Source: Ignavibacteria bacterium RIFCSPLOWO2_12_FULL_56_21 (GTDB lineage: Bacteria > Bacteroidota > Ignavibacteria > UBA10030). Taken from it: a DNA stretch of 55,395 nt. The stretch spans positions 1 through 55,395 of the forward strand of contig MHAK01000127.1 in assembly GCA_001802945.1 (NCBI GenBank). Reading direction: 5' to 3'. Positions within the stretch are counted from its first letter, which is position 1. Every line of letters starts with the position of its first letter. The translations under genes were made by a program, and so were the position numbers. The notes beneath the pieces were generated by a model, which did no database searches, was not told where the DNA came from, and worked only from the letters and a program-made list of their open reading frames with translations. Of the stretch, positions 1 through 55,395 are shown in pieces.

Positions 1-1
1 C

Positions 2-520
2 GTTCCCTTGATGCATCGGACCGTCTCCTACCTTGCCCAAGAGCAGGCTGTGCGCGCTATCGTTCGTACGGGCACGGAAGTGGCGGTCCCCCTCTCGCGG
101 ACCGCGAGAGGAAGGCTGCGCATTGTTATGCCGGACAGGCAGGAGATCGCCGCAACGCCAACGATCACACCATCCGGTGCGGCCGTATCGTTCAGGGAAA
201 CTCGCTTACCGGGAGTATACAGCGTCATGGAAGATGGGGCAGAAATCGACCGCTTTGCGGTCAACATTGCCGCGGAAGAAGGTGATACCGCTCCGGCGGA
301 CGAAACGCGCGAACGAAAGCTTTGGGAAGACATCGGCGTATCCCCGGACCGAGTACGCAGGCTCGATCCGGTCGTTCCGCTTGAGATTTCGATCCGTCAG
401 GCCCGCTTTGGGACAGAAGTTTGGCGTTGGTTCCTCTCGGCTGCACTCGTGCTGGCCGTGGTCGAGCTGTTGCTTTCATCATATCTTCGAACATCGCGCG
501 AGCAGGGAGGGGCATCATGA
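2..520 (+). CDS. BatA-like membrane protein, C-terminal part (cut by left edge)
   Basis: The reading frame is open from base 2, so the gene begins upstream of the window. The visible part starts with VPLMHRTVSYLA, which resembles the segment after the vWA-like region in BatA/aerotolerance-type proteins of Bacteroidota. A beta-rich stretch follows, then one membrane helix near the C-terminus (about residues 142-163, WRWFLSAALVLAVVELLLSS) and a short polar tail. The stop overlaps the hflX start by four bases (ATGA at 517-520), implying translational coupling. The family assignment rests on the opening motif and topology only; the true N-terminus and any vWA domain cannot be seen. Confidence 0.55.
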   Translation, partial: VPLMHRTVSYLAQEQAVRAIVRTGTEVAVPLSRTARGRLRIVMPDRQEIAATPTITPSGAAVSFRETRLPGVYSVMEDGAEIDRFAVNIAAEEGDTAPADETRERKLWEDIGVSPDRVRRLDPVVPLEISIRQARFGTEVWRWFLSAALVLAVVELLLSSYLRTSREQGGAS

Positions 521-1815
521 TAGAACTTGCCGGGACGGGCCGCGAGAGGTGTGTGCTCGTTGGAGTATCCACGCGCGCTTCTTCGCGTGAAATGCTCTCG
601 GATTCTCTTGACGAACTGGCTCTCCTTGCCGACACGGCGGGGGCCGATGTTGCATCGCGCGTCGTTCAGGACCGCGATCGTTTCGACCCGTCGACTTTCA
701 TCGGCAAGGGAAAGGTGGAGGAGCTTCGCGCGCTTGTGGCGAATGAGCACATACCGCTGGTGATCTTCGACGACGACCTCTCTCCCGTGCAAGTGCGGAA
801 CCTTGAAAAATCTCTTGAGGTCAAGGTTCTCGACCGGAGCGGCCTCATTCTCGACATCTTCGCTTCCCGGGCAAAGTCGAACGAATCAAAAACGCAGGTC
901 GAACTTGCGCAACTCCAGTATTTGCTTCCCCGATTGACCCGGGCATGGACTCATCTGTCCAAACAATTCGGCGGCATCGGCACGAAGGGGCCCGGCGAGA
1001 CGCAGATCGAAACGGACCGCAGGATGATCCGGACGCGTATCGGTCACCTCAAGGACAAGCTCGATCGTATTGGACAACAGCGGGACACACAGCGCAAGAG
1101 CCGGCGGCGTCACATCCGGGCGGCGCTGGTCGGTTACACGAACGTGGGAAAGTCGACGCTCTTAAATCTCCTGTCGGGGTCGGAAGTATTCGTTGAGAAT
1201 CGACTGTTCGCAACGCTCGACCCAACGACGCGGTTCGTCGATCTTGGGGGCGGGAACACGATGCTGATGACCGATACCGTAGGGTTCATACGCAAACTTC
1301 CCCATCATCTCGTCGCGTCGTTCAAGAGTACGCTGGAAGAGACGACGGAGGCGGACTTCCTCATTCATGTCGTCGACATTTCGAGCAAGAATTTCGAAGA
1401 GCAGATCGGCGTGGTGAAGGAAACGCTGGAAGAACTCGGAGCGGGGGCGAAAACGACGATCATGGTCTTTAACAAGCTCGACCGGCTTGTCGACCGCAGC
1501 ATCATGCCGGCCGTCGTCCAGGAATTTCCGCGGCACGTGTTCGTGTCCGCAACGAGGGGCATCAACATCCTGGGCTTGAAAGAGGCTCTGCTGGACCTCG
1601 TGCGGATGGAATTCCGGGACATGACCGTCCGCATGCCCCAGATGCAGCAACGCGCTATTTCACAGCTTCACGATATCGCTGAAGTCCTTGAACAATCCTA
1701 CGTGGAACAGGAGGTCCTGCTAAAAGTCCGCGTCGCCATCCGGGACGAGTACAGCATCCGTCAGCTGGTCAAGGATGCTGAGGGGTCTTTGGAATCCGTT
1801 CAGGCTCCAGGATAA
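517..1815 (+). CDS. hflX: Ribosome-associated GTPase HflX
   Basis: The 432-residue protein has the full HflX layout: an N-terminal nucleotide-binding-like domain with the FIGKGKVEEL motif (about residues 62-71), a coiled linker, and a G domain. The P-loop GYTNVGKSTLL starts at residue 206, the G3 region is DTVGFIRKLP, and the G4 motif is NKLD. HflX binds the 50S subunit and rescues or splits stalled 70S ribosomes, especially under heat stress. The ATG at 517 is chosen because it has a GGGAGGGG ribosome-binding site and overlaps the upstream stop. An in-frame start further upstream (421) would lie inside the preceding gene. The 3' end overlaps the convergent hydrolase gene by 47 bp. Confidence 0.95.
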   Translation: MIELAGTGRERCVLVGVSTRASSREMLSDSLDELALLADTAGADVASRVVQDRDRFDPSTFIGKGKVEELRALVANEHIPLVIFDDDLSPVQVRNLEKSLEVKVLDRSGLILDIFASRAKSNESKTQVELAQLQYLLPRLTRAWTHLSKQFGGIGTKGPGETQIETDRRMIRTRIGHLKDKLDRIGQQRDTQRKSRRRHIRAALVGYTNVGKSTLLNLLSGSEVFVENRLFATLDPTTRFVDLGGGNTMLMTDTVGFIRKLPHHLVASFKSTLEETTEADFLIHVVDISSKNFEEQIGVVKETLEELGAGAKTTIMVFNKLDRLVDRSIMPAVVQEFPRHVFVSATRGINILGLKEALLDLVRMEFRDMTVRMPQMQQRAISQLHDIAEVLEQSYVEQEVLLKVRVAIRDEYSIRQLVKDAEGSLESVQAPG

Positions 1816-2413
1816 CCGTTCCTTCAAAAGCCCGCCGCACTGCTTCCGCATCTCCCCTGCTTCCCACAATATCACCCCAGTGCATCGGAATGACGACTGA
1901 GGCGTTGAGCGAGCGTGCAACCTGGCCCGCCTCGATGCCCGACATCGTGTAGGTGCCGCCGCACGGCAGCATCACAACGTCCGCTTTTGCGCGGACGATC
2001 TCCGGTATCGCGTCCGTATCGCCCGTGTGATAGATCCGCTGTCCCGACGACAAGGTGACAATGTATCCTACCCATCCGTTCTCCTTTGGATGGTACTTTC
2101 TCCCCAAGTTGTACGCGGGCAACGTTTCCAGTTTCCACCGCCCGGCGTCAATCTGAACGCCCGGCGTGACGACGATGCCTCTACCCCCGACCTTCTCCAG
2201 TGTGTCCTGAGTCCCCACGACGATCGTTTCCGGCTTCCGGATGATCTTCACGTCATCCGGAGAGCAATGATCGTAATGCGCATGCGTGATCAGAATGAGG
2301 TTCGCCTGTGGCGCCCCTGGCTGAAGCTTCCAAGGATCAATGTAGACAAGCGCGCCGGCATCTTCGATCAGAAAGGACGCGTGTCCGAGCCAGTGAATAT
2401 GGGAGATGTTCAT
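1769..2413 (-). CDS. Metallo-beta-lactamase-fold metal-dependent hydrolase (UlaG/UPF0173-like)
   Basis: The 214-residue protein shows the metal-binding THAHYDH motif near residue 44, HTGDTD near 130 and a C-terminal PMHWGD, which together define the small metal-dependent hydrolase branch of the MBL superfamily. It starts with GHASF after a short strand, as in UPF0173 proteins. No signal peptide is visible, so it is probably cytoplasmic. The substrate is unknown. It lies 11 bp downstream of the adenosine deaminase gene on the same strand and is probably the last gene of the hutH-add unit. Its end overlaps hflX convergently. Confidence 0.85.
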   Translation of the reverse strand: MNISHIHWLGHASFLIEDAGALVYIDPWKLQPGAPQANLILITHAHYDHCSPDDVKIIRKPETIVVGTQDTLEKVGGRGIVVTPGVQIDAGRWKLETLPAYNLGRKYHPKENGWVGYIVTLSSGQRIYHTGDTDAIPEIVRAKADVVMLPCGGTYTMSGIEAGQVARSLNASVVIPMHWGDIVGSRGDAEAVRRAFEGTVILEPERIPKTPQHP

Positions 2414-2424
2414 AGCGGTTCGTC

Positions 2425-3552
2425 TTATTCTTTACTCCCCCGGTGTCGTTTCGACTTGAGCACCGTCCGTGCTTTGGCGTACCCCGGTTTGATAATATCG
2501 TAAATGATCGCAATTCGCTTCTTGTACGGTATGAACGCGCTCTTCATGGCGTTAATCGTCAGCTTTTCCAGCTCATCCAGTCCAAGTCCGAATTCCCGAT
2601 GCGCCGTCAGATATTCGTCGGTCAATGTTATTCCGCTCATCAGTCGGTCGTCGGTATTCAACGTTACGCGGAAGCGATAGCGATGGAATATGCCGAACGG
2701 GTGATCCTCAACGCGCTTGACCGCCCCCGTATGCACATTGCTGGTCAGACAGATCTCAAGCGGAATGCGTTTGTCCAAAACATACTGCGCCAGCGTTCCC
2801 ATGCTCAGAACCTCGCCGTCCTTGATACGCATGTCTTCAATGAGGCGCGTAGCATGGCCAATCCTGTGGGCGCCGCACCATTGGACGGCTTGCCAGATCG
2901 ATTCCTTCCCAAATGCCTCGCCGGCATGCACCGTAATGTTGAAGTTCTCTCTCTGGATGAAATGGAAAGCGTCGACGTGTTTCTTGGGAGGGTAACCTCC
3001 TTCTTCTCCGGCGAGGTCGAATCCCACAACGCCTTGATTTCGAAAATCGACGGCAAGCTCGGCCACCTCCAGCGACGCCTCAGGCTTCATATGCCGCATG
3101 GCACAGAGGATGAGACCAGATTCCACGCCGAATGTTTTCCGCCCCAGTTCGAGCCCGCGCAAGACCGACCTCACGATTCGCTCGTGATGGAGTCCCTTAC
3201 CGGTGTGAAAAACCGGGGCAAAGCGTGTTTCGAAGTAGACGATGCCGTCGTTCTTCATGTCCTCGACGGTCTCGTACGCCACACGCTCCAGGGCCTCTTC
3301 GGTCTGCATCACGGCACATGTGTGCTCAAAGCCTTCCAGGAACAGCGGCAGGCTTCCCCTTTGCGCACCCCGCTGAAACCATTTTCCCAATTCCTCCGGG
3401 TCTGTCGTCGGAAGTCCGCCGTACTTCTGGTCGCGTGCAAGCTCGATCACTGTGGCCGCCCGTACTCCCCCGTCAAGATGGTCGTGCAAAAGGACCTTTG
3501 GCAGCGAGCGCATAAAGGAGGGAGTCATCGGGTCATGGGTGGAACGTTTCAT
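2425..3552 (-). CDS. add: Adenosine deaminase
   Basis: This 375-residue amidohydrolase carries the zinc and catalytic motifs of adenosine/adenine deaminases: HDHLDG near residue 20 (normally HxHLDG), the TVHAGEAFG segment with the catalytic Glu, HRIGHATRL, SNVHTGAV and NTDDRLMSG. It hydrolyses adenosine to inosine and ammonia in purine salvage or catabolism. The ATG at 3552 is chosen because the frame upstream runs into hutH and lacks family similarity. NTDDR replaces the usual NTDDP, a minor variation. It sits 5 bp downstream of hutH, so both are probably on one nitrogen-scavenging transcript. Adenine or AMP deaminase relatives are possible, but the motif set fits adenosine deaminase best. 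Confidence 0.9.
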   Translation of the reverse strand: MKRSTHDPMTPSFMRSLPKVLLHDHLDGGVRAATVIELARDQKYGGLPTTDPEELGKWFQRGAQRGSLPLFLEGFEHTCAVMQTEEALERVAYETVEDMKNDGIVYFETRFAPVFHTGKGLHHERIVRSVLRGLELGRKTFGVESGLILCAMRHMKPEASLEVAELAVDFRNQGVVGFDLAGEEGGYPPKKHVDAFHFIQRENFNITVHAGEAFGKESIWQAVQWCGAHRIGHATRLIEDMRIKDGEVLSMGTLAQYVLDKRIPLEICLTSNVHTGAVKRVEDHPFGIFHRYRFRVTLNTDDRLMSGITLTDEYLTAHREFGLGLDELEKLTINAMKSAFIPYKKRIAIIYDIIKPGYAKARTVLKSKRHRGSKE

Positions 3553-3557
3553 GGCGG

Positions 3558-5108
3558 TCACGAGAGTGGTCCAACAGCCCGTTCCACTGCGTTGAGCAGG
3601 AAACCTGACTGGAGTTGTTGAAGGATGACTTGGATATCGTTGTGGAGCACCCTGTCGCGGTCGGCGAACGGGACGGCCGAACGGACGGCCCTGTAAGCGG
3701 CTTCCGTCCCTTTCCCGGCGGCAAGGGGCGTTTCGGATTTCCAGCGCCGGGCATAATCGAGCGCCTGGCAAGCGCACAACAATTCGATCGCCAGCACGGT
3801 TTCCGCGTTCTGGAGAATTCTCCACGCCTTTTGGGCGCTGATCGACCCCATGCTGTTGTGGTCCTCCTGATTCGCCGAAGTTGGGATGGAATCCACGCTC
3901 GCCGGATGTGCGAGGACTTTGTTTTCGGACACCAGCGACGCAGCCGTATATTGAGCGATCATCAGGCCTGAATGCAGGCCCCCTTCCATTGCCAGGAACC
4001 GCGGAAGGCCGCTGAGCGATCCGTTGACAAGCCGCTCCGTCCGTCGTTCGGAAATATTGGCGAATTCTGCAAGTGCGATAGCGAGGAAATCGAGGGCCAG
4101 AGCCATCGGCTGTCCGTGAAAATTTCCACCCTCCAGATGGACGCCCGACTTCGGGAAGATGAGGGGATTGTCGTTTGCCGAGTTGATCTCAATGGCCACT
4201 TTGTCTGCGACGTACGAAATGGCGTCGCGCGACGCTCCGTGCACCTGCGGACAACACCGGATGGAATACGCGTCCTGGACACGCTCGTCGCCGTGTCGAT
4301 GGGATTCGCGCAGTTTGCTACCTTTCATCAATGCCCGGAGATTGTTGGCAGCGTGCATCTGTCCAACGTAGGGTCGCACGGCATGTATGCGCGCGTCAAA
4401 CGGGGTGTCGCTTCCGCGGAGCGCTTCGACGCTGACCGCGGCGGCGATGTCGGCAATGCGCACAAGTTCCAACGATCTGTGTACAGCGAGAGCAGCATAG
4501 GAAGTCATCATCTGCGTGCCGTTGATGAGCGCCAAACCCTCCTTTGCCGTCAATTTCACGGGAGCTATGCGTGACCTCTTCAGGGCTTTTCCCGCCGACT
4601 CCATGCTCCCGTCGTTTCGCCAGACATTACCCCGGCCAAGCATGGCTAGCACGAGGTGCGCCAGTTGCACGAGGTCGCCACTCGCCCCGACGGAGCCCTG
4701 CGAAGGAATGACAGGAATGATATCGGCGTTTACCATAGAACAGAGGGTATGCACTGTTGCAACTCGGATACCGGAAAATCCTTTTGCCAGAGCATTGACC
4801 CTGAGCGCCATCATGGCACGTACAATCTCACGGGGGAGCGGCTCGCCAGCACCGGCAGCATGACTCAGGATAAGGTTTTCTTGAAGTTCCTCAATGCGAT
4901 CGATGTCGATCCTGACATTCGCAAACTCACCAAATCCGGTCGTCACGCCGTACACAGTTTCACCTTCGCTGAGCCATCGCTCCACAAGCGCCCGGGAGGC
5001 CGTCATTTTCTTCACAGCGCGCGGTCCGAGCGCGACACGACTTTTCCGGACGGCGATCTCCCAGAGTTGCTCGACGTTCAGGTCAGTGCCATTCAGTTGA
5101 ATTGCCAT
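3558..5108 (-). CDS. hutH: Histidine ammonia-lyase
   Basis: HutH (516 residues, normal length) converts L-histidine to trans-urocanate and ammonia, the first step of histidine use. The Ala142-Ser143-Gly144 triad in GSVGASGDL, which cyclises to the MIO electrophile, is intact and at the canonical position. Other family signatures are YGVTTGFG, QDAYSIRCCPQVHG and the SANQEDHNSMG segment. It is transcribed away from the rest of the hut genes (hutU, hutI, ftcD lie rightward), from an intergenic region with a candidate promoter for each direction. The start follows a run of G (GGGGGGAAAG on the plus side) with no strong Shine-Dalgarno motif. Confidence 0.97.
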   Translation of the reverse strand: MAIQLNGTDLNVEQLWEIAVRKSRVALGPRAVKKMTASRALVERWLSEGETVYGVTTGFGEFANVRIDIDRIEELQENLILSHAAGAGEPLPREIVRAMMALRVNALAKGFSGIRVATVHTLCSMVNADIIPVIPSQGSVGASGDLVQLAHLVLAMLGRGNVWRNDGSMESAGKALKRSRIAPVKLTAKEGLALINGTQMMTSYAALAVHRSLELVRIADIAAAVSVEALRGSDTPFDARIHAVRPYVGQMHAANNLRALMKGSKLRESHRHGDERVQDAYSIRCCPQVHGASRDAISYVADKVAIEINSANDNPLIFPKSGVHLEGGNFHGQPMALALDFLAIALAEFANISERRTERLVNGSLSGLPRFLAMEGGLHSGLMIAQYTAASLVSENKVLAHPASVDSIPTSANQEDHNSMGSISAQKAWRILQNAETVLAIELLCACQALDYARRWKSETPLAAGKGTEAAYRAVRSAVPFADRDRVLHNDIQVILQQLQSGFLLNAVERAVGPLS

Positions 5109-5144
5109 GGGGGGAAAGTTAACGGTGGGAATGACTGATTGTGC

Positions 5145-5173
5145 AATGTACCCCGAATGTGAAATACTTACAA
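5145..5173 (-). promoter_or_regulatory. Candidate hutH promoter
   Basis: Read on the minus strand, TTGTAA (5173-5168) and TACATT (5150-5145) are separated by exactly 17 bases, a housekeeping-type layout about 37 bp upstream of the hutH start. It faces the candidate promoter of the kinase gene, so this 198-bp gap would control both arms of the locus. Pattern match only. Confidence 0.4.
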
Positions 5174-5195
5174 CACGCGAATCTGAGCGGTTTGA

Positions 5196-5224
5196 TTGAC
5201 TTTCGAAACGAAACTGAGTATCAT
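5196..5224 (+). promoter_or_regulatory. Candidate promoter of the receiver-kinase gene
   Basis: TTGACT (5196-5201) and TATCAT (5219-5224) have a 17-base spacer. The predicted transcription start, near 5231, would leave a leader of about 75 bases before the ATG at 5307, and that leader contains the stem-loop at 5249-5270. Confidence 0.45.
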
Positions 5225-5248
5225 CTCATCAGATAGAGGCGGCTTTTC

Positions 5249-5270
5249 GGTTTGTAATTCTTACCAAACC
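5249..5270 (+). other. Stem-loop in the leader of the receiver-kinase gene
   Basis: GGTTTG (5249-5254) and CAAACC (5265-5270) form a 6-bp stem that can be extended by TAA/TTA with one bulged C, leaving a small loop. No U-tract follows, so it is not a classical terminator. It could be a protein-binding inverted repeat or an mRNA structure. Function unknown. Confidence 0.3.
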
Positions 5271-5306
5271 TGGCTACGGACCGACCACCTACCCCACCTA
5301 CCATTT

Positions 5307-6413
5307 ATGCCCGAAGAAGAGAAGATAAGGGTACTGATTGCCGATGACGAAGATCCGCTGCGCATGACTCTTGCCGCGTGGCTGACCGACGAAGGCTTCG
5401 ATGTTAAACAGGCGGCTGACGGACTCGAGGCTATCAAGAAAGTTCAGGGAGAGGATTTTGACATTGCTCTACTGGACATCAAGATGCCGGGGGCAAACGG
5501 ACTGGAGGTACTCCGATACATCAAGAAGAATTCCGCGGCGACCGAAGTGGTTATGGCTACCGGGATGAGCGACGTCGGAATGGCGGTTGAAGCGATGAAG
5601 CTTGGCGCACGGGAGTACCTCACAAAGCCGATCGACATGGATCAACTGGTACCCCAACTCCGCAATCTCATCAAGAAACGGGATGCGGAAGACAGAATCC
5701 GCAAGCTCCAGGCGGAGCACACGTCGCGTCTTCTCTACGATCTCCACAATCCCATCGCCGGCCTGAAACAGAGCATCGGATATCTCATGAAAGGCATGGC
5801 GGGAACAATCGGCGATCATCAGAAAGAGCTTCTGGGCTACATGACCTCGTCGATTGACAAGGTCATTCTGCTGCTGAATGACATGATGGACCTGACGAAG
5901 CTCGAAGGGGGCCGCGTCCGGCTGAACAAGGGCATTGGAAGTCTCGGAATGACCGTTCAGACGGTCATGAACGAATTTCGCGTTCCCATCCAATCGGCCA
6001 AGATCACCCTCGATGTCCATGTAGAAGACGAGCTGCCTACACTGGAATACGATGCGGAGAAGATCGAGCAGGTCGTCAAGAATTTTCTGACCAACGCACT
6101 CAAATACACGCCCGAGCAGGGAGCGATCGTCGCGCAGGTACGGAAGGTTGCTCTCGTGATCGAAGAGGGCCAGCAGCCGAGCGAGTATGTTTTGGTCTCC
6201 GTGTTCAACAGCGGTCCGGGAATCCCTAAAGACCGGCTTGGGCTAATCTTCGACCGGTACCGGGACCTTGTCGCCGGCGGCGACAACAAGAAATCTACGG
6301 GTCTCGGCCTGATCATTTGCCAGCGGATCGTCGAGTCCCACAACGGCAAGATCTGGGTGGAATCCGAGGAGGGAAAAGGGGCGACATTTTCATTCGCCCT
6401 CCCTGTGCGGTAG
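5307..6413 (+). CDS. Receiver-histidine kinase hybrid (REC-HisKA-HATPase)
   Basis: A soluble 368-residue signalling protein. Residues about 7-120 form a receiver domain with acidic residues in IADDED and phosphoacceptor Asp57 in LLDIKMPG. A dimerisation segment follows with an atypical H-box, His147 in DLHNPIAG instead of SHELRTPL. The C-terminal ATPase has the N-box NFLTNALKY, the NSGPGIP loop and STGLGLIICQ. A receiver preceding the kinase is typical of intermediates in phosphorelays. No sensor or membrane segment exists, so input probably comes from another kinase. The ATG at 5307 is preferred to upstream in-frame starts because these precede the predicted promoter -10 and lack domain content. 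The next gene starts 4 bp downstream. Confidence 0.88.
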   Translation: MPEEEKIRVLIADDEDPLRMTLAAWLTDEGFDVKQAADGLEAIKKVQGEDFDIALLDIKMPGANGLEVLRYIKKNSAATEVVMATGMSDVGMAVEAMKLGAREYLTKPIDMDQLVPQLRNLIKKRDAEDRIRKLQAEHTSRLLYDLHNPIAGLKQSIGYLMKGMAGTIGDHQKELLGYMTSSIDKVILLLNDMMDLTKLEGGRVRLNKGIGSLGMTVQTVMNEFRVPIQSAKITLDVHVEDELPTLEYDAEKIEQVVKNFLTNALKYTPEQGAIVAQVRKVALVIEEGQQPSEYVLVSVFNSGPGIPKDRLGLIFDRYRDLVAGGDNKKSTGLGLIICQRIVESHNGKIWVESEEGKGATFSFALPVR

Positions 6414-6417
6414 GAGC

Positions 6418-7785
6418 ATGAACCCTCCGGCGATGCATATCCTTGTCGTCGATGATGAAACGGATTTCCAGACTGTCATTCGCTCCACCCTGGAGAACGA
6501 GGGGTATCGCGTAACGACTGCCGGGGACGGCGCCGCCGCCATCAATCAGCTGCAAGCTGCTTCGTTCGATCTGGCCCTTCTGGATGTGCGCCTGCCGCGC
6601 GTCGACGGCGTGGAAGTTCTCCGGTTCTTGCGCGATCATTTCCTCGATACGCAGGCTGTGATGCTTACGGGCGTGAACGATATCCGCCTTGCGGTCGAGT
6701 GCATGCAGCTCGGAGCCTATTCGTACATACCCAAGCCCTACTCTTCGATCGAACTGTTAGCAGTAATTCGTCGGGCGCTCGAGCGGAAACGCCTCCTGCA
6801 GGAAAACCGTGTCCTCAAGGTTGAACTCTCACGTCACGCGATGGCGGAAACGATCATCGGCCGCAGCAAGCCCATGCTCGACGTCCTCAGTGTCGCATCG
6901 CGCGTTGCTCCCACCGATTCGACCGTACTCATCCAGGGACCCAGCGGCACCGGAAAAGAACTTGTTGCCAGCTTCATCCATCGCAACAGCCTTCGAAAAG
7001 AGAATCCATTCATCACCATCAATTGCGCCGCCGTGCCCGAAACGCTCATCGAGAGCGAGCTGTTCGGCCACGAAAAAGGGGCGTTCACAGACGCCGTCGC
7101 CCAGCGACAGGGGCTCGTCGAAATGGCGAGCACCGGAACGTTGTTCCTGGACGAGGTCGGCGAAATCAGCACGATGATGCAGCCGAAGTTGCTCCGGTTT
7201 CTGCAGACCGGGGAGTTCCGCCGCGTCGGAGGCAACAAGGCCCTCAACTCCAACGTTCGGGTCGTCTCTGCCACTAATAAAGACCTGCGGAGCGAAGTCG
7301 CTGATGGACGATTCCGCGAAGACCTGCTGTACCGGCTCAATGTGATCACCCTCGAGGTTCCGCCGTTACGCGACAGGAGCGAAGACATTCCACAGCTTGT
7401 CGAACACTTCCTGCGCAAACGCGTGCGGTCGAAAGCGGTAAAAATGATTGACGACAAAGCGATGGAGCTGCTGATGCGCTATGACTGGCCGGGAAACGTT
7501 CGGGAACTTGAGAACGTGATCGAGCGCGCCGGCATCCTGTGCCGCGAAGGAATGATCCGGGTTGAGGACATTGCACTTCCGGCAGGATTGCATCCGGGAC
7601 GGCGGGAGCAGAATGGAGACTCAATCCTTGGGACAGCCGTCGGCATGCGGGAGATTGAGAAGGCCCATATCGACGGCGTCTTGAAACTTGTCAGTTGGAA
7701 TAAGAACACGGCGGCCGGCATTCTTGGCATCAGTTTGAAAACGCTCTACACAAAGATCCAGCAATTCAACCTGACCCGGGATTGA
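6418..7785 (+). CDS. NtrC-family sigma-54-dependent response regulator
   Basis: The 455-residue protein has an N-terminal receiver (Asp56 in LLDVRLP), an AAA+ domain (Walker A GPSGTGKE at 174-181, GAFTDA sigma-54 contact loop at 221-226, Walker B LFLDEVGE) and a Fis-type helix-turn-helix at the C-terminus (NKNTAAGILGISLKTLYTKI). It activates RNA polymerase containing sigma-54 when phosphorylated. It lies 4 bp after the receiver-kinase gene and is its likely partner. A second in-frame ATG at 6433 is possible. No convincing -24/-12 promoter was found in the neighbouring gaps, so its targets may lie elsewhere. Its position upstream of hut genes suggests, but does not show, control of nitrogen use. 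Confidence 0.92.
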   Translation: MNPPAMHILVVDDETDFQTVIRSTLENEGYRVTTAGDGAAAINQLQAASFDLALLDVRLPRVDGVEVLRFLRDHFLDTQAVMLTGVNDIRLAVECMQLGAYSYIPKPYSSIELLAVIRRALERKRLLQENRVLKVELSRHAMAETIIGRSKPMLDVLSVASRVAPTDSTVLIQGPSGTGKELVASFIHRNSLRKENPFITINCAAVPETLIESELFGHEKGAFTDAVAQRQGLVEMASTGTLFLDEVGEISTMMQPKLLRFLQTGEFRRVGGNKALNSNVRVVSATNKDLRSEVADGRFREDLLYRLNVITLEVPPLRDRSEDIPQLVEHFLRKRVRSKAVKMIDDKAMELLMRYDWPGNVRELENVIERAGILCREGMIRVEDIALPAGLHPGRREQNGDSILGTAVGMREIEKAHIDGVLKLVSWNKNTAAGILGISLKTLYTKIQQFNLTRD

Positions 7786-7825
7786 CCGCCCATCCCGATC
7801 CTGCTCTACACTCGCTCTCTCCCGC

Positions 7826-8323
7826 ATGCATCTTTGGATCCTCCGCCATGGAGAAGCGCTTCGGCCTCCCCACGTTGATGATGCCGACAGACCGTTAAGC
7901 GACGTCGGCATGCGGCAGGCAAACGCCGCCGCAGTTGCAATCAGCAAGCTGGAAGTCCTTGAGGAGATATGGACGAGCCCATTGCTCCGCGCCAGACAGA
8001 CTTCCGATGCGTTTGCGAGGGCGTGTACCGGCGTTCCGGTCCGCGTCGTCGAAGAACTGGCGCCGGGGACCCGCCCCAGAACGATCGTAGACCTCCTCCG
8101 GACATCGCAAACAAAGTCTGTTCTGCTCGTCACGCACGAGCCGCTGAGCAGCGATCTGACCTCCTTTCTTGCCGCCGGCGACGGTTCCCTCCATGTCGAG
8201 TTCACCCCGTGCACGCTTGCTCTCCTCGCGTTTGGCCGCGATATACGCAAAGGCGGCGGCATTATCAGGGCATTCCTGCCCCCCGAAGCAATACTCCATC
8301 AACGCATCACGCATAGGAGTTGA
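7826..8323 (+). CDS. sixA: SixA-like phosphohistidine phosphatase
   Basis: A 165-residue histidine phosphatase-fold protein. The catalytic LRHGEA motif is at residues 6-11, with SPLLRARQT and THEP (second catalytic His) further on, matching the short SixA branch. E. coli SixA dephosphorylates Hpt-type phosphohistidines such as that of ArcB. Here an Hpt-bearing hybrid kinase is encoded two genes downstream, so a local role in resetting that relay is plausible (inference). No clear Shine-Dalgarno motif precedes the ATG. The stop lies just before the ridA-like start. Confidence 0.8.
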   Translation: MHLWILRHGEALRPPHVDDADRPLSDVGMRQANAAAVAISKLEVLEEIWTSPLLRARQTSDAFARACTGVPVRVVEELAPGTRPRTIVDLLRTSQTKSVLLVTHEPLSSDLTSFLAAGDGSLHVEFTPCTLALLAFGRDIRKGGGIIRAFLPPEAILHQRITHRS

Positions 8324-8325
8324 TC

Positions 8326-8826
8326 ATGCATGCAAGCGCTTCCTGGTGTATCCTCCCTGCCTGTGTACTGATGACGTCGTGCGGACCGAACGAGGATCGT
8401 GTTCGCGCGATGATCGCAGACGAATTCGCCCGACAGGGAACAAAATCGTTCATTGTCCAGGCAGAAACCATCGGACCGTACAGCCCGGCGATACGGACAG
8501 GGTCGTTCGTTTTCGTGTCGGGTCAGATAGGTCTCGATCCGGCGACAGGGGCGCTTGCCGGCAATGATATCCAAGCGCAGACCCGACAGGCGATGTCTAA
8601 TCTCCTGACAATACTGTCCAAGGCGGGATGCGACTCTTCCGACGTTGTGCAGTGCACAGTCTACCTCACGGACATGAAGGAATTTCCAAGCATGAATCAG
8701 ATCTATGGTGGGTACTTCCAGGAAGACCGTTACCCAACCCGGACGACCGTCGAAGTACGTTCCCTCCCACGGAACGCAAAGATCGAGGTGGCCGCCGTCG
8801 CATACGCACCGCAGCTCCCGCAATGA
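8326..8826 (+). CDS. RidA-family protein with a putative lipoprotein signal
   Basis: Residues about 35-165 are a RidA (YjgF/Rid) domain: [27 protein letters not shown], and the catalytic-type Arg in [10 protein letters not shown] followed by KIEV. RidA proteins hydrolyse reactive enamines and imines to ketoacids and ammonia in the cytoplasm. Unusually, the protein begins with a short hydrophobic segment ending in LMTSC, which resembles a signal peptidase II lipobox, so it may be exported and lipidated. ATG 8326 has an AGGAG site six bases upstream; a TTG at 8320 is less likely. The stop overlaps the hutU start (ATGA), coupling it to urocanase. Imine chemistry in histidine breakdown would give it a role there (inference). 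Confidence 0.78.
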
Positions 8827-10490
8827 ATCCGCCACGACGTGATATCCATGCGCCACGTGGTTCTTCGCTCACCTGCAAGGGATGGGTGCAGGAAGCCGCG
8901 TATCGGATGATCTGCAACAATCTAGACCCCGAGGTGGCCGAACGTCCACAGGATCTCATTGTGTACGGCGGAACCGGCAAGGCGGCAAGGAATTGGAAAT
9001 GTTTCGACGCCATCCTCGACACCCTTCGCACCCTCGAGAACGATCAAACGCTCCTGGTCCAATCGGGAAAACCGGTCGGTGTCTTTACGACGTACGCAGA
9101 TGCGCCGCGCGTTCTCATCAGCAATTCCATGCTTGTCCCGGCATGGGCGACATGGGACGAATTCCGCAGACTCGAGGGGCTTGGGTTGACGATGTATGGG
9201 CAAATGACGGCAGGAAGCTGGATCTACATTGGAACCCAAGGAATCCTCCAGGGAACGTATGAGACCTTCGCCGCCGCGGCGGCACGCCATTTCGGGGGAA
9301 CGCTGGCGGGACGATTCCTGCTATCCGCCGGCCTTGGCGGTATGGGAGGCGCGCAACCTCTGGCCGCGACGATGAACGGCGCCGCGTGCCTCGTCATCGA
9401 AGTCGACGAACAGAGGATCCAGCGCCGGCTGGAAACACGCTATCTCGACCGGAAAGCAACGTCGCTCGAGGAGGCGCTCGCCATCATTCGGGATGCCGTA
9501 CATCGACGTGCACCCGTGTCTGTCGGCTTGTTGGGGAATGCTGCCGAGCTCATTCCGAAGATTGCCCGGGGCAAAGTGGCACCGGATATTGTGACTGACC
9601 AGACATCGGCACATGACACGCTAAACGGTTACGTCCCCGCGGGCATGCCGTACAAAGCTGCGCTTGCATTGCGAAAGCAGGACCCAAAGAAATACATTGC
9701 ATTGTCCGGACGGTCCATTGCTGCACATGTCCGCGGATTGCTCGCGTTGCAGCGACGCGGCGCCGTGGTTTTCGACTACGGGAACAATATCCGCGGGGAA
9801 GCGCAGGCGCAAGGTGTCCGGGACGCCTTCCGCATTCCCGGCTTTGTACCTGAATATATCCGACCGCTGTTCTGCGACGGCAAGGGTCCCTTTCGTTGGG
9901 TCGCGCTGTCCGGCGATCCTGAGGACATTCACAGAACCGACCGCGCGGTCATGGAGACTTTCCCTCACAACACAGCGCTGTGCACCTGGATTGCGAAGGC
10001 GCACAAGGAGGTCGCGTTCCAGGGGTTGCCCGCCCGGATCTGCTGGCTCGGATACGGCGAACGGGCCGCCATGGGCCGCATTTTCAACGACCTTGTCGCG
10101 CGCGGCGAGGTGTCGGCGCCGATCGTGATCGGCCGGGACCACCTTGATTGCGGAAGCGTTGCCTCTCCGAATCGCGAAACTGAAGGTATGCGTGACGGCA
10201 GCGATGCGATCGCCGACTGGCCGATCCTCAACGCTCTGCTTAACGCCGTGGGGGGCGCGAGCTGGGTGAGCGTTCATCATGGCGGCGGCGTCGGCATTGG
10301 ACGTTCGATCCACGCAGGCATGGTGGTCGTGTGTGACGGAACCGCCGAGGCGGCCAAGCGGCTGCAACGTGTCCTCACATACGACCCCGGCATGGGCATC
10401 GTACGGCATGCGGATGCCGGCTATCCCCGGGCAGTGAACAATGCGAAAACGCAGGGCATCAACATTCCCATGCTTGGAAAGAAGCAATGA
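8823..10490 (+). CDS. hutU: Urocanate hydratase
   Basis: HutU (555 residues, normal length) converts urocanate to 4-imidazolone-5-propanoate using tightly bound NAD+ as electrophile. Visible signatures include [11 protein letters not shown], the glycine-rich [12 protein letters not shown] nucleotide-binding stretch, [21 protein letters not shown], and the conserved [18 protein letters not shown] with the active-site cysteine. The ATG at 8823 overlaps the ridA-like stop by four bases, and the stop in turn overlaps the hybrid kinase start by four bases. The open frame extends upstream to 8628, but that part is antiphase to the RidA gene and unrelated to HutU. Confidence 0.97.
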
Positions 10491-12877
10491 CACGGGCCGA
10501 TCATCACGAGCGGAATGTACGGAGCGAGGACATGCTCACCACGGTCATTGATACGGTCGGCGAAGGTATTACATTCAGCGATGAAAAGGGTACGTTCGAG
10601 ATCTTCAACAAGAAGTTCGAAGAACTGACCGGATATACGAAGGAAGAGGCCAATGCCGCAGACGACTTCAGCGCATTGATCCACATCGACCCTGCCGCTC
10701 ACCGTGCGGGACTTGACCGACTCCGCGAAGTGATGGAGAAAGGGAGCATCCACGACGTTGAGACTGAGATCCGGACGAAGACTGGCGACGTGAAGACCGT
10801 GTCCGTGTCAACCCGACTCGTCCAACGGAGTCACCGAAAGATGTTCCTGAGCGTGTACCGCGACATCACGGAGCGCAAACGAACGCTCGACCAGCTTCAG
10901 TCGGCCATGGAAGCCGCCAACACTGCGGCACGTGCGAAAGCGGATTTTCTCGCCACCATGAGCCATGAGATCCGAACGCCGTTGAACGGCGTGATCGGCA
11001 TGACCGACATCCTCATGCACACCGATCTCACTGCAGAACAATTGGAGTACGTCGAGACGCTTCGAACGAGCGGCGAAACGCTTCTCACCGTCATCAACGA
11101 CATCCTGGACTATTCAAAGATCGAAAATGGAAAGCTCGATCTCGACCTTCATCCATTCGACATAGTCGCTTGCATCGAGGACGTCTACGACATTCTCTCC
11201 TATAAAGCACGGGAGAAGAACCTCGACCTGCTGTATATTGTCGATACGGACATTCCACGAACGCTCCTCGGGGATGAAACGCGGATTCGCCAGATCCTTC
11301 TCAATCTTGCCGGAAACGCCGTGAAATTCACGTCGCGCGGCGATGTCCTCATTCAAGTGAAAACGATACGATCCGACGGCGCGTCACTTGAATTGCAGGT
11401 CGATGTCCGCGACTCCGGCATCGGCATTTCTCCGGAAGGCCAAAGCATGCTCTTCCGTTCGTTCACCCAGGTGGATTCCTCGACAACCCGTAAATTCGGA
11501 GGAACCGGACTCGGACTCGCAATCTCCCGGCGTCTCGTGGATTTGATGGGAGGACGAATCTGGGTCACAAGCGAAGTGAATGTCGGCTCAACCTTTTCGT
11601 TCACCATTCGCGTCAGTGCTCTACCGGAGTCGGAAAGTCCGACGAAACACTCCGTCCGTTCCGTTACCGAAATCCTCGCCGGTAAGAGGATCATTATCGT
11701 GGATGACAATCGGACAAACCTGGAGATCTTGAAGCAGCAAAGCATTCTCTGGGGAATGTTGCCGGCTTTGACTGCATCGCCCAAAGAAGCGCTTACCTGG
11801 ATCGAGCGCAGCGATCGATACGACATCGGGATCTTCGACATGCATATGCCGGACATGAACGGACTACAGTTGGCGAGAGCCGTTCGACGATCTGCGGCAG
11901 GCCAGTCGTTGCCCTTGATCCTCCTAACGTCCCATGGACCTCAGTCCGAGCTTGCTGCAGAAGTTGCAGCGCTCTTCACTGCATCGGTCACGAAGCCCGT
12001 TCGCTCGTCAAACCTGCTCGAAATGATCGCCTCGTCGCTCACCGGTCGCCGGGCGTCCGAACTCCGTGAGGGAAAGAAACCCGAGAATGACGAGCAGTTG
12101 TCCACTCTCGTTCCGCTCAGGATTCTGGTCGCTGAAGACAACGGCGTCAATCAAAAACTCATTCTTCGTCTCTTGCAGAAACTCGGTTATGCTGCGACCT
12201 TGGCATCCGACGGCCGGGAAGCTGTGGCCGCTGCGACCGCCACCGAGTTCGACGTTATCCTCATGGATATCCACATGCCCGAGATGGACGGCTTGGAGGC
12301 GACGCGGGCGATCCTAGGACTTCCGGGCCGTACTGTTTCCCCGGTCATCCTTGCACTGACGGCAGCCGTCATGCAGGAGGACATGGACCAGTGTTCTGCC
12401 GCTGGCATGAAGGATTTCATCAGTAAGCCCGTGCATTTGTCGGAACTGCGGAAAATGCTCCTGAAGTGGGGATCAGAAGTCCTCAAGTCCCGGTCGGTCG
12501 GCGAAGTTCCGGCGGCATCAGAGCCGCACTTGTTGGAACGGCTGCGTCAACTTTGCGTTGAAACAGACCCCGACTTTGTTCACAATCTTGTCGGCAACTA
12601 CCTGCCCGACACTGAGACGAAGGTGAAGCTCCTGAGCAAACAGCTGGAGGATGAGAACTTCGAGCAGCTCCGACAGACCGCGCATGCCTTGAAGGGCGGC
12701 GCGTTGAACATGGGGGCGCATGTGCTCGGCGGGATGTGCGGTGCCCTGCAAGTCAGCGTTGAGAAACAGCTCCAGGACGACATGCGTTCCTTCATCCTGA
12801 AGATCGGCGAACAATGGCTCCTCGCAAAAAAAGAATTCGAGCAGTTCCTCCTGTCGGGAAAACCATCGGAAGCGTAG
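10487..12877 (+). CDS. Hybrid histidine kinase (PAS-HisKA-HATPase-REC-REC-Hpt)
   Basis: A 796-residue soluble kinase. A PAS domain covers about residues 15-130 and is followed by a dimerisation domain with His160 in [11 protein letters not shown] and an ATPase with [16 protein letters not shown] and [10 protein letters not shown]. Two receivers follow: the first has Asp451 in [10 protein letters not shown], the second Asp594 in [13 protein letters not shown]-terminal Hpt domain has His733 in AHALKGG. It is therefore a complete His-Asp-His relay in one chain. No membrane helix or extracellular sensor is visible, so the PAS domain probably senses a cytoplasmic signal. Its start overlaps the hutU stop. 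SixA and the NtrC-type regulator upstream are candidate partners. Confidence 0.92.
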
Positions 12878-12942
12878 AAAGCCCGCCAGGGACCGATAGC
12901 GGAGTTCGTGGACTCTGTGCGTCGTGCATTTTCGCCCGGATC

Positions 12943-12982
12943 GTTCACAATGAACGCGGCAGTACGTTTGTCTTGTGTGAAC
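12943..12982. promoter_or_regulatory. Inverted repeat in the gap upstream of hutI
   Basis: GTTCACA (12943-12949) and TGTGAAC (12976-12982) are perfect inverted 7-mers 26 bases apart in the 245-bp gap between the hybrid kinase and hutI. It may be a regulator binding site for hutI. No convincing promoter was seen beside it, and the rest of the gap shows no gene. Confidence 0.25.
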
Positions 12983-13122
12983 GGTCGGAATCTGATCCGC
13001 GTTTCGTTAAATTCCCCCGGCTTCCGGTCCTCGAATGCCCGGGGTACGACCGCCGCCAGATCCCGGAAGGACCGCTTGATTCTGCCTGAATTCCTTCGTT
13101 ATTTGCAGTCTATCCCACCTGC

Positions 13123-14373
13123 ATGGTCCGACAGCTTCTTCTCCATCACATCCGTCAGCTCCTGACTTTCGCCGGACCTCCCTCGCCCCGACGAGGAGTA
13201 GAACTGCGCGACATCGGACTGCTGACAGACGCATCTGTTCTCGTCGAGAACGGCAAAATTGCGTGGGTCGGGCCCGCAGGCGACCTTGACGGCACGCGCG
13301 TCCATGATGCCGACGAAATCGACTGCTCGGAGTCGGTTGTCCTGCCGGGACTCATCGACTGTCACACGCATGCAATGTTCGCCGGCACCAGGGAGGACGA
13401 GTTTGCCCAGCGTTCCGAGGGAGTTTCGTATCAAGAGATCGCGAACCGGGGAGGCGGAATCCTGAGCACCGTGAAAGCAACGCGCGCCGCGACAAAGCGC
13501 GAGTTGAAGCGGCTAACGGCTCGACGCCTCGATCTCATGATGCAGCACGGAACGACAACAATGGAGATCAAGTCGGGGTACGGACTAAACGAAGAGGCTG
13601 AGTTGAAAATGCTGGAGGCGATCCGGGAGTTACAGGATGAGCATCCGGCCACCGTCGTAGCGACTTTCCTGGGGGCGCATGCGGTACCGCCCGAATACGA
13701 AGGCCGTTCGGACGAATATATCACACTGCTCATCGAGCGCATCCTGCCCTACATCGCCAAGAGACATTTGGCCGCTTTTTGCGATGTATTCTGTGAGAAC
13801 GGATATTTCACAACCTCTCAGTCGAACAGATTGCTGTCGGCGGCAGCCGGCCTGGGGCTCGGCGTACGACTTCATGCCGATCAGCTTCACCAAATCGGAG
13901 CGTCCGCGCTGGGTGCCGAACTCTCAGCCCATACAGTGGACCATCTGGAGCGTATTGACGACCGGTCGATCGCCGCACTTCGCTCGTCGGGCACTATCGG
14001 TGTGATCCTTCCCGGTGCATCGTTTTTCCTGGGGGGGCCGTACGCCCCTGCACGGAAGCTCATCGACTCCGGAGTACCGATCGCCATAGCCTCAAATTTC
14101 AATCCCGGTTCGTGCATGAGTTTCTCTCTTCCTTTGATGACCACGATCGCGTGCACGCAAACCGGCGTAACTCCCGAGGAGGCGTTGTCGGCAGTGACCG
14201 TGAACGCCGCGGTTGCGTTGGGAATTTCCGATCGGTTCGGCTCGATCGACACGGGAAAAGAAGCCGATTTCGTGATGTTCGATGTCCCCTCGTACCGGTC
14301 CATTTCGTATGAATTCGGCACTAATCTCGTCTCGCGTGTTATCAAACGCGGCGTACTTCTGGAGTTTCCGTAA
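13123..14373 (+). CDS. hutI: Imidazolonepropionase
   Basis: HutI (416 residues) hydrolyses 4-imidazolone-5-propanoate to N-formimino-L-glutamate, the third step of histidine degradation. It is an amidohydrolase with the metal motif DCHTHAMFAG, followed by EIKSGYGL, FLGAHAVPPEY, the HADQLHQIGA segment and the C-terminal ASNFNPGSCMS with its active-site region. These are the standard HutI signatures and the length is normal. It is separated from the upstream kinase by 245 bp, so it may have its own promoter. It is followed after only 3 bp by a DUF429 gene. Confidence 0.96.
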   Translation: MVRQLLLHHIRQLLTFAGPPSPRRGVELRDIGLLTDASVLVENGKIAWVGPAGDLDGTRVHDADEIDCSESVVLPGLIDCHTHAMFAGTREDEFAQRSEGVSYQEIANRGGGILSTVKATRAATKRELKRLTARRLDLMMQHGTTTMEIKSGYGLNEEAELKMLEAIRELQDEHPATVVATFLGAHAVPPEYEGRSDEYITLLIERILPYIAKRHLAAFCDVFCENGYFTTSQSNRLLSAAAGLGLGVRLHADQLHQIGASALGAELSAHTVDHLERIDDRSIAALRSSGTIGVILPGASFFLGGPYAPARKLIDSGVPIAIASNFNPGSCMSFSLPLMTTIACTQTGVTPEEALSAVTVNAAVALGISDRFGSIDTGKEADFVMFDVPSYRSISYEFGTNLVSRVIKRGVLLEFP

Positions 14374-14376
14374 GCA

Positions 14377-14976
14377 GTGAATGCACAATCAGTCGTCGTT
14401 GGAATCGACCTTGCCGGAAGCCCAAAACGGATCACCGGCATCTGCGCAATGCAGCGTTCGCGCGTCGTGGCTTCGACCGAGGCACATACGGATGCCGAGA
14501 TCGTGGATTTCATTCGTTCTGCCCAACCGGAGCTTGTGACGATCGACGCGCCCCTGCACCTACCACCGGGTAGAAAGTCTCTCGACGACCGGAACGGCGA
14601 GCATTTTCGCCCTTGCGACCGGGAACTCCTGCGGCGCGGCATCAGGTTCTTTCCCATCACGCTGGGACCAATGCGGCTGCTTACGGAACGGGGCATTCGC
14701 CTGAAGAAACGCCTCACCAAACTTGGGATACCGGCCATCGAGATGTATCCCGGCGGTGCACAGGACGTTTGGGGGATCCCGCGCAAACAACATGGACTCG
14801 AGGACCTTCGACGTGGACTGCGCAGGCTTGGCATCAAAGGGATTGACGAGAAGATGAACAACGATGAGCTTGACGCCGTCACCGGCGCTTACGTTGGCGT
14901 GCTGTATCTGCGGGGCCGTGCGGAAATAATCGGCGACTTCCGCCATGGCGCTATTTTGCTGCCGTTGAAAAAGTAA
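14377..14976 (+). CDS. DUF429 family protein (predicted RNase H-fold nuclease)
   Basis: A 199-residue protein starting at GTG with VVVGIDLAGSPKRITG, followed by VTIDAPLHLP, RPCDRELLRRGIRFFP and EMYPGGAQDVWG, and an acidic NNDELDAVTGAY near the end. These match DUF429, predicted to have an RNase H-like fold; the acidic residues in GIDLAGS, TIDAP and DELDA could be the metal ligands. No biochemical function is established. It sits between hutI and ftcD, 3 bp after the hutI stop, so it is carried in the histidine operon without an obvious role there. Confidence 0.75.
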   Translation: MNAQSVVVGIDLAGSPKRITGICAMQRSRVVASTEAHTDAEIVDFIRSAQPELVTIDAPLHLPPGRKSLDDRNGEHFRPCDRELLRRGIRFFPITLGPMRLLTERGIRLKKRLTKLGIPAIEMYPGGAQDVWGIPRKQHGLEDLRRGLRRLGIKGIDEKMNNDELDAVTGAYVGVLYLRGRAEIIGDFRHGAILLPLKK

Positions 14977-15026
14977 ACCGCGAATGCGCACGAATTGATG
15001 CGAATGAGGAGTCTTCGCGGGTCTTT

Positions 15027-15062
15027 GTTTGGCATGTTTGGCCCGTTTGGCACGTTTGCCAA
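15027..15062. repeat. Four imperfect 9-bp repeats (GTTTGGCnn)
   Basis: Four back-to-back units start at 15027, 15036, 15045 and 15054: GTTTGGCAT, GTTTGGCCC, GTTTGGCAC and GTTTGCCAA. They fill part of the 111-bp gap before ftcD. They resemble other short periodic intergenic elements in this window. Function unknown. Confidence 0.75.
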
Positions 15063-15087
15063 ATTCGAAACTTCTTTATGATTTCCC

Positions 15088-16155
15088 ATGACATCTCCCT
15101 CTCCACTCATTGAGTGTGTCCCGAATTTCAGCGAGGGCCGCAATATGTCGGTCATCAACGCCATCGGGAACGCCGTGAGTTCAGTCGATGGCGCCAGACT
15201 CCTCAACATCGAGCCTGACAAGGACTATAATAGAACGGTGGTCACGTTTGTCGGAACTCGCGACGCCGTTGTCGAAGCAGCCTTTCGCGCCACGTCGGTC
15301 GCCGCGGAGCGGATCGACATGCGGTTCCATTCGGGAGAACATCCCCGGCTGGGAGCCACCGATGTTGTGCCGTTCATTCCCGTGTCCGGCGTATCAATGG
15401 ATGACTGCATCCAATTGGCACGGCGGTTCGGCGAACGTGTGTCGTCAGAATTGAAGATCCCGGTCTACTTGTATGAATTTGCAGCATCGTCTCCTGAACG
15501 GAGGAACTTGTCCGATATCCGCAAAGGGGAATATGAAGGTCTCGAGTCAAAACTGAAGGATCCCGCCTGGACGCCCGATTTCGGACCTGCCGTCTTCAAT
15601 GCGAAGTCGGGTGCCACCGTAACGGGAGCGCGCAAGTTCCTCATCGCATACAACGTCAATCTTGCGACGGAAGAAACACAGATCGCACAGGAGATCGCAT
15701 TGCGCATCAGGGAAAGCGGCCGTGTTCAGAAGGACGCCCAGGGAAATCCGGTCAAGGACGCACGCGGGAAAACGCTCAAGATCCCCGGGACTCTGAAATC
15801 CGTGAAGGCGATGGGAGTGTTCCTCGAGAGACACAGGATTGCACAAGTGTCGATCAACCTCGTCGATTACTCCATCACGTCGATGCACGACGCGTTCGAG
15901 GAAGTTGCGCGCCTGGCGAAGGAATTAGGTACTCACGTGACCGGAAGCGAGCTCGTCGGCCTGTCACCTCTTGAGGCGTTTCGAAAGGCATGCCGGTTCT
16001 ATGAGCCCTCGTTCAAAGGGTCAGACCGGGACACCGTTGCGCTTGCCTGCAAGAAACTCGGTTTGGACCAGCTGGAACCGTTTGTCGCAGACAAAAAAAT
16101 CATAGAATTCATGATCATGGATTCTTTGGGCCACGGCAGCAGTACTACCATCTAG
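15088..16155 (+). CDS. ftcD: Glutamate formimidoyltransferase
   Basis: A 355-residue protein covering the transferase half of FtcD. It moves the formimino group of N-formimino-glutamate to tetrahydrofolate, releasing glutamate. Visible signatures are the N-terminal ECVPNFSEGRN, HSGEHPRLGATDVVPF, YEFAASSPERRNL, GARKFLIAYNVNL and INLVDY. The usual transferase domain is about 300 residues; the extra length is at the C-terminus and contains no cyclodeaminase domain, which is supplied by the next gene 11 bp downstream. With hutH, hutU and hutI it completes conversion of histidine to glutamate by the folate-dependent branch. Confidence 0.95.
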   Translation: MTSPSPLIECVPNFSEGRNMSVINAIGNAVSSVDGARLLNIEPDKDYNRTVVTFVGTRDAVVEAAFRATSVAAERIDMRFHSGEHPRLGATDVVPFIPVSGVSMDDCIQLARRFGERVSSELKIPVYLYEFAASSPERRNLSDIRKGEYEGLESKLKDPAWTPDFGPAVFNAKSGATVTGARKFLIAYNVNLATEETQIAQEIALRIRESGRVQKDAQGNPVKDARGKTLKIPGTLKSVKAMGVFLERHRIAQVSINLVDYSITSMHDAFEEVARLAKELGTHVTGSELVGLSPLEAFRKACRFYEPSFKGSDRDTVALACKKLGLDQLEPFVADKKIIEFMIMDSLGHGSSTTI

Positions 16156-16166
16156 GAACCTACCTC

Positions 16167-16808
16167 ATGCTTATCGATCGTTCCGTCTCATCCTTTCTGG
16201 AGGACACCGCATCTTCATCACCGGCTCCCGGAGGGGGAAGCGTCTCCGCGCTCGCCTCGGCTCTCGGCGCATCGCTGACAGCAATGGTGTGCAGGCTGAC
16301 TATCGGAAAAAAGAAATATGCGGACGTGGAAGAAACCATGAAAGCTGCGCTGACGAAGGCAGAAGAGATACGATTTGCCCTTCGTTCCCTTATCGACGCC
16401 GATACACAGGCGTTCAACACGCTGATGATGGCATTCGGGATGCCGAAAGACACGGAAGACCAGCGCAGTGCGCGGGCAGAAGATATCGAATCGGCGACAC
16501 AGCGTGCCACGCAAATGCCGCTCGAAGTGCTGCGACAATCGGCAAAGGCGGTGGACATCATTCAGACGGTGGCCGATCACGGCAACGTGAATTCTCGTTC
16601 GGACGCCGGAGTCGCCGCAGTGCTCATCGGAGCCGGAGCCCGAGGGGCGGCCATGAACGTGATGATCAACTTGCCGGGGATCAAGGACGCAGAGTTTGTT
16701 GCAGCGACGAAAGCGGAAACGGTGAGGTTGGAGGAAGAAGTGACAGCCAGATGTCAGGCAATCGCGCAGAAAATCCGCAGTGGACTCGACACGGTGGATC
16801 GTTCATAG
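16167..16808 (+). CDS. fchA: Formimidoyl-THF cyclodeaminase / methenyl-THF cyclohydrolase
   Basis: A 213-residue, mostly helical protein of the FTCD cyclodeaminase family. The signature SSPAPGGGSVSALASALGASL is near residues 16-36, and DHGNVNSRSDAGVAAVLI is further on. The family converts 5-formimino-THF to 5,10-methenyl-THF and ammonia, and related clostridial FchA proteins hydrolyse methenyl-THF. Placement directly behind ftcD favours the deaminase role, which would feed one-carbon units from histidine into the folate pool. The gene faces rsmE convergently across a 27-bp gap containing a GCCGGT/ACCGGC stem without a U-tract. Confidence 0.9.
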   Translation: MLIDRSVSSFLEDTASSSPAPGGGSVSALASALGASLTAMVCRLTIGKKKYADVEETMKAALTKAEEIRFALRSLIDADTQAFNTLMMAFGMPKDTEDQRSARAEDIESATQRATQMPLEVLRQSAKAVDIIQTVADHGNVNSRSDAGVAAVLIGAGARGAAMNVMINLPGIKDAEFVAATKAETVRLEEEVTARCQAIAQKIRSGLDTVDRS

Positions 16809-16835
16809 ACAAGTGAAGTGCCGGTAAACGCCGAA

Positions 16836-17561
16836 TTAACCGGCGCCGACGATCCAGGCAACCGCAGACATGGCAGCGGTTTCTGAGCGGAGCCGCCGAG
16901 GGCCGAGGGAGATGGGCACAAAGGAATGTGCCGCCGCAATGTCCAACTCGCCGTCCGTAAATCCGCCTTCCGGCCCAACTACGACAAGAACGGACTTCAC
17001 CCCCTCGTGATGCTGCAGAACGGAGCCGACGAACTGTGATTGCTCCGTGCGCTCGTGGGGCATGAGCCGCAATTCGTATTCGTCCGAATGGCTCACAAGC
17101 GTTTCAAACGACGTCAGAGGGAAGATACGCGGGCGATAGCTACGGCCGCTCTGCTTCATTGCAGTGATCGTAATCTTTTCCAGGCGATCGTGTTTGTCCT
17201 GCCGCGCGAGTGTTCTTTCACACACAAGAGGAACGATCGACCGAACCCCGAATTCTGTCACTTTTTCGACCAGAACATCGAACCTCGATGGGTTCTTGAG
17301 AAGCGATACGCCGAGTGTAACGCTGATGCGCGGCTCATTCTTGCGAAGGTGAGTCTGGACGATCTCACACTCCCCTTCATCCCGTCCTAGAGTTGAAACG
17401 ACAGCTTCGAACATCGTATCTTCTCCGTCCGTCACGAGGATGTGCTCCCCTATCCGTTTACGGAGAACTCGTGCAAGATGCTTGTACTCATCTCCCCGAA
17501 GTACGATCGTTGAGCCGTGCACATCCTGCGGAATCACGTAAAAGAAATCCAGTGTGCTCAT
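16836..17561 (-). CDS. rsmE: 16S rRNA (uracil-1498-N3)-methyltransferase
   Basis: The 241-residue protein has an N-terminal PUA-like domain with GDEYKHLARVLRKRIG and a C-terminal SPOUT (trefoil-knot) methyltransferase domain with the SAM-binding VVVGPEGGFTDGEL and SLGPRRLRSETA signatures. RsmE methylates U1498 in helix 44 of 16S rRNA. It is the last gene of the long leftward run, starting one base after the stop of the BamA-like gene. Confidence 0.95.
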   Translation of the reverse strand: MSTLDFFYVIPQDVHGSTIVLRGDEYKHLARVLRKRIGEHILVTDGEDTMFEAVVSTLGRDEGECEIVQTHLRKNEPRISVTLGVSLLKNPSRFDVLVEKVTEFGVRSIVPLVCERTLARQDKHDRLEKITITAMKQSGRSYRPRIFPLTSFETLVSHSDEYELRLMPHERTEQSQFVGSVLQHHEGVKSVLVVVGPEGGFTDGELDIAAAHSFVPISLGPRRLRSETAAMSAVAWIVGAG

Positions 17562-17562
17562 T

Positions 17563-18915
17563 TCAGAAGGACGCTCCGAAATCCAGGATGAGTTCTTCCC
17601 TGCCCTGAAAATCTACCCCAGCCTCCGTACGGACAATGATCCCATACGGCAGGATCCAGTGGAGTCCCGCCCCCGCGCCGACATACAGCGGTGCGTCAAT
17701 AAACGATCGATTCCGATAGAAGACCTTGCCTGCATCGATGAAGATCGCGCCATACAGACCATGGCGAAGCACGGCGAATTGGCGCACGGGTATGAACGAC
17801 GATTCATAATATCGCGGCGACAATAACGGGATGCGAAGTTCCATATTCCCGCCAAACTGGTGCTCCCCTTCCCGGACGGTCAGGAAGGAACCCCGAATGC
17901 GCTCGTCGTATCCAAGGAAGATATGTCGATAGCTAGGAACGACTCCGCCGGTTGTCAGGCGTGTGTAGAAGCGTCCGGCAACGGACCAATCGCCCGCAAT
18001 CGGAAGATACTTGCGGAGATCGGCCCCCACCCTCGTGATGTTCATCGCCGATTCGCCGAAGCCATCCTTCGCGATCCACAGCGAAAGAAAGCTTCCCTCC
18101 ATGGCGTATTCTCGCACGTCCCTTTGGTCGTCGATGAACCACAGGAGCGATGTGATGAAATAGTCGTGCCCCGATGACGAGGCAATGCGCTGCGCGGGTC
18201 CGTTCGGCGCCTCCCAATACTCCGTGCCGATAGTTCCCACCAAAGTTCTATAGTATCCGAATCGCTTACCAAGCGATATTTTTTGAACGCTTTGGACCTG
18301 CTGAAACTCGGCGCCATCCTGGCTCAACGGATGAAGATGGGCGTAATTGACCTGGCCCTCAAAATACACGTCTTCTTCCCCCAGAAATCGCGGATTCCGA
18401 TACGAAAGCTGCACCCACTGGTCGTAACCCGTGGCCGCCTCGAAGAACAGCTTCTGATTCAGCCCGGCGAGATTCTGGTGTGTCACTCCGATTCCGTAGA
18501 ATATCTTCTTGGGATCACGATTGCGCAAACCCAAGACTGGAAACGGATACACATACCATCGTTCATCCACCGCAACATGGACGTCGGCGCTGTCGCCGAA
18601 CTCTTGCACTTCGATATCGACGCGGTTAAAGATCTGAAGATTATAGATCCTCTCCTTGTCATGCTCGACCGCCTCCGGCGTCACCGGTATTCCGGGACGA
18701 AGCGCCATCTCCCTGAAGATCACTCGCGGCTGTGTGACAGAATTCCCGCGAATGACCACGCTTCGCACGACCGGACCGGTGCTGTCCACCGACTGCCCCT
18801 GGACCCAAGGGGAACACACAACCGTAACGAACGCAGCAAAGCAGCACTGAAAAACGCGGAACCCCCTGCGGGTGGGCAAGGGGCCCTGGATCGTTCTGAG
18901 GTTCGTCGCGTTCAT
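17563..18915 (-). CDS. BamA/TamA-like outer membrane protein (one POTRA domain and a barrel)
   Basis: The 450-residue protein has a hydrophobic N-terminal segment (about residues 20-40, ending in VQGQS), which is probably a signal peptide. One POTRA-like domain follows (VVRSVVIRGNSVTQPRVIFRE; YNLQIFNRVDIEV, about 48-110), then a surface-antigen/D15-type beta-barrel rich in alternating aromatic strands and ending in a terminal Phe (DFGASF). A single POTRA and a short barrel set it apart from true BamA (five POTRAs). It may secrete or insert a specific substrate. The start at 18915 overlaps the stop of the CoA-binding gene by four bases; an earlier in-frame start lies inside that gene. Confidence 0.82.
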   Translation of the reverse strand: MNATNLRTIQGPLPTRRGFRVFQCCFAAFVTVVCSPWVQGQSVDSTGPVVRSVVIRGNSVTQPRVIFREMALRPGIPVTPEAVEHDKERIYNLQIFNRVDIEVQEFGDSADVHVAVDERWYVYPFPVLGLRNRDPKKIFYGIGVTHQNLAGLNQKLFFEAATGYDQWVQLSYRNPRFLGEEDVYFEGQVNYAHLHPLSQDGAEFQQVQSVQKISLGKRFGYYRTLVGTIGTEYWEAPNGPAQRIASSSGHDYFITSLLWFIDDQRDVREYAMEGSFLSLWIAKDGFGESAMNITRVGADLRKYLPIAGDWSVAGRFYTRLTTGGVVPSYRHIFLGYDERIRGSFLTVREGEHQFGGNMELRIPLLSPRYYESSFIPVRQFAVLRHGLYGAIFIDAGKVFYRNRSFIDAPLYVGAGAGLHWILPYGIIVRTEAGVDFQGREELILDFGASF

Positions 18916-19322
18916 GCGAGAAGGCGACGATATTCCACAGAAATACACCTTTCCATAACTACGGCCAGGCCTGCCCGCTCCGCCCTTGCGGCGGCTGCCT
19001 CGTTCGTCGCACCCAACTGCAGCCACACCGCTTTCGCATGCACGGCGATCGCTTGGTCCACGATCTCATCGACCGCGTCGGGCCTTCGAAAGACATCGAC
19101 AATATCGATCGGTCGCGGGATGGAGGCCAGGTTCGGATAGCACGTGCGACCGTTCGTTTCCGTGTATGCCGGATTTACAGGATACACCTCATATCCTTGA
19201 CGGATCAGGAAATCAGCAATGGAGTTGCTGTCCCGATACGGTTTTGGCGAAGCTCCAACGACGGCGATCGTTGCGGCGGACGACAAAAGGTCGCGGATGC
19301 GCCCGTCATCTTCGATGGGCAT
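18912..19322 (-). CDS. CoA-binding domain protein (YccU-like)
   Basis: A 136-residue single-domain Rossmann protein with IAVVGASPKPYRDSN near residue 18, GYEVYPVNP near 43 and VWLQLGATNEAAAARAERAG near the end. This is the small stand-alone CoA-binding family (YccU type) related to the N-terminus of succinyl-CoA synthetase alpha and NDP-forming acyl-CoA synthetases. No catalytic activity is known. It lies three bases after gcvP and overlaps the BamA-like start by four bases, so it is co-transcribed. Confidence 0.88.
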   Translation of the reverse strand: MPIEDDGRIRDLLSSAATIAVVGASPKPYRDSNSIADFLIRQGYEVYPVNPAYTETNGRTCYPNLASIPRPIDIVDVFRRPDAVDEIVDQAIAVHAKAVWLQLGATNEAAAARAERAGLAVVMERCISVEYRRLLA

Positions 19323-19325
19323 TCG

Positions 19326-22226
19326 TCAGGCCTCAGCGCCCATGTACTGCTCGATCGGCGGGCACGCACACATGATGTTCCTGTCACCGTACGTGTTGTT
19401 GATGCGCCCCGACGCCGGCCAGAATTTCCGTTCTCGCACAAACGGCAGAGGATATGCGGCTTTCGACCTCGTATAGCTATGCTTCCAGTCGTCGGCAGTT
19501 ACTGCCTGCGCCGTATGCGGCGCGTTCTTCAGGACGTTATCCACCGTGTCGGCGTTTCCTTCAACGATCTCTCGTATCTCCTCGCGAATGGATAGGAGCG
19601 CCTGGGCAAACCGGTCGAGCTCCGATTTCGATTCGCTTTCCGTCGGCTCGATCATCATCGTGCCTGCGACTGGAAACGAGACCGTGGGGGCATGGAATCC
19701 GTAGTCCATCAATCGTTTTGCCATGTCTTCAACGTCTACACCCGCACGGTCCTTGAATTCCTTCATGTTGAGGATGAATTCATGACCAACGCGTCCCGTT
19801 GCACCTTGATACAGTACGGGATACGCCTGTGACAACCTGGCCTTCAGGTAGTTGGCGTTCAAGATCGCGTATCTGGTGGCTTCGGTGACGCCGTGAGCTC
19901 CGAGCATCTTGATGTATCCGTATGAGATCAACAGAATGCTTGCGCTCGCCCACGGAGCCGATGATACGGCCGGAATGGCTTTCTGTCCCCCGGTCTGTAC
20001 GACCGAATGACCCGGCAGAAACGGAGCAAGATGTGCCGCCGCACATATCGGCCCCATGCCCGGACCGCCTCCGCCGTGCGGAATCGCAAACGTCTTGTGA
20101 AGATTGATATGGCAGACGTCCGCTCCAATGAGCGCCGGGCTTGTGAGGCCGACCTGCGCGTTCATGTTCGCTCCGTCCATATACACCTGACCGCCGTATG
20201 TGTGAACGATCTTGCAGATTTCCCGGATCTCTTCTTCAAACACCCCGTGCGTCGACGGATACGTCACCATCAATGCGGCGAGCTCATGTGCGTGAAGTTT
20301 CGCCTTTGCCCTCAGGTCGGCGAGATCGATGTTACCCCGTTCATCGCAATTAACGACCACGACATTCATGCCGGCCATGACAGCGCTTGCCGGATTAGTT
20401 CCGTGTGCTGACGACGGTATCAGTGCGACTGTGCGATGACGGTCTCCGTGATCCTGATGATACGCGCGGATCACGAGCAGTCCGGTGAATTCTCCTTGCG
20501 CACCTGAATTCGGCTGGAGCGAACACGCGGGTAACCCCGTGATCTCGCACAATGCTTTCTCCAATTCGCGAAACACATGCCGGTACCCTTCCGACTGGTT
20601 GAGGGGAGCGAAGGGGTGCAGCGCGGCGAACTCAGGCCAGGAGACGGGCATCAGTTCCGCGGCCGCATTGAGCTTCATCGTGCACGATCCGAGCGGGATC
20701 ATGGAGTGCGTCAGCGACAGGTCCTTGTTCTCCAGTCTCTTGATGTAGCGCATCAAGTCCGATTCGGATCTGTAGAGATGGAAGACAGGATGCGTGAGGT
20801 ATGAGCTTGTGCGGGCGAACGGTTCACGATACGGCGGCGGAGCCTGCGTGTCTCCGGTTGGAATCGGAACGGGTTTACTCACAGCGCGTGCACATGCGGA
20901 ACGGAGCGCAGCCACATCCTCGATATCCGTTGTCTCATCGAACGCCACGACGATACGCGTCGCATCATACCGCCGCACGTTGTAGCCGGCATCAAGAGCA
21001 TTTTTCAGGATAGCGTCCGCCGTCGTCGCCTTTCCTGCATCGATCTTGAGCGTATCAAAGTAGACCGTGTTTTCCTGGCGGTACCCGAGACGCGTAAGGT
21101 CTCGCTCGAACTGTACGGCAAAGCCGTGGATACGCGATGCAATCGCCCGCAATCCTTCCGGTCCATGGTAGACCGCGTACAGCCCGGCCATGACCGCCAG
21201 CAATGCCTGGGCGGTGCAAATATTCGAGGTGGCCTTTTCCCGGCGGATGTGTTGTTCGCGGGTCTGCAGTGTCATCCGAAACGCAGTGGCCTGCTGTGCA
21301 TCGATCGACACACCGATGATCCGTCCCGGAATTGAACGAATGTATTCAGTCTTGGTCGCGAAGAATGCGGCGTGCGGACCGCCAAAACCCATGGGCACGC
21401 CGAACCGTTGAGAATTTCCGACGACGACATCAGCCCCCATTTCGCCCGGCGGCGTCAAGAGTGTCAACGCCATGAGGTCGGTGGCCACTATCGCGATCCC
21501 GGAAACTGCATGGATCGCATCGATCTGTGTCCGTATATCCGATACGCGTCCGTCCTCTCCCGGATACTGGGTGAGGAGCGCGAAGAAGGACGCGTCGGGC
21601 ACTGTTTGCGAATCATCAGCCGTGACAACTTCTAATCCAAGCGGCAAAGCCCTCGTCCGGAGAACGTCCACAGTGTGTTTGTAGACGGAAGATGCAACGA
21701 AGATCTTCTTCCGGGCATGGCCGTTCGCAGAACGATTCACGATACCGTATGCCATGGTCATCGCTTCTGCCGCCGCGGTCCCTTCGTCCAACAACGATGC
21801 GTTCGCCACATCCATACCGGTGAGGTCCATCACCATCGTCTGGAAATTCAGCAGCGCTTCCAGCCGGCCTTGAGAGATCTCAGGCTGGTACGGCGTGTAT
21901 TGCGTGTACCAACCCGGGTTTTCGAAAACATTGCGTTGAATAACGGCGGGAGTGACGGCGCCGTAGTATCCGAGACCGAGATACGACGTTCGAACGATAT
22001 TCTTGTCTGCGATGCTCCTCATATGACGGACAAAGCGATGTTCGCTCATTCCGTCGCCCAAGTCCATCGGCGTTGTGCGTCTGATCGATGCAGGAACGGT
22101 CTGTTCGATCAAAGCCTCAAGGCTCGGCACGCCGATGACGTTGAGCATCTCCTGAAGCTCTTCCGGTCCGGGCCCTATATGCCGTTGCTCGAATTCAGTG
22201 GAGACGCGATTGTCGGGACTGTTCAT
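19326..22226 (-). CDS. gcvP: Glycine dehydrogenase (decarboxylating), P protein of glycine cleavage
   Basis: This is a full-length single-chain P protein (966 residues), equivalent to the fused GcvPA-GcvPB form. It decarboxylates glycine with pyridoxal phosphate and passes the aminomethyl group to lipoylated GcvH. The N-terminal half has FEQRHIGPGPEE, SLLDEGTAAAEAM and GFGGPHAAFFA. The C-terminal half has the cofactor Lys711 in INLHKTFAIPHGGGGPGMGP. The T, H and L partners are not in the window. Its ATG overlaps the rnc stop by four bases, and no glycine riboswitch was seen because there is no leader. It adds one-carbon units to the same folate pool as histidine degradation. Confidence 0.97.
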   Translation of the reverse strand: MNSPDNRVSTEFEQRHIGPGPEELQEMLNVIGVPSLEALIEQTVPASIRRTTPMDLGDGMSEHRFVRHMRSIADKNIVRTSYLGLGYYGAVTPAVIQRNVFENPGWYTQYTPYQPEISQGRLEALLNFQTMVMDLTGMDVANASLLDEGTAAAEAMTMAYGIVNRSANGHARKKIFVASSVYKHTVDVLRTRALPLGLEVVTADDSQTVPDASFFALLTQYPGEDGRVSDIRTQIDAIHAVSGIAIVATDLMALTLLTPPGEMGADVVVGNSQRFGVPMGFGGPHAAFFATKTEYIRSIPGRIIGVSIDAQQATAFRMTLQTREQHIRREKATSNICTAQALLAVMAGLYAVYHGPEGLRAIASRIHGFAVQFERDLTRLGYRQENTVYFDTLKIDAGKATTADAILKNALDAGYNVRRYDATRIVVAFDETTDIEDVAALRSACARAVSKPVPIPTGDTQAPPPYREPFARTSSYLTHPVFHLYRSESDLMRYIKRLENKDLSLTHSMIPLGSCTMKLNAAAELMPVSWPEFAALHPFAPLNQSEGYRHVFRELEKALCEITGLPACSLQPNSGAQGEFTGLLVIRAYHQDHGDRHRTVALIPSSAHGTNPASAVMAGMNVVVVNCDERGNIDLADLRAKAKLHAHELAALMVTYPSTHGVFEEEIREICKIVHTYGGQVYMDGANMNAQVGLTSPALIGADVCHINLHKTFAIPHGGGGPGMGPICAAAHLAPFLPGHSVVQTGGQKAIPAVSSAPWASASILLISYGYIKMLGAHGVTEATRYAILNANYLKARLSQAYPVLYQGATGRVGHEFILNMKEFKDRAGVDVEDMAKRLMDYGFHAPTVSFPVAGTMMIEPTESESKSELDRFAQALLSIREEIREIVEGNADTVDNVLKNAPHTAQAVTADDWKHSYTRSKAAYPLPFVRERKFWPASGRINNTYGDRNIMCACPPIEQYMGAEA

Positions 22227-23053
22227 GGTACGTTCGATATCGGTGGTTCGGTGGAAAGGGGCAACTCTTTGTGGATTTTTTCGAGAGCCTGGGCGGCGGC
22301 CGCTTGTTCCGCGTCCTTTTTGCTCCGTCCGGAGCCGATGCCGTACGGATCGGACCCCAAAGTGACTTCGATCGTGAAACGGCGGTCATGCTCCGGTCCC
22401 TCTTCTTTCAGGACGTTGTAACGCGGAATCCCGAGGGAACGGCTCTGCGCGTATTCGAGCAGCGCGCTCTTGTAATTGTCGTCCAGTGCCGCAACGGACG
22501 TAAGGTCGACCGCAGACAGGAGCGTGCGATCGACAAACTCCCTTGCCTCCTCCAGACCGCCGTCGAGATAGATGGCGCCGATCACCGACTCAAACGCATC
22601 GGCAACAATCGATTCCGACCCGCTGTCAAGCGATTGCGCCGCGCTGGCACTGAGGAGGAGCACGGTATTGAGGCCGAGCGCCCGCGATCGTTGGGCAAGT
22701 ATTCGCCGATTGACCAGACGCGAACGCAGTTTTGTCAGTTCGCCTTCTTCTTGATCGGGCATGGAACGGTACAAGTGGTCGGCGACAAGAAAATTGAGGA
22801 TGGCATCTCCCAGAAATTCCAGCCGTTCATTAGATGTCCAGGTGCCATCGGTAATGGGAAGGAACGATCTGTGGAGAAGCGCTTCGAGAAACAGATCCCG
22901 ACGGCGGGGTCGGTATCCGAGCATCGATGCAAGCTGTGAGAACGTAAATCCGCGCCGACGCAGTTCGGCGTCCAATGTCCGGATGCGTTTGTCGCCGGAA
23001 AAGAAGGGGAATCTGGAGAGAAGGGGGAGGACCCCGACGAACCGCCGAATCAC
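22223..23053 (-). CDS. rnc: Ribonuclease III
   Basis: RNase III cleaves double-stranded RNA in rRNA and mRNA processing. The catalytic domain has NERLEFLGDAILNFLVADHLY and DAFESVIGAIYLDGG; the C-terminal dsRNA-binding domain has DNYKSALLEYAQS and GIGSGRSKKDAEQAAAAQAL. The GTG at 23053 is chosen (276 residues) because a GAGGAAC motif lies just upstream and because longer versions would run back into the fabF coding sequence. The N-terminal extension of about 45 residues before the catalytic domain is hydrophobic/basic (VIRRFVGVLPLLSRF), as in related Chlorobi-group proteins. It is coupled to gcvP by a four-base overlap. Confidence 0.93.
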   Translation of the reverse strand: MIRRFVGVLPLLSRFPFFSGDKRIRTLDAELRRRGFTFSQLASMLGYRPRRRDLFLEALLHRSFLPITDGTWTSNERLEFLGDAILNFLVADHLYRSMPDQEEGELTKLRSRLVNRRILAQRSRALGLNTVLLLSASAAQSLDSGSESIVADAFESVIGAIYLDGGLEEAREFVDRTLLSAVDLTSVAALDDNYKSALLEYAQSRSLGIPRYNVLKEEGPEHDRRFTIEVTLGSDPYGIGSGRSKKDAEQAAAAQALEKIHKELPLSTEPPISNVP

Positions 23054-23096
23054 CGTTCCTCGCTCCCGCACCCCGCAACGGGGGTGGGACGATCCA

Positions 23097-24353
23097 TCAT
23101 CCGATGTATCGCCGGAAAAGGATGGATGCGTTGTGGCCGCCGAACCCGAATGTGTTGCTGATTGCAACATCGACCTTCCAATCCCGAGCTGTGTTCGGGA
23201 TGTAATTGAGGTCGCATTCCTCGTCCGGGACCACCTGGTTGATGGTTGGATGGACTTTGTTGTGGACAATCGAAAGGACCGTCGCTATCGACTCGACTGC
23301 ACCTGCTGCACCCAGCAGGTGTCCGATCATTGACTTTGTGGAATTGACGGCAAGTTTCTTCGCATGATCACCGAAGACTTTTTTGATCGCCGCAGTCTCG
23401 TTTTTGTCGCCGACGGGCGTGGAAGTCCCGTGCGTATTGATGTACTGAACAGATTCGGGCGGAAGGCCTGCATCCTTCAGCGCAATCCGCATCGACCGTT
23501 GCGCGCCCTCTCCTTCCGGAGCCGGTTCCGTGATATGGTGGGCGTCGGCCGTAAAACCGATGCCGCTGACTTCCGCATAGATCTTGGCTCCGCGCTTCAT
23601 TGCATGTCCTAGCTCCTCGAGAATGAACGCGCCCCCGCCTTCGCCCATGACAAAACCATCGCGCTCCTTGTCGAACGGTCGGCTTGCCTTCGTGGGAGCG
23701 TCATTCCTTGTCGACAAGGCCTTCATTGCATTGAAGCCGCCGATGCCCATTTCGCAAATGCCGGCTTCTGAGCCGCCGGTGATCATGATGTCTGCGTCGC
23801 CCCTCTGGATGAGGATGAAGGAATCGCCGATCGCATGCGACGACGTGGCGCACGCGGACGTTGTCGCATAGTTCGGGCCCTTGACGCCGTATTTCATGGA
23901 AATGCGCCCCGCGGCGATATCGGAAATCATCATCGGTATGAAGAATGGGCTGATCCGATGAGGTCCTTTCGACTCCCAAAGCGTCTGCTGTTGTTTCGCA
24001 TTGGTCTGCATGCCGCCGATGCCGGAGCCCCAGATGACGCCTACGCGATCGCGGTCGACCGATTCGAACTTCACACCCGAATCCGCCACGGCCATTTCAG
24101 CGGCGGCGAGCGCGTAATGCGTGAACGGATCGCACCGTTGCACCAGCTTGCGGTCCATGAATTTCAGGGGATCGAACCCCTTCAGCTGGCAGGCAAACTT
24201 CGTATCGTATTCGGAGGCATCGAAATACGTAATGGGCGCGGCTCCGCTGACGCCTGCAAGGAGGTTGTTCCAAAACTCCTCCACAGTGTTGCCGATCGGG
24301 GTGATTGCCCCCATGCCGGTGATAACCACTCGTCGTGTGCCGTTAAACGCCAT
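23097..24353 (-). CDS. fabF: Beta-ketoacyl-ACP synthase II
   Basis: FabF (418 residues) elongates acyl-ACP with malonyl-ACP. The Cys-His-His triad is intact: the nucleophile in TTSACATSSHAIG, the first His in INTHGTSTPVGD and the second in KSMIGHLLGAAGAVE. The N-terminus RRVVITGMGAITPIGN is standard. It lies directly downstream of acpP, as in most bacteria, with a 59-bp gap. The rnc frame begins 43 bp past the stop. Confidence 0.97.
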   Translation of the reverse strand: MAFNGTRRVVITGMGAITPIGNTVEEFWNNLLAGVSGAAPITYFDASEYDTKFACQLKGFDPLKFMDRKLVQRCDPFTHYALAAAEMAVADSGVKFESVDRDRVGVIWGSGIGGMQTNAKQQQTLWESKGPHRISPFFIPMMISDIAAGRISMKYGVKGPNYATTSACATSSHAIGDSFILIQRGDADIMITGGSEAGICEMGIGGFNAMKALSTRNDAPTKASRPFDKERDGFVMGEGGGAFILEELGHAMKRGAKIYAEVSGIGFTADAHHITEPAPEGEGAQRSMRIALKDAGLPPESVQYINTHGTSTPVGDKNETAAIKKVFGDHAKKLAVNSTKSMIGHLLGAAGAVESIATVLSIVHNKVHPTINQVVPDEECDLNYIPNTARDWKVDVAISNTFGFGGHNASILFRRYIG

Positions 24354-24412
24354 AAGTATCGTCCCTTGAAGCGTGCAGCGCCTCCGCCAGCCAGAGGCGC
24401 TTCATCGCCCGA

Positions 24413-24652
24413 TTATTGAATGCCTTTTCCGCCGAGGTACTTTGTGACGTCACCGACGGTCGAGATCTTCTCGGCATCTTCGTCCGGAATCTGAATGTTG
24501 AAGGCCTTCTCAAACTCCATTACCAGCTCAACGGTGTCGAGCGAGTCGGCGCCAAGGTCGTTCGTAAACGACGCTTCGGGCGTAACCTGCGCCGCATCGA
24601 CGCCGAGCTTTGCAACAATGATGTCTCTAACCTTAGAGGTAACGTCGGACAT
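24413..24652 (-). CDS. acpP: Acyl carrier protein
   Basis: A 79-residue acidic, helical protein with the phosphopantetheine attachment Ser37 in [19 protein letters not shown]. It carries growing fatty acyl chains as thioesters for FabD, FabF, FabG, FabH and PlsX. A strong AAGGAG site sits eight bases before the ATG, consistent with the high expression expected of ACP. It lies between fabG and fabF in the usual order. Confidence 0.98.
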
Positions 24653-24702
24653 GGTGATACTCCTTGATTGAAGTGATAGAACTATCTGTGCTGCCGTCTA
24701 TG

Positions 24703-25449
24703 CTACATGACGATCCCGCCGTCCACGCACAACACCTGACCTGTAATATACCCTGCACCGGGACCTGCGAGGAACACGACAACGCTCGCAATCTCCTCCG
24801 GCTTAGCCGTGCGCTTCATCGGAATAATGTTCATGAGCGCCTCTCGCTGCTGCGGCGTCAATTTTTCTGTCATGTCGGTGTCCACAAATCCCGGAGCCAC
24901 CGCGTTGACCTGAATATTGCGAGAGGCGAGCTCTTTTGCAAGGGATTTTGTCAGTCCGATCATGCCGGCCTTTGCCGCGCTGTAATTCACTTGCCCGGCG
25001 TTGCCGATCACACCGCTGATCGAACTGATATTGATGATGCGGCCGCTGCGTTGGCCCATCATCGGGCGACAAACGGCTTTCGCAAAATTAAAGGCGCTTT
25101 TCAGATTCGTATCGATGACATCGGTCCAATCCTGGTCGCTCATGCGCATCAGGAGGCCGTCCTTCGTGATGCCGGCGTTGTTGACAAGAACGTCCAGCCG
25201 CGTCCATGCCGAGATGACCCGGTCAACCGTTTGCTGAGCTGCGGCGGAATCCTTCGCGTCTGACTGCAACGCGAGCGCTTGTTTGCCCAAAGCTTCAACT
25301 TCCTTGACGACAGCCTCCGCCGCAGTGCCGGCGCTTTTGTAGGTGAATGCAACGTTCGCGCCTTCCGCCGCGCACGCGAGGACGATCGATCGGCCGATCC
25401 CGCGGGATCCGCCCGTCACCAATACCGTATTATCCTTGAGCGATGCCAT
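24703..25449 (-). CDS. fabG: 3-oxoacyl-ACP reductase
   Basis: A 248-residue short-chain dehydrogenase with the NADPH-binding TGGSRGIGRSI, the NNAGIT motif, catalytic Ser in ISSISGVIGN and YSAAKAG (YxxxK). It reduces 3-ketoacyl-ACP in each elongation cycle. The C-terminal GAGYITGQVLCVDGGIVM is typical of FabG. Its start overlaps the fabD 3' end by 20 bp, indicating co-transcription. Confidence 0.97.
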   Translation of the reverse strand: MASLKDNTVLVTGGSRGIGRSIVLACAAEGANVAFTYKSAGTAAEAVVKEVEALGKQALALQSDAKDSAAAQQTVDRVISAWTRLDVLVNNAGITKDGLLMRMSDQDWTDVIDTNLKSAFNFAKAVCRPMMGQRSGRIINISSISGVIGNAGQVNYSAAKAGMIGLTKSLAKELASRNIQVNAVAPGFVDTDMTEKLTPQQREALMNIIPMKRTAKPEEIASVVVFLAGPGAGYITGQVLCVDGGIVM

Positions 25450-26362
25450 TGTGGTATGCCGTCAGATCTGCGATCGTGTCGACGCCGCGTACCCGAACTT
25501 CAGGAGCGATGCGCTTGACAAGTCCTTGCAGCACTTTCCCCGGCCCGACCTCGACAAATTCTCGAGCTCCGGCGGCCGCCATACGCTGAACGCTCTCTTC
25601 CCAACGTACCGGACTTGTCAACTGTTGCACCAAGAGGTCGCGGATATCGGACGAGGACCGCACTGGACGAGCGGTGACATTTGCAAAGACCGGACTGCGC
25701 GCGTCTCGGATCTCCGTTTGCTCGAGTGCGGCCTTCAATCCTTCCCGAGCGGACGACATGAGCGGCGAATGAAACGCTCCGCTCACCTGCAGTTCCTTCA
25801 CCAGCTTCGCGCCGCGCTGCCTTGCCATGTCCATTGCTGTTCGAACGCCTTCAATGGAGCCGGATATGACAACCTGTCCGGGAGAGTTGAAATTCGCCGC
25901 TTGTACTACCCCGGCATGCCCGGCTGCCGTGCACACATCGTTCACAACGTCCGGAAGAAGCCCGATCACGGCGGCCATCGTCCCCGGATATTCTTCACCC
26001 GCCCGCTGCATCAATTCACCGCGCAAACGAACGAGGCGAAGACCCTGGTCGAATGTGAGCGCCCCGGCGTAGACAAGCGCGGAGTATTCGCCCAACGAAT
26101 GACCCGCCGCCATGTCGGCGGAATCGGCCCCAAGAAGTTCGGCCGCCGCCAGGCTGTGAACAAAGATCGCCGGCTGAGTGTTCTTCGTTTGCTTCAGCTC
26201 GAGATCCGGTCCCTCAAAGCACAACTTCGAAAGCGCCATGCCGAGAACTTCATCTGCACACTCAAAGAGCCGTCGGGCCTCTTGTCGACTTTCGAACAGG
26301 TCCCTGCCCATCCCCACGTACTGCGAGCCCTGTCCCGGAAATACGAAAGCGAGCGAGCTCAT
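25430..26362 (-). CDS. fabD: Malonyl-CoA:ACP transacylase
   Basis: FabD (310 residues) loads malonate onto ACP. It starts with LAFVFPGQGSQYVGMG and carries the nucleophilic Ser in GHSLGEYSAL. The conserved QVVISGS and GAFHSPLM segments follow. The ATG at 26362 is chosen because the FabD family begins exactly there; an upstream extension overlaps fabH and has no similarity. It begins 13 bp after the fabH stop, and its 3' end overlaps fabG by 20 bp. Confidence 0.96.
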   Translation of the reverse strand: MSSLAFVFPGQGSQYVGMGRDLFESRQEARRLFECADEVLGMALSKLCFEGPDLELKQTKNTQPAIFVHSLAAAELLGADSADMAAGHSLGEYSALVYAGALTFDQGLRLVRLRGELMQRAGEEYPGTMAAVIGLLPDVVNDVCTAAGHAGVVQAANFNSPGQVVISGSIEGVRTAMDMARQRGAKLVKELQVSGAFHSPLMSSAREGLKAALEQTEIRDARSPVFANVTARPVRSSSDIRDLLVQQLTSPVRWEESVQRMAAAGAREFVEVGPGKVLQGLVKRIAPEVRVRGVDTIADLTAYHNGIAQG

Positions 26363-26375
26363 CCGGCGATCGTTC

Positions 26376-27392
26376 TCATGCTGAGCCGGGTATCGACCAT
26401 TTGACGTACGCCGCGCCCCAGGTATACCCCGCGCCGAATGCTGCGAGGACAATGTTATGACCCCGCGTCAAACGTCCGTCGCGAACCCATTCTGACAAGC
26501 ACAGCGGGATCGTAGCTGCTGTCGTATTCCCGTATTTGTCGATATTAATCATCACCTTGCTTCGGTCGATGCCCATCCGTTCGGCCGTTGCGTCAATGAT
26601 CCGCAGATTCGCCTGATGAGGCACAAGCCACGCGATGTCGGCGCCGGTAAGGTTGTTTCGGTTCATGACCTCCGCCGCCACGTCCGCCATTCCTTTCACG
26701 GCGAGTTTGAACACATTCTTTCCGTCCTGGAAGATGTAATGCATCTTCTTGTCGACGGTTTCATGGCTTGACGGATTGAGGCTTCCCCCACCCTTCATAT
26801 AGAGGAAATCAGCTCCGGCTCCGTCGCAGTACAGCCGTTGATCGATCAACCCGTACCCCTTGTCGGTACTCGGTTCGAGGAGTACCACACCCGCAGCATC
26901 TCCGAACAGAATACACGTGTTCCGGTCCTTGTAGTCGACGATGCTGCTCATCTTGTCGACACCGACCACTAAGACCTTGGAGTGCGCGCCCGATTCAATG
27001 AACTTCGCACCCGTCGTCAGAGCGTACAAAAAGCCGGAACAAGCGGCCAGGATGTCGAAGCCCCAGGCCTGCTTGGCTCCGATCTTTTCCTGGATGATGC
27101 ACGCGGTTGCCGGGAAGAACATATCGGGCGTCACTGTGGCGACGATGATCAAGTCGATGGATTTCAGGTCCACGCCGAACCGGTCGACCAAGTTGCGAAT
27201 GGCCATGACTGCCATATCGCTGCTCGCACCATGCTCCTGGATTCGACGTTCGCTGATGCCCGTGCGAGACCGGATCCATTCGTCGTTGGTGTCGACCATC
27301 TTTTCGAGATCGTGATTCGTTAACACCTTTTCGGGGACGTAGTGTCCCACGGCGGTGATCTCTGCTCTGCGTAGTGTGTGTGTATCTGCCAT
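26376..27392 (-). CDS. fabH: Beta-ketoacyl-ACP synthase III
   Basis: FabH (338 residues) starts fatty acid synthesis by condensing an acyl-CoA with malonyl-ACP. The nucleophilic Cys is in ILAACSGFLYALTTG, the His in VPHQANLRIIDATAERMGI, and the Asn in NIDKYGNTTAATIPL. The start ATG at 27392 lies one base past the plsX stop; the open frame extends upstream into plsX but the family starts here. It is the second step of the plsX-fabHDG-acpP-fabF operon. Confidence 0.96.
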   Translation of the reverse strand: MADTHTLRRAEITAVGHYVPEKVLTNHDLEKMVDTNDEWIRSRTGISERRIQEHGASSDMAVMAIRNLVDRFGVDLKSIDLIIVATVTPDMFFPATACIIQEKIGAKQAWGFDILAACSGFLYALTTGAKFIESGAHSKVLVVGVDKMSSIVDYKDRNTCILFGDAAGVVLLEPSTDKGYGLIDQRLYCDGAGADFLYMKGGGSLNPSSHETVDKKMHYIFQDGKNVFKLAVKGMADVAAEVMNRNNLTGADIAWLVPHQANLRIIDATAERMGIDRSKVMINIDKYGNTTAATIPLCLSEWVRDGRLTRGHNIVLAAFGAGYTWGAAYVKWSIPGSA

Positions 27393-27393
27393 A

Positions 27394-28428
27394 TCAGGAA
27401 GCTGGAACGTGAACGGGCGTGGAAAGGGCCGATGCAATGTGTGAGTTCAATCCGCTGTTGGCAACTTCCATGGCGCGGAGGATCATGTTCTTGATGCCCA
27501 CGGCGGTCGAACTCCCGTGACCGATGATCGATACACCATTGACTCCCAGGACCGGTACGCCGCCATGCTCATTCGGGTCGAGAACGCGCAGAGCGCGCCT
27601 CATGGCCCCGCGGGCCAGTCCAAGAGAGAGCTTGTCTACCGTGCTCTTGTCTGCCGCGGACCGCAGCAGCGACCGCAGAAACGATGGAACGCTTTCACCA
27701 AATTTCAGGACGATGTTGCCAACAAACCCATCGCATACGACAACGTCCGCTTTCGCTTTCAGGATATCTCGACCCTCCACATTACCGATGAAATTCACGG
27801 GACCGGACTCCAGCAATTTGTAGGCCTCCAGCACCACATCTGTTCCCTTATACCGCTCTTCTCCAACATTCAGGAGTGCGACGGTCGGACGGGGCGTACC
27901 CATGACCTTCTGAAAATAGATGCTCCCCATCACTCCGAACTCATACAACTGCTGGGCCCTGCAGTCGACATTCGTTCCGGCGTCAACGAGAAGGCACACT
28001 CCCCGTTCGGCAGGGATGAAAGTTCCGATCGTCGGCCGGCTGACGCCTTTCACTCTCCCCAGAATGAGCGTCGAGGCGGACAACACCGCCCCCGTGTTTC
28101 CCGCGCTGACAAACGCATCCACTCGTCCTTCCTGGTGGTAGCGCATGCCGACGGCGAGAGAAGAATCGCGCTTCAGTTTAAGCGCCGCGGTCGGCGGATC
28201 TTCCATCGTAATGACTTGCGACGCCTGCACCACTTTTAGCGTGTCCGGAGCGCCCACGCGGCCCATTTCTTGACGCAACTTCGGTTCATCTCCCACAAGT
28301 GTCAGGTCGAGAAGAGGCCCGGCATCGCGAATCGCCAACACCGCCCCTTCGACCTCATGTGCAGGGGCGTAGTCGCCCCCCATGGCATCAAGGGCAACGC
28401 GTACTGGTCGCGAAATGGACATCGGCAT
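27394..28428 (-). CDS. plsX: Phosphate acyltransferase PlsX
   Basis: PlsX (344 residues) makes acyl-phosphate from acyl-ACP, the first step of phosphatidic acid synthesis in bacteria using PlsY. Signatures are VALDAMGGDYAP at the N-terminus, VSAGNTGAVLSAS, the FVGNIVLKFGES segment and a late GHGSSTAVGIKNM. A second in-frame ATG at 28422 is an equally plausible start. Placement between rpmF and fabH is the common arrangement and links membrane lipid synthesis to fatty acid synthesis. Confidence 0.96.
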   Translation of the reverse strand: MPMSISRPVRVALDAMGGDYAPAHEVEGAVLAIRDAGPLLDLTLVGDEPKLRQEMGRVGAPDTLKVVQASQVITMEDPPTAALKLKRDSSLAVGMRYHQEGRVDAFVSAGNTGAVLSASTLILGRVKGVSRPTIGTFIPAERGVCLLVDAGTNVDCRAQQLYEFGVMGSIYFQKVMGTPRPTVALLNVGEERYKGTDVVLEAYKLLESGPVNFIGNVEGRDILKAKADVVVCDGFVGNIVLKFGESVPSFLRSLLRSAADKSTVDKLSLGLARGAMRRALRVLDPNEHGGVPVLGVNGVSIIGHGSSTAVGIKNMILRAMEVANSGLNSHIASALSTPVHVPAS

Positions 28429-28469
28429 GAATCATCCCGCAGTCCCATCAGCGGGACGGAGGCGGTTGG

Positions 28470-28652
28470 TTATGCCTCTTTGGGGGTGGTGATCACGCGG
28501 CCGTTGTAATAGCCGCAGTTCGGGCATGCCCGATGCTGCAGCTTCGGCTCGTGGCAGTTGGGGCATTCCTGTGTCGAGGGGACGGTCGCCTTGTAATGAG
28601 TGCGGCGCTTCCGACCACGGGTCTTGGAATGTCGACGTTTGGGATTGGGCAT
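28470..28652 (-). CDS. rpmF: 50S ribosomal protein L32
   Basis: A 60-residue basic protein starting [17 protein letters not shown], with two CxxC pairs (CPNCHEP and CPNCGYYNG) that can bind zinc, the C+ form of L32. Its location after DUF177 and before plsX is one of the most conserved gene neighbourhoods in bacteria, and it ties ribosome and membrane synthesis together. Confidence 0.98.
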
Positions 28653-28678
28653 TTCAGTGATCCTTCGTGTTCTCGATA

Positions 28679-29224
28679 TTACTTCTTGTTGAGCTTCTTA
28701 AGGGCATCCCATCGCGTGTCGCGTATGGTCTCCGTGCAGGCACAGTCGAAGTGATTCCGATTCTTCCCGCATACGGGGCACAATCCACGGCATTCATCGC
28801 GGCACAGGAGTTTCCCCGGTACCGACAAAAGGACAAACTGGCGTACGTCATCGTCCAGGTGGATCAGTTGCGCGTCCGCCGGAATTTCTTGGATCTCCTG
28901 GCCTTCTTCATTGCCATCACCGTCGGCCAGCGTCCCTTCGGGAACGTAAAGCATGCTGTATGTCCCGTCGATGACGTGACTGAACTCGTCAAGACACCGG
29001 TCGCACACAAAGCGAGCGTTTGTCGAGAACGCAGCGTCGAGATAGAACTGTCTGCCCTGCCGGGAAAGGTCGACGTCGACGGTGATCGGACCCTGGAATT
29101 CCGCCCCGAGGCCGATGTCCGATGTTCCCGCGGTGAACGTATAGTGATGCTCGCCCTCGGCCAGACGGGCTACGCTGATGCTAAGAGTGCTCACCGGAGC
29201 GTTGTGAGAAGCCCGAAGGGCCAT
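28679..29224 (-). CDS. DUF177 (YceD-like) protein
   Basis: A 181-residue YceD/DUF177 protein. A beta-rich N-terminal half is followed by the conserved [15 protein letters not shown] and later [21 protein letters not shown], whose cysteines suggest a metal site. E. coli YceD has been linked to 23S rRNA accumulation, and the family almost always precedes rpmF, as here (26-bp gap). It is the first gene after a well-formed promoter at 29257-29285, so it probably heads the lipid operon. Confidence 0.88.
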
Positions 29225-29256
29225 CCGTAATTCAAATTTCTCGCAAAAATCACAGC

Positions 29257-29285
29257 AATATACGGAGATTCTGCCCGTCAGTCAA
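29257..29285 (-). promoter_or_regulatory. Promoter of the DUF177-rpmF-plsX-fab operon
   Basis: On the minus strand TTGACT (29285-29280) and TATATT (29262-29257) are separated by exactly 17 bases. They lie in the 76-bp gap between DUF3276 and DUF177, about 33 bases before the DUF177 start. This is the clearest promoter in the window and matches the enterobacterial sigma-70 layout rather than the Bacteroidales type. Confidence 0.65.
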
Positions 29286-29300
29286 GGAATTCGAGTACGA

Positions 29301-29591
29301 CTACAGCGTACGCTCTTCCACTGCCGGTTGTTGTTCGGGCGGACCAACAACGAGCAGTTGTTCCCGCACATGCTGAACAGTTTCCACAAGTGCGTCGCGG
29401 AACTTGTCAAAATCCTCCTTATAGAGGAAGATCTTGTGCTTTTCATACTCCTCCTCACCCACCCTCTTGCTTTCCGTGATGGTGATATAGAAGTCCTTCT
29501 CTGATTTCGTCGACTTGACGTCGAAGAAATAGGTGCGCTTTCCTGCTCGAACGCGTTTTGTAAAGATCTCGTCCTTATACGAGTTTTCCAA
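29301..29591 (-). CDS. DUF3276 / PUR-alpha-like nucleic acid-binding protein
   Basis: A 96-residue protein with the DUF3276 core: IFTKRVRAGKRTYFFDVKST, FYITITES and KHKIFLYKEDFDKF. The family adopts the PUR repeat fold, which binds single-stranded DNA or RNA, and occurs mainly in Bacteroidota, Ignavibacteria and spirochaetes. The start is the TTG at 29591 because a GGGAGGA site lies six bases upstream. The longer reading from another TTG (29615) would place that site inside the gene. It is the last gene of the leftward group from the PHP gene. Confidence 0.85.
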   Translation of the reverse strand: MENSYKDEIFTKRVRAGKRTYFFDVKSTKSEKDFYITITESKRVGEEEYEKHKIFLYKEDFDKFRDALVETVQHVREQLLVVGPPEQQPAVEERTL

Positions 29592-29657
29592 TGTGGTTCC
29601 TCCCTGTAAGATCAAGAATCCGCGTGATTTCGGTAGATGATGAAATGTGCGGTGCTC

Positions 29658-29675
29658 GACGCGGAATGCCGCGTC
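29658..29675. other. GC-rich stem-loop between the PorZ-like gene and DUF3276
   Basis: GACGCGG (29658-29664) and CCGCGTC (29669-29675) form a perfect 7-bp stem with a 4-base loop in the 123-bp gap. Transcribed leftward it is not followed by a U-run, so it is more likely an mRNA stabiliser, processing site or weak attenuator than a terminator. Confidence 0.4.
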
Positions 29676-29714
29676 TTTCCACGCTGATCATCCTGGTAGA
29701 ATGTCCTTCTGTCG

Positions 29715-32000
29715 TCACCTCCTTATCACTGCGACCTTGCCGGTCGTCACTTGTTCGCCGTTGTCGGAAAATGCCACGATCAAATACGTCCCACTCGACA
29801 CCAGATCGCCGGATGCGTTCCGCCCATCCCAAAAGGCCCGCCCGCCCCCCTGGGCCGCAAACTCGGCGACAAGAACTCCGTTCACTTGGAGGATCTTGAT
29901 CGTCGCGTTGGGCACGAGATTTCGAATGGTCAACGGATCCGTGGACGGAAGAACGAACGGACTTGGCCCGAGTGCAAGCCGTTCAAGCGTTCGCGAAGTC
30001 TGTACTGCCGCAATGCTCAAGACATTGAGACCCATTTCGGTCCCGAAGTACGCAATACCGTTCTTGTGATCGATGGCGATCGACCGCACATCGTTGGCCA
30101 ACAACTTGCCGTTTGTGTTGGCCACGGTATATTGGTCCAACAATTGGGCGCCATCAGGACTGACGACAAACACGCCCTCCTTTGTCCCTGCCCACTTATT
30201 GTTCAACGCGTCCACGGCGATCGTTTGAATCGTTTGTTCGCGCAGGGGAAATGAAGTGCTTCGCCGTATGCGGGGGTCGGAGGGTTCATTGAAGATCGTC
30301 ACGCCAAGGTCGGTCCCGACCCACACGTCACCTTCAAGATCAACGGCGATCGAAAGAACGATGTTGTCCGAAAGACCGGTCGACTGGGAAACATGGCCCC
30401 ATCCTCCAGTTCCCTGAGTGCCGGGGAGGGTCATGTTTTCGTTGAAATAATAGAGTCCAGTCGCACTTTTCTTCATGGACTCGGAATTCGCCAGCCACTT
30501 CGTTCCAAACCGGTCGATGGCGACCGACGTGAACCGACTTTCTCCACTCGTGTAGCCGTTCTGAAAGTAGGTGAACGTCGTGTCGTCGTCCAAACGGGAA
30601 AGCATCCTCGAAGTCGTCAAATAGCTGGCGAACCAGAGTCGTCCGTCGAGGTCCGCCACGACCGAGCCCGTTACAGTGAACAACGGCGATCCTGCCCCCG
30701 TCGTACCGAGAGCGGGTATCGACTGCGTATCGATCTTCCGAACGATCGAATCGGCAACGATCTTGACCGCTCCATCTCCCCATGAGCTTACCCACACACT
30801 GCCGTCGTGAATGATGCTTATTTTGTAGTAGTCATTGCCAATTAGTACGGGATGTGTCGCTGCCGTGAAATCCCGCCAGCGTTTTCCTTCGTCCTCCGAT
30901 GGATTGAAGCGCTTGAAACCCCGGCCGCCGTTATCGATACCCGTCGCCGCCCACACAGTCCCGCCATCGTCCACGCCGAGGCTCAGGAATTGGTTGGAAA
31001 GCGGACCGTTCGGTTGAACTGTTCGCCAACCGCTCCCATCATACCAGGCTGCTCCTGCCGACGTCGTTGTCAGCCACACCGTTCCGGTTGACTTGTCGCG
31101 GGCCATATCCTCGGATTGAAATGCCGATGTTGCTGGCAGCGACGTCCTTGAGCCAAAAACGGAACCGATCTCGGAAACGACGACGGACCCGGATTCGACG
31201 GAAAGCACGGATACACCCGACTGATGTTTGATGATCCGCTTGATACTTGCACCGTTGAACGAGATATGCGGTGCGAAGGCTCCGGCCGAACGAATCACCA
31301 AGCCTCCCAACGTACCGACAAGCAAGGTGTCGTCCGCGGCTTCCAGCGATCGCACATCATTCGAAGGAAGTCCTTCAGATGTGTCGTATATGGTCCAAGA
31401 GGACGGAGCGGATAGATTCACCGCGTGGAGGGAGGCGGCGGCCATGCCTAAAGACGTTGCCACCCAAACAGTATCCGCCGCAACGACAACGTCCCTCACG
31501 TCCGGTGAGGTGACGAACCCGAAATTTGCAAACGTGTCTCCAAACTCCCAACGCGATGTTCGAAAAACCAGAACGCCAAATGAAGACACAACGAAAACAG
31601 TGTCGCCGTGCGTCCTGAACCGCTGGATCCGTCTCTGGATCTTGTTGGAAAGTCGTATATCGTCGATCAGAAGCCATCGGCCCGCGGCCGAATCGTAGAC
31701 GTTTACAGCGCCGTCCGAAGCGCCCACCCACGTCCTCCCTCGTGTGTCGAGGCCGACCGCAGTCAGGTCGTTCGTCGTCAGACCGTTGGTATTCGTTGCA
31801 CGCTCAAATGTTTCGGTTCCCCACCGGAAGGAAAACATCCCCCCCCCTGTAGCGGCCAGAACTGTCCCTGAGCGGACAGCGATCGACCTGACGGACGTCA
31901 TTGCGGTATAGCTTTCCCATGCGCCGATCCCCGGCGCCTGGGCGTAGAGGGACTGTATCCCCCCCGCCGCGAGCAGTACCATTGTTGCGCGTCGAATCAT
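29715..32000 (-). CDS. PorZ-like two-component-regulator-type propeller protein with FlgD/T9SS-like C-terminus
   Basis: A 761-residue secreted protein. Residues 1-21 are a signal peptide (LLAAGGIQSLYAQ). The body is a series of propeller blades of the two-component-regulator type with recurrent short motifs such as GTVLAATGGGMFSF, DDTLLVGTLGGLVI, GTVWAATG, GDVWVGTDLGVTIF and NKWAGTKEGVFVV. The last 80 residues are an Ig-like FlgD or type IX sorting-like domain (FWDGRNASGDLVSSGTYLI, ending TGKVAVIRR). This layout is that of PorZ, a cell-surface component of the type IX secretion system; a generic T9SS cargo is the alternative. The start overlaps the ribH stop by four bases. Confidence 0.75.
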   Translation of the reverse strand: MIRRATMVLLAAGGIQSLYAQAPGIGAWESYTAMTSVRSIAVRSGTVLAATGGGMFSFRWGTETFERATNTNGLTTNDLTAVGLDTRGRTWVGASDGAVNVYDSAAGRWLLIDDIRLSNKIQRRIQRFRTHGDTVFVVSSFGVLVFRTSRWEFGDTFANFGFVTSPDVRDVVVAADTVWVATSLGMAAASLHAVNLSAPSSWTIYDTSEGLPSNDVRSLEAADDTLLVGTLGGLVIRSAGAFAPHISFNGASIKRIIKHQSGVSVLSVESGSVVVSEIGSVFGSRTSLPATSAFQSEDMARDKSTGTVWLTTTSAGAAWYDGSGWRTVQPNGPLSNQFLSLGVDDGGTVWAATGIDNGGRGFKRFNPSEDEGKRWRDFTAATHPVLIGNDYYKISIIHDGSVWVSSWGDGAVKIVADSIVRKIDTQSIPALGTTGAGSPLFTVTGSVVADLDGRLWFASYLTTSRMLSRLDDDTTFTYFQNGYTSGESRFTSVAIDRFGTKWLANSESMKKSATGLYYFNENMTLPGTQGTGGWGHVSQSTGLSDNIVLSIAVDLEGDVWVGTDLGVTIFNEPSDPRIRRSTSFPLREQTIQTIAVDALNNKWAGTKEGVFVVSPDGAQLLDQYTVANTNGKLLANDVRSIAIDHKNGIAYFGTEMGLNVLSIAAVQTSRTLERLALGPSPFVLPSTDPLTIRNLVPNATIKILQVNGVLVAEFAAQGGGRAFWDGRNASGDLVSSGTYLIVAFSDNGEQVTTGKVAVIRR

Positions 32001-32482
32001 CGTCGGCGCCGCCGTGTCTTAAAGATGTGAGCCATGTCTATCGCTGTCGCTGCGGCATCCCATCCCTTGTTTCCGTGGCTTCCGCCAGCGCGATCGAGCG
32101 CCTGTTGTTCATTGTCGGTCGTCACCACGCCAAAGACAACGGGAAGACCTCTCGTTAGCGCGACGTGCTGTATTCCTCGCGCAGCTTCGGATGCAACAAA
32201 CTCGAAATGGGGCGTTTCGCCTCTGATCACCGCTCCCAGGCACATGATCGCATCCCATCGTCCGTTCCGCGCCAGCAGGTCTGCTGCCTGCGGAAGTTCG
32301 AACGCCCCGGGCACCCAAAGGACGTCGCCGACAACGATCTTCGATCCATGACGACGAAGGCAAGCGATGGCGCCGTCGACAAGCCTTGAGGAGACATCCC
32401 TGTTGAACTTGCTGGCGACGACAGCGATACGTAATGAGGCTGCCGACAGGGGCAGGGTGGTAGGAGTGGAGGTCTGATTCAC
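31997..32482 (-). CDS. ribH: 6,7-dimethyl-8-ribityllumazine synthase
   Basis: RibH (161 residues) condenses 3,4-dihydroxy-2-butanone-4-phosphate with the aminouracil to form the lumazine precursor of riboflavin. Visible are RIAVVASKFNRDVSSRLVDGA, VPGAFELPQAA, CLGAVIRGETPHFEFVASEA and GLPVVFGVVTTDNEQQALDRAG, all standard. Other rib genes are not present, and no FMN riboswitch can exist since the gene overlaps both neighbours by four bases. Confidence 0.96.
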   Translation of the reverse strand: MNQTSTPTTLPLSAASLRIAVVASKFNRDVSSRLVDGAIACLRRHGSKIVVGDVLWVPGAFELPQAADLLARNGRWDAIMCLGAVIRGETPHFEFVASEAARGIQHVALTRGLPVVFGVVTTDNEQQALDRAGGSHGNKGWDAAATAIDMAHIFKTRRRRR

Positions 32483-33360
32483 CGTGGTGCGCGAAAGCAG
32501 CGACGGCGCATTTCTTCGACGACGTGCATGGGCACCCCGTACGAGCCGAATGCGCCGTTGTCATTCTTCTTACCGCCGTGAAAATCGGATCCTCCGCTCG
32601 TCAGGAGGAAGTATTGACTCGCCAAACGCCTGTAGTGCTCCTGCATCGAGGGTGAATGTGACGGATGGATGACTTCAATGCCGTCGAGGCCCACCCGGAT
32701 CAGTTCCAGAAGATCGGCTTCAGTCGTTGACCGGCCCGGGTGCGCAAAGAACGACAGGCCTCCGGCTTGGGCGACAAGTTGTACCGCCTCTTCCGGACTC
32801 ACCTGATATTTCTTTTCATACGCCGGAGCTCCAAAGCCGATGTACTTCTCGAACGCTTCGCCGTACGTACCAGTCATGCCCCCTTCCACAAGCGCACTGG
32901 CAATGTGGGGACGACCGACGGAACCGATGCCCGCCTGATCAAGGACTGCGTCGAGCGACAACGGAATGTTGATCTGATTGAGTTTGCGAACAATTCGCTC
33001 GGCACGCTTCAAGCGTTCCCGGCGAAAGAATTCAAGGTATTCTAGGAGGCGGGCATTGGAAGGTTCAAAGAGGTACGCGAGAATGTGGACATCCTTCTCG
33101 CCGAGAGTTGCGCTGAGTTCCAGGCCTGCGATCACATCGACGCCCAGCGACTGACCGCATTCGACCGCATCGGTAAGTGCGCCGACGTTGTCGTGGTCCG
33201 TGATCGCAATGGCCGCTAGACCGGCAGCCTTGGCCTTTCGCACGAGATGTTCCGGCGACAAGGCGCCGTCGGAATATATCGTATGCGTGTGCAGGTCCGC
33301 GCGCCCCTGCGCTTCCTGCACGCGTTCTGCCCGCGTCTCCTGCTCCTCCATCTCATCCAT
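32479..33360 (-). CDS. PHP-domain phosphoesterase
   Basis: A 293-residue PHP protein with the metal-binding ADLHTHTIYSDGALSPEHLV (about 21-40), ITDHDNVGAL, GRPHIASALVEGG, FFAHPGR and GSDFHGG motifs in the normal order. The family includes RNase AM/3',5'-nucleotide bisphosphatase (YciV), which trims RNA 5' ends and hydrolyses pAp. The first 20 residues are charged and poorly conserved. The stop overlaps the ribH start, and crp-like is 51 bp upstream. Confidence 0.88.
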   Translation of the reverse strand: MDEMEEQETRAERVQEAQGRADLHTHTIYSDGALSPEHLVRKAKAAGLAAIAITDHDNVGALTDAVECGQSLGVDVIAGLELSATLGEKDVHILAYLFEPSNARLLEYLEFFRRERLKRAERIVRKLNQINIPLSLDAVLDQAGIGSVGRPHIASALVEGGMTGTYGEAFEKYIGFGAPAYEKKYQVSPEEAVQLVAQAGGLSFFAHPGRSTTEADLLELIRVGLDGIEVIHPSHSPSMQEHYRRLASQYFLLTSGGSDFHGGKKNDNGAFGSYGVPMHVVEEMRRRCFRAPR

Positions 33361-33411
33361 GACTCGGCGTTCGGTCTGATTGTCCCGTGCTAAGCTCGCA
33401 CTGCGGGCGGT

Positions 33412-34098
33412 CTATAAATGCTGTTTTCGAAATCCTTCAAAATCATTGATGAAGAGCTTATTGCCCTTCAACTGCACCTGTCCGTCCCGAATGAATTGGT
33501 GAAGCATTCGGGAGACGGTCTCGCGCGACGTCCCAGCCATATTGGCGATATCTTGCTGAAGCGGAAGGTCCTCGATCTCAACCTTCCCTTTGCGGAACAC
33601 CCCGAGATCATCCGCCAGCATCAGCAGAACATTCGCAACTCGTCCCGCAGCATCCTTCAATGAAAGGCTCTTGATCTGCATGTCGGCTTTGCGGAGCCGC
33701 ATCGCAAGTTCGGCCAGAAGCGCGATCGCAACGGATGGATATTCGTGCAACAGCTCAAGAAAATCCCTCCGGTGGATCATGAACAGCTCGGCCTTGACCG
33801 TTGCAACGACACTGGCCGACCTCGCCATGCCGTCTAGAAGCGACATTTCGCCGAAAAATTCTCCCGGACCGAACATTGACAGAATAACTTCCTTTCCATC
33901 CTCATCCATCCGGACAACTTTGACCTTCCCAGCGACGATCACAAACAACGCCGCGCCGCTTTCCTGCTCGAGGACGACGATGTTGCCTTTCTTGTATTTC
34001 TGACGGGTGCCGAGCTTCGCTATTCGTTGAAGATCTTTGTCTTCAAGCTCCGCAAAAATCGGAACATTCCTCAGAAATCCGATCTCGTCCGATGCCAT
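33412..34098 (-). CDS. Crp/Fnr-family transcription regulator
   Basis: A 228-residue regulator. The N-terminal cyclic-nucleotide-binding domain has GPGEFFGEMSLLDGMARSASVVAT; the long dimer helix follows; the C-terminal winged helix has DIANMAGTSRETVSRMLHQF. There is no N-terminal cysteine cluster, so it is not an iron-sulfur Fnr. The FGEMSLLD...RSASV box resembles Crp's ligand pocket, but ligand identity cannot be decided. A TTGCTT-N17-TATATT promoter and a 14-bp palindrome precede it, consistent with autoregulation. Confidence 0.92.
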   Translation of the reverse strand: MASDEIGFLRNVPIFAELEDKDLQRIAKLGTRQKYKKGNIVVLEQESGAALFVIVAGKVKVVRMDEDGKEVILSMFGPGEFFGEMSLLDGMARSASVVATVKAELFMIHRRDFLELLHEYPSVAIALLAELAMRLRKADMQIKSLSLKDAAGRVANVLLMLADDLGVFRKGKVEIEDLPLQQDIANMAGTSRETVSRMLHQFIRDGQVQLKGNKLFINDFEGFRKQHL

Positions 34099-34146
34099 TG
34101 GTAGGTCCGATGGTTGTTTCTAGATGGCGAAAACAGTCCGCGTATT

Positions 34147-34160
34147 CGCCAATGTTGGCG
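34147..34160. promoter_or_regulatory. Palindromic operator at the crp-like transcription start
   Basis: CGCCAA-TG-TTGGCG is a 14-bp inverted repeat beginning just past the -10 element of the crp-like promoter, where a bound regulator would block initiation. It is neither the Crp (TGTGA-N6-TCACA) nor the Fnr (TTGAT-N4-ATCAA) consensus. Confidence 0.4.
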
Positions 34161-34162
34161 CT

Positions 34163-34191
34163 AATATATCCTAGGGTGTGATGAGAAGCAA
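34163..34191 (-). promoter_or_regulatory. Promoter of the crp-like gene
   Basis: On the minus strand TTGCTT (34191-34186) and TATATT (34168-34163) have a 17-base spacer, about 65 bases upstream of the crp-like ATG and just past the end of the PEGA gene. Confidence 0.5.
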
Positions 34192-34200
34192 GGAAAGCGA

Positions 34201-34977
34201 CTATTTTGCCATCAAGAAGTAGGCAAACGCAGCAAAACTTATCTGGGTTGTCAGAGTTGCGACTGCCGATAATCGGTCATACAACCTGACATCTTTGAGC
34301 GCCTGCGGGTCCAATGTCTGCCGATACGTGCTATATGCTCTGTTGGCGCGATCCTTAGAGTATGCGGAAATCACGCCGGCGACCACCATCGCCGCCCCCG
34401 ACACCAACACCCCTTTGCCGTCACGGATGGTCATCGGTCCCTCACCTTCCAGAACATCCGGCATCTCTTGCCGCCCCGCTGCCAATTCCAGCCGCACGAG
34501 AACCAGCAGCGTGCTGTCAGGACGTACACCGACAACCGCCGGTCGATAGCCGGATCTCTCAAAGGACAGTGTCTGCCACGCCGGCTCTCCGATGAACGGA
34601 ATCCGAAATGGAGTCCTGCCAAGCAGGCCGACATCGCCGTAGACAGCCGCATCTGAAGGAATGGAAATGACAACGAGTTCATCGTGGGGTGTCATGTCGA
34701 TGGAACGCATCTCGCCGGCGGTCACCGTAATCGTGTCAACGGCTCTGGCGGCAATCCACCGATATCGGTCCGGCGCCAATACTTCGATAATGTGTTTGCC
34801 CGGAATGACCACGAAGGAAGCGACCGGCGTCGTGCCTGCAAGCGAGCCGTCGATGAAGACGACAAGCCCTTCGGGAACGGACGTCACCCGCAGGGTCGCA
34901 GATGAATCCTGAGGTGCACACCATGCACCGGGGACAACGCACAAAGCGAATATTGCCGACACAGCCCGGCGTTTCAC
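34201..34977 (-). CDS. PEGA-domain envelope protein
   Basis: A 258-residue protein starting at GTG with a cleavable-type signal (about 1-21, ending GAWCA). A PEGA domain follows: TLRVTSVPEGLVVFIDGSLAGTTP near residue 27. A second PEGA-like repeat begins at VVISIPSDAAVYGDVGLLGRTPF, and a C-terminal helical segment ends with a hydrophobic stretch. PEGA domains are small surface-exposed beta modules of unclear function. The GTG overlaps the stop of the PQQ-propeller gene (GTGA) and has GGGGGGA upstream. Confidence 0.8.
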   Translation of the reverse strand: MKRRAVSAIFALCVVPGAWCAPQDSSATLRVTSVPEGLVVFIDGSLAGTTPVASFVVIPGKHIIEVLAPDRYRWIAARAVDTITVTAGEMRSIDMTPHDELVVISIPSDAAVYGDVGLLGRTPFRIPFIGEPAWQTLSFERSGYRPAVVGVRPDSTLLVLVRLELAAGRQEMPDVLEGEGPMTIRDGKGVLVSGAAMVVAGVISAYSKDRANRAYSTYRQTLDPQALKDVRLYDRLSAVATLTTQISFAAFAYFLMAK

Positions 34978-36137
34978 GTTCCCCCCTTCGCCGACTGGTA
35001 TGCGGCTACGGTCTTGTCTTCGTATGTGAGAAGAAGGATGTCTCCCCAAACCACGGGAGAAACTTTGACCCGGCCGGCAAGCGGGATACTCCACATCTCC
35101 GCCCCCGTCCTACGGTCCAGTCCCCGCACATGCCTGTCGAGCGAACCGAACACGACGAAGTCTCCGCACACGAGCGGAGCTGCGTTGACAACGCTCGGCG
35201 CGCGGACCCTCCAGCGCACCGCGCCGGTTCCCGTGTCGACCGCCATGATCGTTCCCCCGGACGTGGAGACAATAAATCTATCGTCGTCGTGCGCCGCGGA
35301 CGCATACACGGGCTCATGAGAATCGATCTTCCATCGGACCTGGCCGGTGAATGCGTCGCAGCACATGACCGTGCCTTTGATATCGCCCGCCACCACAAGC
35401 GCGCCTGCAACGACCGGAGAGGAGAAGATGCTTGCCGTCATGGCACGACTCCATTGTTGTATACCGGTCGCGGAATCCAGCGCATACAGGATCCCGTCGT
35501 CGCTTCCACAGATGACCAGCCTCCCGGCGAGGGCAGGGGAGGATCGCATCGGTTTTCGATCGCGATCGCTCCTGGGAGAGAATCGCCACAATTCCTCCCC
35601 TGTCTCCCTCTCCAGACACACAATGCGTCCCTCGACCGTAGAGACGAACACTCGAGACCCGACGACCAAGGGTGAAGATTCGATCGGTCCGAGTACGGCC
35701 GACCACACCTTTCTGCTTGAACGAACGTCGAGAGAAATCAACGACGCGTTGGTTGAAGAGACAGGGATCACCGCAGAAGTACCGACCAGCGACGGAGTAC
35801 CGCTGACCGGTCCGCCGACGCTCTCGTATCCCAGTCGCTTACCCGTGCGCAGATCGATGGCCTGTACTTCGCCGTGCAGCGTCGCCACGAGCACAACGCT
35901 GTCGCGCACCAGCGGCTGAGCAACGATGCCGCCTTGGGCATTGTATTCCCACATCAGTCGGAACGGCGCACGGATGTCCGCCGAACTGTTGTTTGCGTGT
36001 CCAGGCCCTCCACCCAATGAGGTCCAGTCCCTTGCGGCCGTCCGGAACGACCCGTCAAGACGCAATCCGACGCACCCGGACACACCGGCAGACAGGAGAA
36101 GGGCACATACTGCGGACAGTCTCATCAAAAGTCCCAT
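34974..36137 (-). CDS. PQQ-like beta-propeller lipoprotein (BamB-like)
   Basis: A 387-residue protein with a lipoprotein signal: a hydrophobic stretch ending VSGC near residues 19-22. The rest is a propeller of PQQ-type blades, each with motifs such as GEVQAIDLRTGK, GRIVCLERETGEELWRFSP, GILYALDSATGIQQWS, GTVMCCDAFTGQVRWK and GGTIMAVDTGTGAVRWR. BamB, a lipoprotein of the outer membrane protein assembly machine, has this architecture, and the gene directly follows one for a barrel protein. The ATG at 36125 (TGATG overlap with the upstream stop) is an alternative start four codons downstream. Confidence 0.82.
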   Translation of the reverse strand: MGLLMRLSAVCALLLSAGVSGCVGLRLDGSFRTAARDWTSLGGGPGHANNSSADIRAPFRLMWEYNAQGGIVAQPLVRDSVVLVATLHGEVQAIDLRTGKRLGYESVGGPVSGTPSLVGTSAVIPVSSTNASLISLDVRSSRKVWSAVLGPIESSPLVVGSRVFVSTVEGRIVCLERETGEELWRFSPRSDRDRKPMRSSPALAGRLVICGSDDGILYALDSATGIQQWSRAMTASIFSSPVVAGALVVAGDIKGTVMCCDAFTGQVRWKIDSHEPVYASAAHDDDRFIVSTSGGTIMAVDTGTGAVRWRVRAPSVVNAAPLVCGDFVVFGSLDRHVRGLDRRTGAEMWSIPLAGRVKVSPVVWGDILLLTYEDKTVAAYQSAKGGT

Positions 36138-39058
36138 CCGAAAAAGAATTGGTAGAACAATCCGTCCTGCAGTCGCTTCAAGTCTCGTTCGATGCGTTTC
36201 CCGATATCATACCGGAGCACCAGCAAGCCGCCCAGGTTCCAGCGGATTCCAACGCCGACGCTCCCTTTCGTATCGCGATACACGTTGTCCCAGGCGCCGC
36301 CGGCATCGCTGAAGATGGCCCCGCGGAATGACCCGAAGCTCACACCGCCGAACGGCAGCCGCACGGCCAGTTGATCGATGAACGGGAACCGAAGCTCCTG
36401 GCTTGCAAGCCACAGCTTTTGGCCGCGGATCGACCATCGGGGCCATCCACGCAGGTCCCAGCTTCCTCCCATGAAAAAGCGCCGCGCTTCAGGGCCTGCG
36501 TTATACCAGAGATTCGCCCGCCCCGCCCAGGCGCTTCGTTGGGACATGCGGTAATAGTGCCGGTAATCCGCGATGACCGTGTAGTAGCTGACGTTCGAGT
36601 ACTGGATGTCGTTCGTATACGCCAGCGTCACCTTCATCCGTTGGCCGTCCAACGGTCCGCTCGGACCCCAGAGTGAAGTGTCCCAGATGTACGAAAGCGA
36701 GTTGGAAAGGAGCAGCGCCTTTCGCGGCACGCCGATGTAGATATCCTTGTCAGAGTCGGAGATCGTCAGGCCCGCTTCCACGCGTTCAAACTTGGAAAAC
36801 GGATAGCTCAGCACGAAATAACCTCCGAACGACCGTTCATAATAGAAGAGGTTGGGGTCTGTGAGGTCGTAACGGTCACCGGCAAACCGGAAGATGCCGT
36901 ACGCATAATTCACCCGCGAGCCAAGCGATATTCTCGTGATCGCGAGATTGAAATTGTCGAGGATGTCCGATTGCGCAGTTGCGGTATTGAAAATGAAGAA
37001 GTAATACTGATCGTTCCCCAACACGTCGCTCATGGCCAATGCCGCTCCCCCGGTCGTGCCGAAGATCGGGTCGGTCGAGATCTGGCTTTGTGCTATGTCG
37101 AGCGAATAATCCTTCGTATACCGGTAGGCATCCGCCCTCCTGGCGTTTCCCAATCGTTCGGCCTCCCATGCACCCGGTCGGTCCGGCGCAGGCAGAGGTA
37201 CCCGAGACACCGACGAGTCAATGCGGGCGGTCAGATCGTCGAACGAACGGATCTGAAAACTGTAGTTTTCAAACACGGTAAAGTACACATCGTCCGCGTT
37301 TCCCCAGGCCGGATCGTGCGCAGCCGTCACAAAGGATGTGACTTTCCGCATGGTCCGTTGACCTTCCGGCTGGGTTACATCCATTACCCAGACGTTCTGG
37401 GCGCCGTCGTAGTCGGATGTGAACATCAACCGTGTCCCGTCCGGCGACCAGACCGGAGATTGAGCCGAGAATGGACCGTACGTGAGATACCGTATCTCGG
37501 CTGTTTCCACGTCGATTGTGAACACGTTGTAGACGCCGTGGGTACCATAGGGCGTCCGGTCGGAGCTGAACGCGATCCGGCGTCCGTCGGGTGACCAGGC
37601 GGGGTCCCGATCGTCGTAGAAGTCGTTCGTGATACGCGTCAGGGTGCGGGAGGTAAGCTCCAGAAGATAGAGATCATTGTTTCCCGACATATCGATCGAC
37701 GAGAACGCGAGACGCGTCCCGTCCGGGGACCAGCTCGGCGATCCGATCACGACGAGGTTCCGAAACCTCAGCGTCGTCTTCAATGTGCCCGCGGTCAGGT
37801 CATAAATGTGGATCGCGTCCGTTTCTCCGGTCTTCGTGACAAAAGCGAGCGACCCATCCTTGGAGATCGACAATTTGCTCTGGAACGGATGGAATGCCTC
37901 GAATTCGTTGGTCTTCTCCCCTTCGACCACGAGTTCGGGCTTCGGGTCCTCTGCATCCGGATCAACGCGGTAAACGCCCGAGTAGCCCAGGTGATTTCCC
38001 ACAAAGTAGACGCGGCGTACGCCGTTGCGGACGTCAACCACCGGCTTTGCGTTGAAACCTTCGCGGACGATACTTTTCGCCACTCCGCTCGGCAGGTCCT
38101 GCGATTGAAGCGCCGGATAGTACCGTTTCCGAAGTTGATACAGCCAGTCTTCGTCGAATTCTTTGTAGCTCTTGCCGAGCGTCGCTTTAAAGACGTCGCC
38201 GAAATTGTTGGCCTTCCAGAAGTTCTCGAACAACAGCAGAAGCTTCTCCTCGCCGTATCGTTCCGCGATGAACTGGCATGCGTTCTGACCCAGCTTGTAC
38301 ATAAGGAACGATCCCGATATCCTGTCCAGGTCGGCAGTGCCGAGCACGTAATTGTTCACGACGGCATCGCGAACGATCATGTCCGCTTGCGTGTCCCACG
38401 TTGTCGACCAGTATTCCGCCAGTCCTTCGGTGAACCAGAGCGGCGGAAGCCGGTCCGCAGCCTTGCGATGGTCCACCAGCACGCGGTTGACCTTGCTGTG
38501 CGTGAACACGTGGACGAGCTCGTGACGAATGACATGGGCGAACTGGGCATTCGACCCGTCCGAGGGAATGACGACGCGTCCCTTCAGGAACTCGAAAAAG
38601 CCCCCGACCCCTTCGGGTATGAAGCCCGGCGTGGTGTTCGTCTGTTGAAAGTGGAGGTGGGAAGAATAGAAGATGAGGGGAATCGGATGCGTAATGCTGT
38701 GATTGAACTTCTGCTCGAGAGCGCTGTATGCCTGTTCTGCCGCCGCTGCGCCGCGGCGGGTAAGGTCTTCCATTTCTCTATAATAGTAGATCTGGAAATG
38801 GTCGGTCGACAGCACCTGCCAGTCAAAGTCCGTGTACTGGACCTTGTTTCGGCCGAAGTAATAGAATTGAGCCTCACTGGAAGACGACGCCAACGCCCAC
38901 AGCAGCGCGTATCCCGCGACCCATCGGCACGATTGTCGTAGAGAATTCAGCAGACGATCCCCGGAGAAATTTGGATTCGAACCGCCAAGACGCCACGTAG
39001 ATAGAGAGAAAGTCCATCGTCTACCCTGATGACGAATCCAATCAGTCTTTCTTGGCAT
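36125..39058 (-). CDS. Large outer membrane protein: gluzincin-like peptidase, TolB-like propeller and D15-type barrel
   Basis: This frame encodes up to 977 residues. After an N-terminal hydrophobic signal (about residues 43-62, ending SSEAQ) comes a peptidase MA-like domain with HELVH at 179-183 and a downstream Glu in WFTEGLAEYW (211 or 215), the gluzincin zinc pattern. Next are WD40/TolB-type repeats (SPSWSPDGTRLAFSS, DPAWSPDGRRIAFSS, SPVWSPDGTRLMFTS), then a C-terminal region resembling a surface-antigen D15 barrel that ends FFFGWDF. The start is uncertain: the only in-frame ATG (39058) falls inside a repeat element, and residues 1-37 look like translated intergenic DNA, so a rarer start near 38950 is likely. 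Confidence 0.78.
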   Translation of the reverse strand: MPRKTDWIRHQGRRWTFSLSTWRLGGSNPNFSGDRLLNSLRQSCRWVAGYALLWALASSSSEAQFYYFGRNKVQYTDFDWQVLSTDHFQIYYYREMEDLTRRGAAAAEQAYSALEQKFNHSITHPIPLIFYSSHLHFQQTNTTPGFIPEGVGGFFEFLKGRVVIPSDGSNAQFAHVIRHELVHVFTHSKVNRVLVDHRKAADRLPPLWFTEGLAEYWSTTWDTQADMIVRDAVVNNYVLGTADLDRISGSFLMYKLGQNACQFIAERYGEEKLLLLFENFWKANNFGDVFKATLGKSYKEFDEDWLYQLRKRYYPALQSQDLPSGVAKSIVREGFNAKPVVDVRNGVRRVYFVGNHLGYSGVYRVDPDAEDPKPELVVEGEKTNEFEAFHPFQSKLSISKDGSLAFVTKTGETDAIHIYDLTAGTLKTTLRFRNLVVIGSPSWSPDGTRLAFSSIDMSGNNDLYLLELTSRTLTRITNDFYDDRDPAWSPDGRRIAFSSDRTPYGTHGVYNVFTIDVETAEIRYLTYGPFSAQSPVWSPDGTRLMFTSDYDGAQNVWVMDVTQPEGQRTMRKVTSFVTAAHDPAWGNADDVYFTVFENYSFQIRSFDDLTARIDSSVSRVPLPAPDRPGAWEAERLGNARRADAYRYTKDYSLDIAQSQISTDPIFGTTGGAALAMSDVLGNDQYYFFIFNTATAQSDILDNFNLAITRISLGSRVNYAYGIFRFAGDRYDLTDPNLFYYERSFGGYFVLSYPFSKFERVEAGLTISDSDKDIYIGVPRKALLLSNSLSYIWDTSLWGPSGPLDGQRMKVTLAYTNDIQYSNVSYYTVIADYRHYYRMSQRSAWAGRANLWYNAGPEARRFFMGGSWDLRGWPRWSIRGQKLWLASQELRFPFIDQLAVRLPFGGVSFGSFRGAIFSDAGGAWDNVYRDTKGSVGVGIRWNLGGLLVLRYDIGKRIERDLKRLQDGLFYQFFFGWDF

Positions 39059-39107
39059 CCTTGGCGCCCCCGGCCTCGGCCGAAGGCGGGCTTGGCAGTC
39101 TTCTTAC
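39045..39107. repeat. Intergenic CTTGGC/GGCCTCGGCC element, copy 1
   Basis: CTTGGCAT-CCTTGGCG repeats flank a GC-rich core at 39065-39091, with another CTTGGC after it. Read on the minus strand, the core matches the core at 53608-53644 except for an 11-bp insertion and one or two bases. A related CCGCCAAGACGCCA stretch lies at 38982-38995. It sits between the peptidase-barrel gene and the isomerase gene. Confidence 0.65.
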
Positions 39108-39135
39108 GTATTGAATGGTCACACTCACGAATCTC

Positions 39136-40188
39136 TCATTTCACCTTTGCCAGCTCTCCCTTGAGGAAATTGATCGGTTCCACCGGTTCGGGATCCACTC
39201 CGTTCAGAATTGCAAGATACAAACTTGTCCAGTCGCCGGTATGGATGAGAGAAAACATCCGCGCCAGCAACGACCTTCCACTGCTTGTGATCTCGGTGAC
39301 CCCTCCGGCAAATGGCATTACCCAGGTTTTTGTGATCTCTTCCCGAATGGCGACGCGTGAGTGTGTGCCCCTGTCTTTGAGGAATATAACATGGATATTC
39401 TTCATCAGTTCCGTCAACACTTTCCACCCGACCAGCTCATTGTGGTTCATTTCCGGAAGGACATGGCCGTACGCCAGCGTCTTCGCATTCTCAGAGAACT
39501 GCCCCCTCCACCGAATATTGACGGCGTCAAGATGTTCTGTCCCTGAGTACACCACCGGCAAACGTCCCTTGAGACGTTCAGCAAGCTGGAAAGCGGTGTT
39601 GTCCGTCGAACCGGGATCCGCAAATTTCTTCGACAATGCTCGGACGACTTCGACAGTCTCCCGAATGTCCTTCTCCCGCGCCTTGACGAGCCCCATCTTT
39701 CCCAACACGACAAGGAGCGGGAAGAAGGAATAGCCCAGAGCCGCTCTCGGCGAAAGTCCGCCGGGAATCTCTATCCGCGGCTGCTTGTGCTTCGCCGCCA
39801 GTCGTGCTGTTTCACCGCCGGTGCTGATGCACAGCACCATCGCCTTCCGCTTCGTTGCATCCTTGTGGGCGGAGATCGTTTCTTCCGTATTCCCGGAATA
39901 ACTGGAAATGATGACGAGAGTCCCTTTCCCCACAAAGGACGGAAGCTCGTAGTTGCGGTTTACTATGAACGGGACCTTTATGTCGTCGGCGAGGTATGAG
40001 CGGAGAAGGTCGCCTCCGATGGCCGATCCGCCCAAACCGGTGAGCACGATCGACGTGATCTTCTTCCCCTTGAATGGAGCCGTCACCTTCTTGCCGATTG
40101 CGGTCGCCTCGCTGATCTGGTCGGGGAACGATGCGATCCAAGTATACATGCCCTTTGGGTCTAGTCGTCGAATATCGTCGAGTGTCAT
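39136..40188 (-). CDS. Bifunctional phosphoglucose/phosphomannose isomerase
   Basis: A 350-residue SIS-fold sugar isomerase of the bifunctional PGI/PMI family. Signatures are GLGGSAIGGDL near residue 52, SSYSGNTEET near 94, PGGLSPRAALGY, and the catalytic-region PEMNHNELVGW. It interconverts glucose-6-phosphate and fructose-6-phosphate and also mannose-6-phosphate. The family replaces classical Pgi in several archaea and in Chlorobi-group bacteria. Its ATG overlaps the ptsI stop by four bases, linking it to PTS phosphate transfer. Confidence 0.92.
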   Translation of the reverse strand: MTLDDIRRLDPKGMYTWIASFPDQISEATAIGKKVTAPFKGKKITSIVLTGLGGSAIGGDLLRSYLADDIKVPFIVNRNYELPSFVGKGTLVIISSYSGNTEETISAHKDATKRKAMVLCISTGGETARLAAKHKQPRIEIPGGLSPRAALGYSFFPLLVVLGKMGLVKAREKDIRETVEVVRALSKKFADPGSTDNTAFQLAERLKGRLPVVYSGTEHLDAVNIRWRGQFSENAKTLAYGHVLPEMNHNELVGWKVLTELMKNIHVIFLKDRGTHSRVAIREEITKTWVMPFAGGVTEITSSGRSLLARMFSLIHTGDWTSLYLAILNGVDPEPVEPINFLKGELAKVK

Positions 40189-41972
40189 GTGAGCCTCTCA
40201 GGAACAGGTTGTCCTTGTGCGAGCGGTATGTCGGGGAATTTCTGCCGCATGACCGCTGTAAGATACTGCCGTATCTCGTCCTCTGTATCCATCGCCAGCA
40301 CACGATCCGCCAGATGCTTCGCTTCGTTGAAGTGGATGGAACGGATGATCTTCTTGATCTCGGGCAGCATGTTGGGAACGACGCTGAACTCGTCCAACCC
40401 CAGCCCGACGAGGAGCATCGTCGCCAGCGGGTCGCCCGCCATCTCACCGCACATTCCCACCCACACGCCGCCCCCCTTCCCCCGCTCGATGATGCGCCGG
40501 AGGAAACGGATGACGGCCGGGTGAAATTCCTGATACAGTTCCGACACGATGTCGTTTCCGCGATCGACGGCGAGGAGATACTGGATCAAGTCGTTCGTGC
40601 CGATGCTCAGAAATTGCACCTCGCGCGCGAGATCTTCGGCAATGACCGCGGCCGCCGGAACCTCGACCATGACGCCGACCGAAAGGCTCTCATCGAACGG
40701 AATGCCCTTCGCACGGAGTTCATCTTTTGCCTGCTCGATGAGCTGTCGCGCCAGCCGGACCTCCTTGATGTTCGAGACCATGGGGAACATGATGGCGACA
40801 TTCCGGCGGGCGCTCGCCCGCAGGATCGCCCTCAGCTGGTCGAGGAACACCTGCGGTTTGTCGAGCATGATACGAATGCCCCGCCAGCCGAGGAACGGAT
40901 TGTTCTCACGGGTCTGTTGCGTCATCAACTTGTCGCCGCCAATGTCAAAGGTCCTGATGATCACACGCAGCGGCGCCATGGCCTCGGCGATCGCCCGATA
41001 TTCCTGAAACTGCTGCTCTTCGCTCGGGAATACTTCCTTGCCAATGAGGAGCGTTTCGGACCGATACAGACCGACGCCGTCGGACCCTTGCTTGAGTATG
41101 AAATCCAGCTCTTCCCGGAGTTCCAGATTAACCGCCAAGGTGACCCGGTGTCCGTCGAGCGTCTCCGCCGGAAGGTCGCGCAATTCGGACAGCGTCCCTT
41201 CAAACACCTCATGTTCGCGAAGTCTTCCCCTGTATTCTCGTGCGGTCGTCGGTGAGGGATTCACGACGACGGTGCCGCTATACCCGTCGACGATCACCTC
41301 GGTCTCCTCGCCCAGGTGTTGCAAAACCTGATGGACGCCGGCGACAGTCGGGATCTTCAGCGCCCGCGCCAGGAGGGCCATGTGCGACGTGGCGCCACCC
41401 GCTTCGGTCACGTAGGCCAGAACATTGTTCCTGCTGAGGATCATGGCGTCCGCCGCACCGAGCGAGTGGGCGGCAATGACAAACGACCCATCGAATCGCG
41501 ACGTGAGCTTTTGCTCCTGGAGGTTGCGGAGGATACGATTGCGGACCTCTTCCAGGTCCATTGCGCGGTCACGCGCGTACGACTCACGAGCGCTGGACAT
41601 CAGTCGGAAGTACTTCTCCATCTCATCGTGGAGTATGAACTCCGCGTTCATCCGTTCATAGCGGATGCGCTTGTTGACCGAATCGAAGAGCACGACATCA
41701 TCGAGAATCAAAAGCTGGGCCTCGAATATCTTCGCCTGGGCCGGCCCGAGCTTCTCCTCTGCGAATGCCAAAATCTTCGTGAGCTCTTTCTTTGAGCGGT
41801 CGATCGACGACTGCAGTCGGCCGATTTCTCCTTCGATCTCTCCCGGCGCAACGCGGCGTTCCTGCACGACCAGCTCATCCTTTCGGAAGACATACACCCG
41901 TCCGAAGGCGATGCCCGGAGCCGCGGCAATGCCCTTCAGGGTGATCTCACGATATGGAGGTGAAGCTGACAT
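40185..41972 (-). CDS. ptsI: PTS enzyme I (phosphoenolpyruvate-protein phosphotransferase)
   Basis: EI (595 residues) takes phosphate from PEP and passes it to HPr. The phosphorylated His197 is in TEAGGATSHMALLARAL. The PEP-binding barrel has GVGLYRSETLLIG, FRTFDIGGDK-like RTFDIGGDKLM, and GTNDLIQYLLAVDRGND. The ATG at 41972 matches the family start (ITLKGIAAAPGIAFG); an upstream in-frame extension contains intergenic DNA. It lies downstream of ptsH with a 145-bp gap holding a short periodic element. No sugar-specific EII is visible. Confidence 0.95.
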   Translation of the reverse strand: MSASPPYREITLKGIAAAPGIAFGRVYVFRKDELVVQERRVAPGEIEGEIGRLQSSIDRSKKELTKILAFAEEKLGPAQAKIFEAQLLILDDVVLFDSVNKRIRYERMNAEFILHDEMEKYFRLMSSARESYARDRAMDLEEVRNRILRNLQEQKLTSRFDGSFVIAAHSLGAADAMILSRNNVLAYVTEAGGATSHMALLARALKIPTVAGVHQVLQHLGEETEVIVDGYSGTVVVNPSPTTAREYRGRLREHEVFEGTLSELRDLPAETLDGHRVTLAVNLELREELDFILKQGSDGVGLYRSETLLIGKEVFPSEEQQFQEYRAIAEAMAPLRVIIRTFDIGGDKLMTQQTRENNPFLGWRGIRIMLDKPQVFLDQLRAILRASARRNVAIMFPMVSNIKEVRLARQLIEQAKDELRAKGIPFDESLSVGVMVEVPAAAVIAEDLAREVQFLSIGTNDLIQYLLAVDRGNDIVSELYQEFHPAVIRFLRRIIERGKGGGVWVGMCGEMAGDPLATMLLVGLGLDEFSVVPNMLPEIKKIIRSIHFNEAKHLADRVLAMDTEDEIRQYLTAVMRQKFPDIPLAQGQPVPERLT

Positions 41973-42049
41973 ATACTGACTGCACTCGGAACGGATACCT
42001 CGACAATCACCAAGAGAAGAGTAATGTAACAACCAAAAGTGAAATGACC

Positions 42050-42088
42050 TCAGGGACTTTGCGTCTTTTGCGCCTTTTTGCGGCTAGT
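42050..42088. repeat. CTTTGCG-type periodic element between ptsH and ptsI
   Basis: CTTTGCGT, CTTTTGCGC and CTTTTTGCGG follow one another at 42057-42083 in the 145-bp gap. No gene or clear promoter was seen in the rest of the gap. It resembles the CTTGGCG and CTTCGTG elements elsewhere in the window. Confidence 0.5.
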
Positions 42089-42117
42089 CCATGGTTGAGA
42101 AGCCGGGGCCCGACGAT

Positions 42118-42390
42118 TCACGCCAGCGGTTCATCGAACCCGCGTTCGAACAGGTCCTGGATCGCTTCCGCCATCTGTTCTTCATCCTCCCCGATGAATC
42201 GGAGCTCCAAGGTCGAGCCCTGTTCGGCCGCCAAGGTCATCACGCCAATGATGCTCTTGCCGTTGATCTCGAGGCCGTCCTTCTCGATCAGGAACTCCGC
42301 CTTGAATTTGGCGGCAAGCTTGACGATGGAGGCCGCAGGACGCGTGTGCAATCCTGCCCGGTTTCGGATGGTGACCCGCCGCGTGATCAT
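42118..42390 (-). CDS. ptsH: Phosphocarrier protein HPr
   Basis: A 90-residue HPr with the phosphorylated His15 in AGLHTRPA and the regulatory Ser46 in GKSIIGVM, both at canonical positions. HPr receives phosphate from EI; Ser46 is the target of HPr kinase/phosphorylase in species that have it, so control through HprK is possible (no hprK in the window). The gene starts 6 bp past the polyprenyl synthase stop. With no EII nearby, a regulatory PTS is possible. Confidence 0.95.
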   Translation of the reverse strand: MITRRVTIRNRAGLHTRPAASIVKLAAKFKAEFLIEKDGLEINGKSIIGVMTLAAEQGSTLELRFIGEDEEQMAEAIQDLFERGFDEPLA

Positions 42391-42396
42391 CCGGCT

Positions 42397-43380
42397 TCAG
42401 AACGTCCGGGCGCGGAGCAGGTCCGCGAACCATTCGAGCATATCGCGGTCTTCGGAAGCGCGCAACGACCTCAACGCGCGCTGCGCAGACCGAATGTCCC
42501 GGTCGATATGCTCCCGCGCCGCGTCGATCGCCCCCGTGCGTTCAAAGATCGCCTGATACCGCGGAACATCGCGAAATGTCACGCCTTCCTTCCGGTAGAC
42601 ACGCAAAAGCATCTTCCGGTCTTCGCCGCGCGCACGCTCGAGCGCGCGAAGCAACAAATACGTCTTCTTTCCTTCGACGAGGTCGCCGCCGATGCGCTTG
42701 CCGAACTCGGCCTCGTCTGCCGTCACGTCGAGGAGATCGTCCTGCACCTGAAATGCGCGCCCGATGAGCGCGCCATATGTGCGCAACGCGCGCTGTTGGT
42801 TCGGCGTTGCTTTTCCCACGACGGCGCCAAGCTCCGCCGCCACGGCGATCATGCGCCCCGTCTTCTTCTCGATCATCGACAAATAATCCCGCACACGCAC
42901 AGTGCGGTTCGTCTCAAATTCCTTGTCATAGGCTTGTCCCTCGCAGACGACAAGCAAGCCTTCGGTGAAGAGTCGTGTCAGGTCGCGGACTCGCGAACTT
43001 CGCGTTTCCAGCAGCGCCCGATATGCGAGCGCGACCATGGCGTCTCCCGTAAGGATGGCTACGTTGTTGTCCCACCTGGTATGGACGGTCGGACGGCCGC
43101 GCCTCGACGACGCATTGTCCATGATATCGTCGTGGACGAGGGTAAAATTGTGGAGGACTTCGACGGCCGCGCTGGCGGGAAGCGCATCCAGCAGATTGCC
43201 GCCGACGCTCTTGCACGCGACCAGCACGAGCACAGACCGAACACGCTTGCCGCCCCCGTCGAGCACATACCGTGCGGGAGTGTAAAGCGACGACGGTTGC
43301 GCCGACCGCACCAAACCCTGCAGGAACGTGTCGACGCGTCGCTTATACGTCAAATAGCGCTGCTCGAATCCCACGGACAC
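42397..43380 (-). CDS. Trans-polyprenyl diphosphate synthase
   Basis: A 327-residue all-helical prenyltransferase with the first Asp-rich motif LVHDDIMDNASSRRG and the second QVQDDLLDVTADEAEFGKRIGGDLVEGKKTYLLL. It condenses isopentenyl diphosphate with allylic diphosphates. The residue upstream of the first motif (TLVHDDIMD) and overall length suggest a geranylgeranyl or medium-chain synthase rather than IspA, but product length cannot be read reliably. Placement 6 bp after fni, which balances IPP and DMAPP, supports isoprenoid synthesis. Confidence 0.9.
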   Translation of the reverse strand: MSVGFEQRYLTYKRRVDTFLQGLVRSAQPSSLYTPARYVLDGGGKRVRSVLVLVACKSVGGNLLDALPASAAVEVLHNFTLVHDDIMDNASSRRGRPTVHTRWDNNVAILTGDAMVALAYRALLETRSSRVRDLTRLFTEGLLVVCEGQAYDKEFETNRTVRVRDYLSMIEKKTGRMIAVAAELGAVVGKATPNQQRALRTYGALIGRAFQVQDDLLDVTADEAEFGKRIGGDLVEGKKTYLLLRALERARGEDRKMLLRVYRKEGVTFRDVPRYQAIFERTGAIDAAREHIDRDIRSAQRALRSLRASEDRDMLEWFADLLRARTF

Positions 43381-43386
43381 TCCGTA

Positions 43387-44454
43387 TCAGCCTTTCAGGA
43401 CTAGTAGTTGTCGGCGGAGATCTGCCACGGTACGGGAGCCTGTAAGGAACATTGCGCCGGTGAATTGTCTGGTCCACGCGTCGACCGTCCTCTCGAGACC
43501 CTTGATGCCGCCGGCATCGAGCGCCTGTAACAATGGACGCGCGCCGCCGGTCACATCGGCGCCGAACGCTATACTTTTCGCCATGTCGAGACCGTTGGTA
43601 ATCCCGCCGGACGAGATGAGCGTGAACGCGCGCCCCTCGTCTTTGATCGCCGCCGCCTGTCGCAACGCGTCGACGGTTGGAATGCCCCAATCCCAGAACA
43701 CAGCCATCGGGTCGCGCATCGTATCGGGACGACGAAGGATCTCCACGCCCGCCCAGCTCGTTCCCCCGGCTCCTGCGATGTCGATAACGGAGACGCCAAC
43801 ATCGAGGAGACGCCGAATCACGCCGGCCGACAACCCTGCTCCGATCTCCTTGACGATGACGGGGATCTGCAAATTCCGCACAAGCATGGAAATGCCCTTC
43901 AGAACGCCGGCAAAGGCGGGCGTCCCTTCGGGTTGAAGGAATTCCTGCAGAGGGTTCAAGTGGACGGCAAATGCATCCGCATGGACAATTTCCGAAAGCC
44001 TTTGCACAGGAGCTGCGTCGGCAAGCTTTGCAACTTCCGCCGCGCCGATATTGCCAAAAACCGGAATGTCCGGGGCGACCTCTCGAACGACGGCATAACT
44101 CCGGACGAACCGCTTATCTTCAAGCGCCTGGCGTTGACTGCCGACCCCCATGGCCAGACCGCGAGATGCGCAGACGCGCGCAAGATCCCTGTTGATACGG
44201 AGCGCATCGGCATATCCTCCGGTCATACTGGAGACGATCAAGGGAACGCGAAGGCGTTTTCCGAGGAATGTCGTCGAGGGATCGACGTCGGCAAGGTCGA
44301 GTTCCGGAAGGGCGTTATGGACGAACTCCCACCGTTCGAAGCCGGTCAAAGTCGTGCGGAATCCGACGTCCTGCCGGAGCGTAAGTGCCACGTGCTGTTG
44401 CTTGCGGGAGGACGTCCGTGTACGTCTCATGACGCATGGTGTGGTTTCGGTCAT
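43387..44454 (-). CDS. fni: Isopentenyl-diphosphate delta-isomerase, type 2
   Basis: A 355-residue FMN-dependent IDI-2. Visible are RKQQHVALTL near the N-terminus, the FMN-binding VSSMTGGYADAL and GVGSQRQAL, LNPLQEFLQPEG, VIVKEIGAGLS, IDIAGAGGTSWAGVE and SSGGITNGLDMAKSI. It interconverts IPP and DMAPP using reduced flavin. Either ATG 44454 or 44430 could be the start. It is the first gene of the leftward run through ptsH, ptsI and the isomerase, and is divergent from the nucleotidyltransferase gene across 97 bp. Confidence 0.94.
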   Translation of the reverse strand: MTETTPCVMRRTRTSSRKQQHVALTLRQDVGFRTTLTGFERWEFVHNALPELDLADVDPSTTFLGKRLRVPLIVSSMTGGYADALRINRDLARVCASRGLAMGVGSQRQALEDKRFVRSYAVVREVAPDIPVFGNIGAAEVAKLADAAPVQRLSEIVHADAFAVHLNPLQEFLQPEGTPAFAGVLKGISMLVRNLQIPVIVKEIGAGLSAGVIRRLLDVGVSVIDIAGAGGTSWAGVEILRRPDTMRDPMAVFWDWGIPTVDALRQAAAIKDEGRAFTLISSGGITNGLDMAKSIAFGADVTGGARPLLQALDAGGIKGLERTVDAWTRQFTGAMFLTGSRTVADLRRQLLVLKG

Positions 44455-44494
44455 AATACATAACGAAGCGTGGATTTGCAAGAAACCAACTTCG

Positions 44495-44523
44495 TTGTGT
44501 TTCGGAAGATGAATCCGTATTTT
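44495..44523 (+). promoter_or_regulatory. Candidate promoter of the nucleotidyltransferase gene
   Basis: TTGTGT (44495-44500) and TATTTT (44518-44523) have a 17-base spacer, 28 bases before the ATG at 44552. A leftward TTGCAA-N17-TATTAT match also exists in this gap, but its -10 runs into the fni start codon at 44454. Confidence 0.35.
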
Positions 44524-44551
44524 AGTTGCCCTTTCCGAAATTTTGGAGTCT

Positions 44552-45526
44552 ATGCGCGCGATCATTCCGGTCGCCGGCGTCGGCAGCCGGCTCCGCCCAC
44601 ATACCTACACTGTCCCCAAGGTCCTCCTCAACGTCGCGGGGAAGCCGATCATTGGCCACATTCTTGATAAAGTGATCGAGAATGGATTCACCGAAGCGAC
44701 GATCATCATCGGATATCTTGGGGACAAGATCAAAGAGTACGTCCTCAAGAACTATGCGATCAAAGTGGATTTCGTCGAGCAGGAGGAACGGCTCGGACTG
44801 GGCCACGCGATCTACCTGTCGCGTCACACCATCTCCCGTCAACCCATCCTCATTATCCTCGGCGACACCATTTTCGACGTCAACCTCACGTCCATGATGG
44901 CATCCGAATATACCGCGTTGGGCGTCAAGGAAGTTGAAGACCCCCGACGGTTCGGCGTCGCAGAGACTGAAAACGGCTTCATCAAACGACTGGTCGAAAA
45001 ACCCGAAACACCCGCCAGCAACCTTGCCGTCGTCGGACTCTATTTTATCCGGCAACCCCAAATCCTGATAGAATGTCTCAAGGAGCTCATCAAAGCGAAC
45101 ACCCGTACGAAGGGAGAATTCCAGCTGACTGACGCTCTTCACATGATGATTGAACGTGGCGAAAAGATGAAGACATTCGCCGTGGATGGATGGTTCGATT
45201 GCGGAAAGCCGGAAACGCTCCTGTCCACAAACCGGCACCTGTTGAATACCTACCGCCAACCGGCGCCGATCGAGAGCGTCGTCATACGGCCCCCCGTGTT
45301 CATTTCTCCCAAAGCCGTCGTCAAGAATTCGATCATCGGGCCGTTTTCGACGGTTGCCGAGGGAGCGAATGTTGAGAATTCCGTCGTCGAGAACTCGATC
45401 ATTTCCGAGGACGCCATGGTCGTCGACGCGCTCCTGCGCGATTCGATCGTCGGCAGCAACGCCATTGTGCGCGGCACGTTCAAACGCATCAACATCGGCG
45501 ATTCGTCCGAGCTGCAGTATTCGTAG
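44552..45526 (+). CDS. Sugar-1-phosphate nucleotidyltransferase with C-terminal hexapeptide region
   Basis: A 324-residue protein. The N-terminal nucleotidyltransferase domain has AIIPVAGVGSRLRPHT (residues 3-18), VLLNVAGKPIIGH and ILGDTIFDVNL; VDGWFDCGKPETLL is the catalytic-region motif. The last 70 residues contain left-handed-helix-like hexapeptides (VVKNSIIGPFSTV, VENSVVENSIISEDAMVV, SIVGSNAIV). It likely makes a UDP-, dTDP- or GDP-activated sugar; the specificity cannot be told from sequence. The ATG at 44552 has GGAG four bases upstream. Confidence 0.88.
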   Translation: MRAIIPVAGVGSRLRPHTYTVPKVLLNVAGKPIIGHILDKVIENGFTEATIIIGYLGDKIKEYVLKNYAIKVDFVEQEERLGLGHAIYLSRHTISRQPILIILGDTIFDVNLTSMMASEYTALGVKEVEDPRRFGVAETENGFIKRLVEKPETPASNLAVVGLYFIRQPQILIECLKELIKANTRTKGEFQLTDALHMMIERGEKMKTFAVDGWFDCGKPETLLSTNRHLLNTYRQPAPIESVVIRPPVFISPKAVVKNSIIGPFSTVAEGANVENSVVENSIISEDAMVVDALLRDSIVGSNAIVRGTFKRINIGDSSELQYS

Positions 45527-45547
45527 CCCAAGTGGTTCAAAAGATCA

Positions 45548-45621
45548 GCCACAAAGTCATGAAGACACAAAGAAAAGAGTGAACGTGCATAATTCCCTTT
45601 GTGACTTCGTGTCTTCGTGGC
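45548..45621. repeat. Imperfect 25-bp inverted repeat before metK
   Basis: Two 25-base arms (45548-45572 and 45597-45621) are separated by 24 bases and can pair at 21 positions plus one G-U. Each arm itself consists of short CACAAAG/GAAGACAC units. It fills most of the gap between the nucleotidyltransferase gene and metK. It may act as a hairpin terminator or attenuator but lacks a U-run; no SAM riboswitch fold was recognised. Confidence 0.6.
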
Positions 45622-45685
45622 AATAGATCATCAGCATTTAGATAACCTCTTAGACCTCCACAGACAACCAAGGCCATCTACCATC

Positions 45686-46849
45686 ATGCGTCACCTCTTT
45701 ACTTCAGAATCGGTGTCCGAGGGACATCCGGACAAGGTGTGCGACCAAATCTCCGATGCAGTTCTCGACGACATCTTCGCCGTCGAACCCCGTGCTCGCG
45801 TAGCCTGCGAAAGCTTTGTCACAACGGGCCTTGCGCTCGTCGGCGGCGAGATCACCACGCAGAAACACTACGTCGATGTCCAGAAGATCGTCCGCGACGT
45901 CATCAAAGACATCGGCTACACCGAGGCCGGCGTTGGCTTCGACGCTGATTCATGCTCCGTTCTTTCCGCGATCCATCAGCAGTCCGGCGACATTGCGATG
46001 GGCGTCGACACCGGCGGCGCCGGGGACCAGGGCATGATGTTCGGCTATGCCTGCACCGAGACACCCGAGCTGATGCCCCTGCCGATCATGCTCGCCCACA
46101 AGCTCGTCAAGCGACTGTCCGATGTGCGCAAGCGACACAACGATCTCATGCCGTATCTCCGGCCGGACGCCAAGTCGCAGGTGACCGTGGAATATGACGG
46201 AAAAATTCCCGTGCGCATTCACACGGTTGTCGTCTCGACACAGCATGCGGAGAACGTGACGCAAAAGAAGATCAAGGAAGACGTTATCGAGCACGTCATC
46301 ACCAGCGTCATCCCCGCCGAACTCCTTGACGGCAGAACGCGGTATTTCGTCAATCCTACAGGACGCTTCGTGATCGGCGGACCGCATGGCGACAGCGGCT
46401 TGACCGGTCGGAAGATCATCGTCGACACGTACGGTGGTCGCGCCCCACACGGCGGCGGAGCGTTTTCCGGCAAGGATCCCACGAAGGTCGATCGCAGCGC
46501 TGCGTACGCCGCCCGTCATCTTGCCAAGAACATCGTTGCAGCCGGCCTCGCCAGCGAATGTCAGATCCAGGTTGCGTATGCGATCGGTGTCAAGGAACCG
46601 GTCTCGATCATGGCGCACACGTTCGGCAGCGGCATCATTCCAGACACATCGCTCGACGAGATGATCAAGCATTTGACGCGCGAAGGGGGTCCGTGCGACA
46701 TGACGCCGGGAGGCATCATCAAGCGCCTCAACCTGCGACGGCCTATCTACAGGAAGACGGCGGCGTACGGTCATTTTGGACGAGAGGAAAGGGAGTTTAC
46801 TTGGGAGAAGACGGATCTGATGAAAGTGTTGAAGAAGGAGATGAAGTAG
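45686..46849 (+). CDS. metK: S-adenosylmethionine synthetase
   Basis: MetK (387 residues) makes SAM from methionine and ATP. The N-terminus is [19 protein letters not shown], and [36 protein letters not shown] and [19 protein letters not shown] are the ATP- and phosphate-binding signatures. The ATG at 45686 fits the family start; the longer frame begins in the repeat-bearing gap. The stop codon's last G is also the first base of the heptamer array that follows. ahcY, which recycles the by-product of SAM-dependent methylation, lies beyond the four-helix-bundle gene. Confidence 0.97.
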
Positions 46850-47009
46850 GGATGAGTGATTGGTGAAGAGGGAATAGGGAAGTGGGATGCGTGATGCGGG
46901 ATGCGGAATGCGGGATGCGGAATGCGGGATGCGGAATGCGGGAAGGGTGATGCGGGATGGGTGATGCGGGAGGCGGGAAGAGTAATGCGGGAAGCGGGAT
47001 GAGGGATGA
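46849..47009. repeat. Array of 23 phased 7-bp repeats (G-G/T-G/A-A-T/A-G-C/A)
   Basis: From the last base of the metK stop onward, 23 heptamers run without a phase break. Examples are GGGATGA, GTGATTG, GGGATGC, GTGATGC, GGAATGC, GGGAAGG and GTAATGC. The central part alternates GGGATGC and GGAATGC. The array is directly upstream of the S23-type gene and in the opposite orientation to the downstream array at 47471-47533. There are no spacers, so it is not CRISPR. Confidence 0.9.
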
Positions 47010-47068
47010 GGTGGATGACTCAACTAATTGATTCCTGAGCCGGTTGATTCGAAGAGGAGGAGGGGGAA

Positions 47069-47446
47069 ATGAAGTCGTGGGGTGGATTGGAAGACCTGGA
47101 GGTCTACCGCCAGGCGCGCGAATTTCGAAAGGAAATGTATCGGGTCGCCAGAATTCTGCCCGAATTTGAACGATACAATACATGTTCACAGATCAGAGAT
47201 GCTGCGAGATCATTGACAAACAATATTGCAGAAGGATACGGGCGCTATTACTACAAAGAATCGATCAAGTTCTTTCGCATTGCGCGAGGGTCGCTTGAAG
47301 AATTAGTGGATGATTTGAATATCTGCCTCGATGAATCGTATATCGATGAAGAAAAACACGCGTACCTGACTTCACAAGCGTTGCATGTTAGAAGGTTGAT
47401 CGACGGATACATCAAATATCTTATGAAAAACTCAATCGGAGAATGA
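47069..47446 (+). CDS. S23-type four-helix-bundle protein (23S rRNA intervening-sequence protein family)
   Basis: A 125-residue, nearly all-helical protein of the 23S_rRNA_IVP/four-helix-bundle family. Signatures are DLEVYRQAREFRKEMYRVA, QIRDAARSLTNNIAEGYGRY and KFFRIARGSLEELVDDL. Relatives were first found in 23S rRNA intervening sequences and are related to the Avd accessory protein of diversity-generating retroelements; stand-alone copies have no known function. No rRNA or retroelement is near. GAGGAGG lies before the ATG. It is AT-richer than its neighbours and is enclosed by inverted heptamer arrays, which together look like an inserted cassette between metK and ahcY. Confidence 0.9.
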   Translation: MKSWGGLEDLEVYRQAREFRKEMYRVARILPEFERYNTCSQIRDAARSLTNNIAEGYGRYYYKESIKFFRIARGSLEELVDDLNICLDESYIDEEKHAYLTSQALHVRRLIDGYIKYLMKNSIGE

Positions 47447-47470
47447 GGAAGAGAAGCTGACGATTCGATC

Positions 47471-47533
47471 TTCACCTCTTCCCTCTTCCCTTATTACTCA
47501 TTACTCATCACCCATTACTGACATCTGACATAC
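47471..47533. repeat. Inverted heptamer array downstream of the S23-type gene
   Basis: Units in 7-bp phase on the plus strand: TTCACCT, CTTCCCT (twice), TATTACT, CATTACT, CATCACC, CATTACT, GACATCT and GACATAC. The reverse complements (AGTAATG, GGTGATG, AGGGAAG) match the upstream array's consensus, so the two arrays are inverted around the gene. The last unit ends one base before the ahcY ATG. Confidence 0.85.
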
Positions 47534-47534
47534 T

Positions 47535-48812
47535 ATGGACTCAAAGTCGAACCTTTACAAAGTCAAAGACCTCTCCCTCGCTGCCGCCGGTAAGCTGCGC
47601 ATCGAATGGGCCGAATCGCGCATGCCCGTCATGATGGCGCTCCGGGAAAAGTACCGGAAGACGAAGCCGTTGAAGGGCTATCGAATCGCCGGCTGCCTCC
47701 ATGTGACGAAAGAAACAGCTGTCCTCGTGAAGACCTTCGTGGAGGCCGGCGCCGAGGTCTCCTGGAGCGGCTGCAATCCGCTCTCGACGCAGGATGACAT
47801 CGCCGCCGCCCTTGCAGCGCAGGGGATCTCCATCTACGCGTGGCACGGAATGAATGTCGACGAATTCTACTGGTGCATCGAGGAGTCGCTCAAGTTCAAG
47901 CCGAACCTTACGCTGGACGACGGGGCAGATCTCATCTTTACAGTTCACAACAAACACCAGGAGCTTATCCCCACTGTCATCGGCGGTACGGAAGAAACAA
48001 CGACGGGCGTTCATCGATTGCGCGCCATGGCAAAGGACGGGGCGCTGAAGTATCCCGTCATCGCCGTCAACGATGCTGAAACGAAGTGGGATTTTGACAA
48101 TGTCTATGGCACGGGACAATCGACGCTCGATGGCATTCTCCGGGCAACAAGCGTTCTGCTTGCCGGAAAGAACTTTGTAGTTGCCGGGTTTGGCCATTGC
48201 GGCAAGGGCGTGGCGATTCGCGCAAAGGGCCTTGGGGCGAACGTGATCGTCACGGAGGTCAAGCCAACGGCCGCGCTGAAGGCGACGCTCGAGGGATTCC
48301 GCGTCATGACCATGGACGAGGCGGCAAAGGTGGGCGACATCTTTGTAACAGCCACGGGCGTGAAAGACGTCATCGTCGACAGGCATTTCAAGGTCATGAA
48401 AGACGGCGCGATCGTCTGCAACACCGGACATTACGATTGCGAGATCAACCTCAAGCACCTCGCAAAAATGAAAAAGCGTGTCAGGACCGTCCGTTCGGAC
48501 AATGAAGAGTACCTGATGAAGGATGGGCGACGGATCTACGTCCTTGCGCAAGGACGCCTTGTAAACCTTGCGGCCGCTGAAGGACATCCTTCGGAGGTCA
48601 TGGATATGTCGTTCGCGAACCAGTTTCTCTCTCAGCTCCGACTTGCGGAATTCCATCACAAAGGACAGAAACTGGAAAACAAAGTGTACGACATCTCCAC
48701 CCAGCAAGACCAGGAAATCGCAGGCATCAAACTTGCGACGATGGGATACAAGATCGACAGGCTGACGATGGAACAGGTGAGATATCAATCGGATTATTCT
48801 GCAGGCACATAA
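47535..48812 (+). CDS. ahcY: Adenosylhomocysteinase
   Basis: AhcY (425 residues) hydrolyses S-adenosylhomocysteine to adenosine and homocysteine, keeping methylation going. Signatures are GCLHVTKETAVL, WSGCNPLSTQDD, DDGADL, GGTEETTTGVHRL, GYGHCGKG-type FGHCGKGVAIRAKG for NAD+ and VDRHFKVMKDGAIVCNTGHYDCEIN. The chain ends EQVRYQSDYSAGT rather than in the DHYRY of longer bacterial and eukaryotic enzymes, as in short archaeal/Thermotoga-type enzymes. No Shine-Dalgarno motif precedes the ATG, since the heptamer array occupies the leader. The adenosine product could be used by the adenosine deaminase encoded upstream. Confidence 0.96.
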   Translation: MDSKSNLYKVKDLSLAAAGKLRIEWAESRMPVMMALREKYRKTKPLKGYRIAGCLHVTKETAVLVKTFVEAGAEVSWSGCNPLSTQDDIAAALAAQGISIYAWHGMNVDEFYWCIEESLKFKPNLTLDDGADLIFTVHNKHQELIPTVIGGTEETTTGVHRLRAMAKDGALKYPVIAVNDAETKWDFDNVYGTGQSTLDGILRATSVLLAGKNFVVAGFGHCGKGVAIRAKGLGANVIVTEVKPTAALKATLEGFRVMTMDEAAKVGDIFVTATGVKDVIVDRHFKVMKDGAIVCNTGHYDCEINLKHLAKMKKRVRTVRSDNEEYLMKDGRRIYVLAQGRLVNLAAAEGHPSEVMDMSFANQFLSQLRLAEFHHKGQKLENKVYDISTQQDQEIAGIKLATMGYKIDRLTMEQVRYQSDYSAGT

Positions 48813-48827
48813 GCAGGCAGTATCTTG

Positions 48828-48878
48828 CCCCGAGCGACCGAAGGGAGTCACCCCGAGCGAGCGCAGCGAGCCGAGGGG
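48828..48878. repeat. CCCCGAGCGA-type intergenic repeat element
   Basis: CCCCGAGCGA occurs at 48828-48837 and 48851-48860. The second copy continues as GCGCAGCGAGCCGAGGGG, then GTCGAGGGG. Related GC-rich palindromic elements are common between genes in many genomes of this and other phyla (recalled, not searched). It separates the two copies of the ahcY 3' end. Confidence 0.65.
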
Positions 48879-48886
48879 TCGAGGGG

Positions 48887-48913
48887 CAGTCGGATTATTC
48901 GGCTGGGACCTGA
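48887..48913 (+). pseudogene. Second, synonymously diverged copy of the last nine codons of ahcY
   Basis: These 27 bases read Gln-Ser-Asp-Tyr-Ser-Ala-Gly-Thr-stop, the exact C-terminus of AhcY, 101 bases downstream of the real end (48786-48812). They differ at six positions: five third-codon changes (CAA/CAG, TCT/TCG, GCA/GCT, GGC/GGG, ACA/ACC) and TAA against TGA. The copy is out of frame with ahcY and has no start. It looks like the remnant of a diverged ahcY allele left behind when the gene end or repeat was exchanged. Confidence 0.75.
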
Positions 48914-48959
48914 AGTACCAGAAGGGACTGTGCAGTATGGAGTATTGAGAAAGAAGAAG

Positions 48960-48985
48960 GCCTCTGGGAAACCGGGGGCTTTTTT
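48960..48985 (+). terminator. Rho-independent terminator after ahcY
   Basis: GCCTCTGG (48960-48967) pairs with CCGGGGGC (48972-48979) including two G-U pairs, around a GAAA tetraloop, and is followed by six T. It would end the metK-ahcY transcript. Confidence 0.75.
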
Positions 48986-49114
48986 GTTGCTGATTGGCTC
49001 TTTGTTTCACGCTTGTCCTTTGCTGGAGGACGGGTCCTCGTCGATGATTCGCAAGCATGTTGCTTCATAAACTTAGACGCTTGCAACTGACATCATTGTA
49101 AGTTTTCCCTCCTA

Positions 49115-49144
49115 CCCCGGTCTCAAGCCGGGGTTTTTATTTTT
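49115..49144 (+). terminator. Second rho-independent terminator
   Basis: CCCCGG (49115-49120) and CCGGGG (49128-49133) form a stem with a 7-base loop, followed by TTTTTATTTTT. Together with the terminator at 48960 it insulates the resistance island from ahcY. Confidence 0.7.
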
Positions 49145-49257
49145 CCCGCAAACAAGAATCTCGCACACCTGATAAATGAATTCTCAATCCTAGCAATAAG
49201 ACAACCGACGTACGACAAAACCCGCTCGAATCGCACGATCATTCGATGGCACACTCT

Positions 49258-49273
49258 ATGAGTATACGCTCAT
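49258..49273. promoter_or_regulatory. Candidate ArsR operator upstream of the first arsR
   Basis: ATGAG-N6-CTCAT forms an inverted repeat ending 26 bases before the ATG at 49300, with another CTCAT at 49278-49282. ArsR-family repressors bind such short palindromes over their own promoters. The presence of the operator here argues against translation starting at the ATG at 49258. Confidence 0.4.
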
Positions 49274-49299
49274 ACACTCATGAGGATCGAACAACGACG

Positions 49300-49623
49300 A
49301 TGACCGGACAACGCTCACCTGCGGACCTCGAAGCAGAGATCCTTGCGGCACTTTCTCATCCCAATCGTATCAGGATCCTTGAATACCTGCGCAAAGATGT
49401 TAGGTGCAACTGTGAGCTCGCGCCGGCGCTCGACCTTGAGCAATCCAACCTCTCGCGGCATCTCAAGATCCTGGTTCAAGCGGGCATTCTTGTTTCGTGG
49501 AAAGAAGGCCTGCGGGTAAATTTCAGGGTCACCGACGAACGAGTATTCAAGCTCGTGGACCTGGCACTCGCTGTTGCGAAGCACGGCATCGAAGAACGGG
49601 CGGGAGTCTTGGAGCAAGCTTGA
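49300..49623 (+). CDS. ArsR/SmtB-family regulator with CxC site
   Basis: A 107-residue winged-helix repressor: AALSHPNRIRILEYLRKD, then RCNCELAPALDLEQSNLSRHLKILVQAGILVSWKEG. The Cys-Asn-Cys in the first DNA-binding helix region corresponds to the ELCVCD-type As(III)/Sb(III) site of ArsR, so a thiol-reactive metalloid is the likely inducer. ATG 49300 gives the usual family length; in-frame ATGs at 49258 and 49246 are possible. It heads a run of five genes with gaps of 28 bp or less: thioredoxin, permease, thioredoxin, exported thioredoxin and CcdA-like. Confidence 0.88.
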   Translation: MTGQRSPADLEAEILAALSHPNRIRILEYLRKDVRCNCELAPALDLEQSNLSRHLKILVQAGILVSWKEGLRVNFRVTDERVFKLVDLALAVAKHGIEERAGVLEQA

Positions 49624-49651
49624 CGAATTCTCACCAACGAAGGAAACGACG

Positions 49652-49900
49652 ATGACCATCAAGGTACTTGGTCCTGGATGCATGAACTGCAAGACGCTCG
49701 AACGCAGAACACTCGAAGCACTTGAACAACTGCACGTTGAAGCTCACGTCGAAAAGATCGTGGACCTTGACGGTATCATTTCATACGGCATCATGCGAAC
49801 TCCGGGGCTCGTGATCGACGAAACCGTGGTATGGCAAGGAGGCGTGCCGACCGTTGAGAAGATCAAAGAACTTGTCGCGGCACGCATCCAGGTGAACTGA
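49652..49900 (+). CDS. Small thioredoxin-fold protein (MTH895/TM0996 type), first copy
   Basis: An 82-residue redox protein with Cys10-Met-Asn-Cys13 in GPGCMNCKTLE, the cis-Pro loop in RTPGLVIDE, and the compact beta-alpha-beta form of the MTH895-like thioredoxins. These are typically encoded next to permeases of the ArsP/UPF0718 type. An AGGA site lies seven bases before the ATG. It is probably cytoplasmic and may supply reducing equivalents to, or bind metalloid for, the adjacent permease (inference). Confidence 0.88.
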   Translation: MTIKVLGPGCMNCKTLERRTLEALEQLHVEAHVEKIVDLDGIISYGIMRTPGLVIDETVVWQGGVPTVEKIKELVAARIQVN

Positions 49901-49901
49901 A

Positions 49902-51020
49902 ATGAAAGAATGGATGAAGTTCGCGTTGCTCGCCGTCGCGTTTGCCATTTTCTATTTCGCTCCGATCGATGCCCCCATCGTGTTGGCCTCGATTTCCGCA
50001 GGCCTGTCGCTGCTGCATGAATATGCCCGGCTTCACGTCCTCACGTGTCTGGTCCCGGCCTTCTTTATCGCCGGAACGATCGCCGTGTATGTGAAAAAAG
50101 AGGCCGTCCTGCAGCTGCTCGGTCCAACGACGAAGAAGTACATCGCCTACCCCATCGCCAGCGTCTCGGGCGGGATCCTCGCCGTCTGTTCGTGCACCAT
50201 CCTTCCCCTGTTCACGGGCATCTACAAGCGCGGCGCAGGTATCGGACCGGCCGTCGCATTCCTGTTCACCGGTCCGGCCATCAACATCACTGCGATTCTG
50301 TTGACTGGAAGTGTGTTGGGATGGGATTTCGCGATCAGCCGACTGATCGCCGCCATGGTAATCTCGGTGGTTGCAGGACTCTTCATGGCATTCCTGTTCA
50401 AAGAGCACGACCGGAACAATGCCAATGGAGCCTTTGCGACCGGATTGGGAAGTGACGTCGAATACTCAAACACGCTCATCCTCTTGTTCTTTCTCCTGCA
50501 ACTTGCGATCCTCGTGCTTTTCGGATTGTCTATCGACCCCCTGTTTAAGGCGATCCTCATCATCGCCATTATCGCAGTGCTGCTCGGTATCGTGTTTTTC
50601 AAGTTCCAGAAAGAGCACAACCTGGCGTGGCTGAACGAGACCTGGGACCTCACGAAGAAGATCCTGCCGTATCTCTTTGTGGGCGTGTTCGTCGCCGGGA
50701 TCATTGAAGTGGTGGTTCCGCAGGAGGTCGTCACCTCCCTCGTCGGCCAGAATTCCCTCCTGGCGAACGTCATCGCCTCTACATTCGGCGCCTTCATGTA
50801 CTTCGCGACACTCACCGAGGTCCCGATCATTCAGAAACTCATGGGACTGGGGATGGGCCGAGGCCCGGCCCTCACACTCTTTCTGACGGGCAACGCCCTG
50901 AGCCTGCCAAGCATGATCGTGCTCTTCAAGGTCATGGGAAAGAAGCAGGCGCCGGCGTATATCCTGACCATCATGGTGCTCTCGGTGTTCGCCGGATGGC
51001 TCTTCGGCGAAGTGATCTGA
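49902..51020 (+). CDS. ArsP/UPF0718-family permease
   Basis: A 372-residue integral membrane protein with about eight to ten helices. The family signature Cys-Ser-Cys lies in GILAVCSCTILPLFTGIYKRGAGIGPAVAFLFTGPAIN (about residues 90-127), and the second half has EVPIIQKLMGLGMGRGPALTLFLTGNALSLPS. ArsP proteins export trivalent organoarsenicals such as methylarsenite, while other members have unknown substrates. It starts one base after the first thioredoxin gene and is followed 9 bp later by a second. The Cys pair in the membrane supports a thiol-binding substrate. Confidence 0.85.
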   Translation: MKEWMKFALLAVAFAIFYFAPIDAPIVLASISAGLSLLHEYARLHVLTCLVPAFFIAGTIAVYVKKEAVLQLLGPTTKKYIAYPIASVSGGILAVCSCTILPLFTGIYKRGAGIGPAVAFLFTGPAINITAILLTGSVLGWDFAISRLIAAMVISVVAGLFMAFLFKEHDRNNANGAFATGLGSDVEYSNTLILLFFLLQLAILVLFGLSIDPLFKAILIIAIIAVLLGIVFFKFQKEHNLAWLNETWDLTKKILPYLFVGVFVAGIIEVVVPQEVVTSLVGQNSLLANVIASTFGAFMYFATLTEVPIIQKLMGLGMGRGPALTLFLTGNALSLPSMIVLFKVMGKKQAPAYILTIMVLSVFAGWLFGEVI

Positions 51021-51029
51021 GCACGCATC

Positions 51030-51266
51030 ATGAAAAATGTCGCCATCCTCGGCTCGGGCTGTTCAAAGTGCAAGGTGCTCGAACAACGATTGCAAGACCT
51101 CAAAGCGGCCCACGCCCTCGATATCAGCGTCGTCAAAGTCACCGACCTGGAGCAGATCATTTCCCACGGCGTCATGATGACTCCGGGCCTGGTCATCGAC
51201 GGCCAGTTGAAGAGCGTCGGGACGGTCCCTAAGGATTCACAACTACTGGAATGGCTCAAGGAATAG
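51030..51266 (+). CDS. Small thioredoxin-fold protein (MTH895/TM0996 type), second copy
   Basis: A 78-residue protein of the same type as the copy at 49652: Cys11-Ser-Lys-Cys14 in GSGCSKCKVLE and the cis-Pro loop in MTPGLVIDG. The two differ at most positions, so the pair is an old duplication rather than a recent one. It is sandwiched between the permease and the exported thioredoxin gene with gaps of 9 and 4 bp. Confidence 0.88.
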   Translation: MKNVAILGSGCSKCKVLEQRLQDLKAAHALDISVVKVTDLEQIISHGVMMTPGLVIDGQLKSVGTVPKDSQLLEWLKE

Positions 51267-51270
51267 GACA

Positions 51271-51693
51271 ATGAACTACCGAACACTCAACAGTCTGAGC
51301 CTCATCGCGATGTTGCTGCTCTCCGCGTCAGGGATCACCTTGGCACAATCACAGGCGGCGAAGTCCCAGCCAAAAGCTGCAGTCCCGACGGCACAGCCAG
51401 TTGTGACATTCATCGAACTTGGCTCGGTCAATTGCATTCCGTGCAAGGCCATGCAGCCGGTGATGAAAGCGATCGAAGTAAAGTACGGCGAACAGGTGAA
51501 GGTCATTTTCTACGATGTGTGGACAAAGGAACAGGCCCACTTCGCACAGCTACACAAGGTTCGCCTCATACCGACACAGGTGTTCCTCGATGCCAAGGGC
51601 GTAGAGTTCTTCCGTCACGAGGGATTCTTTCCCGAAGAGGCGATCGACGATCTCTTCCAGCGTCAAGGATTGAAGCTGCGAGTCAAGAGCTAG
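51271..51693 (+). CDS. Exported thioredoxin-like protein
   Basis: A 140-residue protein with a signal peptide (hydrophobic 9-24, cleavage after TLAQ) and a thioredoxin domain with Cys55-Ile-Pro-Cys58 in LGSVNCIPCKAMQPVM and the cis-Pro loop in RLIPTQVFLD. It should act in the periplasm or on the outer face of the membrane. The next gene, 3 bp away, encodes a CcdA-like electron carrier, which commonly keeps such thioredoxins reduced. Confidence 0.9.
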   Translation: MNYRTLNSLSLIAMLLLSASGITLAQSQAAKSQPKAAVPTAQPVVTFIELGSVNCIPCKAMQPVMKAIEVKYGEQVKVIFYDVWTKEQAHFAQLHKVRLIPTQVFLDAKGVEFFRHEGFFPEEAIDDLFQRQGLKLRVKS

Positions 51694-51696
51694 AGC

Positions 51697-52398
51697 ATGA
51701 TCGAGTCTCTTTTCACATGGCTCACGACGTCGATGAACGGACGCTTTGAGATCGCCCTCTTGGCATCCGCGGGATGGGGCGTTGCGAGCATCCTCCTCAG
51801 CCCTTGTCATCTTTCGAGCATTCCCCTCGTCATCGGCTATATCGGCAGTCAGGGACAGGCTGGAACGAGGCGGCCGTTCTCGCTCTCGCTCGTGTTTGCC
51901 CTTGGCATTCTCATCACCATCGGACTGATCGGAACGATCACCGCATCGGCGGGCCGTATGATGGGTGATGTTGGGGCATGGGGAAATATCATTGTCGCCG
52001 CCGTCTTTTTTGTCGTCGGCCTCTACTTCATGGACGTGATCACACTTTCATGGAACGGAATAGTTCCTCGATCAACTTTCGCCAAGGGATGGAAAGGGGC
52101 GCTTCTCCTGGGTCTCGTTTTCGGGATCGGACTCGGTCCATGCACGTTTGCCTACATGGCGCCGGTGCTTGGTGTTGTGTTCAGCGTGGCGACGACGAAT
52201 CCCATCCGAGCAATCTCGTTGGTCGCCGCATTCGGGGCAGGGCACTGCGCGGTGATTGCCGTCGCAGGTGGTACTGCGGGAACTGTTCAGAAGTATCTCA
52301 AGTGGACGGAACGATCAAAAGGCGCGACGTACCTAAAACGCATGGCGGGAGGACTGGTGATTCTCGCGGGCGTGTACTACATCTATACTGCGCTTTGA
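51697..52398 (+). CDS. CcdA/DsbD-like transmembrane electron carrier
   Basis: A 233-residue protein with six membrane helices. The two conserved cysteines, Cys37 in LLSPCHLSSIP and Cys149 in GIGLGPCTFAYMAPVLG, are the redox pair of the CcdA/DsbD family that carries electrons from cytoplasmic thioredoxin to periplasmic thiol proteins. The exported thioredoxin encoded just upstream is the probable acceptor, and the cytoplasmic thioredoxin-like proteins are candidate donors. It is the last gene before a new promoter and second arsR. Confidence 0.9.
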   Translation: MIESLFTWLTTSMNGRFEIALLASAGWGVASILLSPCHLSSIPLVIGYIGSQGQAGTRRPFSLSLVFALGILITIGLIGTITASAGRMMGDVGAWGNIIVAAVFFVVGLYFMDVITLSWNGIVPRSTFAKGWKGALLLGLVFGIGLGPCTFAYMAPVLGVVFSVATTNPIRAISLVAAFGAGHCAVIAVAGGTAGTVQKYLKWTERSKGATYLKRMAGGLVILAGVYYIYTAL

Positions 52399-52438
52399 AA
52401 CGAGTTGGATTTCTCCAACTACGTACCTCATTGATTGC

Positions 52439-52467
52439 TTGAAACAAATCGGATTTCAAGGTATAAT
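52439..52467 (+). promoter_or_regulatory. Promoter of the second arsR
   Basis: TTGAAA (52439-52444) and TATAAT (52462-52467) are separated by exactly 17 bases, in the gap after the CcdA-like gene. This is a near-consensus housekeeping promoter, with the operator directly downstream. Confidence 0.65.
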
Positions 52468-52468
52468 G

Positions 52469-52497
52469 TATGCCTATAAGGGCATATAGACTTATAG
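52469..52497. promoter_or_regulatory. Overlapping inverted repeats: candidate ArsR operator
   Basis: TATGCC-N6-GGCATA (52469-52486) overlaps CTATAAG-N10-CTTATAG (52474-52497). Both lie between the -10 element and the coding region, the position expected for an autorepressing ArsR. Confidence 0.55.
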
Positions 52498-52516
52498 AAT
52501 GCGAGAATATATTAGC

Positions 52517-52936
52517 ATGAAGTTGGAGAGTGACATACTCAAGACGCTGGCTGACGACAAACGACTTCGCGTCCTCAACCTGTTGCTCAAATCGAAGGAT
52601 GCGCTGTGCGTATGCGAGATCGCGGACGCACTCGGCCTGCCTCAATACACCATCTCAAAGCATTTGTCGGTGCTCAAGAATGCAGGGGTCGTGTACGTTG
52701 AGAAGAAAGGCCTCTGGGGATATTATTCTCTGAATATTCATGAATCGGAAAATCGGACGCTATTTGAATTCCTGAATAAGTTCTTGTCTCGCGGACAATT
52801 TGCCTCCGATCGACAGAGTCTCGATAAGCGATTGCGTCTTCGCGAAGAAGGAAGATGTGTTGTCGGATTTGTGACGGAGAATGCGATCGTTCGACGCATA
52901 AAGAAGAAATCTACTCTTCGATCGTATAGTAGCTGA
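52517..52936 (+). CDS. arsR: ArsR-family arsenic repressor
   Basis: A 139-residue winged-helix repressor. LKTLADDKRLRVLNLLLKS is followed by LCVCEIADALGLPQYTISKHLSVLKNAG, which contains the classical Cys-Val-Cys As(III)-binding motif in the recognition region. The C-terminal 60 residues (from FEFLNKFLSRG) are basic and longer than in most ArsR proteins. Either ATG 52517 or 52499 could be the start. A near-consensus promoter and inverted repeats precede it, and arsC follows after 73 bp. Confidence 0.92.
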   Translation: MKLESDILKTLADDKRLRVLNLLLKSKDALCVCEIADALGLPQYTISKHLSVLKNAGVVYVEKKGLWGYYSLNIHESENRTLFEFLNKFLSRGQFASDRQSLDKRLRLREEGRCVVGFVTENAIVRRIKKKSTLRSYSS

Positions 52937-53009
52937 TCGGCCCGAATGAGTGTACGGCAGCTTGAAGATTGCCGTCGAATTCACGCCTCAAAGGTACAAA
53001 GGTGATGAG

Positions 53010-53456
53010 ATGCCTAACGTGAGAGTCCTGTTCGTATGCGTCCACAACAGCGCCCGCAGCCAAATGGCGGAAGCGCTTTTGAATCACATTGCGGGCGACA
53101 AATTCGAAGCGGAAAGTGCCGGTCTCGAGGCCGGGACCCTCAATCCACTCGCCGTCGAGGCCATGAAAGAGATGGGAATCGATATTTCCAAGAAGCAGAC
53201 CCGGAAAGTCTTCGATATCTATCTCGGTGACAAGATCTTCTCGTATGTCATCACAGTATGCGATGAAGCATCAGCCGAACGTTGCCCAATTTTCCCCGGC
53301 ATCACCAAGCGTCTCCATTGGAGCTTTCCCGACCCGGAACAACTCGTAGGATCTCACGAGGAAAAGCTGCGAGAGACCATTGCCATTCGCAATCAAATAC
53401 AAATACGTATTGAGGCATGGATCCGAGAAACCGTCGGACCCATACATGTCAACTGA
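53010..53456 (+). CDS. arsC: Arsenate reductase (low-molecular-weight phosphatase type)
   Basis: A 148-residue ArsC of the low-molecular-weight tyrosine phosphatase family. The P-loop Cys10-x5-Arg16 is in [10 protein letters not shown], and the shuttle cysteines Cys84 (VCDEAS) and Cys92 (RCPIFPG) are present, pointing to the thioredoxin-coupled mechanism. The start at 53010 places Cys10 where the family has it; the open frame begins further upstream. It reduces As(V) to As(III) for export by the ACR3 pump encoded downstream. Confidence 0.94.
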
Positions 53457-53591
53457 AAAGGCCTTCGTACTACAGTCCATTCCGATTTTTGAATGACTCA
53501 ACTATGCATGAGTCAAGGCATGGCCGCAAATCTTGCTCCTTCTCACTACTTTCCATAGTTTTCTGGCGCTGCGAACTCATTTTTTTCAATA

Positions 53592-53668
53592 TGCCTTGGC
53601 GTTCTTTGCCCGCCCTCGGCCGAGCCTCGGGCGAGGCCGGGGCGATCTTGGCGTCCTTGGCGGTTATT
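53592..53668. repeat. Intergenic CTTGGC/GCCTCGG element, copy 2
   Basis: CCTTGGCG repeats flank a GC-rich palindromic core (53608-53644, with CTCGGCCGAG and CCTCGGGCGAGG inverted repeats) between arsC and the aquaporin gene. Apart from an 11-bp insertion, the core is nearly identical to that at 39065-39091 on the other strand. The rest of the 257-bp gap shows no gene. Confidence 0.65.
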
Positions 53669-53713
53669 CTTTCAGCAGAGAATTAGAGCAAACACCTGCA
53701 CACAGGAGCGAAT

Positions 53714-54379
53714 ATGAGCTATAAAGCACTCGTCGCAGAATTTATCGGCACATTCACGCTGATCTTCGTCGGAGTCGGATCGATCGCCGCCGATTACATG
53801 ACGGGCGGCAAACTTGGGATTACGGGCATCGCGCTTGCTCATGGCCTTGCCATCGGCGTCATGGTCACGATTGCTCTCTCAATAAGCGGAGGTCAACTCA
53901 ATCCGGCAATGACGCTCGGCGCATTCGTCGGCGGAAAGATCGGCGCGAAAGACGCGGTGCAGTACGTCATCGCCCAATGTCTCGGCGCCATTGTCGGAGC
54001 CGTTCTGATCCAGCAAACCGTCCCCTCGGACGTGCTTGGCGCAGTGCAGATGGGAACGCCAATGCTCGGACGCGATAGTACGTGGATGCAGGGATTCATC
54101 GCTGAAGTCGTCCTGACCTTCTTTCTTGTCCTGACAGTCTTCGGCACGGCAATCGACCAAAAAGCTCCCCGCATGGGTGGGCTCTTCATAGGTTTTGCAG
54201 TGGTCTTCGGCGTTCTGGCGGGCGGACCCATTTCCGGGGCCGCAATGAACCCGGCCCGACATCTCGGTCCTGCATTGCTGGGCGGCTTCCTGTCGGATTC
54301 CCTTCTTTATTGGATTGGACCTCTGGTCGGCGGCGCCATCGCAGGAGTCGTTGCAAGATACCTTTTCTCCAGTAAGTGA
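53714..54379 (+). CDS. Aquaglyceroporin (MIP family), likely AqpS-like
   Basis: A 221-residue MIP channel with six helices and both pore motifs, Asn63-Pro-Ala in GGQLNPAMTLGA and Asn179-Pro-Ala-Arg in SGAAMNPARHLGPALL. Genes for aquaglyceroporins within ars operons (AqpS) encode channels that let As(III) leave down its gradient. The small selectivity residues cannot be assigned confidently. AGGAG lies six bases before the ATG, and the stop overlaps the acr3 start by one base (TGATG). Confidence 0.88.
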   Translation: MSYKALVAEFIGTFTLIFVGVGSIAADYMTGGKLGITGIALAHGLAIGVMVTIALSISGGQLNPAMTLGAFVGGKIGAKDAVQYVIAQCLGAIVGAVLIQQTVPSDVLGAVQMGTPMLGRDSTWMQGFIAEVVLTFFLVLTVFGTAIDQKAPRMGGLFIGFAVVFGVLAGGPISGAAMNPARHLGPALLGGFLSDSLLYWIGPLVGGAIAGVVARYLFSSK

Positions 54380-55395
54380 TGAGCGAATTCGTCGCGCACG
54401 AACCCTCGGCCAAAAGGCTGAATTTCTTTGAACGCTACCTCACGGTGTGGGTGGGGCTTTGCATGGTCATTGGGATCATTATCGGAAGAGTCTTCCCCGG
54501 AGCAACCGAGATTGTCCGGTCGCTCGAATTCGGCGAAGGAAGCCAAATTAACATCCCCATCGCGATCCTCATATGGCTGATGATCTATCCGATGATGCTC
54601 AAGATCGACTTCACCCGCATTCTCGAGGTCCGAAAGCGGCCAAGAGGACTTGCGATCACGCTCGTCGTCAATTGGCTTGTTAAGCCGTTCTCGATGGCTC
54701 TCCTGGGATGGGTCTTCTTTCAATGGCTCTTTCTTCCGTTGATCGGAGAAGAGCTTGCACAGCAATACACCGCCGGAGTCATTATCCTAGCTGCCGCTCC
54801 TTGCACAGCGATGGTCTTTGTATGGTCGTATCTCACCGATGGAGATCCGGCGTACACGCTTGTGCAAGTGGCGGTCAATGACCTCATTATGCTGATTTTG
54901 TTCGCGCCGATCGTCAGCCTGCTGGTGAGCGGCGCCAGCACGCTGACAGTTCCTTTCATTGTGCTTCTGTATAGCGTCGGCGTGTTCATCGTCATTCCCC
55001 TTGCACTCGGCTCCGTCAGCCGCATCATGTTGATACGCTGGAAAGGAGCCGAGTGGTTCGAGTCCCGATATCTGGCCTTCTTCCATCCAGTCACCATCCT
55101 TGCGCTTCTGGCCACGTTGGTCTTCATCTTTGCATTCCAAGCCGATAATATCCTCGACCGTTGGTTCCATGTACTGCTGATCGCAGTGCCGATCCTCATC
55201 CAGGTGTATTTCAATTCGGGATTAACGTATGGATTGATGAAGGTATTCCGCGTCCCGCACAATGTCGCTGCACCGGGGGCACTGATCGGAGCGAGCAACT
55301 TCTTTGAGCTTGCAGTCGCAACTTCCATTGCATTGTTCGGACCCGGCTCGGGGGCGGCACTGGCGACCGTGGTTGGTGTTCTCGTAGAAGTCCCG
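54379..55395 (+). CDS. ACR3-family arsenite efflux pump (cut by right edge)
   Basis: The 339 visible codons encode an ACR3/BASS-fold transporter. The essential Cys142 is in AAAPCTAMVFVWSYLTDGD, and Glu310 in GASNFFELAVATSIALFG is the second conserved transport residue. About ten helices are discernible. The C-terminus, about 15-40 residues, lies beyond the window. With ArsR, ArsC and the aquaglyceroporin it completes an arsenate/arsenite resistance set. It directly overlaps the aquaporin stop, so both are expressed together. Confidence 0.93.
   Translation, partial: MSEFVAHEPSAKRLNFFERYLTVWVGLCMVIGIIIGRVFPGATEIVRSLEFGEGSQINIPIAILIWLMIYPMMLKIDFTRILEVRKRPRGLAITLVVNWLVKPFSMALLGWVFFQWLFLPLIGEELAQQYTAGVIILAAAPCTAMVFVWSYLTDGDPAYTLVQVAVNDLIMLILFAPIVSLLVSGASTLTVPFIVLLYSVGVFIVIPLALGSVSRIMLIRWKGAEWFESRYLAFFHPVTILALLATLVFIFAFQADNILDRWFHVLLIAVPILIQVYFNSGLTYGLMKVFRVPHNVAAPGALIGASNFFELAVATSIALFGPGSGAALATVVGVLVEVP

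Follow-up and report, generated by a model that had tools for sequence, protein, structure and literature searches.

A PF03773 permease operon of an Ignavibacteria bacterium with its own thioredoxin and CcdA partners, a probable counterpart of the ArsP/ArsEFG module

In the genome of Ignavibacteria bacterium RIFCSPLOWO2_12_FULL_56_21, a PF03773 (ArsP_1) permease is encoded together with two small cytosolic thioredoxin-like proteins (Trx3A and Trx3B), an exported thioredoxin (eTrx) and a CcdA/DsbD_TM-type membrane protein behind an ArsR repressor. This arrangement appears to be the counterpart of the ArsP/ArsEFG module, because the permease core carries either eTrx and CcdA or ArsF and ArsG, and the two pairs are unmixed in a sample of 80 loci. 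The reading favoured here, held with somewhat more confidence than doubt, is that the operon responds to arsenicals and equips an efflux permease with a redox supply of its own, as the equivalent of ArsEFG and its neighbouring permease. Two alternative cassettes thus occupy one slot beside the permease, and a large, poorly characterised permease group spread over many bacterial and archaeal phyla gains defined redox partners.

The window, by which is meant the whole 55,395-nucleotide stretch of DNA that was analysed, is one complete contig (MHAK01000127.1) of an assembly totalling 3.36 Mb. An earlier note on this DNA had proposed six open reading frames here, all of which are present at the coordinates of Table 1 by ORF calls and Pfam matches; its gaps of 1 to 9 bp are correct for the five genes after arsR (Trx3A-permease 1, permease-Trx3B 9, Trx3B-eTrx 4 and eTrx-CcdA 3 bp), and arsR is separated from Trx3A by 28 bp. 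The ORF finder extends the start of the first arsR to 49246, and orthologues begin at the ATG equivalent to 49300. Scans with Rfam models and for tRNA genes gave no matches. The 3.36 Mb genome holds exactly one PF03773 gene and three Thioredoxin_3 (Trx_3) matches, and because two of those three, Trx3A and Trx3B (Pfam matches of 4e-25 and 3.5e-22), flank the sole PF03773 gene as immediate neighbours, their adjacency is more than chance (roughly 7e-7).

Table 1. Features of the permease operon and of the classical ars unit that follows it in the window
Feature	Position	Strand	Evidence
Candidate ArsR operator	49258..49273	.	palindrome ATGAG-TATACG-CTCAT = ATGAGTATACGCTCAT
ArsR/SmtB repressor, first arsR	49300..49623	+	HTH_5 1.5e-14 (Pfam); metalloregulator model NF033788 above cut-off; C-x-C (RCNCEL)
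Trx3A, cytosolic thioredoxin-like, CMNC, permease-linked paralogue	49652..49900	+	TIGR00412 95.4 bits, cut-off 62
PF03773 (ArsP_1) permease, conserved C49 and C96-S-C98	49902..51020	+	9.6e-78
Trx3B, cytosolic thioredoxin-like, CSKC, eTrx/CcdA-linked paralogue	51030..51266	+	TIGR00412 85.6 bits, cut-off 62
eTrx, exported thioredoxin, signal-like N-terminus, CIPC, cis-Pro	51271..51693	+	Thioredoxin_2 5.7e-11
CcdA/DsbD_TM-type membrane protein, paired membrane cysteines C37 and C149	51697..52398	+	DsbD_TM 2.8e-10
Second ArsR, arsR2, CVCEI, start of classical unit	52499..52936	+	family matches
ArsC-like arsenate reductase, LMW phosphatase/thioredoxin type	53010..53456	+	LMWPc 1.2e-17; TIGR02691 116.6 bits, below cut-off 174.3
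MIP channel (aquaporin family)	53714..54379	+	MIP 7.6e-55
Acr3 arsenite exporter, open at contig end	54376..55395	+	TIGR00832 362.9 bits, cut-off 282.8

The first ArsR carries its C-x-C near the DNA-binding helix, the sequence signature of ArsR-type As(III) sensors, and the two columns hold Cys in 90% and 82% of 132 ArsR proteins from such loci. Palindromes matching the one upstream of this gene stand just 5' of the orthologous arsR at three other loci (ATGAGTGTTTACTCAT at L003, ATGAGTACATACTCAT at L004 and ATGCGTACTTGCTCAT at L005), and the pattern ATGAGTN4RCTCAT has a single occurrence across the 3.36 Mb genome, at 49258-49273. This palindrome, the best candidate, is likely the operator of the first ArsR. 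The region 5' of arsR2 was searched for a site of this type and none was found; hence the permease unit and the arsR2 unit are probably regulated apart. The arsenic-type C-x-C and the private candidate operator bear out the earlier claim that the operon has an ArsR of its own, and the further claim that it is separate from the classical arsRC unit holds for regulator and operator here, whereas relatives often mix the cassette with arsC and acr3 in a single island.

Membership of the permease in PF03773 is clear (261.7 bits, gathering cut-off 32.3). Among curated models of that family it matches only those of SO_0444, a Cu/Zn exporter (117.6 bits, cut-off 325), and of SaoE (116.5 bits, cut-off 300), its best curated matches yet well below both cut-offs; the same search matched no curated ArsP model. 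The name ArsP in the earlier description rests on the Pfam name of a broad family that includes Cu/Zn and SaoE exporters. The compounds that ArsP exports are MAs(III) and roxarsone in its trivalent form, not arsenite (PMC6205960). What the window has in common with the Campylobacter jejuni ArsP, a methylarsenite and trivalent roxarsone efflux protein, is the Pfam family and the ars context; an ars-linked plasmid permease of like kind is just 24% identical.

The Cys-Ser-Cys to which the earlier note drew attention is C96-S97-C98. Both cysteines are present in 100% of 56 permeases gathered by protein searches and not by motif, many of them just 21-26% identical to the window permease, and C49 is invariant among 94 closer permeases; the L021 contig gives a 93% match across the permease. 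In the structural model, which is a confident one (pLDDT 90), two helices are parted by a break at which C96-S-C98 lies, and the matching break of the second half is occupied by T303-L-T-E306; a substrate site formed by re-entrant or discontinuous helices would be placed in this way. A fold search with the model gave weak matches to re-entrant-helix transporters, the best being Drosophila INDY (E 6e-3, TM 0.44), and because these are too weak no structural relative is claimed; a sequence search of solved structures returned nothing for the permease or CcdA.

Judged by sequence and context, the substrate is likely an arsenical. The organoarsenicals named in the earlier note are a possible class of substrate, and the reduction of pentavalent arsenicals or of the permease cysteines that it envisaged is likewise conjectural. 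It is improbable that the substrate is instead some other soft metal or metalloid (Cu, Zn, Cd, Hg, Sb or an organometal) and that the arsenic neighbours of the permease are incidental, although SO_0444 and SaoE are the sole curated PF03773 models matched and a C-x-C ArsR, as in CadC, may also sense Cd or Pb. Both curated scores fall well below half of their cut-offs, many relatives carry the cassette within arsC/acr3 islands, and the counterpart of the operon is the arsenical-linked ArsEFG. An endogenous source of methylarsenite was considered and rejected: the sole strong ArsM-like gene (L254) falls short of the cut-off (206 against 263) and has GVGYP in place of the GCGNP typical of ArsM proteins, and is not a convincing ArsM.

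The neighbourhood of the permease was followed through 84,980 species genomes, which were scanned by pattern; the best 80 of at least 587 permease loci, spread over many phyla of bacteria and archaea, were taken. The sample favours close permeases, and several loci end at contig ends. Since one scan pattern held Cys-Ser-Cys, cysteine counts from these 80 loci are biased. Gene families within the loci were assigned with profiles built from the window proteins, and the ArsF, ArsG, CcdA, eTrx and permease sets were also checked against curated models. Within 4 kb of the permease, a Trx_3 gene is found at 72 of the 80 loci (best of at least 587) and an ArsR gene at 68, so that the association is not sporadic, the outcome by which the earlier proposal of a conserved module was to be judged. 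A CcdA-type gene is found at the same distance at 36/80 and eTrx at 21/80 of these best loci. The redox conduit is not obligatory for the permease, since 44 of the 80 (best of at least 587), some of them contig-cut, have no CcdA-type gene within 4.5 kb.

Like gene kinds in arsenic operons were assigned to ArsC by Castillo and Saier (2010), whose account predates ArsEFG and, in its accessible part, makes no link to a PF03773 permease and no split of the small thioredoxins into two types. That the thioredoxins and CcdA do no more than supply electrons to the arsenate reductase in the cytosol, as that assignment would have it, is unlikely. The window does have an ArsC downstream, and a Trx_3 of the CxNC type lies between arsC and acr3 at three loci (L203, L204 and L247); against this, ArsC is within 4 kb and on the same strand as the permease at just 7 of the 80 loci (best of at least 587), as against 72 for Trx_3, and a CcdA/exported thioredoxin pair carries electrons away from a cytosolic ArsC, a point also remarked in the accessible part of Castillo and Saier (2010). 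A literature search that covered few subscription journals found no report of a permease-ArsEFG neighbourhood, of cassette alternation or of two thioredoxin types, and novelty is to that extent unproven.

The two small thioredoxins both exceed the TIGR00412 cut-off of 62 and so belong to the MTH895/ArsE family, Trx3A having MTH895 (1ilo) as its nearest solved relative. Where a Trx_3 gene precedes a permease in the window's phylum, its motif is CxNC 14 times out of 17; where one precedes eTrx/CcdA, the motif is CxKC or CxRC in all 28 that are readable. In a maximum-likelihood tree, the eTrx-linked Trx_3 proteins, including Trx3B, form one 29-member clade (support 99/98) that also includes one ArsE, and Trx3A falls elsewhere; the tree was built on few columns and is firm for this clade, not for deeper forks. 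A redundant duplication was rejected, because Trx3A falls outside the Trx3B clade and the choice between CxKC and CxNC goes with gene context. Thus, the earlier note was right that both proteins are real, carry CxxC and adjoin the permease, but they are different paralogues and not equivalent parts of one chain: by context, Trx3A appears to go with the permease and Trx3B with eTrx-CcdA. Permeases of several divergent types accompany the members of the Trx3B clade, so that Trx3B, eTrx and CcdA form a half that is combined with different permeases.

The resemblance of this half to ArsEFG, a system of roxarsone and nitarsone detoxification (Chen, Zhang and Rosen 2019, as known through citing papers and NCBIfam models), is one of topology and position. 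By topology, each has a cytosolic Trx_3/ArsE-family protein, an exported CxxC protein and a DsbD_TM-type membrane protein, and most ArsG loci of the phylum share with the window a PF03773 neighbour, whereas the window differs in having eTrx and not ArsF, CcdA and not ArsG, and an extra small thioredoxin for the permease. Direct identity with ArsF and ArsG is rejected by the curated models: at an E-value threshold of 0.01, eTrx is not matched by the ArsF model NF040494 (cut-off 60), on which three ArsF-type proteins beside ArsG that were checked score 109-115 bits, and the window CcdA reaches 44.5 bits on the ArsG model NF040495 (cut-off 200), on which the proteins above the cut-off score 264-310. 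ArsG above this cut-off occurs in 8 of 395 genomes of the window's phylum, in all eight with an ArsF-type gene immediately upstream and an ArsE-family Trx_3 nearby, and in six with a PF03773 permease within a few kb.

Among the 80 loci (best of at least 587), eTrx and CcdA stand beside the permease at 19 and ArsF and ArsG at 14, with no mixed pair among these 33 (Fisher p ~1e-9); curated models confirm ArsG at 14/14 and ArsF at 13/14 of the latter, and tell the window-type proteins apart from both. The same sample holds one CcdA without eTrx and one ArsF without ArsG. The one hybrid locus, L109, belongs to the same taxonomic order as the window and reads permease, window-type eTrx, Trx_3, another gene, ArsF and ArsG. 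ArsG and the window-type CcdA are distant homologues (hhalign 99.6%) that both keep the membrane Cys pair, the first cysteine aligning exactly and the second lying two alignment columns apart; ArsF and eTrx are distantly homologous too, more weakly.

The literature presents ArsG as an efflux transporter (PMC9144182), not an electron carrier, and the present comparison suggests that its role may instead be to carry electrons in the membrane. A tentative extension, put forward as a possibility that we hold with more doubt than belief, is that ArsG and the window CcdA are interchangeable electron conduits and not exporters, that each works with an exported thiol partner (ArsF and eTrx respectively), and that the adjoining PF03773 permease is the true arsenical exporter. 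If so, arsenic efflux in many anaerobes would be coupled to the outward transport of reducing equivalents, a coupling that, to our knowledge, is found in no described ars system. The look-alike operon makes the role of ArsE, ArsF and ArsG newly testable.

How the parts of the favoured efflux module might act together can be set out in order. The first ArsR would probably bind a trivalent arsenical through its C-x-C and leave the palindrome at 49258, freeing the operon. The permease would then export a trivalent metalloid that is soft and binds thiols, by way of a site that, to judge from conservation and the structural model, includes C96-S-C98 and probably C49. On the cytosolic side, Trx3A may serve the permease, either as a reductant that brings the substrate to the trivalent state or by handing it over through its CxNC. 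Topology, invariant cysteines and gene pairing suggest that electrons would pass from Trx3B to the membrane cysteines of CcdA and on to eTrx, which may keep periplasmic thiols, the outer face of the permease or arsenic-bound partners reduced. The eTrx/CcdA half would in this way do the job of ArsF and ArsG at other loci.

The thiol chain from cytosol through membrane to periplasm that the earlier note had envisaged is encoded in all its parts, with every expected cysteine conserved. In eTrx, which has a hydrophobic stretch at residues 6-27, the CxxC and the cis-Pro are present in 100% of 73 relatives, and C37 and C149 of CcdA in 100% of 75; the DsbD_TM match of the latter (40.3 bits, cut-off 27.1) and its paired membrane cysteines are those of CcdA/DsbD_TM electron conduits. 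Of the 52 window-type CcdA loci in the 395-genome phylum sample, 50 have eTrx directly upstream, a pairing from which electron transfer from CcdA to the exported thioredoxin may be inferred, and 28 have ArsC or Acr3 nearby. The pair also occurs outside arsenic loci: five standalone pairs (L218, L228, L229, L242 and L246) have about 8 kb or more on both sides in which no ars gene was found. On a Sulfuricella plasmid, an eTrx/CcdA pair lies after RND efflux genes and before OsmC, TauE/SafE and FmdE-type genes.

Both the standalone pairs and the plasmid arrangement fit a general supply of periplasmic reductant, of the kind known from cytochrome c maturation and from SoxV/SoxW, whose place downstream of an arsenical permease would be incidental. 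There is precedent in SoxW, a periplasmic thioredoxin that receives its electrons from the CcdA orthologue SoxV (Appia-Ayme and Berks 2002, as reported in PMC10451225). SoxV/SoxW and the DsbD/CcdA conduits share with the window a CcdA-type protein with paired membrane cysteines and an exported thioredoxin, but differ from it in operon, regulator and presumed client. As an account of the window, such a general supply is unlikely in view of the tight pairing with the permease core, the dedicated Trx3B clade, the gap of just 9 bp between permease and Trx3B, and the strict alternation with ArsF/ArsG among the 80 best of at least 587 loci.

An apparent in-place replacement of the permease emerges from comparison of window positions 47535-51693 with the equivalent spot in another genus of the family (genome G012, loci L105 and L007), which likewise lies 3' of an S-adenosylhomocysteine hydrolase gene. 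There, an arsR gene is accompanied by a different PF03773 permease, with ~35% identity to that of the window, a small thioredoxin of the Trx_3 family and a seemingly truncated exported thioredoxin (eTrx), beside which no CcdA gene was found at this spot. Small CC-motif proteins (MGNCCAKPLFKIIKIGGVEVGIKGLD... and MCARCCSKPITTIIKIDGIETGIIGLD...) encoded ahead of the permease in two genomes are possible module members.

The eTrx/CcdA pair also occurs in other surroundings. Near OsmC- or TetR-like, TauE/SafE-type and FmdE-type genes, as at L201 and on the Sulfuricella denitrificans plasmid pSCD (L121), it has a second recurrent neighbourhood; on pSCD, RND efflux genes precede the pair, and arsM and arsC lie nearby. 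Five standalone pairs (L218, L228, L229, L242 and L246), all from one family of the phylum, have no ars genes detected within ~8 kb or more on either side. The window-type CcdA itself carries a third membrane cysteine, C184, outside the canonical CcdA pair and directly after H183 (GHC); this cysteine is conserved in 65% of relatives, and the preceding histidine is invariant.

Elsewhere in the window's own genome (L254), an ArsM-like protein has GVGYP at the position of GCGNP, the typical ArsM motif. The product of a nearby gene carries CPMHP, a heavy-metal-binding motif.

Positions of the ArsM-like, CC-motif and CcdA genes
Feature	Location	Remark
ArsM-like methyltransferase	L254 (contig C2) 1450-2247	score under curated cut-off
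Small CC-motif protein	L109 8349-8591; L006 2542-2871 (also L011)	5' of permease
Window-type CcdA	window 51697-52398
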